Shown here: positions 1-64,000 of the stretch, one piece after another
Layout: each line of letters begins with the position of its first letter
Numbering within the stretch: the first letter of the stretch is position 1
Source: Methylobacterium sp. 17Sr1-1
Lineage (GTDB): Bacteria; Pseudomonadota; Alphaproteobacteria; Rhizobiales; Beijerinckiaceae
DNA: 64,000 nt
Direction of reading: 5' to 3'
Assembly (NCBI RefSeq): GCF_003173775.1
Contig: NZ_CP029552.1
Location: 3,014,001 to 3,078,000, forward strand
Notes under the pieces: generated by a model
What the model saw: only the letters and a program-made list of their open reading frames with translations
What the model was told of the DNA's origin: nothing
Databases searched by the model: none
Made by a program: the position numbers and the translations under genes

Positions 1-348
1 GGAGATCTGCGACGGCGAGTAGGGCTTGCCGTCCGCCTCGACCCAGGCGTCGCCGCCGCTCGAGCGGGTGATCTTGTAGGGGACGAGCCCCTTGTCCTTC
101 TGCGTCATCGGGTCGTCGTAGGTACGGCCGATGAGACGCTTGATCGCGAAGAAGGTGCGCTCGGGGTTCGTCACAGCCTGGCGCTTGGCCGGCTGGCCGA
201 CGAGCCGCTCGCCGTCGTCGGTGAAGGCGACGATCGACGGGGTGGTGCGCGCGCCTTCCGCGTTCTCGATGACCTTGGGCTGCGTGCCTTCCATCACGGC
301 CACGCAGCTGTTCGTGGTGCCAAGGTCGATGCCGATCACTTTACCCAT
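1..348 (-). CDS. dnaK: Chaperone protein DnaK (Hsp70), N-terminal part only
   Basis: ATP-dependent cytosolic chaperone that works with DnaJ and GrpE. The first 116 codons are present and the rest lies beyond the left edge. The product opens [19 protein letters not shown], the phosphate-1 motif of the Hsp70 actin-like ATPase domain, and continues with the family stretches [10 protein letters not shown] and [14 protein letters not shown]. The ATG at 348 follows a GGGA ribosome-binding site seven bases upstream. A heat-shock-type promoter lies about 160 bases upstream (508-537), so induction by the heat-shock sigma factor is expected. Identification is certain; the missing part cannot be judged. 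Confidence 0.98.
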
Positions 349-507
349 GGTGGGATCCCTCGTTGGTGTTTTTTAAGCAGACCGCCGAGCCCCGAAGCAG
401 CTCGGCCCATGGCGGTACTTGTCGAATGGTTTGAGCCGGGGCGGGCCGGACCGGACCACGCATCGCCGGAGGACCGGCGAGCGGGGGCGTTGCCCGCGCC
501 GAGCCGG

Positions 508-537
508 ATATAAGAAGGCCGTTTCGGGGCCGCAAGG
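508..537 (-). promoter_or_regulatory. Sigma-32 (RpoH)-type heat-shock promoter for dnaK
   Basis: Read on the minus strand, CCTTG (complement of 533-537) is followed, 18 bases after CTTG, by CTTATAT (complement of 508-514). This matches the alphaproteobacterial RpoH consensus CTTG-N17/18-CYTATNT. It points at dnaK and implies a 5' leader of roughly 150 bases. The rest of the 388-base gap (349-736) shows no gene. No CIRCE-type inverted repeat was noticed. Confidence 0.72.
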
Positions 538-736
538 CGAGCCGGGCCGGCTCGCGCATCGCGTTTCGCGCGGGCCCGCCGAGGCGGTTTCGCCCGGGCC
601 GCTCCTCCCCAGACCTATGGTCAAGCCGCCACGACAATGTTGCGGACTTGCCACGCCCGTGCCACGGACCCCATGCTAGGACTCGGCGCGAGCTCTATCC
701 CCTGCCGTTCGCCCCTTGTCTGTCGCCTGGAGCCTG

Positions 737-1744
737 ATGCAGCCCGTTCGCCCCTCCCCCCGCCCGGTGGCCCTGCCCGCGCTGGCGGCCCTGCCCCTCG
801 CGGCGATTCTGGCGGCGGTCCTGATTGCGGCGCCGGCCCCGGCCTCGGCCCAGTCCTTCCTCGAGGAGTTGTTCGGCATCGGCCGCGCCGCCCGCCCACC
901 GGTGCCCCCGGCCCCGGTGCCGGGCGCCCGCCCCCCGGGCGAGGCGCCACCGCCCGACGCCGCCCCCCGGCCCGCGCCGGCGCCGCCCGCGCCGCCCAAG
1001 CCCGTGGTGCTGAAGACCCCGAACGACGACGCGATCCTCGGCCAGGACCTGCAGCAGAACGGCAATGCCGGGTCGCTCCGCCTGGAGCGGGCGGGCGGCG
1101 GCTTCACCGCGCGCCTGACCCTCGCCGGCACCAAGGTCTCGCAGCCGACGGAGAGCTGCAAGGTCGCGATCGGTGACGGGCAGCCGCTCGCGCTCGCCGA
1201 CCAGGGCAAGCCCAACGGCATCACCCAGCTCGCCTCCGCGGGGGCGTCCTGCCCGCTGCGCTTCGAGATCCTGGAGGGCAGCGTGATGGTCACGCCTCTG
1301 GGCGAGGCCGACGCTTGCGTGTTCACGGCCGCCGACTGCGCCACCACCCCGAAGGGCCTGTGGGGGCCGGGCGCCGCCACCCTGATGCCGCGGGCGCAGG
1401 AATTCGATTCGGCCCGCGGCGTCGCCGACAAGGCGGTGCGGGAGAACTACAAGGTGATGACGAAGCGCGCCTCCCGCGAGGACGTGCGGCCGATCGTGAC
1501 CGAGCAGGCCGCCTTCTCGGCCGATCGGGAGCAGTTCTGCCGCGCCTATGTCCGCGAGGGCTCGCACGGCTTCTGCCACCTGCGCTTCTCGGAAGCGCGG
1601 GCCCTGTCGCTCGCCACCCGCCTCGGCCTCTCGGGCGCCGCCCCGACCGCCAGCAATGCGCCGCGTCCCGCCGCCCGCAAGCGGCCCGCCCCGGCGGTCG
1701 AGGGGATGAATCCCGGCTTCGAGGCCGGGGCGCAGGACCAGTAG
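737..1744 (+). CDS. Exported hypothetical protein with proline-rich N-terminal region
   Basis: Not recognised as a named family. The chosen ATG has GGAG four bases upstream. An in-frame TTG at 716 is a weaker alternative with no ribosome-binding site. From the ATG the protein has a basic n-region, a long Ala/Leu/Val hydrophobic stretch (about residues 10-33) and a likely signal peptidase site after ASA, so it is probably periplasmic. A proline/alanine linker (about 50-95) precedes a globular part with six cysteines arranged so that disulfides are plausible (ESCK, ASCP, DACV, ADCA, QFCR, GFCH). The C-terminal motif with FCHLRFSEARAL looks conserved but I cannot name it. It runs convergent to yqgE, 29 bases away. 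Confidence 0.75.
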   Translation: MQPVRPSPRPVALPALAALPLAAILAAVLIAAPAPASAQSFLEELFGIGRAARPPVPPAPVPGARPPGEAPPPDAAPRPAPAPPAPPKPVVLKTPNDDAILGQDLQQNGNAGSLRLERAGGGFTARLTLAGTKVSQPTESCKVAIGDGQPLALADQGKPNGITQLASAGASCPLRFEILEGSVMVTPLGEADACVFTAADCATTPKGLWGPGAATLMPRAQEFDSARGVADKAVRENYKVMTKRASREDVRPIVTEQAAFSADREQFCRAYVREGSHGFCHLRFSEARALSLATRLGLSGAAPTASNAPRPAARKRPAPAVEGMNPGFEAGAQDQ

Positions 1745-1773
1745 GCGCTCGTCCGCCGGGGCCGGATCGCCGG

Positions 1774-2463
1774 TCAGGCGTGGCCGGCGGTGGCCGAGAG
1801 CATGGCGGGCTCGATGCCGATGCCGCGCAGGGCCCGGTCGTACTTGGTCTCGAGGGCGCTGTTGAAGATCAGGTCCGGATCGGCCGGGCAGTGCAGCCAG
1901 CCATTGGCCTGGATCTCGCTCTCGAGCTGGCCGGCCTGCCAGCCGGCATAGCCGAGCGCCAGCACCGCGCTCGCCGGACCCTTGCCGACCGCGATCGCCC
2001 GCAGAATCTCGATCGTCGCGGTGAGGCAGATGCCGTCGTCGATCAGGAGCGTCGACTGGTCGATGTGGAAGTCGGGCGAGTGCAGCACGAAGCCCCGGCT
2101 CGCCTCGACCGGCCCGCCCATCAGCACCGGCATGTGGCCGATCCGGCTCGGCAGCCGGATGGCGTCGTCCTGGCCGATGATGTCGAGCTGGACCAGGAGG
2201 TCCGGCATGTTGAGGTCGGCGGCCGGCTTGTTGACGATGATCCCCATCGCCCCCTCCGCCGAATGCGCGCAGAGATAGATCACCGAGCGCGAGAACCGCT
2301 CGTCGGCCATGCCCGGCATGGCCACCAGCAACTGCCCGTCGAGGTAGCTCGGCCCGCCGCGGGCCGGGTCCTCCCGGTCGCCGGCGCGCAGGTCCGGCGC
2401 CCCGCTCTGGCCGGGGTCCTGGGAGAGGAGGTCCTGTGGAAATCTGCTGCGCATGAAGCCCAT
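1774..2463 (-). CDS. yqgE: YqgE/AlgH family protein (UPF0301)
   Basis: Member of the YqgE/AlgH (DUF179) family, small cytosolic proteins of uncertain role, sometimes linked to transcriptional control. Family features seen include [15 protein letters not shown] near the start, [22 protein letters not shown], a [15 protein letters not shown] segment and [16 protein letters not shown]. Three starts are possible: ATG at 2490, 2463 and 2454. I chose 2463 because GGAG lies six bases upstream of it; that gives 229 residues, a little longer than many homologues because of a disordered-looking N-terminus. A 21-bp tandem repeat (2541-2666) lies just upstream. Confidence 0.92.
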
Positions 2464-2540
2464 GCTACGCTCCGCCCCGGCGTTGTCCATAGTCCGCTTG
2501 TGCGGGAACGCCCGGGGAGGCCGCGGGGTCCCGTCGCCCG

Positions 2541-2666
2541 CGTCGCGGAGCGGTGCAAGACGGTCGCGGAGCGATGAAAGTCGGTCGCGGAGCGATGAAA
2601 GTCGGTCGCGGAGCGGTGAAAGTCGGTCGCGGAGCGGTGAAAGACGGTCGCGGGGCGGTGGACGAC
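2541..2666. repeat. Six tandem copies of a 21-bp minisatellite unit
   Basis: Six head-to-tail units of exactly 21 bases (2541, 2562, 2583, 2604, 2625 and 2646 onward), based on GGTCGCGGAGCGRTGAAAGWC-like repeats. Units 2-5 are nearly identical; the first and last have diverged. It sits between divergent yqgE and the peroxiredoxin gene, ending 85 bases before the peroxiredoxin start, so it may overlap their promoter region. There are no spacers, so it is not CRISPR. The unit is a multiple of three and several frames stay open through it, but no credible gene covers it. Confidence 0.95.
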
Positions 2667-2751
2667 GGTGGTGCACCCCTCGTCCCGCAACCTCGACTCG
2701 CCGGGGCCGCCGCGCTAGACCCCGCCCGACTTTTTCGCGAGGAGAGCCACG

Positions 2752-3234
2752 ATGACGATCCAGGTCGGCGATCACCTGCCCCAGGCGACCTTCCGGGTCA
2801 TGGGCCCCGACGGCCCGACGCCGAAGACCACCGACGACGTGTTCAAGGGCCGCCGCGTGGTGCTGGTGGCGGTGCCGGGCGCCTTCACGCCGACCTGCCA
2901 CCGCAACCACCTGCCCGGCTACGTCACCCGCCGCGGCGACATCCTGGCCCGCGGCATCGACGCGATCGCGGTGACCTCGGTCAACGACGTGTTCGTGCTC
3001 GAGGCCTGGTCGAAGGCGGCCGGCGCCGAGGGCATCGAGTTCCTGGCCGACGGCAACGGCGACTTCGCCAAGGCGCTCGGCCTCGACATGGACGGCACCG
3101 GCTTCGGCCTCGGCGTGCGCTCGAAGCGCTACGCCATGGTGGTCGAGGACGGGGTGGTGCGGGCGCTCAACGTCGAGGACGCGCCGTCGAAGGCGGATCA
3201 TTCGGGGGCGGAGACGCTGCTGAAGTCGCTCTGA
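2752..3234 (+). CDS. Peroxiredoxin, Prx5/AhpC-TSA type, single cysteine
   Basis: Thiol peroxidase that reduces hydrogen peroxide and organic hydroperoxides, probably with glutathione or glutaredoxin as electron donor, in the cytosol. At 160 residues it has the usual length of the Prx5 subfamily. The active-site block [16 protein letters not shown] places the peroxidatic cysteine at residue 49, with the Thr and Pro of the PxxxTxxC motif in place. It contains no other cysteine, so there is no resolving cysteine within the chain. RTYAMV-type and C-terminal family features are also present. The ATG at 2752 follows an AGGAGAG ribosome-binding site. Confidence 0.95.
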
Positions 3235-3308
3235 GGGGGGCGGCCCGGGTTTCATCCCGACGGGCTGTCCCAGTCGAACCCTTTCGGGTCAAACCCTTTG
3301 AAGTTCAG

Positions 3309-3475
3309 GCGCGGGATCCCCTCTCCCGTGTGGGAGAGGGGTAGGGGTGAGGGTGATACGCTTCAGGATAGATCTGAACCGTCATGCTGCCAGCACCACG
3401 CTCAGCGCCTTGAGCGGAAGCGCGCCACCCTCACCCCCGGCCCCTCTCCCGCACGGGAGAGGGGGGACCCGCGCT
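3309..3475. repeat. Family-1 palindromic element, copy A
   Basis: About 167 bases. Each arm is itself a hairpin (CCCTCTCCC with GGGAGAGGG around a GTGT or GCAC turn), and the two arms are inverted copies of one another around a core of about 90 bases. Copies occur at 7321, 50849 and 60837. The core of copy A, with CTGCCAGCACCACGCTCAG, is in the reverse orientation relative to copy D, showing that the element has moved or inverted as a unit. No T-run follows, so it is not a simple terminator. The rest of the 552-base gap (3235-3786) holds no supportable gene, only a ribosome-binding site (GGGAGG) before the next gene. Confidence 0.9.
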
Positions 3476-3786
3476 CCTTCTTCCTCCGAACAATCCTGCA
3501 CGTCTCCAAATGATCGGTGATCGAAGATTGCGGCACGCAAGCGGCCGCGCCTGAAAGCGCCGTCCTCGCCGCCCATCACATGAATCTCATTCACCTCCAG
3601 CTGCAATTTCCGCGTTTGTCCGCTTCCCTCCCGCCGGGCACAGTGCCCGCAACGAGACGAGGGAGGCACCGCCACGGGCGGGCGGCGATGCGGGGGTGAG
3701 CCCTTCACACCGCTGAGAATCTCCCTCGTGCCCGAAGGCCGGCCCGACGTAACGGGCACGCGCCGAAACGAGCCAGGGAGGACGAC

Positions 3787-4536
3787 ATGTTGCTCAACGA
3801 CAAGGTGTGCCTGATCACCGGCGCCGCATCGCTGCGGGGCATCGGCCGCGCCACGGCGAAGCTCTTCGCCCAGCACGGCGCCACGGTGGTGATCCTCGAT
3901 CTCGATGCCGGCCAGGCCGAAGAGGCCGCCCGCTCCCTCGGCGAGGGTCATGTCGGGCTCGCCTGCAACGTCACCGACAAGGCCGCCTGCGAGGCCGCCG
4001 CCGCCGAGGTGGTGTCGCGGCTCAGTCGCATCGACGTCCTGATCAACAATGCCGGCATCACCCAGCCGCTGAAGTTCATGGAGATCGAGCCCGGCAACTA
4101 CGACGCCGTCCTCGACGTGAACCTGCGCGGCACGCTCTACATGAGCCAGGCGGTGGTGCCGCAGATGCGCAAGCAGCACTCCGGCTCGATCGTCTGCATG
4201 TCGTCGGTCTCGGCGCAGCGCGGCGGCGGCATCTTCGGCGGGCCGCATTACAGCGCCGCCAAGGGCGGCGTGCTGGGCCTCGGTAAGGCGATGGCCCGCG
4301 AGCTCGGCCCCGATTCAGTGCGGGTCAACAGCGTCACCCCGGGCCTGATCCAGACCGACATCACCGCCGGCAAGCTGACCGACGAACTGAAGGTCGAGAT
4401 CGCCAAGGGCATCCCGCTCGGCCGCCTCGGCGTCGCCGACGACGTCGCCAAGGCCTGCCTGTTCCTGGCCTCCGACCTGTCCTCCTACATCACCGGCGCC
4501 GTCATCGACGTGAACGGCGGCATGCTGATCCACTGA
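3787..4536 (+). CDS. Short-chain dehydrogenase/reductase (classical SDR)
   Basis: NAD(P)-dependent oxidoreductase of 249 residues, expected to oxidise a hydroxyl of a sugar, polyol or hydroxy acid. Seen: the cofactor glycine motif TGAASLRGIG (11-20), acidic residues after strand 2 (LDLD, 37-40) suggesting NAD rather than NADP, NNAG (87-90), and the Ser140-Tyr155-Lys159 catalytic set. It opens an apparent operon of six genes. The next gene starts 10 bases after its stop, followed by a split transketolase, a beta-hydroxyacid dehydrogenase and a TRAP transporter, which argues for a role in catabolism of an imported polyhydroxy compound. The exact substrate cannot be read from the sequence. Confidence 0.95.
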   Translation: MLLNDKVCLITGAASLRGIGRATAKLFAQHGATVVILDLDAGQAEEAARSLGEGHVGLACNVTDKAACEAAAAEVVSRLSRIDVLINNAGITQPLKFMEIEPGNYDAVLDVNLRGTLYMSQAVVPQMRKQHSGSIVCMSSVSAQRGGGIFGGPHYSAAKGGVLGLGKAMARELGPDSVRVNSVTPGLIQTDITAGKLTDELKVEIAKGIPLGRLGVADDVAKACLFLASDLSSYITGAVIDVNGGMLIH

Positions 4537-4546
4537 GGAGCCGATC

Positions 4547-5401
4547 ATGCCGACCACCGAATCACCCCCCCGGCAGAACAGCCCCTCGCTCGCCGAGCGG
4601 GCCTACCGGATCCGCCGCAACGCCCTCTTGATGGGCGAGGTCCAGGGCCAGGGCTACATCGCCCAGGCCCTCGGCATCGCCGACGTGCTGGCGGTGTCGT
4701 ACTTCCACGCCATGCGCTACCGGCCCGAGGAGCCGGAATGGGAGGGACGAGACCGCTTCCTCCTCTCGATCGGCCACTACGCCATCGCGCTCTATGCCGC
4801 GCTCCTCGAGGCCGGCATCCTCCCCGAGGACGAGCTGACGAGCTACGGGGCCGACGACAGCCGGCTGCCGATGTCCGGCATGGCCGCCTACACCCCCGGC
4901 ATGGAGATCACCGGCGGCTCGCTCGGCCACGGCCTCGCGCTCGCGGTCGGCTTCTGCCTGGGCTTGAAGCGCAAGAAGTCCGAGTCATTCGTCTACTGCC
5001 TGATCTCCGACGGCGAGCTCGGCGAGGGCTCGATCTGGGAGGGCGCCTGGTCGGCGAGCCACTGGAAGCTCGACAACCTGATCGCGATCGTCGACGTCAA
5101 CAACCAGCAGGCCGACGGGCCGGCCTCGCAGGTCACCGGCTTCGAGCCGGCGGCGTCGCGCTTCGAGGCCTTCGGCTGGCACGTCCAGCGGGTCGACGGC
5201 AACGACATCGACGCCCTGGTCCATGCCTTCGACGCGGCCAAGGCCTGCGCGGAGCAAAAGCCCCGCATCATCATCTGCGACACCACGATGGCGAAGGGCA
5301 TCCCCTTCCTGGAGGCGCGCGAGCGCAACCACTTCCTGCGGGTGGAGCCGCAGGAATGGCAGGACGCGATAAAAATCCTGGATGCCGGGAGGCCCACATG
5401 A
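4547..5401 (+). CDS. Transketolase, N-terminal (TPP-binding) subunit
   Basis: One half of a split transketolase, 284 residues. It carries the thiamine-diphosphate pyrophosphate and magnesium site: GSLGHGL (124-130), SDGELGEGSIWEGA (from 154) and NNQQADG (from about 185). His77 in GHYA corresponds to a conserved active-site histidine of the family. It transfers a two-carbon ketol unit between a ketose donor and an aldose acceptor, together with the subunit encoded next (overlap of four bases, ATGA). Split transketolases are common in dedicated sugar-catabolism clusters, where they often act on unusual, sometimes non-phosphorylated, ketoses. No kinase gene is nearby. Confidence 0.95.
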   Translation: MPTTESPPRQNSPSLAERAYRIRRNALLMGEVQGQGYIAQALGIADVLAVSYFHAMRYRPEEPEWEGRDRFLLSIGHYAIALYAALLEAGILPEDELTSYGADDSRLPMSGMAAYTPGMEITGGSLGHGLALAVGFCLGLKRKKSESFVYCLISDGELGEGSIWEGAWSASHWKLDNLIAIVDVNNQQADGPASQVTGFEPAASRFEAFGWHVQRVDGNDIDALVHAFDAAKACAEQKPRIIICDTTMAKGIPFLEARERNHFLRVEPQEWQDAIKILDAGRPT

Positions 5402-6429
5402 AACGCTCGAAATACACGCGCCCGGCGTGGCTCACGGAAGCCAACACGGGTGAACGCCTGACCACCTCGGCGATGATCGCCTCGCTCGCCGGTCCCGACC
5501 AGCGCACCGCGCCGGCGCCCTTCGGCCACGCGCTGGCGAAGCTCGCCGAAGAGCGGCCGGAGATCGTCGGGCTCACCGCCGACCTCGGCAAGTACACCGA
5601 CCTGCACATCTTCGCCCAGAAGCACCCCGAGCGCTTCTACCAGATGGGCATGGCCGAGCAGCTCCTGATCAGCGCCGCCGCCGGCCTGGCACGTGAGGGC
5701 TTCCAGCCCTTCGCCACCACCTACGCGGTGTTCGCGGCACGGCGCGCCTACGACTTCATCTGCATGGCGATCGCGGAGGAGAACCTCGACGTCAAGATCG
5801 TCTGCGCGCTGCCCGGCCTCACCACCGGCTACGGCCCGAGCCACCAGGCGACGGAAGACATCGCGATCTTCCGCGGCCTGCCCAACATGACGATCCTCGA
5901 CCCCTGCGACGCGCACGAGATCGCGCAGGCCGTGCCGGCCATCGCCGATCACAAGGGGCCGGTCTACATGCGGCTCCTGCGCGGCAACGTCCCTCTCGTG
6001 CTCGACGAGTACGGCTACACGTTCGAGCTCGGCAAGGCGAAGACCATCCGGGACGGCAACGACGTCCTGATCATCTCGACCGGCCTGATGACCATGCGGG
6101 CCCTCGAGGCGGCGGACGCGCTCCGCGAGGACAAGATCGACGTCTCGGTGCTGCACGTGCCGACGATCAAGCCGCTCGACACCGAGACGATCCTGCGCGA
6201 GGCCGGCAAGGGCGGACGCCTGGTCGTGGTCGCGGAGAACCACACCGTGGTCGGGGGCTTGGGCGAGGCGGTGGCGGGGCTGCTCCTGCGCTCCGGGACG
6301 GTCCCCAAGGCCTTCCGCCAGGTCGGCCTGCCGGACGAGTTCCTCGATGCCGGCGCCCTGCCGACCCTGCACGACCGCTACGGCATCTCGACGAGCGCCA
6401 TGGTGAGGAGCATCCGCGAATGGCTGTGA
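5398..6429 (+). CDS. Transketolase, C-terminal (pyrimidine-binding) subunit
   Basis: Second half of the split transketolase, 343 residues. It contains the Pyr domain, with the cofactor-activating glutamate in GMAEQLL (about residue 87), the FATTYAVF segment, GYGPSHQATEDIAI, and a C-terminal transketolase domain (AENHTVVGGLGEAVA). Its ATG overlaps the stop of the first subunit, as expected for co-translation of a heteromer. Residues about 1-35 form an extension before the Pyr domain. Function depends on the preceding subunit; the pair should form an alpha2-beta2 enzyme. Confidence 0.95.
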   Translation: MKRSKYTRPAWLTEANTGERLTTSAMIASLAGPDQRTAPAPFGHALAKLAEERPEIVGLTADLGKYTDLHIFAQKHPERFYQMGMAEQLLISAAAGLAREGFQPFATTYAVFAARRAYDFICMAIAEENLDVKIVCALPGLTTGYGPSHQATEDIAIFRGLPNMTILDPCDAHEIAQAVPAIADHKGPVYMRLLRGNVPLVLDEYGYTFELGKAKTIRDGNDVLIISTGLMTMRALEAADALREDKIDVSVLHVPTIKPLDTETILREAGKGGRLVVVAENHTVVGGLGEAVAGLLLRSGTVPKAFRQVGLPDEFLDAGALPTLHDRYGISTSAMVRSIREWL

Positions 6430-7310
6430 GCGCAGAATCCCCGGTTGCCTTCGTCGGCCTGGGCTCGATGGGCCTGCCGATGGCCCGCAACCTCGTGCGG
6501 CACGGCTTTCCCGTGCGGGGCTTCGACGTGCGGGCGGAAGGCCGCAGCGCCTTCGCGCGTGCCGGCGGCACCCCCGCCGACACGATCGCGGCGGTGTCCG
6601 AGGGTGCCGGGGCCCTGGTGCTGATGGTGGTCAACGCCGACCAGGCGGAGAGCATCCTGTTCGGCGCGGGCGCCCTGGAACGCCTGGCCCCGGACGCCGG
6701 CGTCGTCCTGATGGCGACCTGCCCGCCGGCCGCCGTCGCGGCGCTCGCCAAGCGGGTGACCGCCACCGGCCGGGCCTTCGTCGATGCGCCGGTCTCCGGC
6801 GGGGTCGTCGGTGCCGAGGCCGGGACCCTCACCATCATGGCGGCGGCCCCCTCCGCCGTGATCGCCGAGATCCGGCCGCTGCTGGAGGCGATGGGCGACA
6901 AGGTGTTCCATGTCGGGCCGGAGCCCGGCCAGGGCGCCACCATGAAGGCGGTCAACCAGCTCCTGTGCGGGGTCAACCTTGCCGCGGCGGCGGAGGCCCT
7001 GTCGCTGGCGGCGAAGGTCGGGATCGACGGCGCGACGGCGCTGGAGATCGTCTCCGGCTCGTCGGCGTCGAGCTGGATGCTGCGCGACCGCGGTCCGCGG
7101 ATGCTGGAGGAGACCCCGCGGGTCACCAGCGCCGTCGACATCTTCGTCAAGGATCTCGGCATCGTGCTCGAGGCCGGCCGCAGCGAGAAGGCGGCTTTGC
7201 CCCTCGCGGCCCTCGCCCATCAGCTCTTCCTCGCCGCGTCGGGCCGTGGGGCGGGTGCGGAAGACGACAGCCAGGTCATCGGCTCGTACCGCGCGCTGAA
7301 CGGCAAGTAG
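6420..7310 (+). CDS. NAD-dependent beta-hydroxyacid dehydrogenase, LtnD/3-hydroxyisobutyrate type
   Basis: Member of the 3-hydroxyisobutyrate dehydrogenase superfamily, 296 residues. Seen: the NAD-binding FVGLGSMGLPMARNL near the N-terminus, the substrate-binding DAPVSGGVVGAEAGTL, and the catalytic lysine at about residue 176 in KAVNQLLCG. Overall the sequence feels closest to L-threonate dehydrogenase-like proteins, which oxidise four-carbon sugar acids, but tartronate-semialdehyde reductase and related activities are possible. The start overlaps the transketolase stop by ten bases, so it is translationally linked to that pair. A palindromic repeat separates it from the TRAP genes. Confidence 0.93.
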   Translation: MAVSAESPVAFVGLGSMGLPMARNLVRHGFPVRGFDVRAEGRSAFARAGGTPADTIAAVSEGAGALVLMVVNADQAESILFGAGALERLAPDAGVVLMATCPPAAVAALAKRVTATGRAFVDAPVSGGVVGAEAGTLTIMAAAPSAVIAEIRPLLEAMGDKVFHVGPEPGQGATMKAVNQLLCGVNLAAAAEALSLAAKVGIDGATALEIVSGSSASSWMLRDRGPRMLEETPRVTSAVDIFVKDLGIVLEAGRSEKAALPLAALAHQLFLAASGRGAGAEDDSQVIGSYRALNGK

Positions 7311-7320
7311 TTCAAGCACA

Positions 7321-7491
7321 CCTCCCCTCTCCCGTGTGGGAGAGGGGCCGGGGGTGAGGGTGACACGCTGCAGTGTAGTGCATTGAGCATGGTGCTGGCA
7401 GCGGATTGGTTCAGTCTTCTTGCTGCACCGTCTCCACCCTCACCCCTACCCCTCTCCCAAACGGGAGAGGGGATCCCGCGCTTCTTCCGGA
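7321..7491. repeat. Family-1 palindromic element, copy B
   Basis: Same architecture as the copy at 3309: hairpin arm (7322-7347), core including GGTGCTGGCAGCGGA, and an inverted hairpin arm ending GGATCCCGCGC near 7491. It lies between the dehydrogenase and TRAP binding-protein genes. It could act as a processing or attenuation hairpin inside the operon, but no T-run is present. Confidence 0.9.
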
Positions 7492-7573
7492 ATCCGCGGC
7501 ATCGCCGCGGAAAGACCGACCACTCACGTCCAGAGGCCGGCTCACCGGCCCTCCCCCTTCCGAGGAAACCCCC

Positions 7574-8587
7574 ATGAGCCACGCCCTCTCCCGCCGCACG
7601 CTGCTCGCCGGCGCCGCCGCGTTCCCCCTCGCCACGGTGTTCACCCGCCCGGTGCGCGCCGCCGAGTTCGACTACAAGCTCGCCACCGGCCAGGACCCGA
7701 CCCACCCGGTCAACACCCGGGCCCAGGAAGCGCTCACCCGCATCCGCGAGGCCTCGAACGGCCGCCTCGACATCAAGCTGTTCCCGGCCAACCAGCTCGG
7801 CTCCGACACCGACCTGCTGTCGCAGGTGCGCAACGGCAGCGTCGAGTTCTTCAACCTCTCGACCTCGATCCTCTCGACCTTCGTCGCCGCCGCCGCGCTG
7901 CCGAATACCGGCTTCGCGTTCAAGGAGTACGACGACGTCTGGAAGGCGATGGATGGCGGCCTGGGCAATTACGTCCGCGAGCAGATCGCCAAGACGCCGA
8001 TCCAGACCGTCTCGAAGGTGTGGGACAACGGATTCCGCCACATCACCTCCTCCACCCGCGAGATCAAGACGCCGGAGGACCTGAAGGGCTTCAAGATCCG
8101 CGTTCCCCCGTCGCCGATGCTGACCTCGCTGTTCAAGGCGCTCGATGCCGGCGCCGCGCCGCTCAACTTCAACGAGCTGTACTCGGCGCTGCAGACCAAG
8201 ATCTTCGAGGGCCAGGAAAACCCGCTCGCCATCACGGCGACGACCCGGCTCTACGAGGTGCAGAAGAGCTGCAGTCTCACCGGCCACGTCTGGGACGGCT
8301 ACTGGATCCTCGGCAACAAGAAGGCCTGGCAGCGCCTGCCCGAGGACCTGCGCGCCATCGTGTCCCGCGAGCTCGACCGCTCGGCCGACGACCAGCGCGC
8401 CGACATCGTCAAACTCAGCGCCTCGCTGCGCCAGGACCTCGGATCCAAGGGAATCTCCTTCGTCGAGGTCGATCGCCAGAAATTTCGCGATGCGCTCGGC
8501 CGCACGACATTCTACAAGGACTGGAAGAACAAGTACGGCGACGCCGCCTGGGAGCACCTCGAGGCCGTCTCCGGCAAGCTGGCCTGA
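7574..8587 (+). CDS. TRAP transporter solute-binding protein (DctP family)
   Basis: Periplasmic binding protein, 337 residues, that captures an organic acid or polyol and delivers it to the TRAP permease encoded 12 bases downstream. The N-terminus has a twin-arginine-like sequence, SRRTLLAGAAAF, followed by a hydrophobic run and a VRAAE cleavage site, so export may be by the Tat route. Family features include HPVNTRAQEAL, the ANQLGSDTDLLSQVRNG segment, and FKIRVPPSPM, which holds the conserved arginine that usually pairs with a substrate carboxylate. I chose the ATG at 7574 because the longer open frame upstream runs through the palindromic repeat. Confidence 0.94.
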   Translation: MSHALSRRTLLAGAAAFPLATVFTRPVRAAEFDYKLATGQDPTHPVNTRAQEALTRIREASNGRLDIKLFPANQLGSDTDLLSQVRNGSVEFFNLSTSILSTFVAAAALPNTGFAFKEYDDVWKAMDGGLGNYVREQIAKTPIQTVSKVWDNGFRHITSSTREIKTPEDLKGFKIRVPPSPMLTSLFKALDAGAAPLNFNELYSALQTKIFEGQENPLAITATTRLYEVQKSCSLTGHVWDGYWILGNKKAWQRLPEDLRAIVSRELDRSADDQRADIVKLSASLRQDLGSKGISFVEVDRQKFRDALGRTTFYKDWKNKYGDAAWEHLEAVSGKLA

Positions 8588-8599
8588 GGGAGGCACACG

Positions 8600-10480
8600 A
8601 TGCATGTCGACATCGCGACGGAGACGCCTGCCTTGCCGGCAGCGTCGGCCAAGCGCGCCTGGGCGCGCACGCTCGACACCGCGCTCGGGCCCCTGATCGA
8701 GATCCCGGCCGCCCTGCTGGTGGTGGCCGAGGTGGTGGTGCTGCTCGCCGGTGTCGTCAGCCGCTACGTCTTCCACTCGCCCATCGTGTGGTCGGACGAG
8801 CTCGCCTCGATCCTGTTCCTCTGGCTCGCCATGCTCGGCTCGGTCGTCGCCTATCGCCGCGCCGAGCACATGCGGATGACCGCCCTCGTCAGCATGGCGT
8901 CCATCAAGACCCAGGCCTTCCTGGAGGCGGTGGCGCTCGCCGCCGGTCTCGCCTTCGTGCTGATGCTGCTGCATCCGGCCTACGAGTTCGCGGCGGAAGA
9001 AGTCTTCGTCCAGACGCCGGCGCTCGAGATCACCAATGCCTGGCGCGCCGCCGCGCTCCCGGTCGGCTTCGCCCTGATGCTGGTGGTGGCGGCACTCCGC
9101 CTGATCGAATGCGCCGACTGGCGCCACGCGGTCGGCGCGGTGGCGGTCACCGGCCTCGTCATCGTCGCGCTGATGCTGGCCGAGCCGCTGCTGCGCACGC
9201 TCGGCAACTGGAACCTCCTGATCTTCTTCGTGCTCGGCGTCGGCGCCCTTGTCTTCACCGGCGTGCCGATCGCCTTCGCGTTCGGGCTCGCCACCTTCGG
9301 CTACCTGATGCTCACCACCCGGGCCCCCGCCATGGTGGTGGTCGGGCGCATGGACGAGGGGATGAGCCACCTCATCCTGCTCGCCGTGCCGCTCTTCGTC
9401 TTCCTCGGCCTGCTCATCGAGATGACCGGCATGGCCAAGGCCATGGTGGGCTTCCTCGCCAGCATGCTCGGCCACGTGCGGGGCGGCCTGCACTACGTGC
9501 TCGTCGGCGCGATGTACCTCGTCTCAGGGATCTCGGGTTCCAAGGCCGCCGACATGGCGGCGGTGGCCCCGGTGCTGTTTCCCGAGATGAAGAAGCGCGG
9601 CGCCAAGGAGGGCGACCTCGTCGCGCTGCTGGCCGCCACCGGCGCGCAGACCGAGACCATCCCGCCCTCGCTGGTGCTCATCACCATCGGGTCGGTCACC
9701 GGCGTGTCGATCACCGCGCTCTTCACCGGCGGCCTGATGCCCGGCATCGTGCTCGGCATCACGCTCTGCGCCCTCGTCTGGTGGCGCTACCGCGGCGAGG
9801 ACCTGCGCCACGTCAAGCGCGCCACCAAGGGCGAGGTGGCCAAGGCCTTCGTCATCGCCTTCCCGGCCATCGCCCTGCCCTTCGTCATCCGCGCCGCGGT
9901 GGTCGAGGGCGTGGCGACCGCCACAGAGGTCTCGACGATCGGCATCGTCTACGCGATCCTCGCCGGCCTGCTGATCTACCGCCAGTTCGACTGGCGCCGG
10001 GTCTACCCGATGCTGGTCTCGACCGCCTCGCTCTCGGGGGCGATCCTGCTGATCATCGGGGCGGCGACCGGCATGGCCTGGGCGCTGACGCAGTCGGGCT
10101 TCTCGCAGAGCCTGGCGGTGATGATGAAGAGCCTGCCCGGCGGGGCGCTCGGCTTCCTGGTCGTCTCGGCGGTGGCCTTCGTGATCCTGGGCTCGGTGCT
10201 GGAGGGCATCCCGGCGATCGTGCTGTTCGGCCCGCTGCTGTTCCCGATCGCGCGGCAGGTCGGCGTGCACGAGGTGCACTACGCGATGGTGGTGATCCTG
10301 GCGATGGGCGTCGGCCTGTTCGCGCCGCCCTTCGGGGTCGGGTACTACGCCGCCTGCGCGATCAGCCGGATCCATCCGGATGCGGGCATCAAGCCGATCG
10401 TCGGCTACATGACGGCGCTGCTGGTCGGGCTCGTAGTGGTGATCCTGGTGCCGTGGATCTCGATCGGGTTCCTGGGCTGA
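8600..10480 (+). CDS. TRAP transporter permease, fused DctQ-DctM
   Basis: Sodium- or proton-driven secondary transporter of the inner membrane, 626 residues. The first part (about 30-195) is the small DctQ subunit with four hydrophobic helices. The rest (about 200-626) is the large DctM subunit with many helices, including GVPIAFAFGLATFGYL and the conserved LVSGISGSKAADMAAVAPVL and TGAQTETIPPS loops. Fused Q-M permeases are common. It completes the TRAP system with the binding protein just upstream and is presumably co-transcribed with the catabolic genes from 3787. A stem-loop with a T-run follows at 10514-10566. Confidence 0.95.
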   Translation: MHVDIATETPALPAASAKRAWARTLDTALGPLIEIPAALLVVAEVVVLLAGVVSRYVFHSPIVWSDELASILFLWLAMLGSVVAYRRAEHMRMTALVSMASIKTQAFLEAVALAAGLAFVLMLLHPAYEFAAEEVFVQTPALEITNAWRAAALPVGFALMLVVAALRLIECADWRHAVGAVAVTGLVIVALMLAEPLLRTLGNWNLLIFFVLGVGALVFTGVPIAFAFGLATFGYLMLTTRAPAMVVVGRMDEGMSHLILLAVPLFVFLGLLIEMTGMAKAMVGFLASMLGHVRGGLHYVLVGAMYLVSGISGSKAADMAAVAPVLFPEMKKRGAKEGDLVALLAATGAQTETIPPSLVLITIGSVTGVSITALFTGGLMPGIVLGITLCALVWWRYRGEDLRHVKRATKGEVAKAFVIAFPAIALPFVIRAAVVEGVATATEVSTIGIVYAILAGLLIYRQFDWRRVYPMLVSTASLSGAILLIIGAATGMAWALTQSGFSQSLAVMMKSLPGGALGFLVVSAVAFVILGSVLEGIPAIVLFGPLLFPIARQVGVHEVHYAMVVILAMGVGLFAPPFGVGYYAACAISRIHPDAGIKPIVGYMTALLVGLVVVILVPWISIGFLG

Positions 10481-10513
10481 TCCGGGGCTGACCGGATCAC
10501 GGTCCCTGACACC

Positions 10514-10566
10514 CTCCGCGTCATCCCGGGGCCGCGAAGCGGAACCCGGGATGACGCGGAGTTTTT
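10514..10566 (+). terminator. Intrinsic terminator made from a family-2 palindrome
   Basis: Perfect inverted repeat of 17 bp (10514-10530 with 10545-10561; loop of 14 bases) followed at once by TTTTT (10562-10566). It lies between the TRAP permease stop and the convergent PheC-like gene, so it should end the catabolic operon. Its core, CATCCCGGG ... CCCGGGATG, recurs in the larger palindrome at 45787, so a dispersed repeat seems to have been put to use as a terminator. Confidence 0.75.
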
Positions 10567-10593
10567 GATGCTCGATGGAGAAGGACCCGCCCC

Positions 10594-11358
10594 CTACTCC
10601 GCCGCCTTCGCCAGCGCCTTGGCGTAGGCCCCGCTCTTGAGCGTCTTCGTCAGCCACTCGTCGACCGCCGCTTTCAAGGCCGGGTCCCGGGTCATCCAGT
10701 AGGCCTTGTCGGCCTTGTCGAAGGTGCCCGGCACGGCGGCCGGGCAGAGCACGCCGGGATTGCGCCGCGACTGGTAATCGACCTCGGCGCCGTCCGTCAC
10801 CATCAGGTCGGCGCGGCCCTCGGCCACCTCCTTGAAGATCGCGCGATTGTCCGGAAACACCCGCACCGAGGCGTGCGGGAAGTTGGCGTCGGCGAAGCGC
10901 TGGTTGGTGCCGCCGGGATTGACCACGACCCGGACCTCCGGCTTGTCGATGTCCTTGATCGTGACATAGCGGTTCGCATCGGCGCAGCGCACGATCGGAC
11001 GCTTGCCGTCGGTGAGCACCGGCACCGAGAAATCGGCCACCGCCGCCCTGTCGGGGGTCACGCTGACGCCCCCCATGGCGACGTCGTAGCGGTCGGCGAG
11101 CAGGTCGTCCTTCAGGGTCTTCCAGGTCGTCGGCACGATCTCGACCTTGACGCCGAGCGCCCGGGCGAGTTCGCCCGCCATGACGACGTCGGCACCCTTG
11201 ATGCTGCCGTCGGGCTGGCGCAGGGAATAGGGCGCGTAATCGCCGGTCAGCCCGACCCGCAAGCTGCCGTCCTGCTTGATCGCGGACAACGACCGTGCCT
11301 CCGCCGGCACAGCCGCCAAGACGGCCAGAACGCCCACAACTCCCATGATCTCGCGCAT
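10594..11358 (-). CDS. Periplasmic solute-binding-like protein, cyclohexadienyl dehydratase (PheC)-like
   Basis: Protein of 254 residues with a signal peptide (MREIMGVVGVLAVLAAVPAEA) and the type-3 solute-binding fold. LRVGLTGDYAPYSLR opens the mature part, followed by DVAMGGVSVTPDRA. The C-terminal half (DNRAIFKEVAEGRADLMVTDGAEVDYQ, then AYWMTRDPALK) resembles the PheC group, which converts prephenate or arogenate in the periplasm. An amino-acid ABC binding protein is the main alternative, but no permease or ATPase is nearby. The ATG at 11358 gives a normal signal peptide; the frame upstream lacks one. Confidence 0.8.
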   Translation of the reverse strand: MREIMGVVGVLAVLAAVPAEARSLSAIKQDGSLRVGLTGDYAPYSLRQPDGSIKGADVVMAGELARALGVKVEIVPTTWKTLKDDLLADRYDVAMGGVSVTPDRAAVADFSVPVLTDGKRPIVRCADANRYVTIKDIDKPEVRVVVNPGGTNQRFADANFPHASVRVFPDNRAIFKEVAEGRADLMVTDGAEVDYQSRRNPGVLCPAAVPGTFDKADKAYWMTRDPALKAAVDEWLTKTLKSGAYAKALAKAAE

Positions 11359-11507
11359 CGTCACCGCCCTGACCCTTGCTTTGCCGTTAACTCTCTCAGT
11401 CGTAGGGAGTGTGCAGGGGTGCGGTAAAGCCCGGATGACGGCACGATCCCGCGTGAACGCCATCCGCGACGGTTGACTCGAGGGCCGGCAGCCGCTCTGA
11501 CCCGGCC

Positions 11508-12623
11508 ATGGACTCGCTCCCCGACAGCCGCTCCGATCACCTGCGCCGCTGGTTCGACCGCCAGCGGCCGCGCGTGACGCAAGGGCTGCGGATGACGGTG
11601 GCGAGCCTCGCGACCTTCGTGCTGGCCGAGGCCTGCGGGCTGCCCCAGGGCTACTGGGCGGTCATCACCGCGCTCATCGTGACGCAGAGCAGCGTCGGCG
11701 GCTCGCTCAAGGCGGCGCTCGACCGGTTCCTCGGCTCGGTGCTGGGGGCCTGCTACGGCGGCGCGGTGGCCTTCGCGATCCCGCATCACGGCGGCGCCTC
11801 GACCTTCGCGGCCCTGTTCGTGGCAGTCGCCCCCCTTACCTTCGCGGCGACGGTCTCGGCGGGATTCCGGATCGCGCCGATCACCGCGATCATCGTGCTG
11901 CTCTCCACCACCGGCTCGACGCTCGGCCCCCTCGCCTTCGCCCTCGACCGGATCCTCGAGATCGGGCTCGGCTGCGTCGTCGGGCTCGCCGTCTCGCTTC
12001 TCGTCGCGCCGGCCCGGGCTGCGCGCGCCGTGACGGGCCAGGCCGCCCGCCTCGCGCGCCTGCTCGCCGACCAGCTCGACGCACTGGCGCGCCTCGACGC
12101 GGAGGAGACGCCGGAGGCCAAGGCCCTGCCGCCGACGGTGCGCCGGAGCCTCGCGCGCCTCGAGACCCTGGCCGGCGAGGCGGCCCGCGAGCGCCGCAGC
12201 CGGCTCTCGGCCGCACCCGACCCGGACCCGCTGCTGCGCACCCTGATGCGCCTGCGCCACGACCTCGTGCTCCTGCGCCGCGCCATCTCGGAGGCCGATG
12301 CGGACGTGCTGCGGGTGCATCTGGCGGAGGCCTGGGGCGAGGCCGCCCGGGCGGCGGCCGCGCGCCTGCGCGACCTCGCCGAGGCGCTGAGCGCCGGGCG
12401 CCGCCCGGCCGGCGACGATGCGGCGCTGGCGGCGGCGATCGGCGGCTATCGCGAGGCCATCGACGGGATGCGCCGGCGCCAGGTGACCCGGACCCTCTCC
12501 ACCGACGGCGTCGGGCGCATCTTCTGGCTCGCCTTCAGCCTGGAGCAGCTGCGGCGCAACCTCGACGACCTCGCCGAGCGGGCGGCCGATTTCTCCGGGC
12601 CGGAGACGAACGGCGAGGCGTGA
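11508..12623 (+). CDS. FUSC family membrane protein (aromatic acid exporter-like)
   Basis: Inner-membrane protein of 371 residues related to the AaeB/YccS/FUSC superfamily of exporters. The N-terminal half has about six hydrophobic helices starting with LRMTVASLATFVLAEACGL and the family segment GYWAVITALIVTQSSVGGSL. The C-terminal half (about 185-371) is soluble and rich in Arg, Ala and Leu, consistent with helical cytoplasmic bundles. It is divergent from the PheC-like gene with 149 bases between the two starts. The substrate is unknown; family precedent suggests aromatic acids or fusaric-acid-like compounds. Confidence 0.88.
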   Translation: MDSLPDSRSDHLRRWFDRQRPRVTQGLRMTVASLATFVLAEACGLPQGYWAVITALIVTQSSVGGSLKAALDRFLGSVLGACYGGAVAFAIPHHGGASTFAALFVAVAPLTFAATVSAGFRIAPITAIIVLLSTTGSTLGPLAFALDRILEIGLGCVVGLAVSLLVAPARAARAVTGQAARLARLLADQLDALARLDAEETPEAKALPPTVRRSLARLETLAGEAARERRSRLSAAPDPDPLLRTLMRLRHDLVLLRRAISEADADVLRVHLAEAWGEAARAAAARLRDLAEALSAGRRPAGDDAALAAAIGGYREAIDGMRRRQVTRTLSTDGVGRIFWLAFSLEQLRRNLDDLAERAADFSGPETNGEA

Positions 12624-12629
12624 GCGCCC

Positions 12630-13745
12630 TCACGGCGTGCGCTTGCGCAGCACCATGTTGCCCTGGAACAGGAATTTCTGGGCCCGCTTGCCGGTATCGA
12701 CCTCGGTGGTGAACACGTTGCCGCGGGAATCGACGGCGAGGTTGTGCACCCAGTGGAAGTCGCCGGCCATCCGGCCGTTGCGGCCGAAGCGGCCGAGCAC
12801 CGCGCCGTCCTCCCGCCGCAGGGTGCGGACCTCGTTGTTGGCGCCGTCGGCGTTCATCAGGTAGGTCTGCGCCTCGTCCGGCCACAGGGCGAGTTCCCAG
12901 ACCGAGCCGTTGGCCCGGGTCTGCGGCTCGACCCGGAATTCCTTCACGAAGGTGCCGTCGCAGCGGAAGACCTGGACCCGGTCGTTGGTGCGGTCGCACA
13001 CGTAGACGAGGCCGTCGCGGGCGACCTGGATGCAGTGGACCGGGTTGCGGAACTGCCGGGGCAACGGCGCCGCCGGGTCGTAGGTCCCTTGCGCCTCGTC
13101 GGTGGGCGGCTCGCCGTAGGCGCCCCACATCCGCTTGAACGCCCCGGTCTCGGCGTCGAACACGATCACCCGGTGATTGAAGTAGCCGTCGGCGACGTAG
13201 AGCTCGTTCGTCTCCGGATCGACCTGCATGTTGGCCGGCTTGCCCAGCCGCGTGGTGTCGCGGCTGTTCGTCTGCGGGCCGGACTTGCCGATCTGCATCA
13301 CGAAAGTGCCGTCCCGGGTGAATTTCAGGATCTGCCCGTCCTGCTCGCCGTTTCCGGCGAGCCAGACGAAGCCCTTGTGGTCGATGTGGATGCCGTGCTC
13401 GTTCTGCGGCCAGTCGTAGCCCTGGCCCGGTCCACCCCAGGACTTGATGAGATTGCCCTCCTGGTCGAAGACCAGGACCGGCGGGGCGGGGACGCAGCAG
13501 CGGGTGCGCGGCGGGTTGAGGCTCGCGGCCTTCTCGTCGTCGGTGAGCGTGCGCGGGCGCTGGATCACCCAGACGTGGTCCTGGGCATCCACCGCGACGC
13601 CAGCGGCCTGGCCCATGATCCAGTTGTTCGGCAGCGGCTTCGGCCAAGCCGGATCGACCCGGAACGCCAGCGGCTCCTCGGCCCGGACGGGCGCCGCACA
13701 GGGCGCCGCGCAGGCGAGGGCGACGAGGACGGCGATCCAGCGCAT
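12630..13745 (-). CDS. Exported NHL-repeat beta-propeller protein
   Basis: Protein of 371 residues with a signal peptide (MRWIAVLVALACAAPCAAPVRAEE) and repeated NHL/YVTN-type blades, for example AAGVAVDAQDHVWVIQRP, EHGIHIDHKGFVWLAGNG, ANMQVDPETNELYVADGY and the DGLVYVCDRTNDRVQVF blade. A six-bladed periplasmic propeller is likely. Family members include peptidylglycine-lyase-like and scaffold proteins; no catalytic assignment is justified. It is convergent with the FUSC gene with six bases between stops. In-frame upstream sequence (to 13778) lacks a better start. Confidence 0.88.
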   Translation of the reverse strand: MRWIAVLVALACAAPCAAPVRAEEPLAFRVDPAWPKPLPNNWIMGQAAGVAVDAQDHVWVIQRPRTLTDDEKAASLNPPRTRCCVPAPPVLVFDQEGNLIKSWGGPGQGYDWPQNEHGIHIDHKGFVWLAGNGEQDGQILKFTRDGTFVMQIGKSGPQTNSRDTTRLGKPANMQVDPETNELYVADGYFNHRVIVFDAETGAFKRMWGAYGEPPTDEAQGTYDPAAPLPRQFRNPVHCIQVARDGLVYVCDRTNDRVQVFRCDGTFVKEFRVEPQTRANGSVWELALWPDEAQTYLMNADGANNEVRTLRREDGAVLGRFGRNGRMAGDFHWVHNLAVDSRGNVFTTEVDTGKRAQKFLFQGNMVLRKRTP

Positions 13746-13862
13746 AGGTCTTCCTCCCGGTATCGTTGTTGCCGACACTGTAGAAGAGGACGGCCCGGCC
13801 GCGCCAGCGCTCTAGGCTCGAGAATCGCGCCAGCGCTCAAGCCTGGTGCACCGCGCCGGCGC

Positions 13863-14486
13863 TCACCCCTGGAGCGCGCGCCGGACCGCGAGCGCCGCGC
13901 AGGCGACGAGGAGCGCCGCCAGGACGAGGCGGGCGAGGCGCCCGGCGCGGGTGAGGCGCGCCCGGCAGGACGGCCGCCCCAGCACGAGGCCGAGAAGGCC
14001 GAACCACGTCGCCGCCATGCAGAACACCGCAGCTCCCGCCAGCGGCACCGCCGCCCGGTCGGGATGGGCCAGGAAGAAGCCGGCGAAGAAGGCGAGGCTG
14101 ACCGGGTTGGTCACCGCCGCCCCGAGCCCGAGGGCGAAGGTGCCGACGTCGCGCCCCGGCGCGAAGCGGGTCGGGTCGTCCGGCAGACCGGCCCGGCCGC
14201 TGGCCAGCCGGTAGGCGGCGCGCAGCATCAGGAGCACGAACAACGCCGTTCCGATCCCGGCGACGAAGCGCCCCGCCGGCAGCAGCGAGGCGCCGAGGCC
14301 AGCCAAGGCCGCCGCCAGGCCGGCCCCGCAGGCGACGCCCAGGGCGGCGACGACCGGGCCGCGCCCGGGCGCCGCGACGCTCGCCCGCAGCACCACCAGC
14401 AGGTTGGGTCCGGGCGAGGCGAGGACGGGAGCATAGGCGGTGAAGAGCGGCCCCAGCAGGGCGGGCCACGCATCGGCGTCGAACAT
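13863..14486 (-). CDS. LysE family translocator
   Basis: Inner-membrane exporter of 207 residues with about six hydrophobic segments, the usual size for the LysE/RhtB family that exports amino acids and related metabolites. SPGPNLLVVLRASVAAPGRGPVVAALGVACGAG matches the family N-terminal block, and GLGAAVTNPVSLAFFAGFF matches the later NPK-like block, here with Ser instead of Lys. I chose the ATG at 14486; the frame is open upstream but without transmembrane character. Substrate unknown. Confidence 0.9.
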   Translation of the reverse strand: MFDADAWPALLGPLFTAYAPVLASPGPNLLVVLRASVAAPGRGPVVAALGVACGAGLAAALAGLGASLLPAGRFVAGIGTALFVLLMLRAAYRLASGRAGLPDDPTRFAPGRDVGTFALGLGAAVTNPVSLAFFAGFFLAHPDRAAVPLAGAAVFCMAATWFGLLGLVLGRPSCRARLTRAGRLARLVLAALLVACAALAVRRALQG

Positions 14487-14702
14487 CCGGCATCCCCCCG
14501 GCGCACGCGGCGCCGCTCGGGTGCCATAAAGATGCCAAAACCCGGCGCCGCGCGTCCTCCGATTGAAGGAGGCGGCGTGCGCTGGCGCACGGTTCGACGA
14601 AGTCGAACGCAAGGTTTGCATCAGTCGAGAGGTGCTCGACCCGCCGCCCGGGCAGGCGACGGACAATCCGGCCCCGGGACCGCGGCCTCAGGAGGTGCGA
14701 CG

Positions 14703-14741
14703 CGCAAAAGGAAGCGGCGGCAGGGTCTCCCCTGCCGCCGC
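14703..14741 (-). terminator. Intrinsic terminator after the stress-protein gene
   Basis: On the minus strand, a perfect 12-bp stem (14714-14725 with 14730-14741, GCGGCGGCAGGG type) with a four-base loop is followed by TTCCTTTT. It lies 38 bases after the stop of the gene that ends at 14779 and points away from it. Confidence 0.75.
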
Positions 14742-14778
14742 CTGTTCACACCGACTCGATGCGCTTAGCGCCGTCGCG

Positions 14779-15597
14779 TTAGCGCCGCTCGGTGCCCATC
14801 GGCTGACGGACCGGGGGCAGTTCGTCCTCGATGCCGACATGACGCTCGCGGGTGGTGCCGGGCAGGCCGGCATCGACCGACTGGGTGGTCGGCGGAGCGC
14901 CGGCCGCGAAGGGCATGCCGCCGGTGTTGAGGCCCGTGGTGGTGCTGCCGGCAGCACCCACCGCCGACGAGCCGCCGGCGACCGCCGCCGGGTTGGTCAG
15001 CGAGGGAGCGGTCTCGTCGTGACGGCCGGTCCAGCCCTCCTGGCGCCAGCCGCGAGTGCGGTCGTCGATGTCGACCGAGCCGTGCTCCTTGAGGATGCTG
15101 GCGACCCGGTCCGCATGGGCGTCGTCCGCCCGCACGGTGACCAGGGTGCCGCCGCGACGTACGCCTTCGGCGTAGGTGTGGGCGTGCTCCTCGCTGAGAC
15201 CCGCACCGGTCAGAGAGCCGATCAGGCCGCCCGCCGCCGCGCCGACGCCGGCGCCGGTGACCGTCGCGACGAGCCAGCCGGCGGCGACCACCGGGCCGAC
15301 GCCCGGGATGGCGAGCAGGCCGAGGCCGGTGAGCAGGCCGGCGCCGCCGCCGAGCACGGTGCCGAGCGAAGCGCCGGCGCCGGCGCCGTTCGAGGCGTCG
15401 TGCGCGGTCTCGCCGGTCGTGGTGGTGCCGGTCGTGGTGGCGTCACGCGTTCCGATGTGGCCCGAATAGCGGTCGCCCTGATTGTTGGCCACGATGCTGA
15501 TGTCGGAATGCGGCACGCCGGCCGCCTCCACCTTGCGCACCGCCGCCGAAGCGTCGTCGTAGCTGTCGAACAGGGCCGAGATGGTACGGGTCGCCAT
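14779..15597 (-). CDS. General stress protein-like (YflT/GSP-17M type) with glycine-zipper segment
   Basis: Protein of 272 residues. The N-terminus MATRTISALFDSYDDASAAVRKVEAAGV is the heat-induced stress protein YflT-like motif. Residues about 75-140 are rich in Gly and Ala with a zipper-like pattern (GAGLLTGLGLLAIPGVGPVVAAGW and GVGAAAGGLIGSL) that may insert in a membrane. A second alpha-beta segment (GGTLVTVRADDAHADRVASIL) and a disordered Pro/Thr-rich tail follow. The ATG has GAGGAGG upstream. It lies 49 bases downstream of the small exported protein gene, so the two are probably co-transcribed; both look like stress-response genes. Exact function unknown. Confidence 0.85.
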   Translation of the reverse strand: MATRTISALFDSYDDASAAVRKVEAAGVPHSDISIVANNQGDRYSGHIGTRDATTTGTTTTGETAHDASNGAGAGASLGTVLGGGAGLLTGLGLLAIPGVGPVVAAGWLVATVTGAGVGAAAGGLIGSLTGAGLSEEHAHTYAEGVRRGGTLVTVRADDAHADRVASILKEHGSVDIDDRTRGWRQEGWTGRHDETAPSLTNPAAVAGGSSAVGAAGSTTTGLNTGGMPFAAGAPPTTQSVDAGLPGTTRERHVGIEDELPPVRQPMGTERR

Positions 15598-15646
15598 GGG
15601 CGTCCTCCTCAAGTTTCGAGCGGGGGAATGCGGGGCCTAAATCCAG

Positions 15647-16039
15647 TTATCGAGCGGTCGAGACGTTGCCCTTGAAGTCGAGGCCGACCATCACGGTGTT
15701 GCCGGACTGCATGGCCTGGCCGCGCCAGATGCCCTGGTCGTCCTTCTTGAGGTCCTTCACGTCCTTGAAGCCGGCCTGCTCCATGCGGCTGCGGGCCTGG
15801 GCTTCGGTGAAGCTGTTGGCGCCGGGCTCGAGCTTGGCGTTGGTGGCGACCGTGCCCGTCGTGCCCGGGTTGCTCTTGTCCATCATGTCGGTGTTGGGCC
15901 GGGTCACCGCCTCCTGGCCCTGCGAGTGGGTGCTGGGCTTGGCGTCGCGGGCCGGGTCGCCCGTCACCGTGGTCTGCGCCTGCGCCGCGCCGGCGCCGAG
16001 CATGCCGAGGGCCGCGAGGGTGATGAGGGTCTTGCGCAT
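15647..16039 (-). CDS. Small exported protein, PepSY-like
   Basis: Protein of 130 residues with a clean signal peptide (MRKTLITLAALGMLGAGAAQAQ). A disordered Thr/Ser/Asn-rich region is followed by a C-terminal module of about 50 residues (FTEAQARSRMEQAGFKDVKDLKKDDQGIWRGQAM) that resembles a PepSY-type fold. The ATG at 16039 gives the signal peptide and is preceded by GAGGAGA. Upstream in-frame sequence is not protein-like. It heads a likely two-gene unit with the stress-protein gene. Role unknown; periplasmic location inferred. Confidence 0.8.
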   Translation of the reverse strand: MRKTLITLAALGMLGAGAAQAQTTVTGDPARDAKPSTHSQGQEAVTRPNTDMMDKSNPGTTGTVATNAKLEPGANSFTEAQARSRMEQAGFKDVKDLKKDDQGIWRGQAMQSGNTVMVGLDFKGNVSTAR

Positions 16040-16372
16040 GGTCTCCTCGAACCTTGTCCGATTGATCGATGCCTTCTCAATCGTTGCAGGGCGGCTTGGT
16101 TCCGCAGGAGTAACGTTGAACCGAATACGGTCTCCGCATTTGGCGGAAGCTCGTGCGGAGCTTGACCGTTCAGAAGAGAACATTTGTTTTTCGTGTGTAT
16201 CGCGTCGCACAAAAATGGAACGCGACGATTGTTCCCGCCGGAAACTGAACATTCCTTATTGTGCGGCGCACCAGGGCGCCGGCCCGATCGCTGCGGCAGG
16301 CGGCCGGGGGCGTCGTTAACCGTTCCCTAACCATGCACCCGGCAGTTATTGCCGGGTCGACGGGAAGGTGGA
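16040..16372. other. Divergent intergenic region between small exported protein and flhA
   Basis: 333 bases, clearly less GC-rich than the genes around it, holding the promoters of both divergent genes. A TTGACC at about 16160 on the plus strand is a weak -35 candidate, and GGAAC motifs occur on the minus strand (for example complement of 16099-16103), but none has a convincing matching -10. No gene or repeat is seen. GGAAGGTGG just before 16373 is the flhA ribosome-binding site. Confidence 0.6.
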
Positions 16373-18511
16373 ATGGCGATGAGCGAGACGGGGGCAATCG
16401 GCGTTGGCCGCATCTTCGCCCTGCCGACGCGGGCGGACCTGATGGCGCTGACGCGCCGCAGCGACCTCGTGCTCGCAGTCTCGGTGCTCGCCATCCTGGT
16501 CGTGCTGATCTTCCCGCTGCCGGCCCTGCTGCTCGACCTCCTGCTCGCGATCTCGATCATCCTGTCGGTCCTGATCCTGATGACCGGGCTGTTCATCGAG
16601 AACCCGCTCGAATTCACGGTCTTCCCGACGGTGCTGCTCATCACCACGATGCTGCGGCTGGCGCTCAACCTCGCCTCGACGCGGTTGATCCTCGGCCACG
16701 GCCACGAGGGCACGGCGGCGGCCGGCCACGTCATCGAGGCCTTCGGGCACTTCGTGATGGGCGGCAACTTCCTGATCGGGATCATCGTCTTCGCGATCCT
16801 GATCATCGTGAACTTCGTCGTCATCACCAAGGGCTCGGGGCGCATCGCGGAAGTGGCGGCCCGCTTCTCCCTCGACGCGATGCCGGGCAAGCAGATGGCG
16901 ATCGACGCCGACCTCTCGGCCGGGCTGATCGACGAGAAGACCGCCCGGACCCGGCGCCAGTCGCTGGAGGACGAATCCTCGTTCTTCGGCGCCATGGACG
17001 GTGCCTCGAAATTCGTGCGCGGCGACGCGATCGCGGCGCTCCTCATCACCTTCATCAACGTGGTCGGCGGCATCATCATCGGCGTCGCCCAGCAGGGCAT
17101 GACCTTCTCGGATGCGGGCAAGACCTACACCCTGCTCACCGTCGGCGACGGCCTCGTCAGCCAGGTCCCGGCGCTGATCGTCTCGACAGCCGCGGGCCTG
17201 CTCGTCTCCAAGGCCGGCGTGCGCGGCGCCGCCGGCCGGGCGCTCGGGCGCCAGATCGCCAACTACCCGAAGGCGCTCGGCATGTCGGCCGGCGTGATGC
17301 TGCTGATCGGCTTCCTGCCCGGCATCCCGATGCTGCCCTTCCTGACGCTGGGGCTCGGCGCCGCCTACCTCGCCCGCCGCATCGCGCTCCTGCCGAAGCC
17401 CGCCGAGGACGAGGCGACCGGGGGCGCGCCCGGCGCCGACGGCGCCGTGGCCGGGCCCGGGGCACCGGCGAAGGAGGAGACCGCGGCCGACCTCCTCAAG
17501 CTCGACGACCTGAAGCTCGAGATGGGCTACGCGCTCCTCGCCCTCGTCAACGGGCCGGAGGGCCAGGACCGGCTCACCGACCAGATCCGGGCCCTGCGCC
17601 GGCAACTCGCCGCCGAGCTCGGCTTCGTGATGCCCTCGGTGCGCATCCTCGACAACGTCCAGCTCGACGCCAACACCTACGTGGTGCGGGTCAAGGAGAT
17701 CGAGGCCGGCCAGGGCCAGGTCTTCCCGGGCCAGTTCATGGCGATGGACCCGATGGGCGGCCAGGTGCAGCTGCCGGGCCAGCACCTGATGGAGCCGACC
17801 TTCGGCCTGCCGGCGACCTGGATCGACGCGGCCCTGCGCGACGAGGCCCAGCTCAAGGGCTACACCGTGGTCGACGCCGCGACCGTGGTCTCGACCCACC
17901 TCACGGAAGTGATCAAGGCCCACGTCGCCGACCTCCTCAACCACGTCGAGGTGCACAAGCTCCTGAAGGAACTGCCGAAGGAGCACGGCGAGCTCCTCAA
18001 GGAGGTGGTGCCGGGCCAGATCGCCACCACGGGCATCCAGCGGGTGCTGCAATACCTGCTCGCCGAGCGGGTCTCGATCCGCGACCTCGGCACCATCGTC
18101 GAGGGCATCGCCGAGGTCGCCGGCCACATCAAGAACCCGCGCGACATCGTCGAGCACGTCCGCGCCCGCCTCGGCCGCCAGATCTGCGCCCAGTACCAGG
18201 GCCCGGGCGGCGTCCTGCCGATCATCACCCTGTCGCCGGCCTGGGAGAGCGCCTTCATGGAGGCGATCGTCGGCCACGGCGACGAGCGCCACCTGGCGAT
18301 GCAACCCTCGAAGCTGTCCGACTTCGTCACCACGGTGCGTGACCGCTTCGAGGAGGCGGCGCGGCTGGGCGAGATGCCGGTCCTCGTCACCTCGGTCCAG
18401 GCCCGGCCCTTCGTGCGCTCGATCATCGAGCGCTTCCGGCGCGAGACACCGGTGATGAGCCAGGCCGAGATCCACCCGCGGGCCCGGCTGAAGACCGTCG
18501 GGTCGGTCTAG
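16373..18511 (+). CDS. flhA: Flagellar biosynthesis protein FlhA
   Basis: Central export-gate component of the flagellar type III secretion system in the inner membrane, 712 residues, the normal length. The N-terminal half has about eight hydrophobic helices and the family blocks MTGLFIENPLEFTVFPTVLL, TTMLRLALNLASTRLIL, and the FVVITKGSGRIAEVAARFSLDAMPGKQ cytoplasmic loop. The C-terminal half is the soluble domain that docks chaperone-substrate complexes (for example LPSVRILDN-like and GTIVEGIAEVAGHIKNPRDIVEHVR). I chose ATG at 16373 because GGAAGGTGG precedes it. No other flagellar gene lies in the window, so flhA is separated here from fliR and flhB. Confidence 0.97.
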   Translation: MAMSETGAIGVGRIFALPTRADLMALTRRSDLVLAVSVLAILVVLIFPLPALLLDLLLAISIILSVLILMTGLFIENPLEFTVFPTVLLITTMLRLALNLASTRLILGHGHEGTAAAGHVIEAFGHFVMGGNFLIGIIVFAILIIVNFVVITKGSGRIAEVAARFSLDAMPGKQMAIDADLSAGLIDEKTARTRRQSLEDESSFFGAMDGASKFVRGDAIAALLITFINVVGGIIIGVAQQGMTFSDAGKTYTLLTVGDGLVSQVPALIVSTAAGLLVSKAGVRGAAGRALGRQIANYPKALGMSAGVMLLIGFLPGIPMLPFLTLGLGAAYLARRIALLPKPAEDEATGGAPGADGAVAGPGAPAKEETAADLLKLDDLKLEMGYALLALVNGPEGQDRLTDQIRALRRQLAAELGFVMPSVRILDNVQLDANTYVVRVKEIEAGQGQVFPGQFMAMDPMGGQVQLPGQHLMEPTFGLPATWIDAALRDEAQLKGYTVVDAATVVSTHLTEVIKAHVADLLNHVEVHKLLKELPKEHGELLKEVVPGQIATTGIQRVLQYLLAERVSIRDLGTIVEGIAEVAGHIKNPRDIVEHVRARLGRQICAQYQGPGGVLPIITLSPAWESAFMEAIVGHGDERHLAMQPSKLSDFVTTVRDRFEEAARLGEMPVLVTSVQARPFVRSIIERFRRETPVMSQAEIHPRARLKTVGSV

Positions 18512-18851
18512 AGCATCGCCCCCGACGCCCCCTGCATCCGGCCGACCCCTGAGGCACAGCCGTCTCATCGCCATCAAATCTTGAACGATTTTAAACTACG
18601 TCATGCAGGCCTGAGCCGGGACGCCGCCTCCACTTGCCGCTCGCGGCCCAGGCTCAGTTATTCGTCAGATTAGATACTCCCCAGCTGTTTAATCCCATCC
18701 GGGTGGCCCGTCGCGATCGCTCCGAAAGCGGTAGGGGGCGACTTACTCCTCCCCTGGAGTGCGGGCCGCTCCTCGGCCCTTTGCGCTCGTTCGATTTGCC
18801 GCACCCTGGTCTAGCCTTCGCGGCGCAACATGCGATCGGGGAGCACATCAG
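18512..18851. other. Intergenic region after flhA
   Basis: 340 bases with no gene. A weak stem (CTGAGCCGGG at 18611-18620 with CCCAGGCTCAG at 18647-18657) followed by TTATT may help terminate flhA transcription, but the loop is long. The last part should hold the promoter of the oxidoreductase gene. GGGGAG at 18838-18843 is its likely ribosome-binding site. Confidence 0.5.
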
Positions 18852-20003
18852 GTGGCGAGCATCGGCATCGTCGGCACGGGATTCGTGGCCGATTACTACA
18901 TGCGCTCCCTGGCGACGCTGCCGGAGGTGACGGTGGCCGGGGCCTGGGACATCGACCTCGACCGGCTGCACGCCTTCCGCAAGTACTGGCGCGTCCCGGC
19001 CGCCACGAGCCTCGACGACCTGATCGGCCGGCGGCCAGACCTGATCCTCAACCTGACCAATCCGGGCTCGCACTACGCCGTCAGCCTGGCCTGCCTGGAG
19101 GCCGGGCTGCCGGTCTACTCGGAGAAGCCCCTCGCCACCCGGCTCGACGACGCCCGCCACCTGCACCGGGTCGCGACCGAGCGGGGCGTGATGCTCGCCT
19201 CGGCGCCGTGCAGCGCGCTGGGCGAGAGCGCCCAGATCCTCTGGAAGGCCCTGCGCGAGCGCGTCATCGGCACGCCGCGGCTGGTCTATGCCGAGATCGA
19301 CGACGGCTTCCTGATCCGCGCGCCGCACGAGACCTGGCGCAGCGAATCCGGCGCGCCCTGGCCGGTGCAGGACGAGCTGGCGGTGGGCTGCGCCCTCCAG
19401 CATGCCGGCTACTACCTGACCTGGCTGATCGCGATGTTCGGCTCGGTGACCCGGGTCTCGGCGGCCTCCGCCGAGGTGCTTGGCCTGACCCTCGCGGAGG
19501 GGGCGGCGGCGGCGCCCACCTATGCCTGCGCCTCGCTGTTCTTCGAGAGCGGGGTGGTCGCCCGCCTGACCTGCTCGGTGGTGGCGCCGCACGACCACTC
19601 GCTGCGGATCTTCGGCGACGACGGCATCCTGGAGGTGGGCGAGTGCTGGTCGAACGACGCCGCCGTGCGGGTGCGGCGCCGGCACGTGGTGCGCCGCCGC
19701 CTGATCGACTCTCCCCTCACCCGCCGCCTGCGCCCCGGACGACCCACCCACGCCAAGGTCGGGCGGAAGGGCGCGACGGCGATGAACTTCGCCCTCGGGC
19801 CGCAGGAGATGCTGGCGGCGAAGGCGGAAGGCCGCGCGAGCCGCCTCGACGCCGACCTCGCGCTGCACCTGACCGAGGTGGCGCTGGCGATCCAGAGCGC
19901 CGGCGACGGCACCGGCCACCAGGTGATCGCCTCCCGGGCCGGCGCCGCGGCGCCGATGCCGTGGGCCATGGGAGGATTGGGCGATGGGAGGATAAGGGGG
20001 TGA
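18852..20003 (+). CDS. Gfo/Idh/MocA family oxidoreductase
   Basis: NAD(P)-dependent sugar or inositol-type oxidoreductase of 383 residues. The N-terminal Rossmann motif [16 protein letters not shown] begins at residue 4, and the family EKP motif occurs in [11 protein letters not shown]. The second half forms the usual beta-sheet substrate domain. The start is a GTG at 18852 with GGGGAG upstream; an ATG at 18759 would add 31 residues ahead of the Rossmann strand and is unlikely. The long basic segment around residues 275-310 ([12 protein letters not shown] ... [16 protein letters not shown]) is unusual. Substrate unknown. The carbonic anhydrase gene follows 61 bases later. Confidence 0.9.
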
Positions 20004-20064
20004 TCGGGCTGACGGCGCCCGTCCGGCATGCGAAAGGAAGCCTCAACCACAGGAGGATCCCGCG

Positions 20065-20595
20065 ATGCCGCTCTACGCCCTCGACACTGTCAGCCCGGTC
20101 GTGCCGGACGACGGCAGCGCCTGGATCGCCCCCGACGCGCACGTCATCGGCCGCGTGCGGCTCGGCCGCGAGGTCGGGGTGTGGTTCGGCGCGGTCATCC
20201 GCGGCGACAACGAGCCGATCACGGTCGGCGACCGCACCAACATCCAGGAGGGCGCGGTGCTCCACACCGATGCGGGCTTCCCGCTCACCCTCGGCTCGGG
20301 GATCACGGTCGGCCACGGCGCCATCGTGCATGGCTGCACGATCGGCGACGACACGCTGATCGGGATGGGCGCGACGATCCTCAACGGGGCGAAGATCGGC
20401 CGCAACTGCCTCGTCGGCGCCAACGCGCTCGTCACCGAGGGCAAGGAATTTCCCGACAACAGCCTGATCGTGGGCGCCCCCGCCAAGGCGGTGCGGGTGC
20501 TCGACGAGACGGCGGTGGCGGGCTTGCGCGCCTCGGCCGAGCGCTACGTCGCCAACGCCAAGCGCTTCGCGCAAGGGCTGCGGCGGGTCGACTGA
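20065..20595 (+). CDS. Gamma-carbonic anhydrase family protein (left-handed beta-helix)
   Basis: Protein of 176 residues with the hexapeptide-repeat left-handed beta-helix typical of gamma-class carbonic anhydrase-like proteins (YrdA, PaaY, CaiE group). Metal-ligand histidines are in place: VLHTDAG and the pair in [11 protein letters not shown], spaced by five residues. NIQEGAVLH and [13 protein letters not shown] are family blocks. It may hydrate carbon dioxide, but many relatives have other or no measured activity. The ATG at 20065 follows an AGGAGG-like site. Confidence 0.93.
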
Positions 20596-20610
20596 GCGGC
20601 GACGCGGGCT

Positions 20611-22986
20611 TCAGGCCGCCGCGGTCTCGGCGCCGGGCGCCTCGCCGGTCTTCTCGGAGGAGGCGTGCTCCACGAAGGTGTGCTCGGCGAACTGCTCGAT
20701 CGGGCCGGGGCGGCCGAGGAGATAGCCTTGCGCCTCGTGGCAGTTCTCGGCGCCGAGGAAGGCCAGCTCGGCCGAGGTCTCGACTCCCTCGGCGAGGACC
20801 GGCAGCCCGAGGCCTCTCCCTAAGCCCAGCACCGCCCGCATGATCGCGGCGGTCTCCCGGTTGACGTCGACGGCGCGGATGAACGACCGGTCGATCTTGA
20901 TCTTGTCGAACGGGAAGGCGCGCAGGTTCGACAGCGACGAGTAGCCGGTGCCGAAATCGTCCATCGCGATCCGCACCCCCATCGCCTTGACCCGCCGGAG
21001 CGCGGACAGCGCCCGGACCGGGTCGCGCACGAGCGCGGTCTCGGTGATCTCGAGTTCGAGGCGGGCGGGAGCCAGCCCGGTGGTGAACAGCACCTCGTGC
21101 ACCAGCTCCGAGAAGCCGGGAGCGTGGAGCTGCACCGCCGAGACGTTGACGGCGATGCGCAGGGGCTTCGTCCACGACGCGGCCTCGCGGCAGGTCTCGC
21201 GCAGGACCCACTCGCCGATGCCGAGGATGCTGCCGGTCTCCTCCGAGATCGGGATGAACAGGTCGGGCGGGACGGTGCCGCGCTCCGGATGGTGCCAGCG
21301 CAGGAGCGCCTCGAACCCGACCACGACGCCGCTGTCGATCGCCATCTGCGGCTGGTAGACGATCCGCAACTCGCCGCGCTCGACGGCGTGGCGCAGGTCG
21401 TGCTCCATCGAGCGCCGGTCGCGGATCTGCGCCGCGAGGACCGGCTCGAAGAACCGGTGCACGCCCCGTCCGTGGTTCTTGGCGCAGTAGAGCGCGGCGT
21501 CGGCGTGGTTGAGCAGGGTCTGCCCGTCCTCCGCGTCGGTCGGGCAGAGGGCGATACCGATGCTGGTCGCCAGGATCGGGCCGCTCCCCGCCCGTTGGTT
21601 GCCCTCGCGGATCACCCGCAGCACCTCCTCGGCGATCCGGCCGGCCTCGTCCCGCTCGACGTCGGGCAGGAGGATCGCGAACTCGTCGCCGCCGAGGCGC
21701 GCCATCAACTGCCGCGGCCCGAGCACCGGCGCGACCCACCGCGCCAGGGCCTGGAGCAGCCCGTCGCCCATGGCGTGACCGTAGAGGTCGTTGACGTCCT
21801 TGAACCGGTCGAGGTCGAGGCAGAGCACCGCCACCAGCCGGCCGCCGGCCCGCGCCCGGACGATCTCCTCGTCGAGGCGGGCGCGGAAGGTCGCGCGGTT
21901 CGGCAGGCCGGTCAGGGTGTCGTGGTGGGCCAGGAACTGGATGTCGCGCTCGGCCTGGCGCCGCGCCCGCAGGTCGCGCACGGCGATCGCCCGGCAGGGC
22001 CGGTTGCCGAGCGGCCGGCGGATCACGTCGACCGGCAGGGGCTCGCCCTCCGCGCCGACGAGCTCGGCCTCGACCACCTGGCCGTCCGGACCGGCATCGA
22101 GCCGCGCGACCACCGCAGCGGGCAGGATGTCGCCGATCGGCCGGCCGATCAAAGCCGCCGGCGCCCGGCCGATCAGCTCGGCGAGGCTGGAATTGACGGT
22201 GACGATGCGCCCGCCCTCGCAGATCGCGATGCCCTCGACCGCGGCGTCGGCGAGGCTGCTCATCAGGTCCTGCGATTCGCGCCGACGCCGCACCCGGCCG
22301 TCGAGGGTCTGGCCGAGGAAGACGAGGACGAGCAGCGTCAGGCTGGCGAAGCCGAGCGAGGCGGCGTACTCGCCGTCGAGGACGGCCGGGCGGAGCCCGC
22401 CGCCGGCCGCCACGAGGCCGACGGCGTGCGGCAGCAGCGCGGCGCAGGACAGGAACAGGGCCCCGGCGGCGCGGCTCGCGGGATTCTCCTTCAGGCTGCA
22501 CGACAGGGCGAGGCCGGACAGCCCCATCCCGGCGGCGGCGGAGAGCGCGAGGCCCGCGACCCAGGCCGGTCCGCCCGCCCCCGGCAGGCTCGCCGAGACC
22601 GCGGCGGCGACCGCCGCCAGCCCTAGGCCGATCAGGACCCCGCCGAGGGTCCGGGCGATGCGCCGGGGCGCCGAGACCGCGGCCCGCAGGCCGCCCCCGG
22701 CCAGCAGCACCATGAGGACGAGGCCGAGCAGCAGGGTCTCGCTCCCGCGCAACAGCTCGGCGGCGGGGCGGATCGAGGCCTGGGCGATGAACTGGCTCGC
22801 CCACAGCCCGAACCCGCCGGCGATGCCGGCGGCCGAGATCCAGATCCCCCGGCTCGAGCCGCTGGTGGCGCGGGCGTGCTGGAACAGGTCGATCATCGTG
22901 ATCGCCGACAGGACGCCGATCAGCAGCGACAGGCCGATGAGCCGCCCATCGTGCAGGGCGAGCAGGGTTTCGGCGGTCTGCAGCAT
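20611..22986 (-). CDS. Membrane-bound diguanylate cyclase/phosphodiesterase (PAS-GGDEF-EAL)
   Basis: Cyclic-di-GMP turnover protein of 791 residues. Residues about 15-225 form several hydrophobic helices whose layout recalls an MHYT sensor, but the metal-binding Met-His-Tyr motifs are absent. A PAS domain follows (about 240-350), then GGDEF (RLGGDEFAI near 430) and EAL (FEALLRWHHPERG near 560). The signature GGDEF is intact but no RxxD inhibitory site precedes it. EAL metal and catalytic motifs are intact (ITETALVRD, DDFGTGYSSL, KIDRSF, AEGVET), so the phosphodiesterase should be active. I chose ATG at 22986; a GTG at 23019 would add 11 residues. Confidence 0.95.
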   Translation of the reverse strand: MLQTAETLLALHDGRLIGLSLLIGVLSAITMIDLFQHARATSGSSRGIWISAAGIAGGFGLWASQFIAQASIRPAAELLRGSETLLLGLVLMVLLAGGGLRAAVSAPRRIARTLGGVLIGLGLAAVAAAVSASLPGAGGPAWVAGLALSAAAGMGLSGLALSCSLKENPASRAAGALFLSCAALLPHAVGLVAAGGGLRPAVLDGEYAASLGFASLTLLVLVFLGQTLDGRVRRRRESQDLMSSLADAAVEGIAICEGGRIVTVNSSLAELIGRAPAALIGRPIGDILPAAVVARLDAGPDGQVVEAELVGAEGEPLPVDVIRRPLGNRPCRAIAVRDLRARRQAERDIQFLAHHDTLTGLPNRATFRARLDEEIVRARAGGRLVAVLCLDLDRFKDVNDLYGHAMGDGLLQALARWVAPVLGPRQLMARLGGDEFAILLPDVERDEAGRIAEEVLRVIREGNQRAGSGPILATSIGIALCPTDAEDGQTLLNHADAALYCAKNHGRGVHRFFEPVLAAQIRDRRSMEHDLRHAVERGELRIVYQPQMAIDSGVVVGFEALLRWHHPERGTVPPDLFIPISEETGSILGIGEWVLRETCREAASWTKPLRIAVNVSAVQLHAPGFSELVHEVLFTTGLAPARLELEITETALVRDPVRALSALRRVKAMGVRIAMDDFGTGYSSLSNLRAFPFDKIKIDRSFIRAVDVNRETAAIMRAVLGLGRGLGLPVLAEGVETSAELAFLGAENCHEAQGYLLGRPGPIEQFAEHTFVEHASSEKTGEAPGAETAAA

Positions 22987-23244
22987 GAGAGGTTCGGGTC
23001 CAGCCTCGGCTCCCGGCACCGTGGCGGGAAGCCGGTTGCGAAGCGGTAAAACACATCGGGGGATTCGGCCGCTCCGGCGCGAACCGCACAGAATTGCACC
23101 GGTTAGGTTGGGTCAGCGGGGGCCGATCTTCGATCGTCGGGACCGATGGACGCTTGGGCAGGACCGAAGTCTCGTCCTGCCGCGGCCGGCGCATGCCCCA
23201 GAGGAAGCCCGCACCGGCTCGCCCCCGGGAACGCACGAGACCGC

Positions 23245-23748
23245 TCAGTCCTCTGCGAGCCGCAGCCGCGTGATCGCGCAGCCCCGCGCCACGAGGTCGG
23301 CCGGGGCGAGGTCGGGAAACAGGCCGGCGTAGCGGCGCACCAGGGCCGCCGCCAGGGCGTCGGCGTCGCGGATCGCCGGCAGCGAGGCGCGAAACAGTGC
23401 CGGCGGCACCGCCTCCACCGGCACGCCCTGGCGCACCGCCACGCACAGGCCGGTGCGGAACCGGGTCGGGTCGAGGACCGGCAGTTCCTCGGCCCCGCCC
23501 GGCCGGCGCCGGCCGGCCTGCCGGATCGGCAGCAGGGCGTAGCGCAGGCCGGCGCGGTTGATCGTGCGCTCCAGGTTGAAGTGGACGAGGTCGCAGCCGA
23601 CCCGGGCCAGACCCGAAAAATCCTCCTCGTGCAGGCGGATCAGCGCGTCGACCCCGAGCGACGCGGCGAGGTCGGCGACCGCGACGACGCGCGATCCGGG
23701 GCCGTCCGCCACGGCGACGTGACGGCTGTTCGAGATCGGCAGCGGCAT
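23245..23748 (-). CDS. Hypothetical protein linked to AMP nucleosidase
   Basis: Not recognised. A soluble protein of 167 residues with alpha-beta character (RVVAVADLAASLGVDALIRL, then GLARVGCDLVHFNLERTI) and two cysteines. The ATG lies four bases after the stop of the AMP nucleosidase gene, so the two are almost certainly co-transcribed and translationally coupled. Codon use matches its neighbours. The tight coupling suggests a role in purine nucleotide metabolism or in controlling the nucleosidase, but this is only inference from position. Confidence 0.75.
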   Translation of the reverse strand: MPLPISNSRHVAVADGPGSRVVAVADLAASLGVDALIRLHEEDFSGLARVGCDLVHFNLERTINRAGLRYALLPIRQAGRRRPGGAEELPVLDPTRFRTGLCVAVRQGVPVEAVPPALFRASLPAIRDADALAAALVRRYAGLFPDLAPADLVARGCAITRLRLAED

Positions 23749-23752
23749 CGAC

Positions 23753-25207
23753 TTACCGGAACGGCGGCTCGTCGAAGCTGCGCAGCTTGCGCGAGTGCAG
23801 GCCGTGGCGGTTGCGCCGCAGGGAATCGAGGGTCGCAAGGCCGATCAGCAGATGCTCGCCCACCGCCCGCTCGTAGAAGGCGTTGGCGGCACCCGGCAGC
23901 TTGATCTCGCCGTGCAGCGGCTTGTCGGAGACGCAGAGCAGCGTGCCGTAGGGCACCCGGAGACGGTAGCCCTGCGCCGCGATGGTGCCGCTCTCCATGT
24001 CGACGCCGATCGCCCGCGACAGGTTGATCCGCCGCCGCTCCTGCGACCAGCGCAGCTCCCAGTTGCGGTCGTCGTAGGTGACGACCGTGCCGGTGCGCAG
24101 GCGCTGCTTCAGCGCCTCGGCCCGCTCGCCGGTGACGCTGGCGGCGGCCTCCTGCAGCGCCACCTGCACCTCGGCGAGCGCCGGGATCGGCACGTCGGGC
24201 GGCACCAGCTCGTCGAGGATCCGGTCGCGGCGCAGGTACCCGTGGGCGAGCACGTAGTCGCCGATGGTCTGCGACTGGCGCAGGCCCCCGCAATGGCCGA
24301 CCATCAGCCAGCAATGCGGCCGCAGGACCGCCAGGTGATCGGTGATCGTCTTGGCGTTGGAGGGACCGACGCCGATATTGACGAGGCTCGTTCCCTGGCC
24401 GTCCCGGGCGACGAGGTGGTAGGCCGGCATCTGGAACCGGTGCCAGGGCGAGGCGGCGATCAGCGCGTCGGCCTCGGCGCCGGCGGCCTCCCCGGCCTCG
24501 ACCGCGACGCCGCCGGGCAGGACCAGGCGGGCATAGCGCTCGGGCTCGGCGGCGAGCGCCTTCAGGCCGACCCGCACGAACTGGTCGACGTAGCGGTGGT
24601 AGTTGGTGAGCAGGATCCAGGGCTGGATCTGGCGCCAGTCCGCCCCGGTGTAGTGCACGAGGCGGCGCAGCGAGTAATCGACCCGTGGCCCGTCGAACAG
24701 GGCGAGCGGCCGCGGCTCGTCGCCGGCCTCCAGCCACAGGCCGTCGGCGATCTCGTCGCCGACGCTGGACAGCATCGGGGTCGGGAAGTAGCGCGCGAGG
24801 TCGCTCGAGGTGACGCCGCGGGCGAGCTCGGCGCCCGGCTCGACCACGTAAGGGTACGGGATCTCCTGGGCGCTCAGGCCGACCTCGATCGTGGCGCCGT
24901 AATCCTGCACCAGGGGGCGCAGCTGCTCGAGCAGGTAGGCGCGGAAATGCGCCGGCTGGGTCAGCGTGGTGGCATAGGCGCCCGGGCCCTGGAACTTCGC
25001 GGTGGCGCGGGTGATCCGCGGCATCGGCCCGGTCGGGCGGTAGGTCAGGCGCAGCTCGGGGTAGCGGAAGGTCAGCCGCTCGGCGGCGTCGGGGGGCACG
25101 CCGTCCGCGAGGAAGCGGGTCAGCGCGTCCCGCAGGCTCCCGGTGGCGGCGGCGTGGAGCGCCGCCAGCCGGTCGACCGCCGTCTCGGGATCGGCCACCG
25201 TCTCCAT
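23753..25207 (-). CDS. amn: AMP nucleosidase
   Basis: Cleaves AMP to adenine and ribose 5-phosphate in the cytosol, helping to set the adenylate pool. With the ATG at 25207 it has 484 residues, the same as the well-known E. coli enzyme. The N-terminal Amn-specific domain is followed by the phosphorylase-superfamily domain, with IGVGPSNAKTITDHLAVLRP and the substrate-binding GVDMESGTIAAQGYRLRVPYG, then LCVSDKPLHGE. A GTG at 25231 is an alternative start adding eight residues; neither has a strong ribosome-binding site. The unknown gene ending at 23245 follows directly. Confidence 0.96.
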   Translation of the reverse strand: METVADPETAVDRLAALHAAATGSLRDALTRFLADGVPPDAAERLTFRYPELRLTYRPTGPMPRITRATAKFQGPGAYATTLTQPAHFRAYLLEQLRPLVQDYGATIEVGLSAQEIPYPYVVEPGAELARGVTSSDLARYFPTPMLSSVGDEIADGLWLEAGDEPRPLALFDGPRVDYSLRRLVHYTGADWRQIQPWILLTNYHRYVDQFVRVGLKALAAEPERYARLVLPGGVAVEAGEAAGAEADALIAASPWHRFQMPAYHLVARDGQGTSLVNIGVGPSNAKTITDHLAVLRPHCWLMVGHCGGLRQSQTIGDYVLAHGYLRRDRILDELVPPDVPIPALAEVQVALQEAAASVTGERAEALKQRLRTGTVVTYDDRNWELRWSQERRRINLSRAIGVDMESGTIAAQGYRLRVPYGTLLCVSDKPLHGEIKLPGAANAFYERAVGEHLLIGLATLDSLRRNRHGLHSRKLRSFDEPPFR

Positions 25208-25323
25208 CGGTCTCAGCTCGTCGGCGAACACGGTCGATCGGTCTCCCTGATGCGCGTAGGCCCAGCCTATACCGGGCGGAGCGGCGGGGCGACCCGGATC
25301 CCGCCCCGATGACAGGACGACAG

Positions 25324-25863
25324 ATGACGCAAGCGGATTTCGGCCCGCGGCCGGGCGAGGAGACGGTCGACCTGCCGGCGGCGTTCGATGCCGGGCTCTA
25401 CTTCGTCGGCCGGGTGCGCACGCCCTGGACCGCACGGGCGGAGTGCCCGCGCAATTCGGCGCAGTCGGACGCGGTCTGCACCCTGGAGGTCGATCCCCGC
25501 TTCGTCCCGGGCCTGCGGAGCCTCGAGCGCACCACCCACCTGATCGTGCTCTACTGGATGGACCGGGCGCCGCGGAACCTGGTCGCGCAGCAGCCCCGGC
25601 ACGCGCCGGAGCCCCGCGGCACCTTCGCGCTGCGCTCGCCGGCCCGGCCCAACCCGATCGCCGTCTCGGTGGTGGAGATGCTCGGCATCGAGGGCGGCAC
25701 GGTGCGGGTCCGCGGGCTCGACTGCCTCGACGGCACGCCGCTCCTCGACATCAAGCCCTACTTCGCCAAGACCGACGCGCGGCCGGAGGCCCGGGTCGGC
25801 TGGCGGGAGGCGGAGCGGGAGGCAGAGGTCAGCGGCCGCGAAGGCGGGCGGCCTGCGCCTTGA
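25324..25863 (+). CDS. trmO: tRNA t6A37 methyltransferase TrmO (TsaA/YaeB family)
   Basis: SAM-dependent enzyme that N6-methylates threonylcarbamoyladenosine at position 37 of certain tRNAs. At 179 residues it is the compact beta-barrel form of the UPF0066/TsaA family. Seen: VGRVRTPWTARAECPRN, the HLIVLYWMDRAPR segment, and the SAM-site RGTFALRSPARPNPIAVSVV. The ATG at 25324 has GGA six bases upstream; another ATG at 25309 lacks a site. Its last 35 bases overlap the end of the convergent acyltransferase gene, a tail-to-tail overlap in this crowded region. Confidence 0.94.
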   Translation: MTQADFGPRPGEETVDLPAAFDAGLYFVGRVRTPWTARAECPRNSAQSDAVCTLEVDPRFVPGLRSLERTTHLIVLYWMDRAPRNLVAQQPRHAPEPRGTFALRSPARPNPIAVSVVEMLGIEGGTVRVRGLDCLDGTPLLDIKPYFAKTDARPEARVGWREAEREAEVSGREGGRPAP

Positions 25864-26968
25864 GCCATTCCTTCGCGGCGTGCTGCCGGCGGGCCCGGGC
25901 GGCGATCCGCTCCGTCGACGGCCCGCCCGGCGGCGCGACCACGATCTCGGCGATGCGGGTGCGCTCGGGGTAGAGGTCGTCGAGCACCGCGCTCGCCAGC
26001 GTCGCCGAATCGAGCCGATCGGCGAAACGGGTCTCGTGCAGGGCCCGCACGATCTCGGACTCGAGCAGCACGCCCGGGGCGAGGGCGCGCAGATCCTCGT
26101 CGTAGGCGGTCTTGAGCAGGGTCGCGGTGCCGCCGCAGACCAGCGCGAGGCTCGCGGCAACCACCCGCCCGTCGAGGCGCAGGAGGTCCGCCCGCGCCGT
26201 CACCGGCCCGACGCCCGCCCGGAAGAGGTCCCGGGCGAAGCCCGCGGTCTCCTCCCGGCAGGCGAGTGCGGTGCCGGCCCTCCCCTTCCAGCCGCGCCGT
26301 TCCAGGTCGAGGAAGGCCGCGACCGCGGCGGCGAGATCGCCGTCCGGCCCGACCGCCTCGAGGGTGACGCTCCCGGCCTCGTCGAGGCGCCGGCGCCGGC
26401 GGCGCAGGTCCTTGAGCCGTCCCTTGTGGGGATGCTCCTTCAGGAAGGCGTCGTGGCTCGCGCGCCGGTCGAGCACCGGGCGCGAGAAGCCCGAGACCTC
26501 GGCGCGGCGCCAGCCGTGGCGGGCGAGGGCGGCGAGAAGGGCCGCGTCCGCCGGCAGGAGCGGCCACCACCAGGCCAGCCCGAGGGCGCGCATGCCGGCG
26601 ACGAGGGAATCCAGGGCCGGAGCGCCCTCGGATCCTGAGACCACCAGGGGTGCGGTCACGGTGAGGTAGGGCGAGGCGAAGGGCCGGGCGACCCGGCCGA
26701 GGCCGAGGGGCCCGCGCCCGATCCGGTAGGGCAGCAGCGCCAGCAGGTCCGGGCCGGCGCGCACCGTGAGGCAGGGCAGGTCCGCCGGGGCCAGGCCGTG
26801 GTCGCGATGCGCCTCCAGCACGCGGCGCGAATAATCGGGCGTCGGTCCGGCGGCGCGGGCGACGAGGGCGTCCCAGGCCGTCGGCTCGCGGCTCAAGGCT
26901 GCCAGATTCGTGACCTCGCAGGCCGGAGCGGCGGCGAGCGTCGGGAACGGAACCGCGTGCGCGTTCAT
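25829..26968 (-). CDS. BioF2-like/GNAT-fold acetyltransferase (CelD/BcsL type)
   Basis: Protein of 379 residues of the GNAT-fold group found in polysaccharide and cellulose gene clusters, thought to acetylate a sugar or peptide. Recognisable parts are the LLPYRIGRGPLG segment, EHPHKGRLKDLRRRRRRLDEAG followed by an acidic loop, and a C-terminal half with FLDLERRGWKGRAGTALACRE, LLRLDGRVVAASLAL and LKTAYDEDLRALAPGVLLESE, typical of the family. Its ATG overlaps the stop of the flippase gene upstream by four bases, so both are probably part of one surface-polysaccharide operon. Confidence 0.85.
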   Translation of the reverse strand: MNAHAVPFPTLAAAPACEVTNLAALSREPTAWDALVARAAGPTPDYSRRVLEAHRDHGLAPADLPCLTVRAGPDLLALLPYRIGRGPLGLGRVARPFASPYLTVTAPLVVSGSEGAPALDSLVAGMRALGLAWWWPLLPADAALLAALARHGWRRAEVSGFSRPVLDRRASHDAFLKEHPHKGRLKDLRRRRRRLDEAGSVTLEAVGPDGDLAAAVAAFLDLERRGWKGRAGTALACREETAGFARDLFRAGVGPVTARADLLRLDGRVVAASLALVCGGTATLLKTAYDEDLRALAPGVLLESEIVRALHETRFADRLDSATLASAVLDDLYPERTRIAEIVVAPPGGPSTERIAARARRQHAAKEWLKAQAARLRGR

Positions 26969-28275
26969 CGGGCGAAGGCCGGCGTGAGGAGACCGAGGCG
27001 GCGACGGGCGAGGACAGCCAGGACGATGCCCCGCCCGGCGGTCACGAGGGCGGCGGCCAGCGCCGCGCCGGCGAGGCCCAGCGGCGGCACCAGCGCCAGG
27101 GTGAGGAGGACCGCCGCGGCGAGGAGCGCGACCGTGACGGCGGCGCAGGCGCGCTCGGCCCCCAGCATGGTCAGGAGGTCTTCCGCCGGCCCGCAGGCGG
27201 CGGCGAGCCCGTGGCCGGCGACGAGGAGGGCGAGGAGCGGCAGGGCCTCGCGGAAGTGCGGCCCGAACAGGCCGAGCAGCAGCGGCCCCGCCGCCACGAC
27301 GGCAAGCCCGGTCGCCAGGGTGGCGAGCAGCGTCAGCCGCGACCAGCGCCGGACCAGGGTCTCGAGCCCGGACCGGTCGCCCCGCGCCTGCGCCGCGGCG
27401 AAGCGTTGCGTGGTGACCGAGGAGGCGGCGTACTGGACGAAGACGACGAATTGCAGCAGCCGCGTCGCGGCGAAGTAGGCCCCGACCTCCGCCGGCGGCA
27501 AGAGGAAGCCGAGGACCAGCACGTCGACGAAGTTGAACCCAGAACCGGCGAGGTCGATCAGCGCCATCGGCAGGGCCGCCCGCAGCCAGTCGCGCCAGGG
27601 ATAGAGGGCGCGGGCGGCGGGCCGCGCGACCCGCAGGCGCCGCAGCAGGATCGCAGCCTGCCACGCGAGCGACAGGGCGGTGGCGGCGAGGGTGCAGGCG
27701 ACGGCGATCCCGGCCTCGGCCGGCGCGCCGAACCCAACCGCCGCCAGCATCAGCGCCATGATCAGGCCCTGGCGCAGGAGATAGGGCGGCACGACCGCGA
27801 GCAGCGTCCAGTTGCGGCCGCGGGCCACCCCCTCGCAGAAATCCTGCAGCGCGAAGAGCGGCAGCACGAGGGCCGCCACGAGGAGCGCGCCGGCATAGTC
27901 ACCGGAGACGAGGCCGGGGACGAGCCAGAGCAGGGCCGCGCCACACCCCGCGAGGACGGAGGCCGCGGCAAGCGAGAACACCGCCCCGAAGGCCAGGAAG
28001 CCGCGCTCCGGCCCGGCCGCCCCTTGCGCCCGGTAGGTCGGCAGGAAGCGGCAGGCGGCCTGCGACAGGCCCCAGGTCGAGGCATGGCCGAGCAGAGCGG
28101 TCCAGACCCAGATCGTGGCGAAGATCCCGTATTCCTCGGCCCCCATCAGCCGGGCCATCAGCACCTGGGCCACGAAGGCGCAGGCGGCAGCCGCGATCCG
28201 CACGCCGAACACCGCGAGGGCGGTGCCGGCGCTCCCGCCCGCCTCCGCGTCGCCGATCGAAGCCCCAGCCGCCAT
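26965..28275 (-). CDS. Polysaccharide flippase, Wzx/MATE-like membrane protein
   Basis: Integral membrane protein of 436 residues with about 12-14 hydrophobic helices, the pattern of lipid-linked oligosaccharide flippases (polysaccharide biosynthesis protein family). The N-terminus has FVAQVLMARLMGAEEYGIFA, a typical first-helix motif of the group, and helix 7 carries FNFVDVLVLGFLLPPAEVGAYFAATR. It probably moves an undecaprenyl-linked glycan across the inner membrane. It is translationally coupled (ATGA) to the acetyltransferase gene. The linked polymerase and transferases are not adjacent. Confidence 0.9.
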   Translation of the reverse strand: MAAGASIGDAEAGGSAGTALAVFGVRIAAAACAFVAQVLMARLMGAEEYGIFATIWVWTALLGHASTWGLSQAACRFLPTYRAQGAAGPERGFLAFGAVFSLAAASVLAGCGAALLWLVPGLVSGDYAGALLVAALVLPLFALQDFCEGVARGRNWTLLAVVPPYLLRQGLIMALMLAAVGFGAPAEAGIAVACTLAATALSLAWQAAILLRRLRVARPAARALYPWRDWLRAALPMALIDLAGSGFNFVDVLVLGFLLPPAEVGAYFAATRLLQFVVFVQYAASSVTTQRFAAAQARGDRSGLETLVRRWSRLTLLATLATGLAVVAAGPLLLGLFGPHFREALPLLALLVAGHGLAAACGPAEDLLTMLGAERACAAVTVALLAAAVLLTLALVPPLGLAGAALAAALVTAGRGIVLAVLARRRLGLLTPAFAR

Positions 28276-28377
28276 CCCGCTGCTCCTTCGCCGCGCGAGA
28301 TTCCTCGTGTAGCGGGCCGGGCTTGCGGGGGGGTTAAGCGGATCGGGTGAAACCGGTGCTGCGGAGCCGCCGAACCG

Positions 28378-29415
28378 TCACAGCGCGATGTCGATGCTCG
28401 CCGCCGTGCCCCTCTCGGCCTGGGCGTAATCGATCTGCGCCCGCAGGTTCGACGCCATGGCGCGCACGATGCGCGAGCCGAGCCCGGTGCCGCGCGGGAT
28501 GCCGCTGCCCTGCCAGCCGACGCCGTCATCGGCGACCGTGAGGCGCAAGCTGGCGCCGTCGCGGCGCGCGGTGATGCGGATCTCGCCGGTGACGCCCTCG
28601 GGATAGGCGTACTTGTAGGCGTTGGTGACGAGCTCGGTGACGATCACCCCGAGGGAGACCGCCTTGTCGGTCGCGACCTCGACCGGCTCGGCGTCGAGGA
28701 GGATGCGGTGGCGCTGGCCGGTGGCGTTCATCGCCCCGTCGAGGTCCTCGACCAGGGTCGCCAGATAGGCGTCGACCGCCACCACCCGCACGTCGTCGGA
28801 GGTGTAGAGGCGCCGGTGGATGCCGGCGATCGCGGTGATGCGGGTCTGGGTCTCCTCCAGCGCCGCGCGGGCGGAGGCGTCGGTGACGGTGTTGGCCTGC
28901 ATCCGCACGAGCGCCGCCACCAGGGCGAGGCTGTTGGCCACCCGGTGGTTGACCTCGCGCAGCAGGAGCTCGGCCCGGTCGCGGGCCTCGCGCACCTCGG
29001 CCTCGGCGCGCTCCTTCTCGCGCCGGGTGCGGTCCCGGAGCACCGCGGTCGCCACCGCCTCGGCGAGCAGTTCGCGAAAATGGCCCTGGAGGTCCTTCCA
29101 GACGTAGTCGACGGCGCCGGCCTTCAGCGCCGCCACGGCGACGCGGCTGTCCTCCGAGCCGGTGACGTAGATCACCGGCGGCGCCTCGGGCAGCGCGCGG
29201 ATGCGCGGCAGGATGTCGAGGCCGGTCTCCAGCGGCATGTGGTGATCGAGGGCGACCACGTCGAAGCGCTCCCTCGCGATCAGCGCGAGGCCGGCCTCGC
29301 CGTCGGAGGCGTGCACCACCTCGCAGCCGCGGCCCGCCAGCGTGCGGGTGACCAGCCGCGCCAGCCCGGGATCGTCGTCGATGTAGAGCAGGCGGACCGG
29401 TTCGGTCACGGTCAC
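28378..29415 (-). CDS. Response regulator-histidine kinase hybrid (REC + HisKA_2/HWE-type kinase)
   Basis: Protein of 345 residues with a receiver domain first: phospho-accepting Asp57 (ALDHHM), acidic pocket DDD at about 13-15 and Lys107. A coiled segment (about 125-150) follows, then a HisKA_2-type dimerisation region with phospho-His157 in LLREVNHRVANSLALV and a C-terminal ATPase domain (VTELVTNAYKYAYPEG, VADDGVGW, GLGSRIVRAMA). The GTG start overlaps the stop of the single-domain regulator upstream (GTGA). It is a cytosolic member of a phosphorelay, probably taking a signal from the receptor kinase encoded at 30029. Confidence 0.92.
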   Translation of the reverse strand: MTVTEPVRLLYIDDDPGLARLVTRTLAGRGCEVVHASDGEAGLALIARERFDVVALDHHMPLETGLDILPRIRALPEAPPVIYVTGSEDSRVAVAALKAGAVDYVWKDLQGHFRELLAEAVATAVLRDRTRREKERAEAEVREARDRAELLLREVNHRVANSLALVAALVRMQANTVTDASARAALEETQTRITAIAGIHRRLYTSDDVRVVAVDAYLATLVEDLDGAMNATGQRHRILLDAEPVEVATDKAVSLGVIVTELVTNAYKYAYPEGVTGEIRITARRDGASLRLTVADDGVGWQGSGIPRGTGLGSRIVRAMASNLRAQIDYAQAERGTAASIDIAL

Positions 29416-29846
29416 GCGCTTTCCGGAACCTGCATCACCGAGAAGAACAGGCCGAGCTGGCGGATCGCGTTGGCGAAGCCCTCGTAGTTCACCGGCTTGG
29501 TGATGTAGACGTTGCAGCCGAGGTCGTAGCAGCGCTGGATCTCGCGCTGGTCGTCGGTGGTGGTGAGGATCACCACCGGCGAGCGCTTCAGGTGCGGGTT
29601 CGACTTCACCTTCTGCAGGATGTCGATGCCGGTCATGTCCGGCAGGTTGAGGTCGAGGAGGATCAGCAGCGGCCGGCCGGCATTGATCTCGCCGCTGCCG
29701 TCGGGTCCGAACAGGGCGGCGAGCGCCGAGGTCCCGTCCCGGAACGACTCGATGACGTTGTTCACGCCGGCGCGGCGGATGTTCCGCTCGATCAGCCGGG
29801 CGTGGCCCTCGTCATCCTCGATCATCACGATGTGTACGGCCGGCAC
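29412..29846 (-). CDS. Single-domain response regulator (Rcp1/CheY-like)
   Basis: Receiver-only protein of 144 residues. Acidic pocket EDD (10-12), phospho-Asp65 in LLDLNLPDMTG, Thr at 95-97 and Lys117 in YITKPVN are all present. The extra loop before the phosphorylation site (FGPDGSGEINAGRPL) is typical of the Rcp1-like regulators that partner with phytochrome- or GAF-type kinases. The GTG at 29846 is preceded by AGGAG. It is followed with a 4-base overlap by the REC-kinase gene and lies downstream of a large GAF-PAS kinase, so the three probably form one signalling route. Confidence 0.92.
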   Translation of the reverse strand: MPAVHIVMIEDDEGHARLIERNIRRAGVNNVIESFRDGTSALAALFGPDGSGEINAGRPLLILLDLNLPDMTGIDILQKVKSNPHLKRSPVVILTTTDDQREIQRCYDLGCNVYITKPVNYEGFANAIRQLGLFFSVMQVPESA

Positions 29847-30028
29847 CTGACAACTCCTCGTGGCGCAGAGCCCGGCCGGGCCGGGACGCCTTTTCCTTGC
29901 TGAGCGCGACTGCGCCGACCGCGGGAGACAGGCTCCCGTCATCCTCTCTCTAGACCATTTCCCTTGGGCTTGGACACGCGGCTGGCGTAGAAAACACCGG
30001 GACCAGGTTAACCTGGCGTTGCACTCCC

Positions 30029-32749
30029 TCAACCCTGACGCAACGGCAGCGTCACGCTGAAGGTGGTGCCGGCTCCGAACTCGGAGGACAGGTCGATGCG
30101 CCCGCCGAGCGCCCGAACCAGGGTGCGGACATGGGCGAGCCCGATCCCCTCCCCCGGCCGGTCCTGCACGCCGGAGCGGCGGAAGAGCTCGAACACCCGG
30201 CCGTGGTCGCGGGGGTCGATGCCGCGGCCGTTATCCGTCACCTGGAAGAGCGCGAGCCCGTCCGAGACCGCGCCCGTGATCGCGATCCGCGCCGGCCGGT
30301 CCTTGGCCCGGTACTTGATCGCGTTGTCGATCAGGTTGCCGAAGATCTGCCCGACCGCGACCCGGTCGGCGACGATCTCCGGCAGGTCGCCGATCTCGAT
30401 CACCGCGCCCGCCGTCTCGGCCTGGTGGCGCTGGGCGTCGGCGAGCTCCCGGACCAGGGCGGTCATCGCCAGGGGCTCGGGCTGGAAGGTGCGCCGCCCC
30501 TCCCGCGACAGCTTGAGGATCGCGTTGATCAGGCCGTCCATCTTGGTGATCGCGGCCTTGATGAAGCTCACCGATTCCGAGAGGTCGGCGTCGATCCGCT
30601 CCGCGTCCGGCCGGCCGGCGAGGGCCGCCCGGATGTCGTCCTGGCTCGCCTCGATCTCGCTCGTGAACCCCATGATGTTGACGAGCGGCGCCCTGAGGTC
30701 GTGGCTGACGATGTAGGCGTAGCGCTGGATCTCCTCGTTCGATTCGCGCAAGCCCGTCTCGGCGGCGCGCTGCTCGGAGATGTCGGAATGCACGCCGACC
30801 CATTCGCGGATCGTGCCGTCGCGATCGAGCACCGGCACCGCCTGGATCGCGAAGGTGCGGAACACCCCGTCGTGGCGGCGCACCCGGTGCTCGTGGGTGT
30901 AGCGCCGGCGCTCGGCCACCGCCTGGTTCCAGGTCTCGACGCTGGCAGCCCGGTCCTCCGGATGCACGGCGTCGGCCCAGCCGTAGCCGGCATATTGCTC
31001 CGGCGTCTGGCCAGTGAGCGCGGCCCAGGCCGGCTGGTCGCCGCTCATCCGGCCGGCGGCGTCGTTGGTCCAGAGCACGCCGCGCACCGCCTGGACGGCG
31101 GCCTCGAACCGGTCCTGCTCGCGCCGCACCGAGGCGAACAGGCGGGCATTGTCCATCGCCACCGCCGCCTGGCCGGCCAGGCCCTCGACGAGCGCCGCCT
31201 CACGGGCGCCGAAGCGGTGCGATTCGGGGTGGCCGAACAGCAGCGCGCCGAGGGTGGCGCCGGTGCCGGAGACCACCGGCACCGCGAGGTAGCTGCGCAC
31301 CGGCAGGTGGCCCTTCGGCATGCCGCCATGGCTGCCGTAGCGCGGATCCGTCGTCACGTCCTCGCTGAGCACCACCCCGCCGGCCGCGAAGGTCTCGCTG
31401 AACAGGGTGGTCGCCCGCGGCAGGCCGAACCGGGTGAAGGCCTCCCGCGGCGCCCCGGTGAGGCTGAGGAGCTGCCAGTGCTCGGGGCCCTCGGGGCCCT
31501 CCGGCACCCGCTCGAACAGGGCGCCGTACGCCGCCCCCGTCAGGTGGGTCGCGGCCTCCACCACCGCGTCGCCGAGGCGCTGGCGGTCGAGCTCGCTCGA
31601 CAGGGCGGTACCGAGGCGGTTGAGCACCTCCAGGCGCTGGGTCTCGGCCCGCAGGGCCGCGGCGGCCCGCGCCCGCTCGGCCGCCCGCTCGCGCTGGCGC
31701 TGGGCGGCGCCCGCGATCTCGGCGCTCACCGCGGCGACCTCCGCCGGCACGCCCGCCAGGACGGGCGTCGCGCGGCCGAGGCCCAGCGCCACCGCCTGGT
31801 CGCGCAGGGCCTGGAGCGGCGCCGCGATGCCGCGGGCGAAGGCGAAGGCCAGGAGCGCCGCGATGGCCGCCAGCATCCCGCCGAGGCCGGCGAACCAGAC
31901 GAGCGAGGCCCGCACGGGCGCCGCCAGCGCCTCCTCCGGCACGCCCACGGCGACGCGCCAGTCCGGCACGCCGGCCCGCGCATAGGCGATGAAGAACGGG
32001 TCGCCCTCGAGCGAGGCGCCGCGCCAGCTGCCCTCCGCCCCGGTGGCCGCGCGCAGCTCGTCGGGGGCCGGCGTCCCGGTGAAGCGCTCCGGCGCCCGGG
32101 TGCGGGTCAGCACCCGCTGGTCGCGGTCGATCACCGTCAGCACCCAAGCCTTCGGCACGCCGCCGGAGGCGAGCACGTCGCGGATCCGCGAGGTCGGCAG
32201 GGAGAAGGACAGGAGGTAGAGCACCGCGTCGCCGCCCCGGCGCACCACCGGCACCGTCACCCGGAAGCGCCCCTCGGCCACGCCCGAGACCGCCGGGCGG
32301 CCGTTCAGCGCGCTCGCATCCGCCGCATCGAGGCGTTCCGCCATCGGCTCGGCGCCCAGATCGATCAGGCGCCGCCCGTCGGGATCGCGCAGGGTCGCCG
32401 ACAGGCCGCTGCGGCGATGGAGCTCCTGCATCTGCTCGCGGAACGCCGTGACGTCGCCGCGCTGGAGCGCGTTCGACAGGCTCAGGGCCTCGAGGGTCGC
32501 GATCAGGCTCGCGACCTCGCGGTCGACCGCCGCCGCCTCCATCCGGGCGCGGCCGAGGGCGTCGGCCTCCAGGCGCTCGCGGGCGGCGCCGGCGAACTGC
32601 CACAGCACCACGCCGCCGAAGATCAGGATCGGCACCGCCAGGCCGAGGGCGAACACGACGAGGCGGCGCACGATCGAGCCGGGACGCGAACGTCCCGTCG
32701 CGAGTGTCGGGGCAGGCCCCGGCGGGGCTGCTTGGGCCTGCATCGGCAT
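30029..32749 (-). CDS. Membrane sensor histidine kinase with Cache-like, GAF and PAS domains
   Basis: Protein of 906 residues. A transmembrane helix (about 28-52), a periplasmic Cache-type sensor (about 55-280) and a second helix (about 285-307) are followed by a HAMP-like linker, a GAF domain (about 365-525), a PAS domain (about 545-665) and HisKA with phospho-His683 in YIVSHDLRAPLVN. The ATPase domain follows, with GNLIDNAIKYRAKD and VTDNGRGIDP plus GEGIGLAHVRTL. All kinase motifs are intact. The ligand is unknown. It lies 182 bases upstream of the single-domain regulator in the same direction, and its ATG is close to the thiC stop. Confidence 0.94.
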   Translation of the reverse strand: MPMQAQAAPPGPAPTLATGRSRPGSIVRRLVVFALGLAVPILIFGGVVLWQFAGAARERLEADALGRARMEAAAVDREVASLIATLEALSLSNALQRGDVTAFREQMQELHRRSGLSATLRDPDGRRLIDLGAEPMAERLDAADASALNGRPAVSGVAEGRFRVTVPVVRRGGDAVLYLLSFSLPTSRIRDVLASGGVPKAWVLTVIDRDQRVLTRTRAPERFTGTPAPDELRAATGAEGSWRGASLEGDPFFIAYARAGVPDWRVAVGVPEEALAAPVRASLVWFAGLGGMLAAIAALLAFAFARGIAAPLQALRDQAVALGLGRATPVLAGVPAEVAAVSAEIAGAAQRQRERAAERARAAAALRAETQRLEVLNRLGTALSSELDRQRLGDAVVEAATHLTGAAYGALFERVPEGPEGPEHWQLLSLTGAPREAFTRFGLPRATTLFSETFAAGGVVLSEDVTTDPRYGSHGGMPKGHLPVRSYLAVPVVSGTGATLGALLFGHPESHRFGAREAALVEGLAGQAAVAMDNARLFASVRREQDRFEAAVQAVRGVLWTNDAAGRMSGDQPAWAALTGQTPEQYAGYGWADAVHPEDRAASVETWNQAVAERRRYTHEHRVRRHDGVFRTFAIQAVPVLDRDGTIREWVGVHSDISEQRAAETGLRESNEEIQRYAYIVSHDLRAPLVNIMGFTSEIEASQDDIRAALAGRPDAERIDADLSESVSFIKAAITKMDGLINAILKLSREGRRTFQPEPLAMTALVRELADAQRHQAETAGAVIEIGDLPEIVADRVAVGQIFGNLIDNAIKYRAKDRPARIAITGAVSDGLALFQVTDNGRGIDPRDHGRVFELFRRSGVQDRPGEGIGLAHVRTLVRALGGRIDLSSEFGAGTTFSVTLPLRQG

Positions 32750-32760
32750 GAAATGGGGTC

Positions 32761-34710
<1,950 letters not shown>

Positions 34711-34723
34711 TCACGTCGATCAT

Positions 34724-34832
34724 GGCAGGTTCCCGTCCCTCCGCCGGTACGAACCGGATCAGGTTCAAGGGTCAGGACGCACGCTCGTCCAATCTCAGCC
34801 CCAGATGGCGGGGCTCCCCTCGGTAACGGGGG
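34724..34832 (-). ncRNA. TPP riboswitch (THI element) upstream of thiC
   Basis: Read on the minus strand the leader contains the conserved TPP aptamer parts in order: GGGGAGCCCCG, GGGGCTGAGA (J3-2), CCCTTGAACCTGATC, then the GGTTCGTACCGGCGGAGGGA stretch that closes the helix. It ends about 65 bases before the thiC ATG. Binding of thiamine diphosphate is expected to block ribosome access or cause early termination. Exact ends are estimated. The rest of the 310-base gap (34660-34969) shows only the thiC leader on one side and the HNH promoter region on the other. Confidence 0.93.
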
Positions 34833-34969
34833 GACTGTCGGGTGGGGGGCGGGGTTTGTCAATCACGGGCCATGAGAGGAGCGCTGCGGCATCCCGGCCA
34901 CGGCCTTGAAACGCCCGGACGCCACGACCCAGATACCGAAGGCCCTCCACCACCTTTCGGGAGCTTGCC

Positions 34970-35344
34970 TTGGGACGCCGTGACCGGCGCTGGCGCGACG
35001 ACGATCCTTCCACCCACGGCCCAGCCATACGCGAACCGGTGATCTGCCCGCTCTGCGAGCGGCCGATCCCGCGCGACGCCCGCCAGAGCAAGCATCACCT
35101 GACGCCGAAGCTGAAGGGCGGCACCCATGGCGCGACGGTGCAGCTGCACCAGATCTGCCACTCGGCGATCCATGCCCGCCACAGCGAGGCCGAACTGGCG
35201 CGCCGCCTCAGCGACGTCGCGAGCCTGCGCGCCGAACCGGAGATCGCCCGCTTCCTCGACTGGGTCCGCACCAAGCCGGACGACTTCCACACCGCGACGC
35301 GCATGACCCGGACGCGGCGGGACGCGAAGCGGAGCTACCGGTAG
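34970..35344 (+). CDS. Small HNH endonuclease-like protein
   Basis: Protein of 124 residues with a zinc-type HNH core: CPLCERPIP near residue 26, then KHHLTPKLKGGTHG and the LHQICHSAIHAR block. The His-His and the distal Asn/His positions fit a nicking or McrA-like HNH fold. It is a single gene without methyltransferase or phage neighbours, so it is probably a chromosomal housekeeping-type HNH protein rather than a restriction enzyme. The start appears to be TTG at 34970 with GGGAG eight bases upstream; no ATG is available before the core. The C-terminus is basic. Confidence 0.78.
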   Translation: MGRRDRRWRDDDPSTHGPAIREPVICPLCERPIPRDARQSKHHLTPKLKGGTHGATVQLHQICHSAIHARHSEAELARRLSDVASLRAEPEIARFLDWVRTKPDDFHTATRMTRTRRDAKRSYR

Positions 35345-35421
35345 AGCAAGCAGAACCTGCGGTCGAAATGGCCACGGCATAGGACAACGGCGGACGGTCA
35401 TGCTGCCGGAGCTATCGTGAT

Positions 35422-35607
35422 CCCCACCCCTTTCCCGGACGACTGAAGCGATAGCGGAAGGAGATCCGGGATCCAGCACAAGAAATCGCGAAGCGACCGC
35501 TTGTCTGCGACGGTGCAGCATGCAGAGCCGCTTCGCGGCGAGTCTTACGGCTGGATCCCGGATCTCCTTCCACTTCGTTTCAGTCGTCCGGGAAAGGGGG
35601 TTGGGCA
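35422..35607. repeat. Long palindrome, family 3
   Basis: Near-perfect inverted repeat of about 55 bases per arm (35422-35477 with 35550-35605) around a core of about 70 bases. Arms contain CGGACGACTGAAGCG and GGAGATCCGGGATCCAGC, and their complements. It lies in the 458-base gap (35345-35802) between the HNH gene and the acyltransferase. No transposase gene, T-run or credible gene is seen there. The remainder holds only the region before the acyltransferase start. Confidence 0.88.
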
Positions 35608-35802
35608 CGAGGAACGGCGGAGTCAGTCCGGCTCGGACCGCGACACCCCTCCGGCAGCACACACCTTGCTTGTCTCGGCGCTGTCGCATCCCAGTGGGAT
35701 GGTAAACTCGCGGTTGCGACTCCCTGAACAATTCGACCCGCCGACCGTGCGCCGATCTTTACGTCTCCCTGCGAGCGTCGGGCCGTCCTCGTGGAGACGC
35801 CG

Positions 35803-36942
35803 ATGTCCGCCCGCCCCAGCACCGAACCCGCCCTCTCGGTCCGGCCGGACGATCCGGTGCGTCCGCGCGCCGCGCCGGAGGCCGGGCGCCTCGCCTGGGT
35901 CGACGCCGCCAAGGGTATCTGCATCATCCTGGTGGTGATGATGCACTCCACCCTCGGGACCGGCGAGGCGATGGGGGCCGAGGGCTTCATGCACCACGTC
36001 GTCGAGTTCGCCAAACCGTTCCGGATCCCCGACTTCTTCCTCCTGTCCGGCCTGTTCCTCGGCCGCGTGGTCGACCGCGACTGGCGCCTCTTCGCCGACC
36101 GCCGCATCGTCCACTTCACGTATTTCTACCTGCTGTGGATGGTGCTCCAGTCGGCGGTGAAGTACGGCCAGATCACCGACGGCGCAGGCCCGGGCGCCTT
36201 CCTCGCCCATCTCGCCCACGGCCTGATCGAGCCGTACTCGACCCTGTGGTTCATCTACCTGCTGGCGGTGTTCTCGGTCGCCGTGAAGCTGCTGCGCCGG
36301 GTGCCCGGCCCGGTGCTGCTGATCGGCGCCGCGCTGCTGCAGCTCGCCCCGATCCATACCGGGTCGACCCTGATCGACGAGTTCTGCGAACGCTTCGTCT
36401 ACTTCGTCGCCGGCTATCTCTTCGCGGCCCGCATCTTCGGGTTGGCCGATTGGGTGCGGGCGCGGTCCGGCCTGGCCCTCGCCGCCCTCGCCGGCTGGGC
36501 GTTGGTCGAGGGCGCCCTGGTCTTCACGCCGACCGGCCTCCCCTCGCGCCCGAACCTGGCGAGCCTGCCGGGGGTGAGCCTGATGCTCGGCGCCGCCGGG
36601 GCGCTCGCCATCGTAGCGACGGCCGCCCTGCTGACCCGGGCCGGCGGCCCGGTCACGGCGATGCTCCGGGCCTGCGGCGAGCGCTCGATCGTGATCTACC
36701 TCGCCTTCTTCCTGCCGATGGCGGCCCTGCGCACGGCGCTCGTGAAGAGCGGGATCATCGAGGATGTCGGCCTCGCCTCGCTCCTCGTCACCGCGACCGC
36801 GGTGGCGGTGCCGCTCGGGATCGAGCGGCTGGTGCGCCACACCCCGGCCCGGTTCCTGTTCCGCCGCCCGGCCGCCTTCCACCTCGTCGGCGAGGAGCGG
36901 CCCGGCCCGGCCCCGCACCTCGCCGCCGCCCGCACGACCTGA
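35803..36942 (+). CDS. Membrane acyltransferase family protein (acyltransferase 3-like)
   Basis: Integral membrane protein of 379 residues from the ATG at 35803 (a GTG four codons upstream is an alternative). It has about ten hydrophobic helices. It starts with the family block LAWVDAAKGICIILVVMMHS, whose WxDxxKGxxxxLVVxxH pattern marks acyltransferase 3/OpgC-like enzymes, and FRIPDFFLLSGLFLGR fits the second conserved block. Family members O-acylate surface glycans or membrane-derived oligosaccharides. The specific acceptor is unknown, and no polysaccharide genes are adjacent. Confidence 0.9.
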   Translation: MSARPSTEPALSVRPDDPVRPRAAPEAGRLAWVDAAKGICIILVVMMHSTLGTGEAMGAEGFMHHVVEFAKPFRIPDFFLLSGLFLGRVVDRDWRLFADRRIVHFTYFYLLWMVLQSAVKYGQITDGAGPGAFLAHLAHGLIEPYSTLWFIYLLAVFSVAVKLLRRVPGPVLLIGAALLQLAPIHTGSTLIDEFCERFVYFVAGYLFAARIFGLADWVRARSGLALAALAGWALVEGALVFTPTGLPSRPNLASLPGVSLMLGAAGALAIVATAALLTRAGGPVTAMLRACGERSIVIYLAFFLPMAALRTALVKSGIIEDVGLASLLVTATAVAVPLGIERLVRHTPARFLFRRPAAFHLVGEERPGPAPHLAAARTT

Positions 36943-36960
36943 CGCCAGAGCCCTGACGCC

Positions 36961-37060
36961 AGAGCATTGTCCGACGAAGGGGATACCGGTTCGTCGAAGA
37001 AAATGTGGCTGAACAGAGGCGTAGAGCGCTTCGCGATGGGGACGCGATCGTGAAGCGCTC
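36961..37060. repeat. Dispersed rhizobial-type repeat with two hairpins between convergent genes
   Basis: The 122-base gap between convergent genes holds an AGAGCATTGTCCGACGAAGG-type sequence with a 7-bp hairpin (CGACGAA/TTCGTCG at 36972-36996), then a second stem (37024-37037 with 37047-37060, GAGCGCTTC type, one mismatch). The first part resembles short palindromes widely scattered in Hyphomicrobiales genomes. Neither hairpin has a T-run, so a termination role is only possible. Just upstream, GACGCCAGAGC is duplicated in tandem. Confidence 0.6.
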
Positions 37061-37064
37061 CAGA

Positions 37065-37916
37065 TCAGCGCCGCCCCTGCACCGCCGGCCGCACCAGATG
37101 ATCGAGGAAATTCTGGATCTCGCGCCGGCGGCGCTCCGGCACCAGCACCTCGGCGGCGACGCCGAGGCGCCAGGCGAGGTCGGGGCGTCCCTCCGGGTCC
37201 TCGTGCAGGGCGCGCAAGGCATCGGCGTAGGCGTGGAGCGCCGCCTCGTCCCGGCACAGGCCCGCCTCGACCACGCCTTGCGCGGAGAGCCGCAGCATCG
37301 CCGCGACCTCGTCGAGGTCGAGCTCGGGATGGTACTGCGTGCCCCAGAACACCCCCTCGCCGAGGCGGATCTCGATCGCCTGGACGTCGAGGCGATCGTT
37401 GCCGGCGAGCACGCAGCTGCCCGGCGGCGGGTCAATGACGGCGTCGTCGTGGATCGCCGGCGCGTCCCAGGCCGCCGGCCGGCCGGCGAGCAGCGGGTGC
37501 CCCTCGCCGGCTCGCGTCCGGCCGATGAAGCGGGCGAGCCCGTATTCCGGACCGCGCGGGTTGCGGCCGGCGCGGCCCCCGGCGATCGTCGCGGCCACCT
37601 GCACGCCCCAGCACGAGCCGAAGACCGGGAGGCCGGCCTCCAGCGCCGCCTTCACCAGGTCGCATTGCCGCGTCACCGCGGGACCACCCTCCTCGACGTG
37701 CAGGGTCGAGCCGGTGAGCACCAGGGCGTCGCACTCGGAGAGGGCACGGGGCAGCACCGCATCGGCATCGGCCGGGGCGACGAGATGGCAGCGCGCCTCC
37801 GGGGCGAGCGCGCGCAGGATACCCGCATAGGTCTCGGCCGAGGTCTTGTCGCAGACCGTGAGATGCGTCTCGCGGCCGGCCCGGTCGTTCCCGTCGGCCA
37901 CCAGAAGGTGCAGCAT
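37065..37916 (-). CDS. Class I glutamine amidotransferase-like protein
   Basis: Protein of 283 residues related to GMP-synthase-type glutamine amidotransferases. The nucleophile elbow GSCWGVQVAA holds the catalytic cysteine (about residue 103), and YHPELDLDEV holds the His-Glu pair, so the triad is complete. ALVLTGSTLHVEEGG fits the oxyanion strand. Free-standing members can be gamma-glutamyl hydrolases or transferases (PuuD-like) or of unknown use. No synthetase domain or partner gene is beside it. It is convergent with the acyltransferase gene. Confidence 0.88.
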   Translation of the reverse strand: MLHLLVADGNDRAGRETHLTVCDKTSAETYAGILRALAPEARCHLVAPADADAVLPRALSECDALVLTGSTLHVEEGGPAVTRQCDLVKAALEAGLPVFGSCWGVQVAATIAGGRAGRNPRGPEYGLARFIGRTRAGEGHPLLAGRPAAWDAPAIHDDAVIDPPPGSCVLAGNDRLDVQAIEIRLGEGVFWGTQYHPELDLDEVAAMLRLSAQGVVEAGLCRDEAALHAYADALRALHEDPEGRPDLAWRLGVAAEVLVPERRRREIQNFLDHLVRPAVQGRR

Positions 37917-38080
37917 GTCGGCTCCTTGTTAGAGCGACCGCAACGCGACCGGGAACGCGCCGTTCCGGCACGGCTTGCCGCAGCCCCGCGGCCACAGCGC
38001 TAAGTCACGACGATCGTTCGACAAAATTTCGGTTAACGGCCCTTAAACCCGCCTCATTTAGCGTCTCTTGAGTACCCCCG

Positions 38081-38138
38081 CGTGGGCCGGCGACGCCCCG
38101 CGCAGGCCGGCGACGCCCTGCGTGGGCTGGGATTGTCC
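38081..38138. repeat. Short 20-bp tandem repeat upstream of PBP1A
   Basis: Two near-identical 20-base units (CGTGGGCCGGCGACGCCCCG at 38081 and a four-difference copy at 38101) and a partial third. It falls in the leader region just before the ATG at 38164. The 247-base gap (37917-38163) holds no other feature. Confidence 0.7.
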
Positions 38139-38163
38139 GGGGCGTGAAGGGGAACGCGGCGGG

Positions 38164-40338
38164 ATGGCGAAGGGACGCGAGCGCAAGGGTCGGGTCGAGC
38201 CGCGATTCGAAGCGGACGGGCCCGCCGACCCGGCGGCCCTCGACCTGCGCCTCTCGCGCGGCGACCGGGCGGGAGGCGGCGTGGCGAAGGGGACATCCAG
38301 GGGATCCGGGAAGGCCGCCCCGAAGCGGGCCAGCCGCGCGGCGCCCGCGCCGCGGCGGCGCCGGCGCTCGTTCCTCGGCACCCTAGTCTACGGCACCATG
38401 ATCCTCGGCCTGTGGGGCCTGGTGGCGGTCGCCGGCATCGTCGCCTATCACGCCTCGCAGCTGCCGCCGATCGATCAGCTCGCGGTGCCCAAGCGCCCGC
38501 CCAACATCGCGATCCTGGCCGCCGACGGCTCGCTTCTCGCCAACCGCGGCGAGACCGGCGGGCGCACGGTGAGCATCCGCGAATTGCCGCCCTACCTGCC
38601 GCGCGCCTTCGTGGCGATCGAGGACCGGCGCTTCTACGGCCATCTCGGCATCGACCCGGTCGGCATCGCCCGCGCCATCGGCCAGAACCTGACCCGCCGC
38701 GGCGTGGCCCAGGGCGGCTCGACCCTGACCCAGCAGCTCGCCAAGAACCTCTTTCTCACCCAGGAGCGCACCGCCTCGCGCAAGATCCAGGAGGCGATCC
38801 TGGCCCTGTGGCTGGAGCACAAGTACTCCAAGGACGAGATCCTCGAACTCTACCTCAACCGGGTCTATTTCGGCGCCGGCGCCTACGGCGTCGAGGCGGC
38901 GGCGCAGCGCTACTTCGCCAAGCCCGCGAAGGACGTGACGCTGGCCGAGGCCGCGATGCTCGGCGGCCTCGTCCAGGCGCCGTCGCGGCTCGCGCCCAAC
39001 CGCAACCTGCCCGCGGCGCAGGCCCGGGCCGCCCAGGTGCTGGCGGCGATGCAGGAGCTGGGCTTCGCCAAGCCCGCCGACGTGCAGACGGCTCTGGCCC
39101 AGCCGGCCAAGCCCGCGCGGGCGAAGGGCGGCGGCTCGGCCAACTACGTCGCCGACCTCGTGATGGACGTGCTCGACGACTACGTCGGCAAGATCGAGAC
39201 CGACGTCGCGGTGCAGACCACCGTCGATCCGACGCTCCAGGGCGTCGCCGAGCGGGCGCTCGTCGACGAGCTGAACCAGAAGGGCGGGCGCTACAACGTC
39301 GCCCAGGGCGCCGTGGTGTCGATGCGGCCGGACGGGGCGATCCGGGCGCTGATCGGCGGGCGCGACTACGCCCAGAGCCAGTTCAACCGCGCCACCACCG
39401 CCAAGCGCCAGCCCGGCTCGGCCTTCAAGCCCTTCGTCTACCTGGCGGCGATCGAGCGCGGCCTGACCCCCGACACGGTGCGGGACGATTCGCCGGTCAC
39501 CATCAAGGGCTGGAGCCCGGAGAACTACTCGCGCACCTATGGCGGCCCGGTCACCCTGCGCGACGCGCTCGCCCACTCGCTCAACACCGTGGCGGTGCGG
39601 CTCAGCCAGGAGGTCGGCCCGAAGGCGGTGGTGCAGACGGCGCAGCGCCTCGGCATCACCTCAGCCCTCCAGGCCAACGCCTCGCTGGCGCTCGGCACCT
39701 CCGAGGTCACGCCGCTCGAGCTGGTGGGCGCCTACGCGGCCTTCGCCAATGGCGGCATGGGGGTGATCCCCTACGTGATCGCCAGCGTGAAGGCCGTCGA
39801 CGGCCGCACCATCTACAAGCGCAGTCCCAGCGGGCTCGGCCGGGTGATCGACGCCAACGCGGTCGGCATGATGAACGGCATGCTGCACGAGGTCTTCGTC
39901 AGCGGCACGGCGAAGAAGGGCGACCTCCCGGGCTGGGACCTCGGCGGCAAGACCGGCACCACCCAGGATTTTCGCGATGCCTGGGCGGTCGGCTTCTCCG
40001 GCACGCTCGTCACCGGCGTCTGGCTCGGCAACGACGACGGCGAGGCGACGAAGAAGGTCTCGGGCGGCAACCTGCCGATCGAGATCTGGAACCGCGTGAT
40101 GACCGCGGCCCTGCGCGGCGACAAGCCGGTGCCGCTCCCGGGCGCCGCCCGCTGGCGCCGCAGCAGCGGCACCGCGGTCGCGGCGGCGGCGGCCCCGGCC
40201 GAGCCGCAGACGCTCGGCGGCCTGATCGACAACCTCGTCGGCGGCGGCCAACCCCCGGCGCGCCAGCCGGCGCCGCAGCGCGGCGGGCCGACACGGGAGG
40301 ACAAGAACTTCCTGGAGCGGCTGTTCGGGGTCGATTGA
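38164..40338 (+). CDS. Penicillin-binding protein 1A (bifunctional transglycosylase/transpeptidase)
   Basis: Class A PBP of 724 residues that polymerises and crosslinks peptidoglycan at the periplasmic face. A basic, disordered cytoplasmic N-terminus (1-75) is followed by one transmembrane helix (about 76-98). The GT51 domain has catalytic Glu153 in VAIEDRRFYGHLG, plus GGSTLTQQLAKNLFL. The transpeptidase domain has Ser419 (SAFK), the SLN motif in AHSLNTVA, and Lys596 in KTGTT. All motifs are intact. A Pro/Gln-rich tail ends the protein. I chose ATG at 38164 because the frame upstream runs through the tandem repeat. It is convergent with blh, ten bases apart. Confidence 0.97.
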   Translation: MAKGRERKGRVEPRFEADGPADPAALDLRLSRGDRAGGGVAKGTSRGSGKAAPKRASRAAPAPRRRRRSFLGTLVYGTMILGLWGLVAVAGIVAYHASQLPPIDQLAVPKRPPNIAILAADGSLLANRGETGGRTVSIRELPPYLPRAFVAIEDRRFYGHLGIDPVGIARAIGQNLTRRGVAQGGSTLTQQLAKNLFLTQERTASRKIQEAILALWLEHKYSKDEILELYLNRVYFGAGAYGVEAAAQRYFAKPAKDVTLAEAAMLGGLVQAPSRLAPNRNLPAAQARAAQVLAAMQELGFAKPADVQTALAQPAKPARAKGGGSANYVADLVMDVLDDYVGKIETDVAVQTTVDPTLQGVAERALVDELNQKGGRYNVAQGAVVSMRPDGAIRALIGGRDYAQSQFNRATTAKRQPGSAFKPFVYLAAIERGLTPDTVRDDSPVTIKGWSPENYSRTYGGPVTLRDALAHSLNTVAVRLSQEVGPKAVVQTAQRLGITSALQANASLALGTSEVTPLELVGAYAAFANGGMGVIPYVIASVKAVDGRTIYKRSPSGLGRVIDANAVGMMNGMLHEVFVSGTAKKGDLPGWDLGGKTGTTQDFRDAWAVGFSGTLVTGVWLGNDDGEATKKVSGGNLPIEIWNRVMTAALRGDKPVPLPGAARWRRSSGTAVAAAAAPAEPQTLGGLIDNLVGGGQPPARQPAPQRGGPTREDKNFLERLFGVD

Positions 40339-40348
40339 GGCGGCGGGC

Positions 40349-41275
40349 TTAGGTCCGGCCCTCGACCCACCGGTCCAGCAGGAGGTGGGGCAGGGTCAGG
40401 GCCGCGAGAAGCTGGAGCGTCAGCGCGAGCAGGCGCTCTGTCCCGTCCGGCTGGGGATAGGTCGGCCACAGCAGGAGGCCGATCAGCAGCGTGAGGCCGA
40501 AGACCGGCAGCGCGAGCACGACCGCCCGGCCCATCCCGTCGACCGCCGGCGCCCGCACCGGATCGGCGGCCAGCGCCCGCATGTGCCGCGGCGCGTGCAG
40601 GCAGACGAAGTAGAGCCCGAAGGCGCTGAGCGGCGGCAGGACCCGGAAGGCGAGGCTGAGTGCCGCGAGTTCGGCGAGCAGCCCCGGCGGGGGCCGCCGC
40701 AGGACGAGCCAGGCGAGCGCGAGGCCGAGCCAGGCCCAGGCGAAGGCGGTCCACCAGCCCGGCAGCACCGGCATCGCCGTACCGGTCACGACCGCGAAGA
40801 TCCGGGCGGTCTCGCCCGGCTGCATCAGGGCCGGCAGCGCGATCGGCAGGCCGCCGCGCACCAGGGCCTCGACCGGCCGGCCGGGCCCGGCATCCTCGCG
40901 GCCGAAATGCAGCACCGACAGGCCGAGGAACCCCGCGAGGGTGAGGTCCGGCGCGAGCCGCCAGGCGACCAGCACCGCGGCGGTGAGCGCGAGGTAGGGC
41001 GCGGCGAAGACGAGAAACCAGGCCCGGCCGAAGCGCGGCGCCAGGAAGGGCTTCGCCACCTCGCCGTCGAGGGCGCCGTGCGGCACCCCCAGACCGATGA
41101 CGAGGGCGAGCACCACGGCCCACCCGGTTTCCCGGGGCATGAGGGCTGTCGCCGCGAGGAGGAGGGAAGCCGCGGGGAGAAGGCACGCGGCCGCGCCCCG
41201 GGGCAGCGTCGCGGTCGAGTCGTCGAGCATCCGCGCGCCGGCCGGCGCCGGGATCGGAGCGGGCCGGCGCGCCAC
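40349..41275 (-). CDS. blh: Beta-carotene 15,15'-dioxygenase, Brp/Blh family
   Basis: Iron-dependent membrane oxygenase that splits beta-carotene into two retinal molecules, giving the chromophore of the rhodopsin encoded just upstream. 308 residues with about eight hydrophobic helices. The four histidines that bind the iron in this family are in place: GLGVPHGALDGE, LSVLHFGREDAG and the pair in FVCLHAPRHM. The GTG start at 41275 lies four bases after the opsin stop, so the two genes form a tight operon; an ATG 15 codons in (41230) is an alternative start. No beta-carotene synthesis genes are in the window. Confidence 0.94.
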   Translation of the reverse strand: MARRPAPIPAPAGARMLDDSTATLPRGAAACLLPAASLLLAATALMPRETGWAVVLALVIGLGVPHGALDGEVAKPFLAPRFGRAWFLVFAAPYLALTAAVLVAWRLAPDLTLAGFLGLSVLHFGREDAGPGRPVEALVRGGLPIALPALMQPGETARIFAVVTGTAMPVLPGWWTAFAWAWLGLALAWLVLRRPPPGLLAELAALSLAFRVLPPLSAFGLYFVCLHAPRHMRALAADPVRAPAVDGMGRAVVLALPVFGLTLLIGLLLWPTYPQPDGTERLLALTLQLLAALTLPHLLLDRWVEGRT

Positions 41276-41279
41276 CGCC

Positions 41280-42041
41280 CTACTCCGCCGCCGCGAGGTG
41301 GGGCCGGGCCGGCGATGACCCGATGCCCTCGGCGATGTCGCGATCGACGCGCTTGGCGGTCTGCACCGTCGCCATCAGGCCGTAGACGACCTTCGCCGTG
41401 AGATCGAGCACCGCGATGATGCCCAGGCCGAGCGCCGGGCCGAGCAGGCCGAGGCCGTCGTCGCCGAACAGCAGCACCACCGGATAGGCGAGCCAGACCA
41501 CCGACAGGAAGACGGCGTTGCGCAGGAAGGCAGCGCGGACGTCGTCGCGCTCGCGGGCGTTCTCCTGCCGCAGCTGGACGAAGATCCCGTAATAGACCGC
41601 CAGGAAGGCGCCGCAGGAGATCGCGAACCAGGTCCATTTCAGCCACGCCACCTGGGAGAGGCCGAACACGAAGGCGGTGACGATCATGATCAGGTCGGAG
41701 CCGATCATGCCCCACACGATCGCCGGCCGGCGCATCCCGCTATGCATCGCGGTGTTGGCGAGGCCGAGCAGCAGGAGCGGCGTGGTGAACGACCAGTCGA
41801 TGTAGCGGGCGAAGTAGAACGCGCGGGTCGCCGTGCCGGCATCGGGGCCGGCCGGCAGCGCGATGCTCCCCTGTCCCGCGGCCATGGCGAGGTACGAGCA
41901 GGCGGCGATGATCGGCACCAGCCCGTGAATGATCGTGTCGGTCTCCTCGGCCCTCGTACGGCTCTTGCCGATGAACAGGATGAGGGCGGCGCCGACGCTC
42001 ATGCCGGCGAAGCCCAGCCAGAGCCAGAACTGAGGGGTCAT
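41280..42041 (-). CDS. Microbial (type 1) rhodopsin, proton-pump type with D-T-G motif
   Basis: Seven-helix retinal protein of 253 residues. Lys217 in VLDLTAKVVYGL binds retinal, with counterion Asp213. In helix C, RYIDWSFTTPLLLLGL gives Arg79, Asp82 (proton acceptor), Thr86 and Gly93 at the proton-donor position, so the three-residue motif is Asp-Thr-Gly rather than the usual Asp-Thr-Asp or Asp-Thr-Glu. Leu90 at the spectral-tuning site suggests green absorption. An outward, light-driven proton pump is most likely. The following gene encodes the retinal-forming Blh. A possible general-stress promoter lies 72 bases upstream. Confidence 0.96.
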   Translation of the reverse strand: MTPQFWLWLGFAGMSVGAALILFIGKSRTRAEETDTIIHGLVPIIAACSYLAMAAGQGSIALPAGPDAGTATRAFYFARYIDWSFTTPLLLLGLANTAMHSGMRRPAIVWGMIGSDLIMIVTAFVFGLSQVAWLKWTWFAISCGAFLAVYYGIFVQLRQENARERDDVRAAFLRNAVFLSVVWLAYPVVLLFGDDGLGLLGPALGLGIIAVLDLTAKVVYGLMATVQTAKRVDRDIAEGIGSSPARPHLAAAE

Positions 42042-42112
42042 CGAATCGTCCGTTTCGTCTCGGAGGCGGGATTATCGCGACGGCTCGAACGTGCGGCCGC
42101 GCGGCGCCGGAC

Positions 42113-42137
42113 AACCGCGCCCGCCGGGAACGGTTCC
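42113..42137 (-). promoter_or_regulatory. Possible EcfG-type general-stress promoter before the rhodopsin gene
   Basis: On the minus strand GGAAC (complement of 42133-42137) is followed after 16 bases by GGTT (complement of 42113-42116). The alphaproteobacterial general-stress sigma factor (EcfG, PhyR pathway) prefers GGAAC-N16/17-CGTT, so the -35 and spacing fit and the -10 has one mismatch. It lies 72 bases from the rhodopsin ATG. The 325-base divergent gap (42042-42366) holds no gene; the amidase promoter must lie here too. Confidence 0.3.
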
Positions 42138-42366
42138 TCTGGGTCAGGGCCGCGGGGTTGCCGCAGGGCAGGACGAGGGTAGCCGCTCGGATCGCCCGCG
42201 AGCGTCCCGGGGAGGTCCGATCGTCGTCCCGCGCCGATGGCGGATGCGGTCCGGGCGCTGCGGCGCCGAACCATCGCGCGAAACGAGGCAGACCCCTGCG
42301 CCGGCCGCGCTTGCCGCGCCTCCTGCCCCGGGCGAAGCTGCCGCGACGCCGCTCCAGGACGACCCG

Positions 42367-43809
42367 ATGCCCCCTTCCTCCGATCTCGTGACGATGCGTG
42401 CCACCGACCTCGCGCGGGCGATCCGCGACCGGGCCGTCTCGGCCCGGGAGGTGATGCAGGCCCATCTCGACCAGATCGCCCGTCACAACCCGGCGGTGAA
42501 CGCGGTCGTCTCCCTGCGCGATCCGGACGCGCTGCTGGCCGAGGCCGAGGCCGCCGACCGGGACCTGGCGGCGAACGGCCCGCGCGGGCCGCTCCACGGC
42601 CTGCCGCACGCGGTCAAGGACCTCTCGGCCACGGCCGGGATCCGCACCACGCAAGGGTCGCCGCTGTTCCGCGACACCGTGCCGGAGCTGGATGCGCTCC
42701 ACGTCGCGCGGCTGAGGGCGGCGGGCGCGATCCTGATCGGCAAGACCAACGTGCCGGAATTCGGCCTCGGCTCGCACAGCACCAACCCGGTCTTCGGCGT
42801 CACCCGCAACGCCTACGACCCGGCGAAGGCCGGTGGCGGCTCGAGCGGCGGGGCGGCGGTGGCGCTCGCTATGCGCATGGTGCCGCTCGCCGACGGCAGC
42901 GACCACGGCGGCTCGCTGCGCAACCCGGCCGCCTGGAACAACGTGCTGGGCCTGCGCCCCGCCGCCGGCCGGGTGCCGGGCCACACCGACGAGGTTTTCC
43001 TGCCCCCGCTCGGCGTGAACGGGCCGATGGCGCGCTGCGCCGCCGATCTCGGCCTGCTGCTCTCGGTCCAGGCCGGGTACGATCCCCGCACCCCGAACGC
43101 GATCCGCCAGGATCCGGCGATGTTCGCATCCGTCCCGCCGCGGGAGCTGAAGGGCCTGCGCATCGGCTGGATCGGCGATTTCGGCGGTCATCTGCCCTTC
43201 GAGCCCGGCGTGCTCGACCTCTGCGAGGCCGGCCTCACCGTGTTCTCCGCGAACGGCGCCGCGGTCGAGCCGGTGCTCCCCGCCTTCGATCCGGAGGCGA
43301 TCTGGCGCGCCTGGCGCGTGATGCGCCAGTGGACCACCGGCGCCACCCTCGCGGCCCATTGGCGCGATCCGGAGAAGCGCGCGCTGATGAAGCCGGAGGC
43401 GGTCTGGGAGGTCGAGCAGGGCCAAACCCTCTCGGCCTTCGACGTGCACGCCGCCAGCGTCACCCGCACCGCCTGGTACCACTGCGTGCGCGGGCTGTTC
43501 GAGCGCTTCGACGTGCTGGCGTTGCCGACCGCCCAGGTCTTCCCGTTCGACGCCGGCGAGACCTGGCCGCGCAGCATCGATGGTCGCCCGATGGACACCT
43601 ACCACCGCTGGATGGAGGTGGTGGTGCCGGGCACGCTGTCGGGCTGCCCGGTGATCAGCCTGCCGGTCGGCTTCAACCCGGCCGGGCTGCCGATGGGCAT
43701 CCAGCTCATCGCTCCGAACCACGCCGAGGCCGATCTCCTCGCCATCGCGGCGGCCTACGAGGCGGTGACGGGCTTCGACCGGGTCGTGCCGCCGGCCTTG
43801 CGCGGCTGA
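42367..43809 (+). CDS. Amidase (amidase signature family)
   Basis: Ser-cisSer-Lys amidohydrolase of 480 residues that hydrolyses an amide bond in the cytosol. The catalytic set is in place: Lys84 in HAVKDLSA, cis-Ser159 in GGGSSGGAAVALA and nucleophile Ser183 in SDHGGSLRNPA. Spacing (75 and 24 residues) is the usual one. PGHTDEVFLPPLGVNGPMAR follows the signature. The substrate is unknown. I chose the ATG at 42367 because the longer frame upstream lacks protein character. It is divergent from the rhodopsin gene and stands alone. Confidence 0.94.
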   Translation: MPPSSDLVTMRATDLARAIRDRAVSAREVMQAHLDQIARHNPAVNAVVSLRDPDALLAEAEAADRDLAANGPRGPLHGLPHAVKDLSATAGIRTTQGSPLFRDTVPELDALHVARLRAAGAILIGKTNVPEFGLGSHSTNPVFGVTRNAYDPAKAGGGSSGGAAVALAMRMVPLADGSDHGGSLRNPAAWNNVLGLRPAAGRVPGHTDEVFLPPLGVNGPMARCAADLGLLLSVQAGYDPRTPNAIRQDPAMFASVPPRELKGLRIGWIGDFGGHLPFEPGVLDLCEAGLTVFSANGAAVEPVLPAFDPEAIWRAWRVMRQWTTGATLAAHWRDPEKRALMKPEAVWEVEQGQTLSAFDVHAASVTRTAWYHCVRGLFERFDVLALPTAQVFPFDAGETWPRSIDGRPMDTYHRWMEVVVPGTLSGCPVISLPVGFNPAGLPMGIQLIAPNHAEADLLAIAAAYEAVTGFDRVVPPALRG

Positions 43810-43960
43810 TCCTTGCACGGCCGATCCTTGCACGGCCGATCACGGCGGCGTGATCGGTCGAGGCGCCCTGCTGTGCTTGCCGCTTGTCAGAGCTGCCGGC
43901 ATACATGGCGGGCAACAAGCTCGGCCACGCCTCAACCGGCCGACACGCGAGGAGACCCCG

Positions 43961-45250
43961 ATGAAGCCCTTCCTGATGGCGGCCCTCGCCGCGAGCGTGT
44001 CCTTCGTGGGCGTATCCTTGGCGGGCGCCGCCCTCGCGCAGGACAGCACCGCCGGCGACACCAAGGCCAAGGTCGACAACCTGGAGAAGCTCGGCAGCTT
44101 CAAGCAGACCGGCGTCGCCGAGCCGCCGCCGATCCCGCAGACCGGCCGGCGCGCCGACGCGATCAACCGGACGCTCCAGAAGATCAAGGTGCCGGACGGC
44201 TTCAAGATCGAGCTCTACGCCGTGGTGCCGGATGCCCGCGCCATGGCGGTCGGACCGAATGCCGGCGTGGTCTGGGTCGGCACCCGCAAGTCGAAGGTCT
44301 ACACCGTCACCGACCGCGACAAGGACCGGGTCGCCGACGAGGTGAAGGTCTACGCGCCGGGCGTCGACTTCAAGATCCCGAACGGCGTCTGCTTCTCCCG
44401 CGACGGTGTGCTCACCATCGTCGAGCAGAATCGGGTGCTGGCCTTCCCGGCCGCGGAGTTCTTCTACGAGGGCACGGACGGCCCGGCGGTCGTGGTGGTC
44501 AAGCAGGGCGAGCTGATCCCGCCCGCCGAGGAGAGCTACAACCACACCGCCCGGATCTGCCGCATCGGGCCTGACGGCAAGCTCTACGTCTCGCTCGGCC
44601 AGCCCTACAACGTACCGCCGAAGGACAAGGCCGAACTCTACGCCAAGACCGGCATCGGCGGCATCATCCGCATGGATGCCGACGGCAAGAACCGCGAGGT
44701 CTACGCCACCGGGATCCGCAACTCGGTCGGCATGGACTTCGCGCCCGACAAGACCCTGTGGTTCACCGACAACCAGGTCGACGGCATGGGCGACGACCAG
44801 CCGCCGGGCGAACTGAACCAGATCACCAAGCCGGGCCAGAATTTCGGCTTCCCGTATTACGGCGGCGGCGGCGTCCGCACGGTCGAGTACAAGGACGACA
44901 AGGTCCCGGCGGATGTGGTGCCGCCGAAGGCGGAGCTGCCGCCCCACGCCGCCGATCTCGGCATGATCGTCTACAAGGGCAAGTCGTTCCCGGAGAAGTA
45001 CCGCGGCGGCATCTTCACCGCCGAGCACGGCTCGTGGAACCGCACCACGCCGATCGGCGCCCGGGTGATGTTCGTGCCGGTCAACAAGGACGGCACCGCC
45101 GGCAAGCCCGAGCCCTTCGCCGAGGGCTGGCTGACGGAAGGCGGCGAGTATCTCGGCCGGCCGGTCGACGTCGCGACCCTGCCCGACGGCTCGCTGCTCG
45201 TCTCCGACGACACCGCGGGCGCGATCTACCGCATCTCCTACGAGAAATAG
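43961..45250 (+). CDS. Periplasmic PQQ-type sugar/sorbosone dehydrogenase-like protein
   Basis: Exported protein of 429 residues with a signal peptide (MKPFLMAALAASVSFVGVSLAGAALAQ) and a six-bladed propeller of the soluble glucose/sorbosone dehydrogenase family. Blades include VPDGFKIELYAVVPDARAMAVGP, YNHTARICRIGPDGKLYVSLG, GIRNSVGMDFAPDKTLWFTDN and EHGSWNRTTPIGARV, which holds the conserved EHG-type active-site segment. It would oxidise a sugar or aldehyde using PQQ and pass electrons to the cytochrome c encoded next. Substrate unknown. The ATG at 43961 has AGGAG upstream. Confidence 0.9.
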   Translation: MKPFLMAALAASVSFVGVSLAGAALAQDSTAGDTKAKVDNLEKLGSFKQTGVAEPPPIPQTGRRADAINRTLQKIKVPDGFKIELYAVVPDARAMAVGPNAGVVWVGTRKSKVYTVTDRDKDRVADEVKVYAPGVDFKIPNGVCFSRDGVLTIVEQNRVLAFPAAEFFYEGTDGPAVVVVKQGELIPPAEESYNHTARICRIGPDGKLYVSLGQPYNVPPKDKAELYAKTGIGGIIRMDADGKNREVYATGIRNSVGMDFAPDKTLWFTDNQVDGMGDDQPPGELNQITKPGQNFGFPYYGGGGVRTVEYKDDKVPADVVPPKAELPPHAADLGMIVYKGKSFPEKYRGGIFTAEHGSWNRTTPIGARVMFVPVNKDGTAGKPEPFAEGWLTEGGEYLGRPVDVATLPDGSLLVSDDTAGAIYRISYEK

Positions 45251-45263
45251 GTTTTTTCTCGAG

Positions 45264-45291
45264 GAGGGGGCGGCCGAAGGGCCGCTCCCTC
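45264..45291 (+). other. Intercistronic hairpin
   Basis: A 12-bp stem (45264-45275 with 45280-45291, one G-T pair) with a four-base loop lies between the dehydrogenase stop and the cytochrome gene. No T-run follows, so read-through to the cytochrome gene is expected. It could protect the upstream message from decay. Confidence 0.55.
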
Positions 45292-45311
45292 CCCTCTCTC
45301 AGGAACCGTTC

Positions 45312-45629
45312 ATGACCCGTGCCCTCGCCCTCCTGCTCCTTCTCGCCGCGACCGCGCCTGCTGCGGCCGGCGACGCCAAGGCCGGCCGGGCCAAGGCGGT
45401 GGGCTGCCAGGCCTGCCACGGCCTCGACGGCCTCTCGAAGCTGCCCGACGCCCCCAACCTCGCCGGCCAGGTCGAGCCCTACCTCGTCAAGGCGCTGACC
45501 GAGTTCCGCAACGGGACGCGGAAGAACGAGGTGATGTCGGTGGCGGCGCAGGATCTGTCGGATGCCGATATCGCGAACCTGGCGGCGTATTACAGTGGGA
45601 TTCAGATCGATGTCATTCCGCCGGGGTGA
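45312..45629 (+). CDS. Small class I cytochrome c (c4/c5-like), electron acceptor
   Basis: Exported mono-haem cytochrome of 105 residues with a signal peptide (MTRALALLLLLAATAPAAAG). The haem site is GCQACHG with Cys32, Cys35 and His36. A methionine in NEVMSVAAQDLSDADI is the likely sixth ligand, and the IANLAAYYSGI helix is the standard C-terminal one. It lies 61 bases after the PQQ-type dehydrogenase gene, so it probably takes electrons from that enzyme and hands them to the respiratory chain. AGGA precedes the ATG. Confidence 0.94.
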   Translation: MTRALALLLLLAATAPAAAGDAKAGRAKAVGCQACHGLDGLSKLPDAPNLAGQVEPYLVKALTEFRNGTRKNEVMSVAAQDLSDADIANLAAYYSGIQIDVIPPG

Positions 45630-45786
45630 GCGGTGCTCTCCGAGAGCCTGAGAGCTAATTTACATTATAAGAAATCCTGACATTCTCCGCATCATCCCGA
45701 GTCGGCGGAACTCGGATTCCGGATATTCAGAACCTGTTTGATCGATGACGCTCGCCGCTCTGGCAAAAAGACCGGCATCTCTCCAG

Positions 45787-45925
45787 GTCATCCCGGGGCT
45801 CGCGAAGGCGAGAACCCGGGATCCCTAACCGCTGACGATGCAGGATGGGTTGCGACGCGATCCGCTTTATCCTGAAGCGTCAGCGGTTGGGGATCCCGGG
45901 TTCCGCTGCGCGTCCCCGGGATGAC
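45787..45925. repeat. Long palindrome, family 2
   Basis: Inverted repeat with arms of about 49 bases (45787-45836 with 45878-45925). Each arm has GTCATCCCGGGG, a small inner hairpin, ACCCGGGATCC and AACCGCTGAC or their complements. The inner unit is the same as the short palindrome at 10514, and a decayed unit lies at about 45688-45724. It lies in the 430-base gap 45630-46059, which has no gene; 45650-45700 is conspicuously AT-rich. Confidence 0.88.
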
Positions 45926-46059
45926 GAAAAGGGTATCGAAACCGTCAGGTGGCCGACCACCCAAATCCAACCGTCCTCATCACTCCGGTTGCTCGCCAAG
46001 GCTCGCCCCGGGACTACGTCGAGAGATGTCGGTCTGCCGCCATCGCTCAGGGCAACCGA

Positions 46060-46350
46060 TCACACCGCCTCGACGATGCGGATATCGCGCTCGGCCCCGC
46101 CCGCGAGGGCGGCGAGGGCCTCCTGGTAGGCCGGGCTGTCATGCGCCGCCATCGCCTGCGCGACGCTGTCGAACTCGATCACCACCGTGCGCTGCATGAG
46201 CCCGGCCTCGTAGGTATGCGCCGGCATCCCGCGGGCGAGGATTCGCCCGCCGGCGGCGGTGATCGCCGGTGCGCTCAGCTTGGCGTAGGCGGCGAGCGCG
46301 TTGGGGTTGCTGACGGCGCGATAGGTCGCGACCCAGTAGGCCTTGGCCAT
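46060..46350 (-). CDS. DUF1330 family protein
   Basis: Small cytosolic protein of 96 residues of the DUF1330 family (ferredoxin-like alpha-beta fold; function unknown). It has AKAYWVATYRAVSNPNALAAYAKLS at the start and HTYEAGLMQRTVVIEFDSVAQAMAAHDSPAYQEAL, the typical family blocks. The ATG at 46350 has GGGAG nine bases upstream; the ATG at 46359 sits too close to it. It is in the same direction as the ring-opening amidohydrolase gene, 76 bases downstream of it, and could be co-transcribed. Confidence 0.9.
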   Translation of the reverse strand: MAKAYWVATYRAVSNPNALAAYAKLSAPAITAAGGRILARGMPAHTYEAGLMQRTVVIEFDSVAQAMAAHDSPAYQEALAALAGGAERDIRIVEAV

Positions 46351-46426
46351 GGTGGACATCTCCCAGGAGTGCGACGCGGGTTGTAGCCCGGTCCCCAGGC
46401 CGAGGGAACGGCGAGCCGGGCCGGGA

Positions 46427-47530
46427 CTACGCCTCCACCCGCCCGATCACCGCCACCGGCCCGCCCCCGTCCGGCCCCTGGTGCTCCGCCCCGCCCGACA
46501 CGAACAGGTCCGTCCGGCCGATCGCCGCCGCGGCGACGCCGCCGACCAGGGCGCGAGCGTGGCGGGTGGCGTTGATGTCGCTGTCGTCGTTCATGATGTG
46601 GCGCTGCCCGCGGATCAGCCCGTCGCCCGAGGGCTCGGCCTTCGCCAGCAGGGCGACGACGCGGGCGGCGGCCTCCGGCGCGAGCTGGCCGGCGGCGGGG
46701 AAGCCGAGATCGGCGAGCGCCCCCTGGATCGCCGGAAGGTCGATGCCGTCGCGCATCACCCGGTGGGCGATGCGCAGGGGACCGCTCCAGCCCGGGGCGT
46801 TGCCGAGCACGATGACCTCGTTGCGCATCAGCTCGATCCCCGCCGAGGCGCTGGCGCGGCCGGAATAGAGGTCGGTGCGGGTGCCGATCACCGCATCGTC
46901 GAGCGCCGCGTCCGGAATCTCGCCGAGCGCCAGCCCGATCCCCAGCGCCGAGGCGCCGCGGGAGAGGCCCATCGAGGCGTAGGTGTCGTGGGTTGCGACG
47001 GTTTCGCCCCGGGCGGCCGCCTCCTGGATGCGGGCGCTGGTGAGGAGCGGGCACTTCACCTGCACGAAATGCACGTCCTCGACCGCGTCGAGCCCCGCCG
47101 CCGCCATGGCGCGGCGCACGGCCGCCGCGGTGGCGCGCACCTGCGCCATCCGGCCGATCTCCTCGGGGAGAAAATCCTCCGTGAAGGCGGTGCCAACTGA
47201 GAGGGCCCGGCCCGTCCCCGCCGGCCCCTCGCGCCGGGCGAGGACGAGGAAGTGGGGCGAGAGCCCGCCCTCGGTGCCGCCCGACATCACCAGGGCGACC
47301 CGGGCGCCGATCGCGGCGGGCGAAACCCCGAGTCGGGCGCCGAGCGCCGCCTCCAGGGCCATCACGGCGAGCGGCCGGGTGAAGTCGTTGACGCAGCCGT
47401 TGCCCTCGGTCTTGCCGAACACCGCCACGATCTCGCCGGCGGAGACCGCGCCGGATTCGATCAGGGCGTCGAGGCCCGAGACGTCGGCGGGGTGCCGGGT
47501 CGGCACGCGGAAGACGAGGCATTCGGGCAT
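46427..47530 (-). CDS. Ring-opening amidohydrolase (cyanuric acid hydrolase/barbiturase family)
   Basis: Member of the small AtzD/TrzD/barbiturase family that opens cyclic amides using Ser-Lys pairs. From the ATG at 47530 (GGAG six bases upstream) it has 367 residues and its N-terminus MPECLVFRVPTRHPADVSGL lines up with AtzD without extension; an ATG at 47545 is less likely. Seen: AVFGKTEGNGCVNDFTRPLA, ALVMSGGTEGGLSPHF, VKCPLLTSARI, and the C-terminal SGGAEHQGPDGGGPVAV. Three repeat units with Ser/Lys pairs are all present. Cyanuric acid or barbiturate is the likely substrate; no other triazine or pyrimidine genes are adjacent. Confidence 0.93.
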   Translation of the reverse strand: MPECLVFRVPTRHPADVSGLDALIESGAVSAGEIVAVFGKTEGNGCVNDFTRPLAVMALEAALGARLGVSPAAIGARVALVMSGGTEGGLSPHFLVLARREGPAGTGRALSVGTAFTEDFLPEEIGRMAQVRATAAAVRRAMAAAGLDAVEDVHFVQVKCPLLTSARIQEAAARGETVATHDTYASMGLSRGASALGIGLALGEIPDAALDDAVIGTRTDLYSGRASASAGIELMRNEVIVLGNAPGWSGPLRIAHRVMRDGIDLPAIQGALADLGFPAAGQLAPEAAARVVALLAKAEPSGDGLIRGQRHIMNDDSDINATRHARALVGGVAAAAIGRTDLFVSGGAEHQGPDGGGPVAVIGRVEA

Positions 47531-47826
47531 CGGGGACTCCGTCATCACATCTCGCCGCCCCGGATGCGTGCGACCGGGGAGCGGCCGCGCCGCCCTTGCA
47601 AATGCGCCGCCAACCCGCTCGGCGGTGCGGCGCCGCCACAAGCGTGACCATAACGGCCCCACCCGGGTAGCCGGGCCGGGGGCGGATGCGCTAGTCTGGG
47701 GTTCCGCGCCCGGGAGGTCCGCAACCCGATGCCGATACCGTTGAGCCGCACCCGGCCCGCCGTGTCCGCACGGGCCTCCCTGTTTCGCCGGACCGAGATG
47801 TCCGCCCGGACTGAAGTGTCCGCAGG

Positions 47827-49026
47827 ATGAGCTTCGTCTCGCCCGTGCCCGGCGGGTCCCCGCAGCGGGTGCTGATCTACTCGCACGACACGTTCGGGCT
47901 CGGCCACCTGCGCCGGGCACGGGCGATCGCGCATGCCCTGGTGGCGGGGGCGCCGGAGCGGCGGGTGGTGATCCTGTCGGGCTCGCCGGTGAGCCACGCC
48001 TTCCGGTTCGCCCCCGGGGTGAGCTGCCGGCGCCTGCCCGGCGTGACCAAGCTCGCCAGCGGCGAGTACCAGAGCCTCGGTCCCGGCCACGGCCTCGACG
48101 AGGTGGTGGCGACCCGCGCCGCCCTGATCCGCCACGTCGCCGACCGCTTCGACCCCGACCTCTTCCTCGTCGACAAGGAGCCGGCCGGCTTCCACGGCGA
48201 GGTGCTGCCGACGCTCCACCGCCTCAAGGCCCGGGGCTGCCGGCTGGTGCTGGGCCTGCGCGACGTGCTCGACGCGCCGGACCTGCTGGCACCCGAATGG
48301 GAGCGCAAGGGCGCGCTCGCGGTGCTGCCGCTCTACGATTCGCTCTGGGTCTACGGCCTGGAGGCGATCTACGCCCCCCTCGACGGGCTGGCGCTGCCCG
48401 CCGGCGTCGGGGACCGCCTGACCTATACCGGCTATCTGCGCCGGGAGGCCCCCGACGCGGGCGGGCCCGACGAGGCGGCGGAGGAGCCGTTCCTCCTCGT
48501 CACCCCGGGCGGCGGCGGCGACGGGGTCGAGCTGGTCGAGGCGGTGGTGCGCGCCTACGAGGCGGAAACGCTGGAGCACCGGGCGCTGGTGGTGTTCGGC
48601 CCGTTCTTCCCGGCCGCCGAGCAGGAGCGCTTTCGCGCCCGCATCGCCGCCCATCCGCGCCTCGCCTCCCTCGATTTCGACGCGCGGCTGGAGCGGCTGA
48701 TGCGCCGCGCCGCCGGCGTGGTGGCGATGGGCGGCTACAACACCTTCTGCGAGATACTGTCCTTCGACCGTCCGGCCCTGATCCTGCCGCGGGTCCGGCC
48801 GCGGCGCGAGCAGCTGATCCGCGCCCGCGCCGCCGCCCGGCTCGGCCTCGTCGGCGTCATCGAGCCCGGGGCGGACGACGATACCGCCCGCATGGCCGCG
48901 GCGCTCGACGCCCTGCCCCACCGTCCGACCCCCTCGTCCCGGCCGATCCCCGGCCTCCTCGACGGCCTGCCGGCGATCCGCCGCCTCGCCGCCGCCGCGG
49001 ACGCTCCTTGCGTGGCCGCCGAGTAA
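47827..49026 (+). CDS. Glycosyltransferase, MurG/GT28-like
   Basis: Protein of 399 residues with two Rossmann-like halves. The N-terminus RVLIYSHDTFGLGHLRRARAIAHAL has the Gly-His motif of GT-B transferases, and the second half has LLVTPGGGGDGVELVEAVV and VVAMGGYNTFCEILSFDRPALILPRVRPRREQLIRA, the nucleotide-sugar binding region. It is the first of four consecutive transferase genes, with the next one 12 bases downstream, so all are likely one operon for a surface glycan. Donor and acceptor are unknown. Confidence 0.9.
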   Translation: MSFVSPVPGGSPQRVLIYSHDTFGLGHLRRARAIAHALVAGAPERRVVILSGSPVSHAFRFAPGVSCRRLPGVTKLASGEYQSLGPGHGLDEVVATRAALIRHVADRFDPDLFLVDKEPAGFHGEVLPTLHRLKARGCRLVLGLRDVLDAPDLLAPEWERKGALAVLPLYDSLWVYGLEAIYAPLDGLALPAGVGDRLTYTGYLRREAPDAGGPDEAAEEPFLLVTPGGGGDGVELVEAVVRAYEAETLEHRALVVFGPFFPAAEQERFRARIAAHPRLASLDFDARLERLMRRAAGVVAMGGYNTFCEILSFDRPALILPRVRPRREQLIRARAAARLGLVGVIEPGADDDTARMAAALDALPHRPTPSSRPIPGLLDGLPAIRRLAAAADAPCVAAE

Positions 49027-49038
49027 GCCTCCCCCTCC

Positions 49039-50283
49039 ATGCCCCCGCTCCGCATCGCCGTCCTCGTCAAGGGCTACCCGCGCCTGTCCGAGACCTTCAT
49101 CGCCCAGGAGTTCCTGGGGCTCGAGGCGCGGGGCCTCGACCTCGCGATCTGGTCGCTGCGCCAACCGCATGACGGCGCGGTGCACCCGATGCACCGGCAG
49201 ATCCGCGCCCCCGTCACCTACCTGCCGGAATACCTCTACCAGGCGCCGCTCCGGGTGCTACGCGGGGCCCTCTCCGCCCTGCGCCGGCCGGGCCTCCTGC
49301 CGCTCATCCGCCTCGCCTGGCGCGACCTCGCCCGCGACCGCACGCCCAATCGCGGCCGGCGCCTCGGCCAGGCCCTGGTGCTCGCCCGCGAGCTGCCGGC
49401 GGAGATCGGCCACATCCACGTCCATTACCTGCACACCCCGGCCTCGGTAGCGCGCTACGCCGCCCTGCTGACCGGGCGGAGCTGGAGCGCCTCGGCGCAT
49501 GCCAAGGACATCTGGACCACGCCGGACTGGGAGCTGGCCGAGAAGCTCACCGACGCGCGGCTCGCCTTCGCGGTCACCTGCACGGCAGCGGGCGCGGCGC
49601 GCCTGCGCGAGGTCGCCGGCGATCCGACGCGGGTCGCGCTCGTCTATCACGGCCTCGACCTGTCGCGGTTTCCCGCCCCCCCGGAATCCCGCCCGGCCCG
49701 GGACGGGTCGGACCCGGCCGATCCCTTGAGAATCGTCACCGTCGGCCGGGCGGTGGCGAAGAAGGGCTTCGACGACCTCCTCGACGCCCTCGCCGCCCTT
49801 CCCCCCGACCTGCACTGGCGCCTCGCCCATGTCGGCGGCGGCGAGGCGCTGGGGTCGCTGCGCGCGAAGGCCGCGGCTTTGGGCCTGTCGCAGAAGGTGA
49901 TGTTTCTCGGCGCGAAGCCCCAGCCCGAGGTGGTGGCGCTCCTGCGCGAGGCCGACCTGTTCGTGCTGCCGGCCAAGCGCGCCCCGTCGGGCGACCGCGA
50001 CGGGCTGCCCAACGTGATCATGGAGGCGGCCTCTCAGGGCCTGGCCGTCGTCGCCACCGACTTCGCCGGCATCCCGGAATTTCTGCGCGATGGCATCGAG
50101 GGCCGGCTGGTGCCGCCGGGGGATTGGGGGGCGCTCTCGAACGCCGTCAACCTGCTCGCCCGCGATCCCGCCGAACGGGCCCGCCTGGCGGCGGCGGCCC
50201 TCACCCGGCTGCGGGCGGAGTTCGGCGCCGAGGCCGGGTTCGAGACCGTGGCGCGCCTGCTCCGGAATGCTGCCGGGCGATGA
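49039..50283 (+). CDS. Glycosyltransferase family 4
   Basis: GT-B transferase of 414 residues. The start, RIAVLVKGYPRLSETFIAQEFLGLEARG, is typical of colanic-acid-type GT4 enzymes. IVTVGRAVAKKGFDDLLDAL begins the C-terminal domain, and FVLPAKRAPSGDRDGLPNVIMEAASQG contains the donor-binding E-x7-E-like motif, followed by GIPEFLRDGIEGRLVPPGD. It probably adds a sugar in a polysaccharide or glycolipid pathway. Its stop overlaps the next gene start (ATGA), so the two are translationally coupled. Confidence 0.93.
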   Translation: MPPLRIAVLVKGYPRLSETFIAQEFLGLEARGLDLAIWSLRQPHDGAVHPMHRQIRAPVTYLPEYLYQAPLRVLRGALSALRRPGLLPLIRLAWRDLARDRTPNRGRRLGQALVLARELPAEIGHIHVHYLHTPASVARYAALLTGRSWSASAHAKDIWTTPDWELAEKLTDARLAFAVTCTAAGAARLREVAGDPTRVALVYHGLDLSRFPAPPESRPARDGSDPADPLRIVTVGRAVAKKGFDDLLDALAALPPDLHWRLAHVGGGEALGSLRAKAAALGLSQKVMFLGAKPQPEVVALLREADLFVLPAKRAPSGDRDGLPNVIMEAASQGLAVVATDFAGIPEFLRDGIEGRLVPPGDWGALSNAVNLLARDPAERARLAAAALTRLRAEFGAEAGFETVARLLRNAAGR

Positions 50284-51638
50284 GCCGGGTCGCCTTCTAC
50301 GCGCCCCTCAAGGCCCCCGGCCACCCGGTCCCGTCCGGCGAGCGCACGATGGCGCGGCTGCTGCTGCGGGCGCTGGCCGTCGCCGGGTTCGCCCCGGAGG
50401 TCGCCAGTTGCTTGCGCACCCGCGATCCCGACGGGTCGCGGCATCCGGGCTTGCGCGCCGCGTCGCTGGCGGAGGCCGAGCGCCTGATTACGGCGTACCG
50501 AGCCGATCCGCCGGCCCTGTGGTTCACCTACCACGTCTACTACAAGGCGCCGGACTGGATCGGCCCGGTCGTGTCGCGGGCCCTCGGAATCCCGTACGTG
50601 GTGGCGGAGGGCTCGCGGGCGCCCCGGCGCGCGTCCGGCCCGCACGCCCTCGGCCATGCCGGGGCCGAGGTTGCCCTCGACGCGGCGGACCTGATCCTCG
50701 TCATGAACCGTCGCGACCGGCCGGCTTTGGAGGCGGCGCGGCCGGGGGCCCAAGTGCTCGCCGACCTGCCGCCGTTCCTCGATCCGGCGGAGTGGCCGCT
50801 GTCTACCGGGGCTCGGGGTCTGTCTGGACACGACCCGAGGCGAGATTGGCGCGGGATCCCCTCTCCCGTGTGGGAGAGGGGTGGGGGCGATCGGAGATCG
50901 CGCGAGGGTGGCGCGCTTCCGAGTAAGGCTCGAACTGTCGTGCTGGCAACGGAACGTTCGGTGCCACTTGCGGCACCGTCTCCACCCTCGCGCGATCTTC
51001 GATCGCCCCTACCCCTCTCCCACACGGGAGAGGGGATCCCGCGGCTCTCGAGTATCCGGGCAGACCATCGCATCGCGACGCCGCCCCGCCCTCTGCGCCT
51101 CCTCACTGTCGCGATGATGCGGGAAGGCGACAAGCTCGCCTCCTACCGCCTGCTGGCCGAGGCCCTGGGCCAGATCGGCGACTATGCCTGGAGCCTCGAC
51201 GTCGCCGGGGACGGCCCGGCCGCGGCCGAGGTGTCGGCCCTGCTCGCGCCCTTCGGCGACCGGGTGCGCCGCCACGGCGCCGTCGACGCCACCGGCCTCT
51301 CGGCCCTCTACGGCGCCGCCGACCTCCTGGTCTGGCCGGCCGTCAACGAGGCCTACGGCATGGCGCTGCTGGAAGCGCAGGCCCATGGCTGCCCGGTGGT
51401 GGCCGGCGGCTACGGCGGCGTGGCGGACGTGGTCCAGGACGGCGTGACCGGCCGGGTGACGCCGCCGGGCGACCCTGCTGCGCTCGCCGCCGCGATCCGC
51501 GACCTCGCCGCGGCACCGGGCCGCCTCGCGGCGATGCGGACGGCCGCGCTGGCCTTCGCCCGCGCGGAGCGGAGCCTCGACGGGGCGGCGTCCCGCCTGC
51601 GCGCGGCGCTCGCCCCGCTCCTGGGGGAGCGCGCATGA
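50280..51638 (+). CDS. Glycosyltransferase family 4 carrying an in-frame palindromic insert
   Basis: Transferase of 452 residues. The N-terminal domain (1-188) is normal (RVAFYAPLKAPGHPVPSGERTMARLLLRAL; FTYHVYYKAPDWIGP). Residues about 190-254 are encoded by a complete family-1 palindromic element and read GIPSPVWERGGGDRRS and so on, a low-complexity peptide unlike any enzyme. The C-terminal domain resumes with RLLTVAMMREGDKLASYRLL and has NEAYGMALLEAQAHGCPVV and GVADVVQDGVTGRVTPPGD. The reading frame is kept throughout. Without the insert the length would be about 387 residues, normal for the family. The insert lies at the linker between the two domains, so activity may survive. The gene is coupled by ATGA overlaps on both sides. 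Confidence 0.9.
   Translation: MSRVAFYAPLKAPGHPVPSGERTMARLLLRALAVAGFAPEVASCLRTRDPDGSRHPGLRAASLAEAERLITAYRADPPALWFTYHVYYKAPDWIGPVVSRALGIPYVVAEGSRAPRRASGPHALGHAGAEVALDAADLILVMNRRDRPALEAARPGAQVLADLPPFLDPAEWPLSTGARGLSGHDPRRDWRGIPSPVWERGGGDRRSREGGALPSKARTVVLATERSVPLAAPSPPSRDLRSPLPLSHTGEGIPRLSSIRADHRIATPPRPLRLLTVAMMREGDKLASYRLLAEALGQIGDYAWSLDVAGDGPAAAEVSALLAPFGDRVRRHGAVDATGLSALYGAADLLVWPAVNEAYGMALLEAQAHGCPVVAGGYGGVADVVQDGVTGRVTPPGDPAALAAAIRDLAAAPGRLAAMRTAALAFARAERSLDGAASRLRAALAPLLGERA
50849..51043. repeat. Family-1 palindromic element, copy C, inside a coding gene
   Basis: About 195 bases, a multiple of three. Outer arms GCGCGGGATCCCCTCTCCC and its complement, inner hairpins with GTGT and ACAC turns, and an added inverted stretch (GATCGGAGATCGCGCG with its counterpart) next to each arm. 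The core shares GTGCTGGCAACGGAACG with copies B and D and GTGGCGCGCTTCCG with the complement of copy A. It adds no stop codon in the frame of the host gene. Confidence 0.93.
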
Positions 51639-53650
51639 GCCGGATCCTGATCGCCGTCACCCACCTTCTCGGCGCCGGCCATCTCACCCGGGCGGCGGCC
51701 CTGGCCCGGGCCTTCGCGGGCGCGGGCCACGCCGTGACGCTCGTCTCCGGCGGCCTCCCGGCGGCCCTGCCCCGCCTCGACGGCATCCGCCTGGTGCAGC
51801 TGCCGCCGGTGCGGATCACCGGCACCGCCTTCACGGCGCTCCTCGACCCGGAGGGCGCGCCCGTGACGGCGGAGCGTCTGGCGGCCCGGAGCCATGCCCT
51901 GCGCGCCGCTTTCGCGGAGGCGACCCCGGACGCGGTGATCACCGAGCTCTATCCCTTCGGCCGCCGGGTCCTCGCGCCGGAATTCGAGGCGCTGGCCGAG
52001 GCCGTGCGGGGGGCCGCAGCACGCCCGCTGCTCCTCGCCTCGATCCGCGACATCCTCGCGACCCCGAGCCGCCCGGAGCGGATCGCCGCGACCCACGCCC
52101 GCCTTCACTCCTACGACGCCGTGCTGGTGCACGGCGATCCCGCCTTCCTGCCCCTCGACGCCTCATGGCCGGTCGACGAGGCGGTGGCGCGGCGCCTGCG
52201 CTACACCGGCTACGTCGACGAGAGCGACGCGGCGCTGGCGCCGGATGGTCCCCGCGCCGGGATCGTGGTTTCGGGCGGGTCAAGCGCCGCGGGCCTGCCG
52301 TTGCAGGAGGCCGCGGTCGCGGCGGCTTCCCTCACCCCCGGCCTCTCCTGGCGCATCCTCGTCGGCCGCGCCGTGCCGGAGCCCGCCTTCGCGGCCCTCG
52401 CGGCGGCGGCGCCCGGAAACGTGGTCGTCGAGCGAGCGCGGCCGGACTTTCGCGCACTCCTCGCCCGGGCCGCGCTCTCGGTGAGCCAGGCCGGCTACAA
52501 CACGGTGCTCGATCTCCTGCACGGCGGCTGCCCGGCCCTGCTGGTGCCGTTCGAGGCCGGCCACGAGACCGAGCAGCGCCTGCGCGCCGAGACGCTGGCC
52601 GCCCACGGCCTCGCCCGGGTGCTGCCGGAGAGCGACCTCACGGCCGAACGCCTCGCGGCAGCGGTCCTGGCCGCCCCGCCGCCGGGGATCGGGCACGCCA
52701 TCGCGCGGGACGGGGCGCGGCGGAGCGTAGCGATCGTGGAGGCGATGCTGGCGGATGCCAGCCTCAATCGTGACGAAGTACGGCACTTCCCCTCCCCAGG
52801 CGATCTCGGGCTTGGATCTCGGGCAAGCCCGAGATCGCCTGGGGAGGGGAAGGCGGTTTACCTTGACGCTGCCGTCGATTTCACACCCCTCACCGACGCC
52901 CTCGCACGCGCCGCGGATGCAGGCCGCACCACCATCCTCTGGTGGCGCGACGACGACGCGGTCGCCCACACCCCTGCCCTCGACCGCCTGCTCGCCCTCG
53001 CCGTCCGGACCGGCTGGCCGGTGGCGCTCGCCGCGATTCCTGCCCGGGCCGAGCCGTCGCTGGCCGCACGCGTCGCCGACGAGGCGGGGATTGATCTCCT
53101 CGTCCACGGCCTCGCCCATACCAACCACGCGCCGCTCGACAGCAAGAGGGCGGAGTTCGGCTCGCACCGGCCACTGGCTGCATTGCAGGCCGACGCCGCA
53201 AAAGCCCTGGCCCTCGCGAAGGCCCGCCTCGGCCCCCGCCTGCTGCCGGTGCTGGTGCCGCCCTGGAACCGCCTCGCCCCCGACCTGCCCGCGACTCTCC
53301 CGGCCCTCGGCTACCAGGGCGTCTCGGCGGCCCATTCCCTGCGCCCGGTCGCAGGCCTCGCCCAGGCCCACGCGGCGATCGACCCGGTCGCCTGGCGCGC
53401 CGGCGGCGGGCTCGCCGATCCGGGTGGCGTCGTCGCCCGGGCCGCCCGGGCGGTGGCGGAGGGCGGCCCGGTCGGGCTCCTCACCCACCACCTCGTGCAG
53501 GACGCGGCGACCTGGGCGTTCTGCGAGCGCCTGCTCGACCACCTCGCCGCCCATGCGGCGAAAGATCCGGCCTCGAGAATATCGCGCGCCGCCGCTTTGT
53601 TTGCGCCCACGGCGTCGCCCGTGTCACAAACGGACCCTATCTTCCCGTGA
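51635..53650 (+). CDS. Fusion: MurG-like glycosyltransferase + polysaccharide deacetylase-like domain
   Basis: Protein of 671 residues. Residues 1 to about 378 are a GT28-like transferase (ILIAVTHLLGAGHLTRAAAL; SVSQAGYNTVLDLLHGGCPALLVPFEAGHETEQ). Residues 384-406 come from a perfect palindrome. Residues about 410-671 resemble a polysaccharide deacetylase: TTILWWRDDDAVAHTP holds an Asp-Asp metal and catalytic pair, LLVHGLAHTNHAP the His motif, LVPPWNRLAPDL, and GLLTHHLV near the end. The two halves may once have been separate genes. Its ATG overlaps the preceding stop. A role in making and deacetylating a surface glycan is inferred. Confidence 0.88.
   Translation: MSRILIAVTHLLGAGHLTRAAALARAFAGAGHAVTLVSGGLPAALPRLDGIRLVQLPPVRITGTAFTALLDPEGAPVTAERLAARSHALRAAFAEATPDAVITELYPFGRRVLAPEFEALAEAVRGAAARPLLLASIRDILATPSRPERIAATHARLHSYDAVLVHGDPAFLPLDASWPVDEAVARRLRYTGYVDESDAALAPDGPRAGIVVSGGSSAAGLPLQEAAVAAASLTPGLSWRILVGRAVPEPAFAALAAAAPGNVVVERARPDFRALLARAALSVSQAGYNTVLDLLHGGCPALLVPFEAGHETEQRLRAETLAAHGLARVLPESDLTAERLAAAVLAAPPPGIGHAIARDGARRSVAIVEAMLADASLNRDEVRHFPSPGDLGLGSRASPRSPGEGKAVYLDAAVDFTPLTDALARAADAGRTTILWWRDDDAVAHTPALDRLLALAVRTGWPVALAAIPARAEPSLAARVADEAGIDLLVHGLAHTNHAPLDSKRAEFGSHRPLAALQADAAKALALAKARLGPRLLPVLVPPWNRLAPDLPATLPALGYQGVSAAHSLRPVAGLAQAHAAIDPVAWRAGGGLADPGGVVARAARAVAEGGPVGLLTHHLVQDAATWAFCERLLDHLAAHAAKDPASRISRAAALFAPTASPVSQTDPIFP
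52786..52852. repeat. Perfect 28-bp palindrome at a domain junction within a gene
   Basis: Arms 52786-52813 and 52825-52852 are exact complements (28 of 28), with an 11-base loop. The arm begins CTTCCCCTCCCCAGGCGATC. It lies exactly between the transferase and deacetylase domains of the host protein and is translated as a Pro/Gly/Ser-rich linker. It has no sequence relation to the family-1 element apart from pyrimidine-rich arms. Confidence 0.95.
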
Positions 53651-53693
53651 CAATCCGGGGACGCTCCCCCCGAGAGGACCGCACGGCACCAGG

Positions 53694-55571
53694 ATGACGG
53701 CACCGCTCCTGTCGATCCGCGACCTCACGGTCGATTTCACCACCGATTCCGGCTCGTTCCGGGCGGTCGACGGCCTGTCCCTCGACGTGCCGGCCGGCCG
53801 CACCGTGGCGCTCGTCGGTGAATCGGGCTCGGGCAAGTCGGTCACCGCGCAGGCGATCCTGCAGATCCTGCCCAAGGTCGCCCGGATCAGCGGCGGCCAT
53901 ATCCGCTTCGCCGATCCCTCCGGCCCCGCCGGCGGCGTCGACATCGCGGCCCTCAAGGCCGATTCCTCCCGCATGCAGGCGCTGCGCGGCGGGCGGATCG
54001 CGATGATCTTCCAGGAACCGATGACCTCGCTGTCGCCGCTCCACACCGTCGGCGATCAGGTCACCGAGGCGTTGCGGCTGCACGCCGACGTCTCGGCCGA
54101 TCAGGCCAAGGCCCGGGCGATCGAGGTGTTCGAGCGGGTCGGCTTCCCGGACCCGAAGCGGGCGCTCGTCACCTACCCGTTCGAACTGTCGGGGGGCCTA
54201 CGCCAGCGCGCGATGATCGCGATGGCGCTGATCACTCGGCCCGCCCTCCTCATCGCCGACGAGCCGACCACGGCGCTCGACGTCACCACCCAGGCCCAGA
54301 TCCTGGAGCTGATGCGCGACCTCCAGGCCGAGACCGGCATGGCGATGCTGCTCATCACCCACGATCTCGGCGTCGTCGCCAACATGGCCGACGACGTGGT
54401 GGTGATGTATCGCGGCCGGGTGATGGAGGCGGGCGCGCGGGACGAGATTTTTCGCCGCCCCGGCCACCCCTACCTCAAGGCCCTGATGCGGGCGGTGCCG
54501 CGCTTCCACATGGCGCCCGGCGAGCGCCTGACGCCGATCCGCGAGGTGAAGAGCGCCGTGCTCGCCCGCAAGGCCGGCGAGCCGCACCGCCCCGATCCGG
54601 CCGGGCCGCTGCTCGCCATCGAGGGGGTGCGCAAGTCCTTCACCCTGCGCTCGGGCTGGTTCAAGGGGAAGACCCGCACCATCAACGCCGTCAACGGCGT
54701 GTCGCTTCAGCTGCATCCGGGCCGGACGCTGGGCCTCGTCGGCGAATCGGGCTGCGGCAAAACCACCCTGTCGAAGGTGGTGATGCGGGCCCTGCGCCCC
54801 GATTCCGGCACCGTCACCTTCGACGACGGCTCCGGCCGCGGCCCCCGCGACGTCTTCGCCCTCAAGGACCGGGAGCTGAAGGACTTCCGCCGGGCGGTGC
54901 AGTTCGTGTTCCAGGACCCGTTCTCGTCGCTCAACCCGCGGATGACGGTCTACGAGCTCCTGACCGAGCCCCTGCGCATCCACGGCGTCGGGTCGTCGGA
55001 CGAGCGCTACGAGCGGGCGAAGGAGCTGCTCGACATGGTCGGGCTCGACCAGTCGTCCCTGCGCCGCTACCCGCACGCCTTCTCGGGCGGCCAGCGCCAG
55101 CGCCTCGGCATCGCCCGGGCGCTCGCCCTGAAGCCGCGGGTGCTGCTCTGCGACGAGCCGGTCTCGGCCCTTGACGTCTCGGTCCAGGCCCAGGTGCTCA
55201 ATCTCCTCAAGGACCTCCAGGCGAGCCTCGGCGTCTCCTACCTGTTCGTGTCCCACAACCTCGCGGTGGTCGACTACATCGCCGACACGATCGCGGTGAT
55301 GTGCCGGGGGTACATCGTCGAGGAGGCGCCGAAGGCCGCCCTGTTCAAGAACCCGGCCCACCCCTACACGAGGGCGCTGCTCGCCGCGGTCCCCGAGCCC
55401 GACCTCGACCATCCCCTCGACCTCAAGCTCCTGATGAGCGACCGCTTCTCCGACCCGGCGAGCTGGCCCGAACCCTATCGCCTCACCGGCGGCGCGGCCG
55501 GCACCATGACCGAGATCGAACCCGGGCATTTCGTCCGGGTCGCCGGGCCGGTGCTCCGGCAAGCCGCCTGA
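53694..55571 (+). CDS. Peptide-type ABC transporter, fused double ATP-binding protein (DppD-DppF)
   Basis: Cytosolic ATPase of 625 residues with two complete nucleotide-binding domains. The first has Walker A GESGSGKS (about 42-49), signature [12 protein letters not shown] and Walker [13 protein letters not shown]. The second has Walker [10 protein letters not shown], signature [12 protein letters not shown] and Walker [13 protein letters not shown]. Each ends with the oligopeptide-family tail ([27 protein letters not shown]). It powers the importer whose binding protein and permeases are encoded at 56591-60719. The ATG at 53694 is preceded by CCAGG; the frame upstream overlaps the previous gene. 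Confidence 0.96.
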
Positions 55572-55587
55572 TTTCTCAGAGACTCCG

Positions 55588-56469
55588 ATGCCCCACGGCG
55601 CCGCCCTCCGTCCTCACCCCTTCGTCGAGCGGCTGCGCCGCCGCTTCCTCGGCCGCCTGTTCGACCGCCTCGGCTACGACCTCGTTCCGGCCGTCTCCGA
55701 CTGGAACCACCGCCCGCTCTCGGGCCCGGAGACCGACGCGCTGATCGCGGCGGCGGCCGCGCGCCTCGACCACGACCTCGCGGAATCCGGCCTGAGCCTG
55801 CCGGGCGGCACAGGCCCAGCCGTCGCGACGTTCTGGGACCTGATCGCCGCGGCCCCGGTGGCGCAGAAGCGCGGCGGCAACGGCTTCAACGGAGCGCTCC
55901 AGCTCTACGTGCTGATGCGGGCGCTCTCGCCTGAGGTGATCGTCGAATCGGGGGTGTTCCGGGGCTTGACCACCTGGGTGATGCGCCAGGCCTGCCCGCA
56001 GGCCGAGATCTTCTGCTTCGATCCCGACCTCTCGGGACTGCGCTACCGCGATGCACGCGCCCATTACCACGCCGGCGACTGGTCGGCGGCGCGCCTGCCG
56101 CGTCTCGAGGCGGACAAGGCGGTCGGCTTCTTCGACGACCATATCAGCCAGGCCCGGCGGGTGCTGGAGGCGCGCGAGCGCGGCCTGACCCGGCTGATCT
56201 TCGACGACGACGCCGCGGCGCACCGGCTCCACGCCCATGGGGGCCCGGCCTTCCCGACCATCGCGATGCTGACCGCGCCCCGCTCCGGCGAGCCGGTGCG
56301 CTGGCGCCGCAACGGGCGGGAATTCGTCTACCGGCCCGATGACCCGGAGGCGAAGGCCGCCCGCGCGGTGATCGCCGCCACCCACGCCTTCGACGACCTG
56401 CACGCCGCGACCGGCTACTCGCCCACCCGCCTCACCTGGGTGCGCCTGCACGGGAGGGACGGGACATGA
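55588..56469 (+). CDS. Methyltransferase-like/unknown Rossmann-fold protein within ABC operon
   Basis: Protein of 293 residues. The central part VIVESGVFRGLTTWVMRQACPQAEIFCFDPDLSGLRY matches the SAM-binding glycine loop and acidic strand end of class I methyltransferases (cephalosporin-hydroxylase/TylF-like group). No clear catalytic signature is seen, and the long N-terminal region RLRRRFLGRLFDRLGYDLVPAVSD is basic. It starts 16 bases after the ABC ATPase stop and precedes the binding-protein gene, so it is co-transcribed with the importer, yet such a gene is not part of normal peptide importers. Function unknown. Confidence 0.78.
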   Translation: MPHGAALRPHPFVERLRRRFLGRLFDRLGYDLVPAVSDWNHRPLSGPETDALIAAAAARLDHDLAESGLSLPGGTGPAVATFWDLIAAAPVAQKRGGNGFNGALQLYVLMRALSPEVIVESGVFRGLTTWVMRQACPQAEIFCFDPDLSGLRYRDARAHYHAGDWSAARLPRLEADKAVGFFDDHISQARRVLEARERGLTRLIFDDDAAAHRLHAHGGPAFPTIAMLTAPRSGEPVRWRRNGREFVYRPDDPEAKAARAVIAATHAFDDLHAATGYSPTRLTWVRLHGRDGT

Positions 56470-56510
56470 CCTGGCTCGGACGCCTTTTCACAACCGCGAC
56501 GGTTCACCCC

Positions 56511-56670
56511 TCCCCCCTCTGCGGGGAGGGTGCCCCGCGGATGCGGGGCGGGAGAGGGGCAGCGCGACGCTGATCCAGGGGGCTCCCTTCATGACGGCCT
56601 CGACCTCTCCGGAAACGGCGTCCCCTCTCCCGCCCCGCTCCGCGGGGCACCCTCCCCCGCAGAGGGGGGA
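56511..56670. repeat. Long palindrome overlapping the start of a binding-protein gene
   Basis: Arms of 49 bases each (56511-56559 and 56622-56670), complementary except for two single-base indels, around a 62-base core. Arms contain CCCCCCTCTGCGGGGAGGG and TGCCCCGCGGATGCGGGGCGG. The ATG of the next gene (56591) lies in the core, and the right arm is translated as residues 11-27 of the product. A distinct family from the elements at 3309 and 52786. Confidence 0.93.
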
Positions 56671-58534
56671 GGTTTGGCGGCGCGTCGCACTTCTGTCCGT
56701 CCTGTTCCCGCTCCTTGCCTCCCCCGCCTTCTCCGCGGAAACCTCCGACCGCCTCCCCAAGCAACCCCTCGTCGTCGACCTCGCCGCGCAAGGCCGCCAG
56801 ACCGGCAAGCCCGGCGGCGACATCGTCACCCTGGTCTCGAAGGCCCGGGACATCCGCTACATCTCGACCTACGCCTACACCCGCCTCGTCGGCTACGACG
56901 AGAAGCTGGCGCTGCAGCCCGACATCCTGGAAAAGTTCGAGAACGACGGCGACAAGGTCTACACCTTCACCCTGCGCGAGGGCCATCGCTGGTCCGACGG
57001 CCAGCCCTTCACCGCGGAGGACATCCGCTACTGGTGGGAGGACGTCGCCCTCAACAAGGAGCTGAGCCCCTCCGGCCCGCCGGAATTCATGATGGTCGAC
57101 GGGCAGCCGCCGCGTTTCGAGCTGATCGACCCGCTCCACGTCCGCTTCACCTGGGACAAGCCGAATCCGCGCTTCCTGCCGGAGCTGGCCTCGCCGCGCG
57201 ATCCCTTCATCTACCGGCCGGCGCATTACCTGAAGAAATTCCACGCCAAGTACGCGTCGAAGGCCGAGATCGAGCCGCTGGTGAAGCAGGCCAAGGTCAA
57301 GGGCTGGGCGGCGCTCCACAACCGGCTCGACGCGATGTTCGAGCAGACCAACCCCGACCTGCCGACCCTCCAGCCCTGGCGCGTCACCAACACCGCGCCG
57401 GCGGCCCGCTTCGTCTTCGTGCGCAACCCCTATTACCACCGGGTCGACACCAACGGACAGCAACTGCCCTACATCGACAAGGTCAACATGGATGTGGCGG
57501 CCGGCGGGCTCCTCGCCGCCAAGGCCAATGCCGGCGAGGCCGACCTGCTGTTTCGCGGCCTCAACATGGAGGACATCCCGATCCTGCGCGAGGGCGAGCG
57601 CGCCAAGGGCTACCGCACCCATCTCTGGCCCACCGCCCGCGGCTCGGAACTGGCGCTCTACCCGAACCTGACCGTCACCGACCCGGTCTGGCGCCAGCTC
57701 AACCGCGACCTGCGCTACCGCCGCGCGCTCTCGCTCGCCATCGACCGGCGCACCCTCAACAACGCGCTGCTGTTCGGCCTCGGCACCGAGGGCAACGACA
57801 CGGTCGTCGAGAAGAGCCCGCTCTACAAGCCCGAATACCGCACCCTCAACGCCGGCTACGACCCCGGGGAAGCCTCCCGCCTCCTCGACGAGGTCGGGCT
57901 GACCCAGCGCAACGGCGCCGGCATCCGCCTCCTGCCGGACGGGCGCGAACTGGAGATCGTGGTCGAGACCGACGGCGAGAGCAGCATGCTCACCGACGGG
58001 CTGACGCTGATCTCCGAATTCTGGCGCGAGGTCGGCGTCAAGCTGTTCGTCAAGCCGCAGGACCGCACGGTCCTGCGCAACCGCGCCTATTCGGGCGCCG
58101 CCGTGATGGTGGCGGCGCAAGGGCTCGACCTCGCGATGCCGACCGCCGAGATGTCGCCCGACGAGCTCGCGCCGGTCCACCAGGACACCTATGCCTGGCC
58201 GAAATGGGGTCAGTACGTCGAGACGCGGGGCAAGGAGGGCGAGGCCTGCGACATCCCCGAGGCGAAGGTCCTGATCGACCTCAACGCCCGCTGGATGGCG
58301 ACCGCCGACAATGCCGAGCAGGCGACGATCTGGGCCGAGATGCTGAAGAACCGGGCCGAGAACCAGTGGGTGATCGGCACCGTCTCGGGGGCGCTGCAGC
58401 CGGTGGTCGCCAAGACCCGGCTCCTCAACGTGCCGGACAAGCAGACCTATAGCTGGAAGCCGACGGCCCTGATCGGGGTCTACCGGATGGACCAGTTCTA
58501 CTGGGGCCCGAACCCGAAGGAGGCGTCGCGGTGA
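56591..58534 (+). CDS. Peptide-type ABC transporter substrate-binding protein (SBP family 5)
   Basis: Periplasmic binding protein of 647 residues. The first 30 or so are encoded by the palindromic element; a hydrophobic signal core follows (VWRRVALLSVLFPLLASPAF, cleaved near FSAETS). The mature part has the family blocks FTLREGHRWSDGQPFTAEDIRYWWED, FVRNPYYHRVDTNGQQLPYID and RRALSLAIDRRTLNN. At about 600 mature residues it is longer than typical DppA and resembles the larger YejA/YtcQ-like group that binds peptides or other solutes. No other in-frame start lies before the signal core, so the ATG within the palindrome is probably real; AGGGGG lies eight bases before it. Confidence 0.92.
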   Translation: MTASTSPETASPLPPRSAGHPPPQRGEVWRRVALLSVLFPLLASPAFSAETSDRLPKQPLVVDLAAQGRQTGKPGGDIVTLVSKARDIRYISTYAYTRLVGYDEKLALQPDILEKFENDGDKVYTFTLREGHRWSDGQPFTAEDIRYWWEDVALNKELSPSGPPEFMMVDGQPPRFELIDPLHVRFTWDKPNPRFLPELASPRDPFIYRPAHYLKKFHAKYASKAEIEPLVKQAKVKGWAALHNRLDAMFEQTNPDLPTLQPWRVTNTAPAARFVFVRNPYYHRVDTNGQQLPYIDKVNMDVAAGGLLAAKANAGEADLLFRGLNMEDIPILREGERAKGYRTHLWPTARGSELALYPNLTVTDPVWRQLNRDLRYRRALSLAIDRRTLNNALLFGLGTEGNDTVVEKSPLYKPEYRTLNAGYDPGEASRLLDEVGLTQRNGAGIRLLPDGRELEIVVETDGESSMLTDGLTLISEFWREVGVKLFVKPQDRTVLRNRAYSGAAVMVAAQGLDLAMPTAEMSPDELAPVHQDTYAWPKWGQYVETRGKEGEACDIPEAKVLIDLNARWMATADNAEQATIWAEMLKNRAENQWVIGTVSGALQPVVAKTRLLNVPDKQTYSWKPTALIGVYRMDQFYWGPNPKEASR

Positions 58535-59556
58535 TCCGCTACCTCGCCCGCCGCCTCCTGACCATGGCGGTCACGCTGCTCATCATCTCCGCCCTCGTCT
58601 TCGTCATCATCAAGCTGCCGCCGGGCGACTTTTTGACCAACCAGATCGCCGAATTGCGCTCGCAGGGCGAGGCGGCGTCGGTCGCCAAGGCGCAGTTCCT
58701 GATGCAGCAATACGGCCTCGACCGGCCGGTCTGGGAGCAGTACCTGCGCTGGATCGGGCTCTGGCCCAACCCGGAAGGCGCCTTCAACGGCCTGATCCAG
58801 GGCAATTGGGGCTGGTCGTTCGAGTATGACCGCCCGGTGCGCGAGGTGGTCGGCGACGCGCTGTGGCTGACCCTCGTCGTCAACCTGGCGGTGGTGATCT
58901 TCGTCCACCTGGTGTCGATCCCGATCGCGATCTACTCGGCGACGCGGCAATACTCGATCGGCGACTACGTCGCGACCTTCATCGGCTATATCGGGCTGGC
59001 CACCCCGTCCTTCCTGCTGGCGCTGGTGATGCTGTTCTACGCCAACCGCTGGTTCGAAGTGTCGATCGGCGGGCTCTACGACAGCGCCTATTCGGGCCTG
59101 CCCTGGACTTGGGACAAGATCCGCTCGCTGCTCGCCCACCTCGTCGTCCCGACGCTGGTGATCGGGTTGGGCGGCACCGCGGCGATGATCCGGCGGATGC
59201 GCGCCAACCTGCTCGACGAACTCGGCAAGCAATACGTCGTCACCGCCCGCGCCAAGGGCCTGCCGCCGACCCGGGCGCTCCTGAAGTACCCGTTCCGGAT
59301 GTCGCTCAACCCGTTCATCGCCGATATCGGCAACCTCCTGCCCCATCTCATCTCGGGCTCGGTGCTGGTGTCGCTGGTGCTGAGCCTGCCGACCGTCGGG
59401 CCGATCCTGCTCGCCGCGCTGAAGAGCCAGGACCAGTTCCTGGCCGGCTTCATCCTGATGTTCGTGGCGATGCTCACGGTGATCGGCATGCTGATCTCCG
59501 ACCTGCTGCTCGCCTGGCTCGATCCGCGCATCCGCCTCGGAGGGGACGGTCGATGA
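58531..59556 (+). CDS. Peptide-type ABC transporter permease (DppB-like)
   Basis: Inner-membrane permease of 341 residues with about six helices. It opens MIRYLARRLLTMAVTLLIISALVFV, the standard first helix, and has the EAA-like cytosolic loop (LLDELGKQYVVTARAKGLPPTRALLKYPFRMSLNP). An unusually long periplasmic loop (about residues 30-105) separates helices 1 and 2, typical of the family. The GTG start overlaps the binding-protein stop (GTGA), and its own stop overlaps the next start, so the set is translationally coupled. Confidence 0.95.
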   Translation: MIRYLARRLLTMAVTLLIISALVFVIIKLPPGDFLTNQIAELRSQGEAASVAKAQFLMQQYGLDRPVWEQYLRWIGLWPNPEGAFNGLIQGNWGWSFEYDRPVREVVGDALWLTLVVNLAVVIFVHLVSIPIAIYSATRQYSIGDYVATFIGYIGLATPSFLLALVMLFYANRWFEVSIGGLYDSAYSGLPWTWDKIRSLLAHLVVPTLVIGLGGTAAMIRRMRANLLDELGKQYVVTARAKGLPPTRALLKYPFRMSLNPFIADIGNLLPHLISGSVLVSLVLSLPTVGPILLAALKSQDQFLAGFILMFVAMLTVIGMLISDLLLAWLDPRIRLGGDGR

Positions 59557-60719
59557 GTCTCGAGTTGCGCGACCGACCCAGCCACTTCGTCGACACCGCC
59601 CCCTTCGATCCCGGCCGTACCGAGCCGGTGGGGGCGGAGAGCAGCGCTGTCGACCGCGCCTCGTCCTGGCGTCTGACCTGGTGGAAGTTCCGCAAGCACC
59701 GGGTCGCGGTGGCGGCGGGGCTGATCCTGATCGTCTTCTACGCGCTGATCCCCTTCGTCGAGGTGATCGCGCCCTACAACCCGGCCAAGCGCCACGGCGA
59801 TTACCTCTACGCGCCGCCGCAATCGATCCACCTGTTCCACGAGGGGCGATTCGTCGGCCCCTACACCCATCCCTACCACTTCACCTTCAACATCGAGACC
59901 TTCCACCGCGACTACACGGTGGACCGAACGAAGGTGCAACACTTGCGCTTCTTCTGCCGCGACGAGGGTTACTCGTTCTGGGGCCTCGTCGACACCAACT
60001 GGCACCTGGTCTGCCCGCCGAAGGACGGGACGATGTTCCTGCTCGGCACCGACCGGCTCGGGCGCGACCTGCTCTCGCGGATCATCACCGGCACCCGGAT
60101 CTCGCTCACCGTCGGCCTCGTCGGCATCGCGGTGTCCTTCGCGCTCGGGCTCTTCTTCGGCGGGCTCGCCGGCTATCTCGGCGGCTGGGTCGACAACGTC
60201 ATTCAGCGCATGATCGAGATCCTGCGCTCCCTGCCCGAATTGCCGCTCTGGCTCGCCCTCTCGGCGGCTTTGCCGCCGAACTGGAGCCCGATCCTGGTCT
60301 TCTTCGGCATCACGCTGATCCTCGGGCTGCTCGACTGGCCCGGCCTCGCCCGCGCCGTGCGCTCGAAGCTGCTGGCGCTCCGCGAGGAGGATTACGTCCG
60401 CGCCGCCGAGCTGATGGGTGCCTCGAAGACCCGGATCATCGCCCGGCACCTGATCCCGAACTTCATGAGCCACCTGATCGCCTCGGCGACCCTGTCGATC
60501 CCCTCGATGATCCTCGGCGAGACGGCCCTGTCGTTCCTAGGCTTGGGATTGCGGCCGCCGGTGACGAGCTGGGGCGTGCTCCTGAACGAGGCGCAGAACC
60601 TCGCGGCGGTGCAGCTGCATCCGTGGCTGCTGGCGCCGATCCTGCCGGTGGTGATCGTGGTGCTGGCCTTCAACTTCCTCGGGGATGGGCTGCGGGACGC
60701 GGCGGATCCGTACCATTGA
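59553..60719 (+). CDS. Peptide-type ABC transporter permease (DppC-like)
   Basis: Second permease, 388 residues. A cytosolic N-terminus with WKFRKHRVAVAAGLILIVFYALIPFVEV is followed by a long periplasmic region (about 65-170) and then the transport domain starting MFLLGTDRLGRDLLSRIITGTRISLTVGLVGI. The EAA loop AAELMGASKTRIIARHLIPNFMSHLI and ILGETALSFLGLGLRPPVTSWG are family-typical. It pairs with DppB and the fused ATPase. This ends the importer operon that starts at 53694; a palindromic repeat follows. Confidence 0.96.
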   Translation: MSLELRDRPSHFVDTAPFDPGRTEPVGAESSAVDRASSWRLTWWKFRKHRVAVAAGLILIVFYALIPFVEVIAPYNPAKRHGDYLYAPPQSIHLFHEGRFVGPYTHPYHFTFNIETFHRDYTVDRTKVQHLRFFCRDEGYSFWGLVDTNWHLVCPPKDGTMFLLGTDRLGRDLLSRIITGTRISLTVGLVGIAVSFALGLFFGGLAGYLGGWVDNVIQRMIEILRSLPELPLWLALSAALPPNWSPILVFFGITLILGLLDWPGLARAVRSKLLALREEDYVRAAELMGASKTRIIARHLIPNFMSHLIASATLSIPSMILGETALSFLGLGLRPPVTSWGVLLNEAQNLAAVQLHPWLLAPILPVVIVVLAFNFLGDGLRDAADPYH

Positions 60720-60836
60720 GGGTTGTTGGGGCGGATCGGGATCCTTGAGAATGTCCGTATCTCGCCCCCCGACCCGCCATCCTGAGGTTGAGAGATCCTA
60801 ACCTGCCCGCCTGATCTGCACCAATACTTCAGTAAA

Positions 60837-61013
60837 GCGCGGGATCCCCTCTCCCGTGTGGGAGAGGGGTAGGGGCGATCGAAGATCGCGCGAGGGTGAC
60901 ACGTTTAAGGATTAGCTACTGAGCGTGGTGCTGGCAGCGGAACGCTGAGCGCTTCACGCGGCACCGTAGCACCCTCACCCCCGGCCCCTCTCCCACACGG
61001 GAGAGGGGAGAGG
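60837..61013. repeat. Family-1 palindromic element, copy D
   Basis: Starts GCGCGGGATCCCC, followed by the hairpin arm with GTGT turn, a GATCGAAGATCGCGCG stretch on the left only, a core with GTGGTGCTGGCAGCGGAACG, and the inverted arm (CCCCTCTCCCACACGGGAGAGG). It lies in the 333-base gap (60720-61052) between convergent ABC operons. The rest of the gap holds nothing recognisable. No T-run is present. Confidence 0.9.
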
Positions 61014-61052
61014 CGCCTCATCTTTGTTCGAGGGAGCAGGCGGGAAGCCGTA

Positions 61053-61877
61053 TCACCCCCCCTTCACCGCCCCCGCCGTCAGGCCCGCCACGATCTGGCG
61101 CTGGGCGAACACCGTCAGCACCAGGACCGGCAGCGTCACGATCAGCGCCGCGGCGGCGAGCGGCCCCCAGCTCAGCTGGTCGAACGAGATCATGTTGTAG
61201 ACCGCGACCGGCAGGGTGCGGGTCTCGCGCCCGGCGAGCACGATGCCGAAGACGAAGTTGTTCCAGGAGAAGATCACCGCCAGGATCATCGCCACCGCGA
61301 TGCCGGGCTTGGCGATCGGCAGCGCGACGTAGCGGAAGACCTGCCAGCGGCTCGCCCCGTCGATGGTGGCCGCCTCCTCCAGCTCCAGCGGCGTGGTCTC
61401 GAAGTAGCCGATCATGATCCAGATCACGATCGGCACCGTGACGACGAGGTGGATGATGATCTGCGGCCACAGGGTGCCGAGGAGCCCGAGCCACTGGAAC
61501 AGCAGGAAGAGCGGGATCAGGTAGGACAGGCCGGGCGTGATGCGGGCGACCAGGATCACCACCGCCGCCTTGGCGGCCTTCATCCGGGCGATGCCGTAGC
61601 CGGCCGGCACCCCGACGAGGAGGGCGAGCCCCGTGGCGGTGCCGGTGACGAGCAGGCTGTTGAGGAAGTAGGTCGAGAACCGGTTCGACTCGAGCACGTC
61701 GAGGTAGTTCTTCCAGGCGAAGCGCTCGGGGATCAGGATCGGCGGATAGGCGGCGTTGTCGATCTCGTACTTGACCGAGAGCGACAGCATCCAGACGAAG
61801 AACAGGATCACCGGCGAGACGATCACCAGGACGGCAAAGAGCAGGGCGGCCTGCTTGAGGAGCCAGCGCCAGTTCAC
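61053..61877 (-). CDS. Sugar ABC transporter permease (MalG/ThuG-like)
   Basis: Inner-membrane permease of 274 residues, six helices. It ends the sugar-importer operon. The EAA loop is seen as PLELEEAATIDGASRWQVFRYVALPIAKPGIA, and the first helix as LLKQAALLFAVLVIVSPVILFFVWML. VEP-type segment YPPILIPERFAWKNYLDVL is typical of the MalG group. The GTG start overlaps the stop of the MalF-like gene (GTGA). No ATPase gene is visible in the window; it may lie outside or be shared. Confidence 0.95.
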   Translation of the reverse strand: MNWRWLLKQAALLFAVLVIVSPVILFFVWMLSLSVKYEIDNAAYPPILIPERFAWKNYLDVLESNRFSTYFLNSLLVTGTATGLALLVGVPAGYGIARMKAAKAAVVILVARITPGLSYLIPLFLLFQWLGLLGTLWPQIIIHLVVTVPIVIWIMIGYFETTPLELEEAATIDGASRWQVFRYVALPIAKPGIAVAMILAVIFSWNNFVFGIVLAGRETRTLPVAVYNMISFDQLSWGPLAAAALIVTLPVLVLTVFAQRQIVAGLTAGAVKGG

Positions 61878-62803
61878 GCGACGGCTCCCTGCGTACGCTT
61901 GCGGACGACCAGGAGAGCGGCGGCGAGCGCGATGATGAGGAGGAAGAACACCACGGCGATCGCCGACCCATACCCCACGTCGTAATAGGCGAAGGCGACG
62001 CTGTAGAGGTAGATGTTGATCGTCTCCGACGCCGTCCCGGGCCCGCCCTGGGTAATGGCGAAGATGATGTCGAAGCTCTTCACCGCGTCGATCATCCGGA
62101 TCATCGCGGCGACGAACAGGAACGGCGCCACCAGCGGCAGGGTGATGTGGCGAAACACCTGCCAGAGCGAGGCACCGTCGATCTGCGCGCTCTCGTAGGG
62201 CTCGGTCGGCAGCGCCGCGAGGCCGCCGAGCACGATCAGCATCACGAGCGGCGTCCACTGCCAGGTCTCGACCAGCACCAGCGACGGGATCACGGTCGCG
62301 GGATGGAACACCCAGAGCTGGGGCGGGATGCCGACGAGGGACAGGAGATAGTTCAGCACCCCGAGCTGGGGGTGGAACATCATGGTCCAGACGAGCGCGA
62401 TGGCGACGGGCGTCGCCATCATCGGCAGGATGAACACGCCGCGCAGGAAGCCGCGCAAGGGGAACCTCGCGTGGAACACGCAGGCCGCGAGCGTACCGAG
62501 GATCAAGGGCAGCACCACCGAGAGCGCGGTGTAGACGAGCGTCTGCCACACCGCGTCGAGGAAGCGCGGATCGGTGGGCAACCGCGCGTAGTTCGACAGG
62601 CCGACGAAGGCCGGGTCCGCCCCGACCTTCCACTCGTGCAGGCTCATCCACAGGGTGAAGGCCCAGGGGAAGACGATCACCCCGACGACGACGACGAGCG
62701 CCGGCACCACGAAGGGCCAGTAGCCCGGCGGGCGCCAGCGGGCCGCCGGCGCCGCGTCGGACGCCGGCGCGACGGACGAGGGCGCGAGGCCGGCCCGGGC
62801 CAT
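61874..62803 (-). CDS. Sugar ABC transporter permease (MalF/ThuF-like)
   Basis: Inner-membrane permease of 309 residues. After a short Ala/Pro-rich cytosolic tail, the first helix is PFVVPALVVVVGVIVFPWAFTLWMSL. It has RGFLRGVFILPMMATPVAIALVWTMMF, and the EAA loop EPYESAQIDGASLWQVFRHITLPLVAPFL. Together with the MalG-like protein it forms the channel. The ATG at 62803 overlaps the binding-protein stop. The open frame continues upstream but has no membrane character. Confidence 0.95.
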   Translation of the reverse strand: MARAGLAPSSVAPASDAAPAARWRPPGYWPFVVPALVVVVGVIVFPWAFTLWMSLHEWKVGADPAFVGLSNYARLPTDPRFLDAVWQTLVYTALSVVLPLILGTLAACVFHARFPLRGFLRGVFILPMMATPVAIALVWTMMFHPQLGVLNYLLSLVGIPPQLWVFHPATVIPSLVLVETWQWTPLVMLIVLGGLAALPTEPYESAQIDGASLWQVFRHITLPLVAPFLFVAAMIRMIDAVKSFDIIFAITQGGPGTASETINIYLYSVAFAYYDVGYGSAIAVVFFLLIIALAAALLVVRKRTQGAVA

Positions 62804-64000
62804 CAAGCCTTCTCGCTGCGCTCGAGGATCGGCCGGTACTGCTCGGCCGCCTTCTTCAGCTCGGTCGCCGGGTCGGCCCCCGACAGGGTGGCGGTGACGG
62901 CGGAGCCGACGATGTCGCGGAACTCCGCCACCGGCACCACGACCGGCAGGCCGAGCTTGCTGATCTTCGACGAGCCGATCACCGAATCGAGCCACTCGCG
63001 CGGCATCTTCACGCCCTGCTGCACCTCGGCGTCGCTGAGGATCGAATCGCGGAACGGCACGCCGCCGCCGGCCTGGAGCAGGCGCCCGCCCATGATCTTC
63101 GAGATGGCCCACTGGCAGTAGAGGTAGCCGGCCTCCTTCTTGGTGCTCGCCGCCGTCACGCCGATGCCGTCGCCGTAGGTGGCCGAGGCGTGGTCCTTCG
63201 GGCCCTTCGGCACGACCGCGTAGCCGACCTTGCCGACGACGCGCGAGGCGTTGGGATCCTCGAGCGGCGGCGCCCAGCCGACGCCGTCGAGCCACATCGC
63301 CGCCCTCCCTTGCGTGAACGCCGCCATCGACTCCATCCAGTTGAAGCCGACGACGCCGGGCGGCGCGGTCTTGGTCAGCAGGCGCTGGTAGAGCTTCGTC
63401 GCCTCGACCGCCTCGGGGCCGTCGATCAGCAGGTTGCCCTTGTCGTCGAGGAAGCGGCCGCCATAGGCCAGGAAGAACGCGCCCCAGAGCGCCATGTTGG
63501 CGTTGCGAAGGCCCCGGCCGACGAAGCCGTAGGTGCCGGCCTTCGGGTCGGTCAGCGTCTCGGCCGCCCGCATCATGTCGTCGAAGGTCTCAGGGTAGGC
63601 GACGTTCTTCTTCTGAAAAAGCTCCTTGTTCCAGTACAGGATGAAGTAGTCGACCGACATCGGCAGCGAGCGCATCTCGCCCTTCGGCGTCTTGGCGTAT
63701 TGCAGGCCAGCCGCACTGAAATCCGCCTCGCGCAGGGCCGGATCGGTCAGGTTCGGATCCTTGAGGTAGCCCGACAGGTCGGCGAGCCAGCCCGCCTTGT
63801 CGAACTGGCGCTTCTGCACGTGGTAGCTCAGGTGCACCACGTCGAAGCTCGGCCGGCCGGAGGTCAGCTCGATGACGATCTTCTGGCGCTGCTGCTGCTC
63901 GGGGATCACCTCGGAATTGACCTTGATCCCGGTCAGCGCCGTGAACTCGGCGGCGTGGCGCTGGAGCAGGTCGCCCCGCGGCCCCTTGATCAGGTTGACC
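62803..64000 (-). CDS. Sugar ABC transporter substrate-binding protein (SBP family 1), 5' end outside the window
   Basis: Periplasmic binding protein whose N-terminus and signal peptide lie beyond the right edge; the frame is open to base 64000. About 399 codons are present. NLIKGPRGDLLQRHAAEFTALTGIKVNSEVI matches the start of the mature domain. Later blocks are VHLSYHVQKRQFDKAGWLADLSGYL, MSVDYFILYWNKELFQKKNVAYPETFDDMM, and AAFTQGRAAMWLDGVGW, all typical for the extracellular family 1 sugar-binding proteins. It feeds the two permeases encoded downstream. Substrate unknown. Confidence 0.95.
   Translation of the reverse strand, partial: VNLIKGPRGDLLQRHAAEFTALTGIKVNSEVIPEQQQRQKIVIELTSGRPSFDVVHLSYHVQKRQFDKAGWLADLSGYLKDPNLTDPALREADFSAAGLQYAKTPKGEMRSLPMSVDYFILYWNKELFQKKNVAYPETFDDMMRAAETLTDPKAGTYGFVGRGLRNANMALWGAFFLAYGGRFLDDKGNLLIDGPEAVEATKLYQRLLTKTAPPGVVGFNWMESMAAFTQGRAAMWLDGVGWAPPLEDPNASRVVGKVGYAVVPKGPKDHASATYGDGIGVTAASTKKEAGYLYCQWAISKIMGGRLLQAGGGVPFRDSILSDAEVQQGVKMPREWLDSVIGSSKISKLGLPVVVPVAEFRDIVGSAVTATLSGADPATELKKAAEQYRPILERSEKA

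Follow-up and report, generated by a model that had tools for sequence, protein, structure and literature searches.

The gene of a glycosyltransferase in Methylobacterium sp. 17Sr1-1 contains, in frame and at the linker between the two domains of the enzyme, a palindromic repeat of about 250 bp. Most orthologues in the genus have an empty linker at this site, similar palindromes recur in the linkers of further proteins, and a relative carries a transposon with matching ends. We consider it quite probable that the repeat is a MITE which an IS4-family transposase brought to this site, and that it is translated, as predicted, into a disordered stretch of about 88 residues that the enzyme tolerates. 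Repeats of this kind would then likely supply proteins with new, flexible sequence time and again. This role had already been proposed in an initial annotation of the locus and is now better founded, with the glycosyltransferase being one of several host genes.

A palindrome between two domains

The window, that is the whole stretch of 64,000 nucleotides analysed here, corresponds to bases 3014001-3078000 of a 6.54-Mb one-contig genome. Within it, a reading frame runs free of stops from the ATG at 50280 to the stop codon at 51636-51638. The Pfam families Glyco_trans_1_4 and Glycos_transf_1 match the C-terminal half of its product, and the closest PDB fold matches are GT-B enzymes, for example GlgM (6tvp) and MshA (3c48); we take the enzyme to be of the GT-B fold and of family 4. 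Judged by this protein, the closest named relatives are Methylobacterium species such as M. tarhaniae, M. frigidaeris and M. aquaticum. The neighbouring open frames (49039-50283 and 51635-53650) overlap the gene by four bases each in an operon-like manner. The protein of the gene caller for this locus starts at Met142 and comprises 311 residues including the whole insert; this start is likely mis-called, since the orthologues match from residue 1-4 on.

The palindromic core reported in the initial annotation is indeed present (Table 1). When positions 50850-51043 are aligned to their reverse complement, 82.6% of 201 columns agree, and the predicted RNA fold of the palindrome reaches -178.4 kcal/mol compared to a mean of -89.0 for shuffled sequences (z -19.2, none of 200 shuffles as good). 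This is the most stable fold per base (-0.92) among 47 two-hairpin copies, whose median lies at -0.73 kcal/mol per nt. The hairpin CCCCTCTCCC-nnnn-GGGAGAGGGG is present in each arm; longer copies have in addition a short GATCG-A-GATC-like module. We refer to this palindrome as type A; this label as well as type B and MITE-like were coined in the present analysis.

The location in frame, free of stops and between two domains also stood up, but the size had to be revised: instead of about 65 codons or 195 bp the insert amounts to about 88 codons, given a linker of 297 nt versus 33 nt in empty orthologues and outer repeats that bound 250 bp. Four of the six reading frames are open in this copy, compared to a mean of 1.7 over the 47 two-hairpin copies. 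An AlphaFold2 model was calculated from 46 aligned sequences, namely the window protein together with 45 relatives out of 70 listed. In this model, residues 194-260 stay below a pLDDT of 50 while the blocks of both domains mostly reach 94-99. The insert is thus predicted to be a disordered stretch between two confident domains.

Table 1 Features of the window and their positions
Feature	Position	Strand	Remarks
Glycosyltransferase gene, GT-B (family 4 type, presumably), with insert	50280..51638	+	452 aa; Pfam, PDB fold matches, orthologues
Inter-domain linker	50796..51092	+	297 nt, net +264 nt relative to most empty orthologues
Full element including outer inverted repeats	50817..51066	.	250 bp; 9/11 matches to GGGCTGTCCGG each side
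Left outer inverted repeat	50817..50827	+	GGTCTGTCTGG
Palindromic core, type A	50849..51043	.	195 bp; two 24-bp hairpins in long inverted arms, asymmetric core
Right outer inverted repeat	51056..51066	-	CCGGGCAGACC as read on the + strand
Further element copy	60837..61009	+	
Further element copy	7323..7480	+	
Further element copy	3307..3474	-	
Weak partial match	2520..2554	-	35 bp, 77%, E 0.04, may be chance

Empty and occupied linkers among the orthologues

A search of 111 genomes of the genus yielded 19 orthologues, our own included; the best matches in the other 92 genomes are weaker paralogues (E 1e-18 or worse) and were excluded from the set. The initial annotation had named absence of the insert in relatives as a check, and 16 of the 19 linkers are indeed empty; by this comparison the insert is the derived state. 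Where empty, the linker measures 33 nt in 13 of the 15 orthologues listed and 36 and 39 nt in the remaining two. All 19 genes are open through the linker. The three occupied ones belong to Methylobacterium sp. 17Sr1-1 itself (G000), to G005, and to G071, which is Methylobacterium sp. SyP6R by protein name. Their inserts are strong palindromes that add a net 264, 261 and 270 nt, respectively, each a multiple of three. The insert of G005 is of type A as in G000, that of G071 is of type B and has other arms.

How often was this linker reached? In a tree built from 3.4 kb at this locus, G005 and G071 are sisters (100/99) and G000 stands beside two uninterrupted species; a grouping of the three carriers is rejected (AU p 0.0004), with two changes. 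One could also imagine a single old insertion in the ancestor of seven species, four of which have since lost or overwritten it. When restricted to 900 bp at the site, the test does not reject a grouping of the three carriers (AU p 0.226), and a 30-bp left-end pattern, built from G000 and G071 and searched with up to three mismatches, occurs in the 111 genomes at those two glycosyltransferase loci only. The left-end similarity score of this pair, 17, is however barely above the best value of 15 among 132 flanks of other G000 copies, and the longer tree speaks against a common insert. We favour two separate arrivals in the glycosyltransferase gene and give the single old insertion somewhat less than an even chance.

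Does the interrupted gene still encode an enzyme under selection? Excluding the linker, dN/dS of the two domains (Nei-Gojobori) is 0.25 for G005-G071, both of which bear the insert, and 0.26 for G000-G011, compared to 0.23-0.35 for seven insert-free pairs. As far as codon comparisons can tell, the domains flanking the insert remain under purifying selection with no sign of relaxation. The stable stem of the copy could nevertheless hinder translation or invite RNase III, which we count against our preferred explanation. In the extreme, the insert would split or silence the gene by an RNase III cut or a ribosome stop at the stem, with no full-length enzyme being made and decay to follow. The stem itself, with -178 kcal/mol and the strongest fold per base of 47 copies, would suit this idea, as would the gene-caller protein that begins at Met142 without most of the N-domain and a frame-broken CobG-like gene in G005 (see below). 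Yet both domains evolve at ratios near 0.25 like uninterrupted pairs, all three inserts are in frame, Met142 is merely an in-frame start choice in a gene whose orthologues match from its first residues, and the orthologue of G071 is annotated at its full length of 454 aa. Silencing hence appears unlikely, and a translated and tolerated insert is the reading that we pursue.

Copies across the genome and the genus

The three further copies that the initial annotation had seen in the window were recovered (Table 1), and they are part of a large population. Allowing up to three mismatches, the hairpin is found 186 times in the own genome compared to seven times for a reversed control, and a search with the glycosyltransferase element identified at least 40 distinct places (40 of 174 candidates scored). 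With up to one mismatch the hairpin occurs in 74 of the 111 genus genomes, with 0 to 220 matches per genome. Against Rfam, ten matches with E of 1 or lower were obtained, none of which reached the gathering score.

For 67 copies the surroundings were inspected; 40 of these copies stem from the element search and 27 from the hairpin matches listed. A copy was called in-gene when a codon-use score trained on the window indicated coding-like sequence on both sides and one long open frame. Three of the 67 lie in frame in genes, namely those for the glycosyltransferase, a CobG-like protein and a DUF3306 protein; the other 64 were not called in-gene, and frame-breaking insertions may be among them. 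Codon use identified the glycosyltransferase and CobG-like copies. The DUF3306 copy is followed by only about 35 codons, which scored as non-coding, and was recognised via a database protein in which a similar insert precedes the C-terminal motif that both share. One more copy (L177) scored as in-gene but was not counted, as its short frame lies opposite two better-scoring genes. Among 18 further candidate places with long open frames in relatives, none had coding-like sequence on both sides, which also counts against our explanation; three of these regions have no hairpin by the criterion used.

A reading frame common to all inserts was considered and rejected. Roughly one in ten insertions into genes would keep the frame intact, considering that a mean of 1.7 of six frames is open and that the chance of a length divisible by three is one in three. 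Searches of protein databases with exact words and a limited length window returned the own protein and P0002 for the type A peptide, and the query itself and P0004 for the type B peptide.

Outer ends and a transposon to match

Some copies have outer repeats related to GGGCTGTCCGG, for the most part at a distance of 31-43 bases from the hairpins on their outer side. At least nine of 11 matches are reached by 24% of the 94 flanks of the 47 two-hairpin copies versus 2.5% of shuffled flanks, a test that is partly circular, as 24 copies of the same set had served to define the motif by eye. When the repeat is searched in a relaxed form, the own genome has 84 forward and 80 reverse matches, compared to 42 and 49 in the reversed control, and the weaker matches are therefore largely due to chance. 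Palindromes of type A and type B, and others with a third interior, are found between pairs of this repeat.

An exact pair of outer repeats 795 bp apart in the own genome encloses what is left of an IS4-family transposase, its C-terminal part (match to NF033592 with E 1.2e-8, below the cut-off). Used as query, this remnant has matches in four of the 111 genomes. G005 contains five copies of a 402-aa transposase frame with 91-92% identity, bounded by perfect copies of GGGCTGTCCGGGGAA about 1.28 kb apart; the ends read CAGGGCTGTCCGGGGAA. The enzyme belongs to the IS4 family (NF033592 with 214 bits at a cut-off of 115; Pfam DDE_Tnp_1 and DUF4372). Three of the five transposons show a perfect 9-bp target repeat, with ends that read CA...TG. 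The other two match at 9/9 across on one side and at 3/9 on the other; they seem recombined, with one side exchanged. By eye, all five (L285, L288, L290, L292, L293) are flanked by palindrome sequence.

It is this match between the outer repeats and the ends of an IS4-family transposon that makes MITE-like elements the most likely identity of the palindromic repeats, as judged from sequence. Some observations count against it. A target-site duplication, which the initial annotation had named as a check, was not found at the ends of the glycosyltransferase copy, and these ends agree with the outer-repeat motif at only nine of 11 positions each. In addition, the own genome contains the remnant and no intact copy of the transposon. 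Among 18 of its small elements, counting the 795-bp pair, a 9-bp repeat is perfect at L276, which is of type B, and matches at 8/9 at L283; these two of 18 compare to seven of 306 mismatched pairs at 8-9/9.

Other candidates for a parent were discarded. Two outer-repeat pairs 1.7 kb apart hold another IS (DDE_Tnp_1, ends CTACGGCC) that is inserted in a palindrome. A REP driven by a RAYT was rejected as well: Y1_Tnp (PF01797) has no match in the own genome, while the control was positive in five of 14. Concerning the other IS, its two copies (L273 and L274, G000:C1:3725600-3727440 and 2597320-2599240) have the ends CTACGGCCTTGACGGAA and a 467-residue open frame with DDE_Tnp_1. Both copies read are inserted into a type B palindrome at its hairpin loop and are flanked on either side by CCCCGCGGG. 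A small repeat, CGATACCGGGCAAG...GCCCGGCATCG, was in turn seen inside the hairpin loop of type A copies, near position 1640 of L026 and in the DUF3306 linker of G031 (L195), in one case in frame inside a gene.

Other host proteins

The second host matches Pfam NIR_SIR_ferr and is a protein that we take to be CobG-like. Its linker could be cut out in 13 genomes (17 loci tried), ten of which match type A or B at E<1e-5, nine of these ten in frame. At this threshold none of 400 random window segments and none of 28 reversed linkers matched; at E<1e-3 nine of the 400 segments did. A full type A palindrome is found in G000 and in the more distant G030, a full type B in G024 and G031. The G000 copy sat in the reference set and was found independently by the genome search with the glycosyltransferase element. 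Short remnants of about one hairpin are present in G011, G016, G001, G105 and G106, and G005 has a partial match; G004 and G071 match weakly and G051 not at all. In the CobG-like gene of G005 (L250) the palindrome-derived insert is out of frame, by decay or an assembly error, which counts against our explanation.

For DUF3306 proteins, the linkers of 14 of 15 clade species reach E<1e-5 in their best match against type A or type B. Type A is the best match in G000, G031, G002, G036 and G109, type B (whose reference is a single sequence, the glycosyltransferase insert of G071) in G001, G004, G005, G011, G024, G071, G104, G105 and G106; the match of G016 is too weak to call. The C-terminal motif follows in frame in 13 of the 15 species. 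The exceptions, G104, which ends before the motif, and G036, which has a run of N, are again counted against our explanation. By eye, the eight loci parsed of 15 more distant DUF3306 loci have no such repeat peptide. On the 3.4-kb tree of the glycosyltransferase locus the palindrome type of the DUF3306 linker changes at least five times (four without G016 and G109), the same as with shuffled labels, and that of the CobG-like linker five times, with a third type assigned by eye. SyP6R provides a fourth host, an acyltransferase in which a type B peptide lies, by eye, between hydrophobic segments.

Could the peptide be a mere by-product of an element that works as RNA or DNA, as a terminator, an RNase III site or a regulator of the cluster? 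With 64 of the 67 copies read not called in-gene and strong folds of the two-hairpin copies this has some appeal, but the glycosyltransferase gene exists without the element in 16 of 19 orthologues, and the DUF3306 linkers mostly keep the frame while folding more weakly (-0.42 to -0.64 per nt, including sequence outside the element), which makes it very unlikely.

How mobile palindromes might feed protein linkers

We infer movement of the element, tolerance by the protein and exchange of types from these patterns. A small element with IS4-type ends would be moved in trans by a transposase of the G005 type or a relative, with palindromic sequence as the preferred target. Selection would remove most insertions into genes, as about nine in ten would disrupt the frame or introduce a stop; the rare in-frame ones that hit flexible, tolerant linkers would survive it. 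The inserted peptide might then drift and shrink, often to a single hairpin, as the CobG-like remnants suggest. Palindrome types with common outer ends would be insertion targets themselves, and an occupied linker could swap its type by re-insertion or recombination. A further-reaching idea, possible but rather doubtful, is that certain protein linkers of the clade act as standing docking sites: a palindrome, once settled there, would attract further elements with the same IS4-type ends to its hairpin loops, such that cassettes with different interiors are swapped in frame over the course of speciation. If this were true, one linker would be rewritten again and again by mobile DNA.

In-frame palindromic elements were reportedly made known by Rickettsia, a genus with a reduced intracellular genome in which drift could explain them. 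Methylobacterium is a plant- and soil-associated genus with a large genome. Here, in-frame palindromes occur in such a large genome and in several conserved proteins, together with close empty orthologues, an apparent replacement of types at one site and a relative whose transposon has matching ends. As the same enzyme exists without insert, with type A and with type B, the question whether such repeats feed protein evolution becomes directly testable.

Comparison with known systems

The CGTC/GTAG REPs are palindromic repeats of alphaproteobacteria, some of them intragenic, for which flexible linkers or loops have been suggested (PMC3733652). CGTC REPs have stems of 8-9 bp with A-T in the first and second position and CGTC at one end (PMC3733652). 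In contrast, the Methylobacterium repeat has a G+C-rich 10-bp stem, CCCCTCTCCC/GGGAGAGGGG, and a 4-base loop (24 copies aligned), with no CGTC tag as a rule; this comparison follows the published description and uses no model, and the stem is flanked by GCGTC in some few copies. The name Methylobacterium does not occur in the main text of that paper (PMC3733652).

ERIC, YPAL and Correia are MITEs with reading frames: small, with inverted ends and no gene of their own, and fused in frame to genes (PMC2229807). The glycosyltransferase element is likewise small, has terminal inverted repeats and no own gene; elements of its kind share their ends with the IS4-family transposon of a relative, this copy at only nine of 11 positions. 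It differs in that target repeats accompany two of 18 small elements and not the copy in question, and in that several interiors occur within the same ends. A MITE from the same genus is MiniMdi3 of Methylobacterium extorquens, which is about 400 bp long, related to ISMdi3 and described with few copies (PMC2680597). Our element differs in size.

The initial annotation knew of no such case in this group. For Methylobacterium this stands, as the top-ranked titles of the openly accessible literature offered no description of in-frame palindromic repeats in the genus; more broadly it does not, since in-frame palindromes have been described in other bacteria, alphaproteobacteria included (PMC2229807, PMC3733652).

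The parallel to the Rickettsia palindromic elements, drawn from the start, holds at the level of how the repeats work. Those elements are dispersed palindromes of 105-146 bp, some of which lie in frame in genes of conserved proteins, and the product of a gmk gene that carries one was reported to be active (PMC2229807). The Methylobacterium repeat is likewise found both between genes and in frame within them. It is longer, with about 250 bp, and belongs to a different genus; the likeness drawn here concerns the mode of working. What sets it apart is that different palindrome types occupy one linker across species, and that a transposon with matching ends is at hand.
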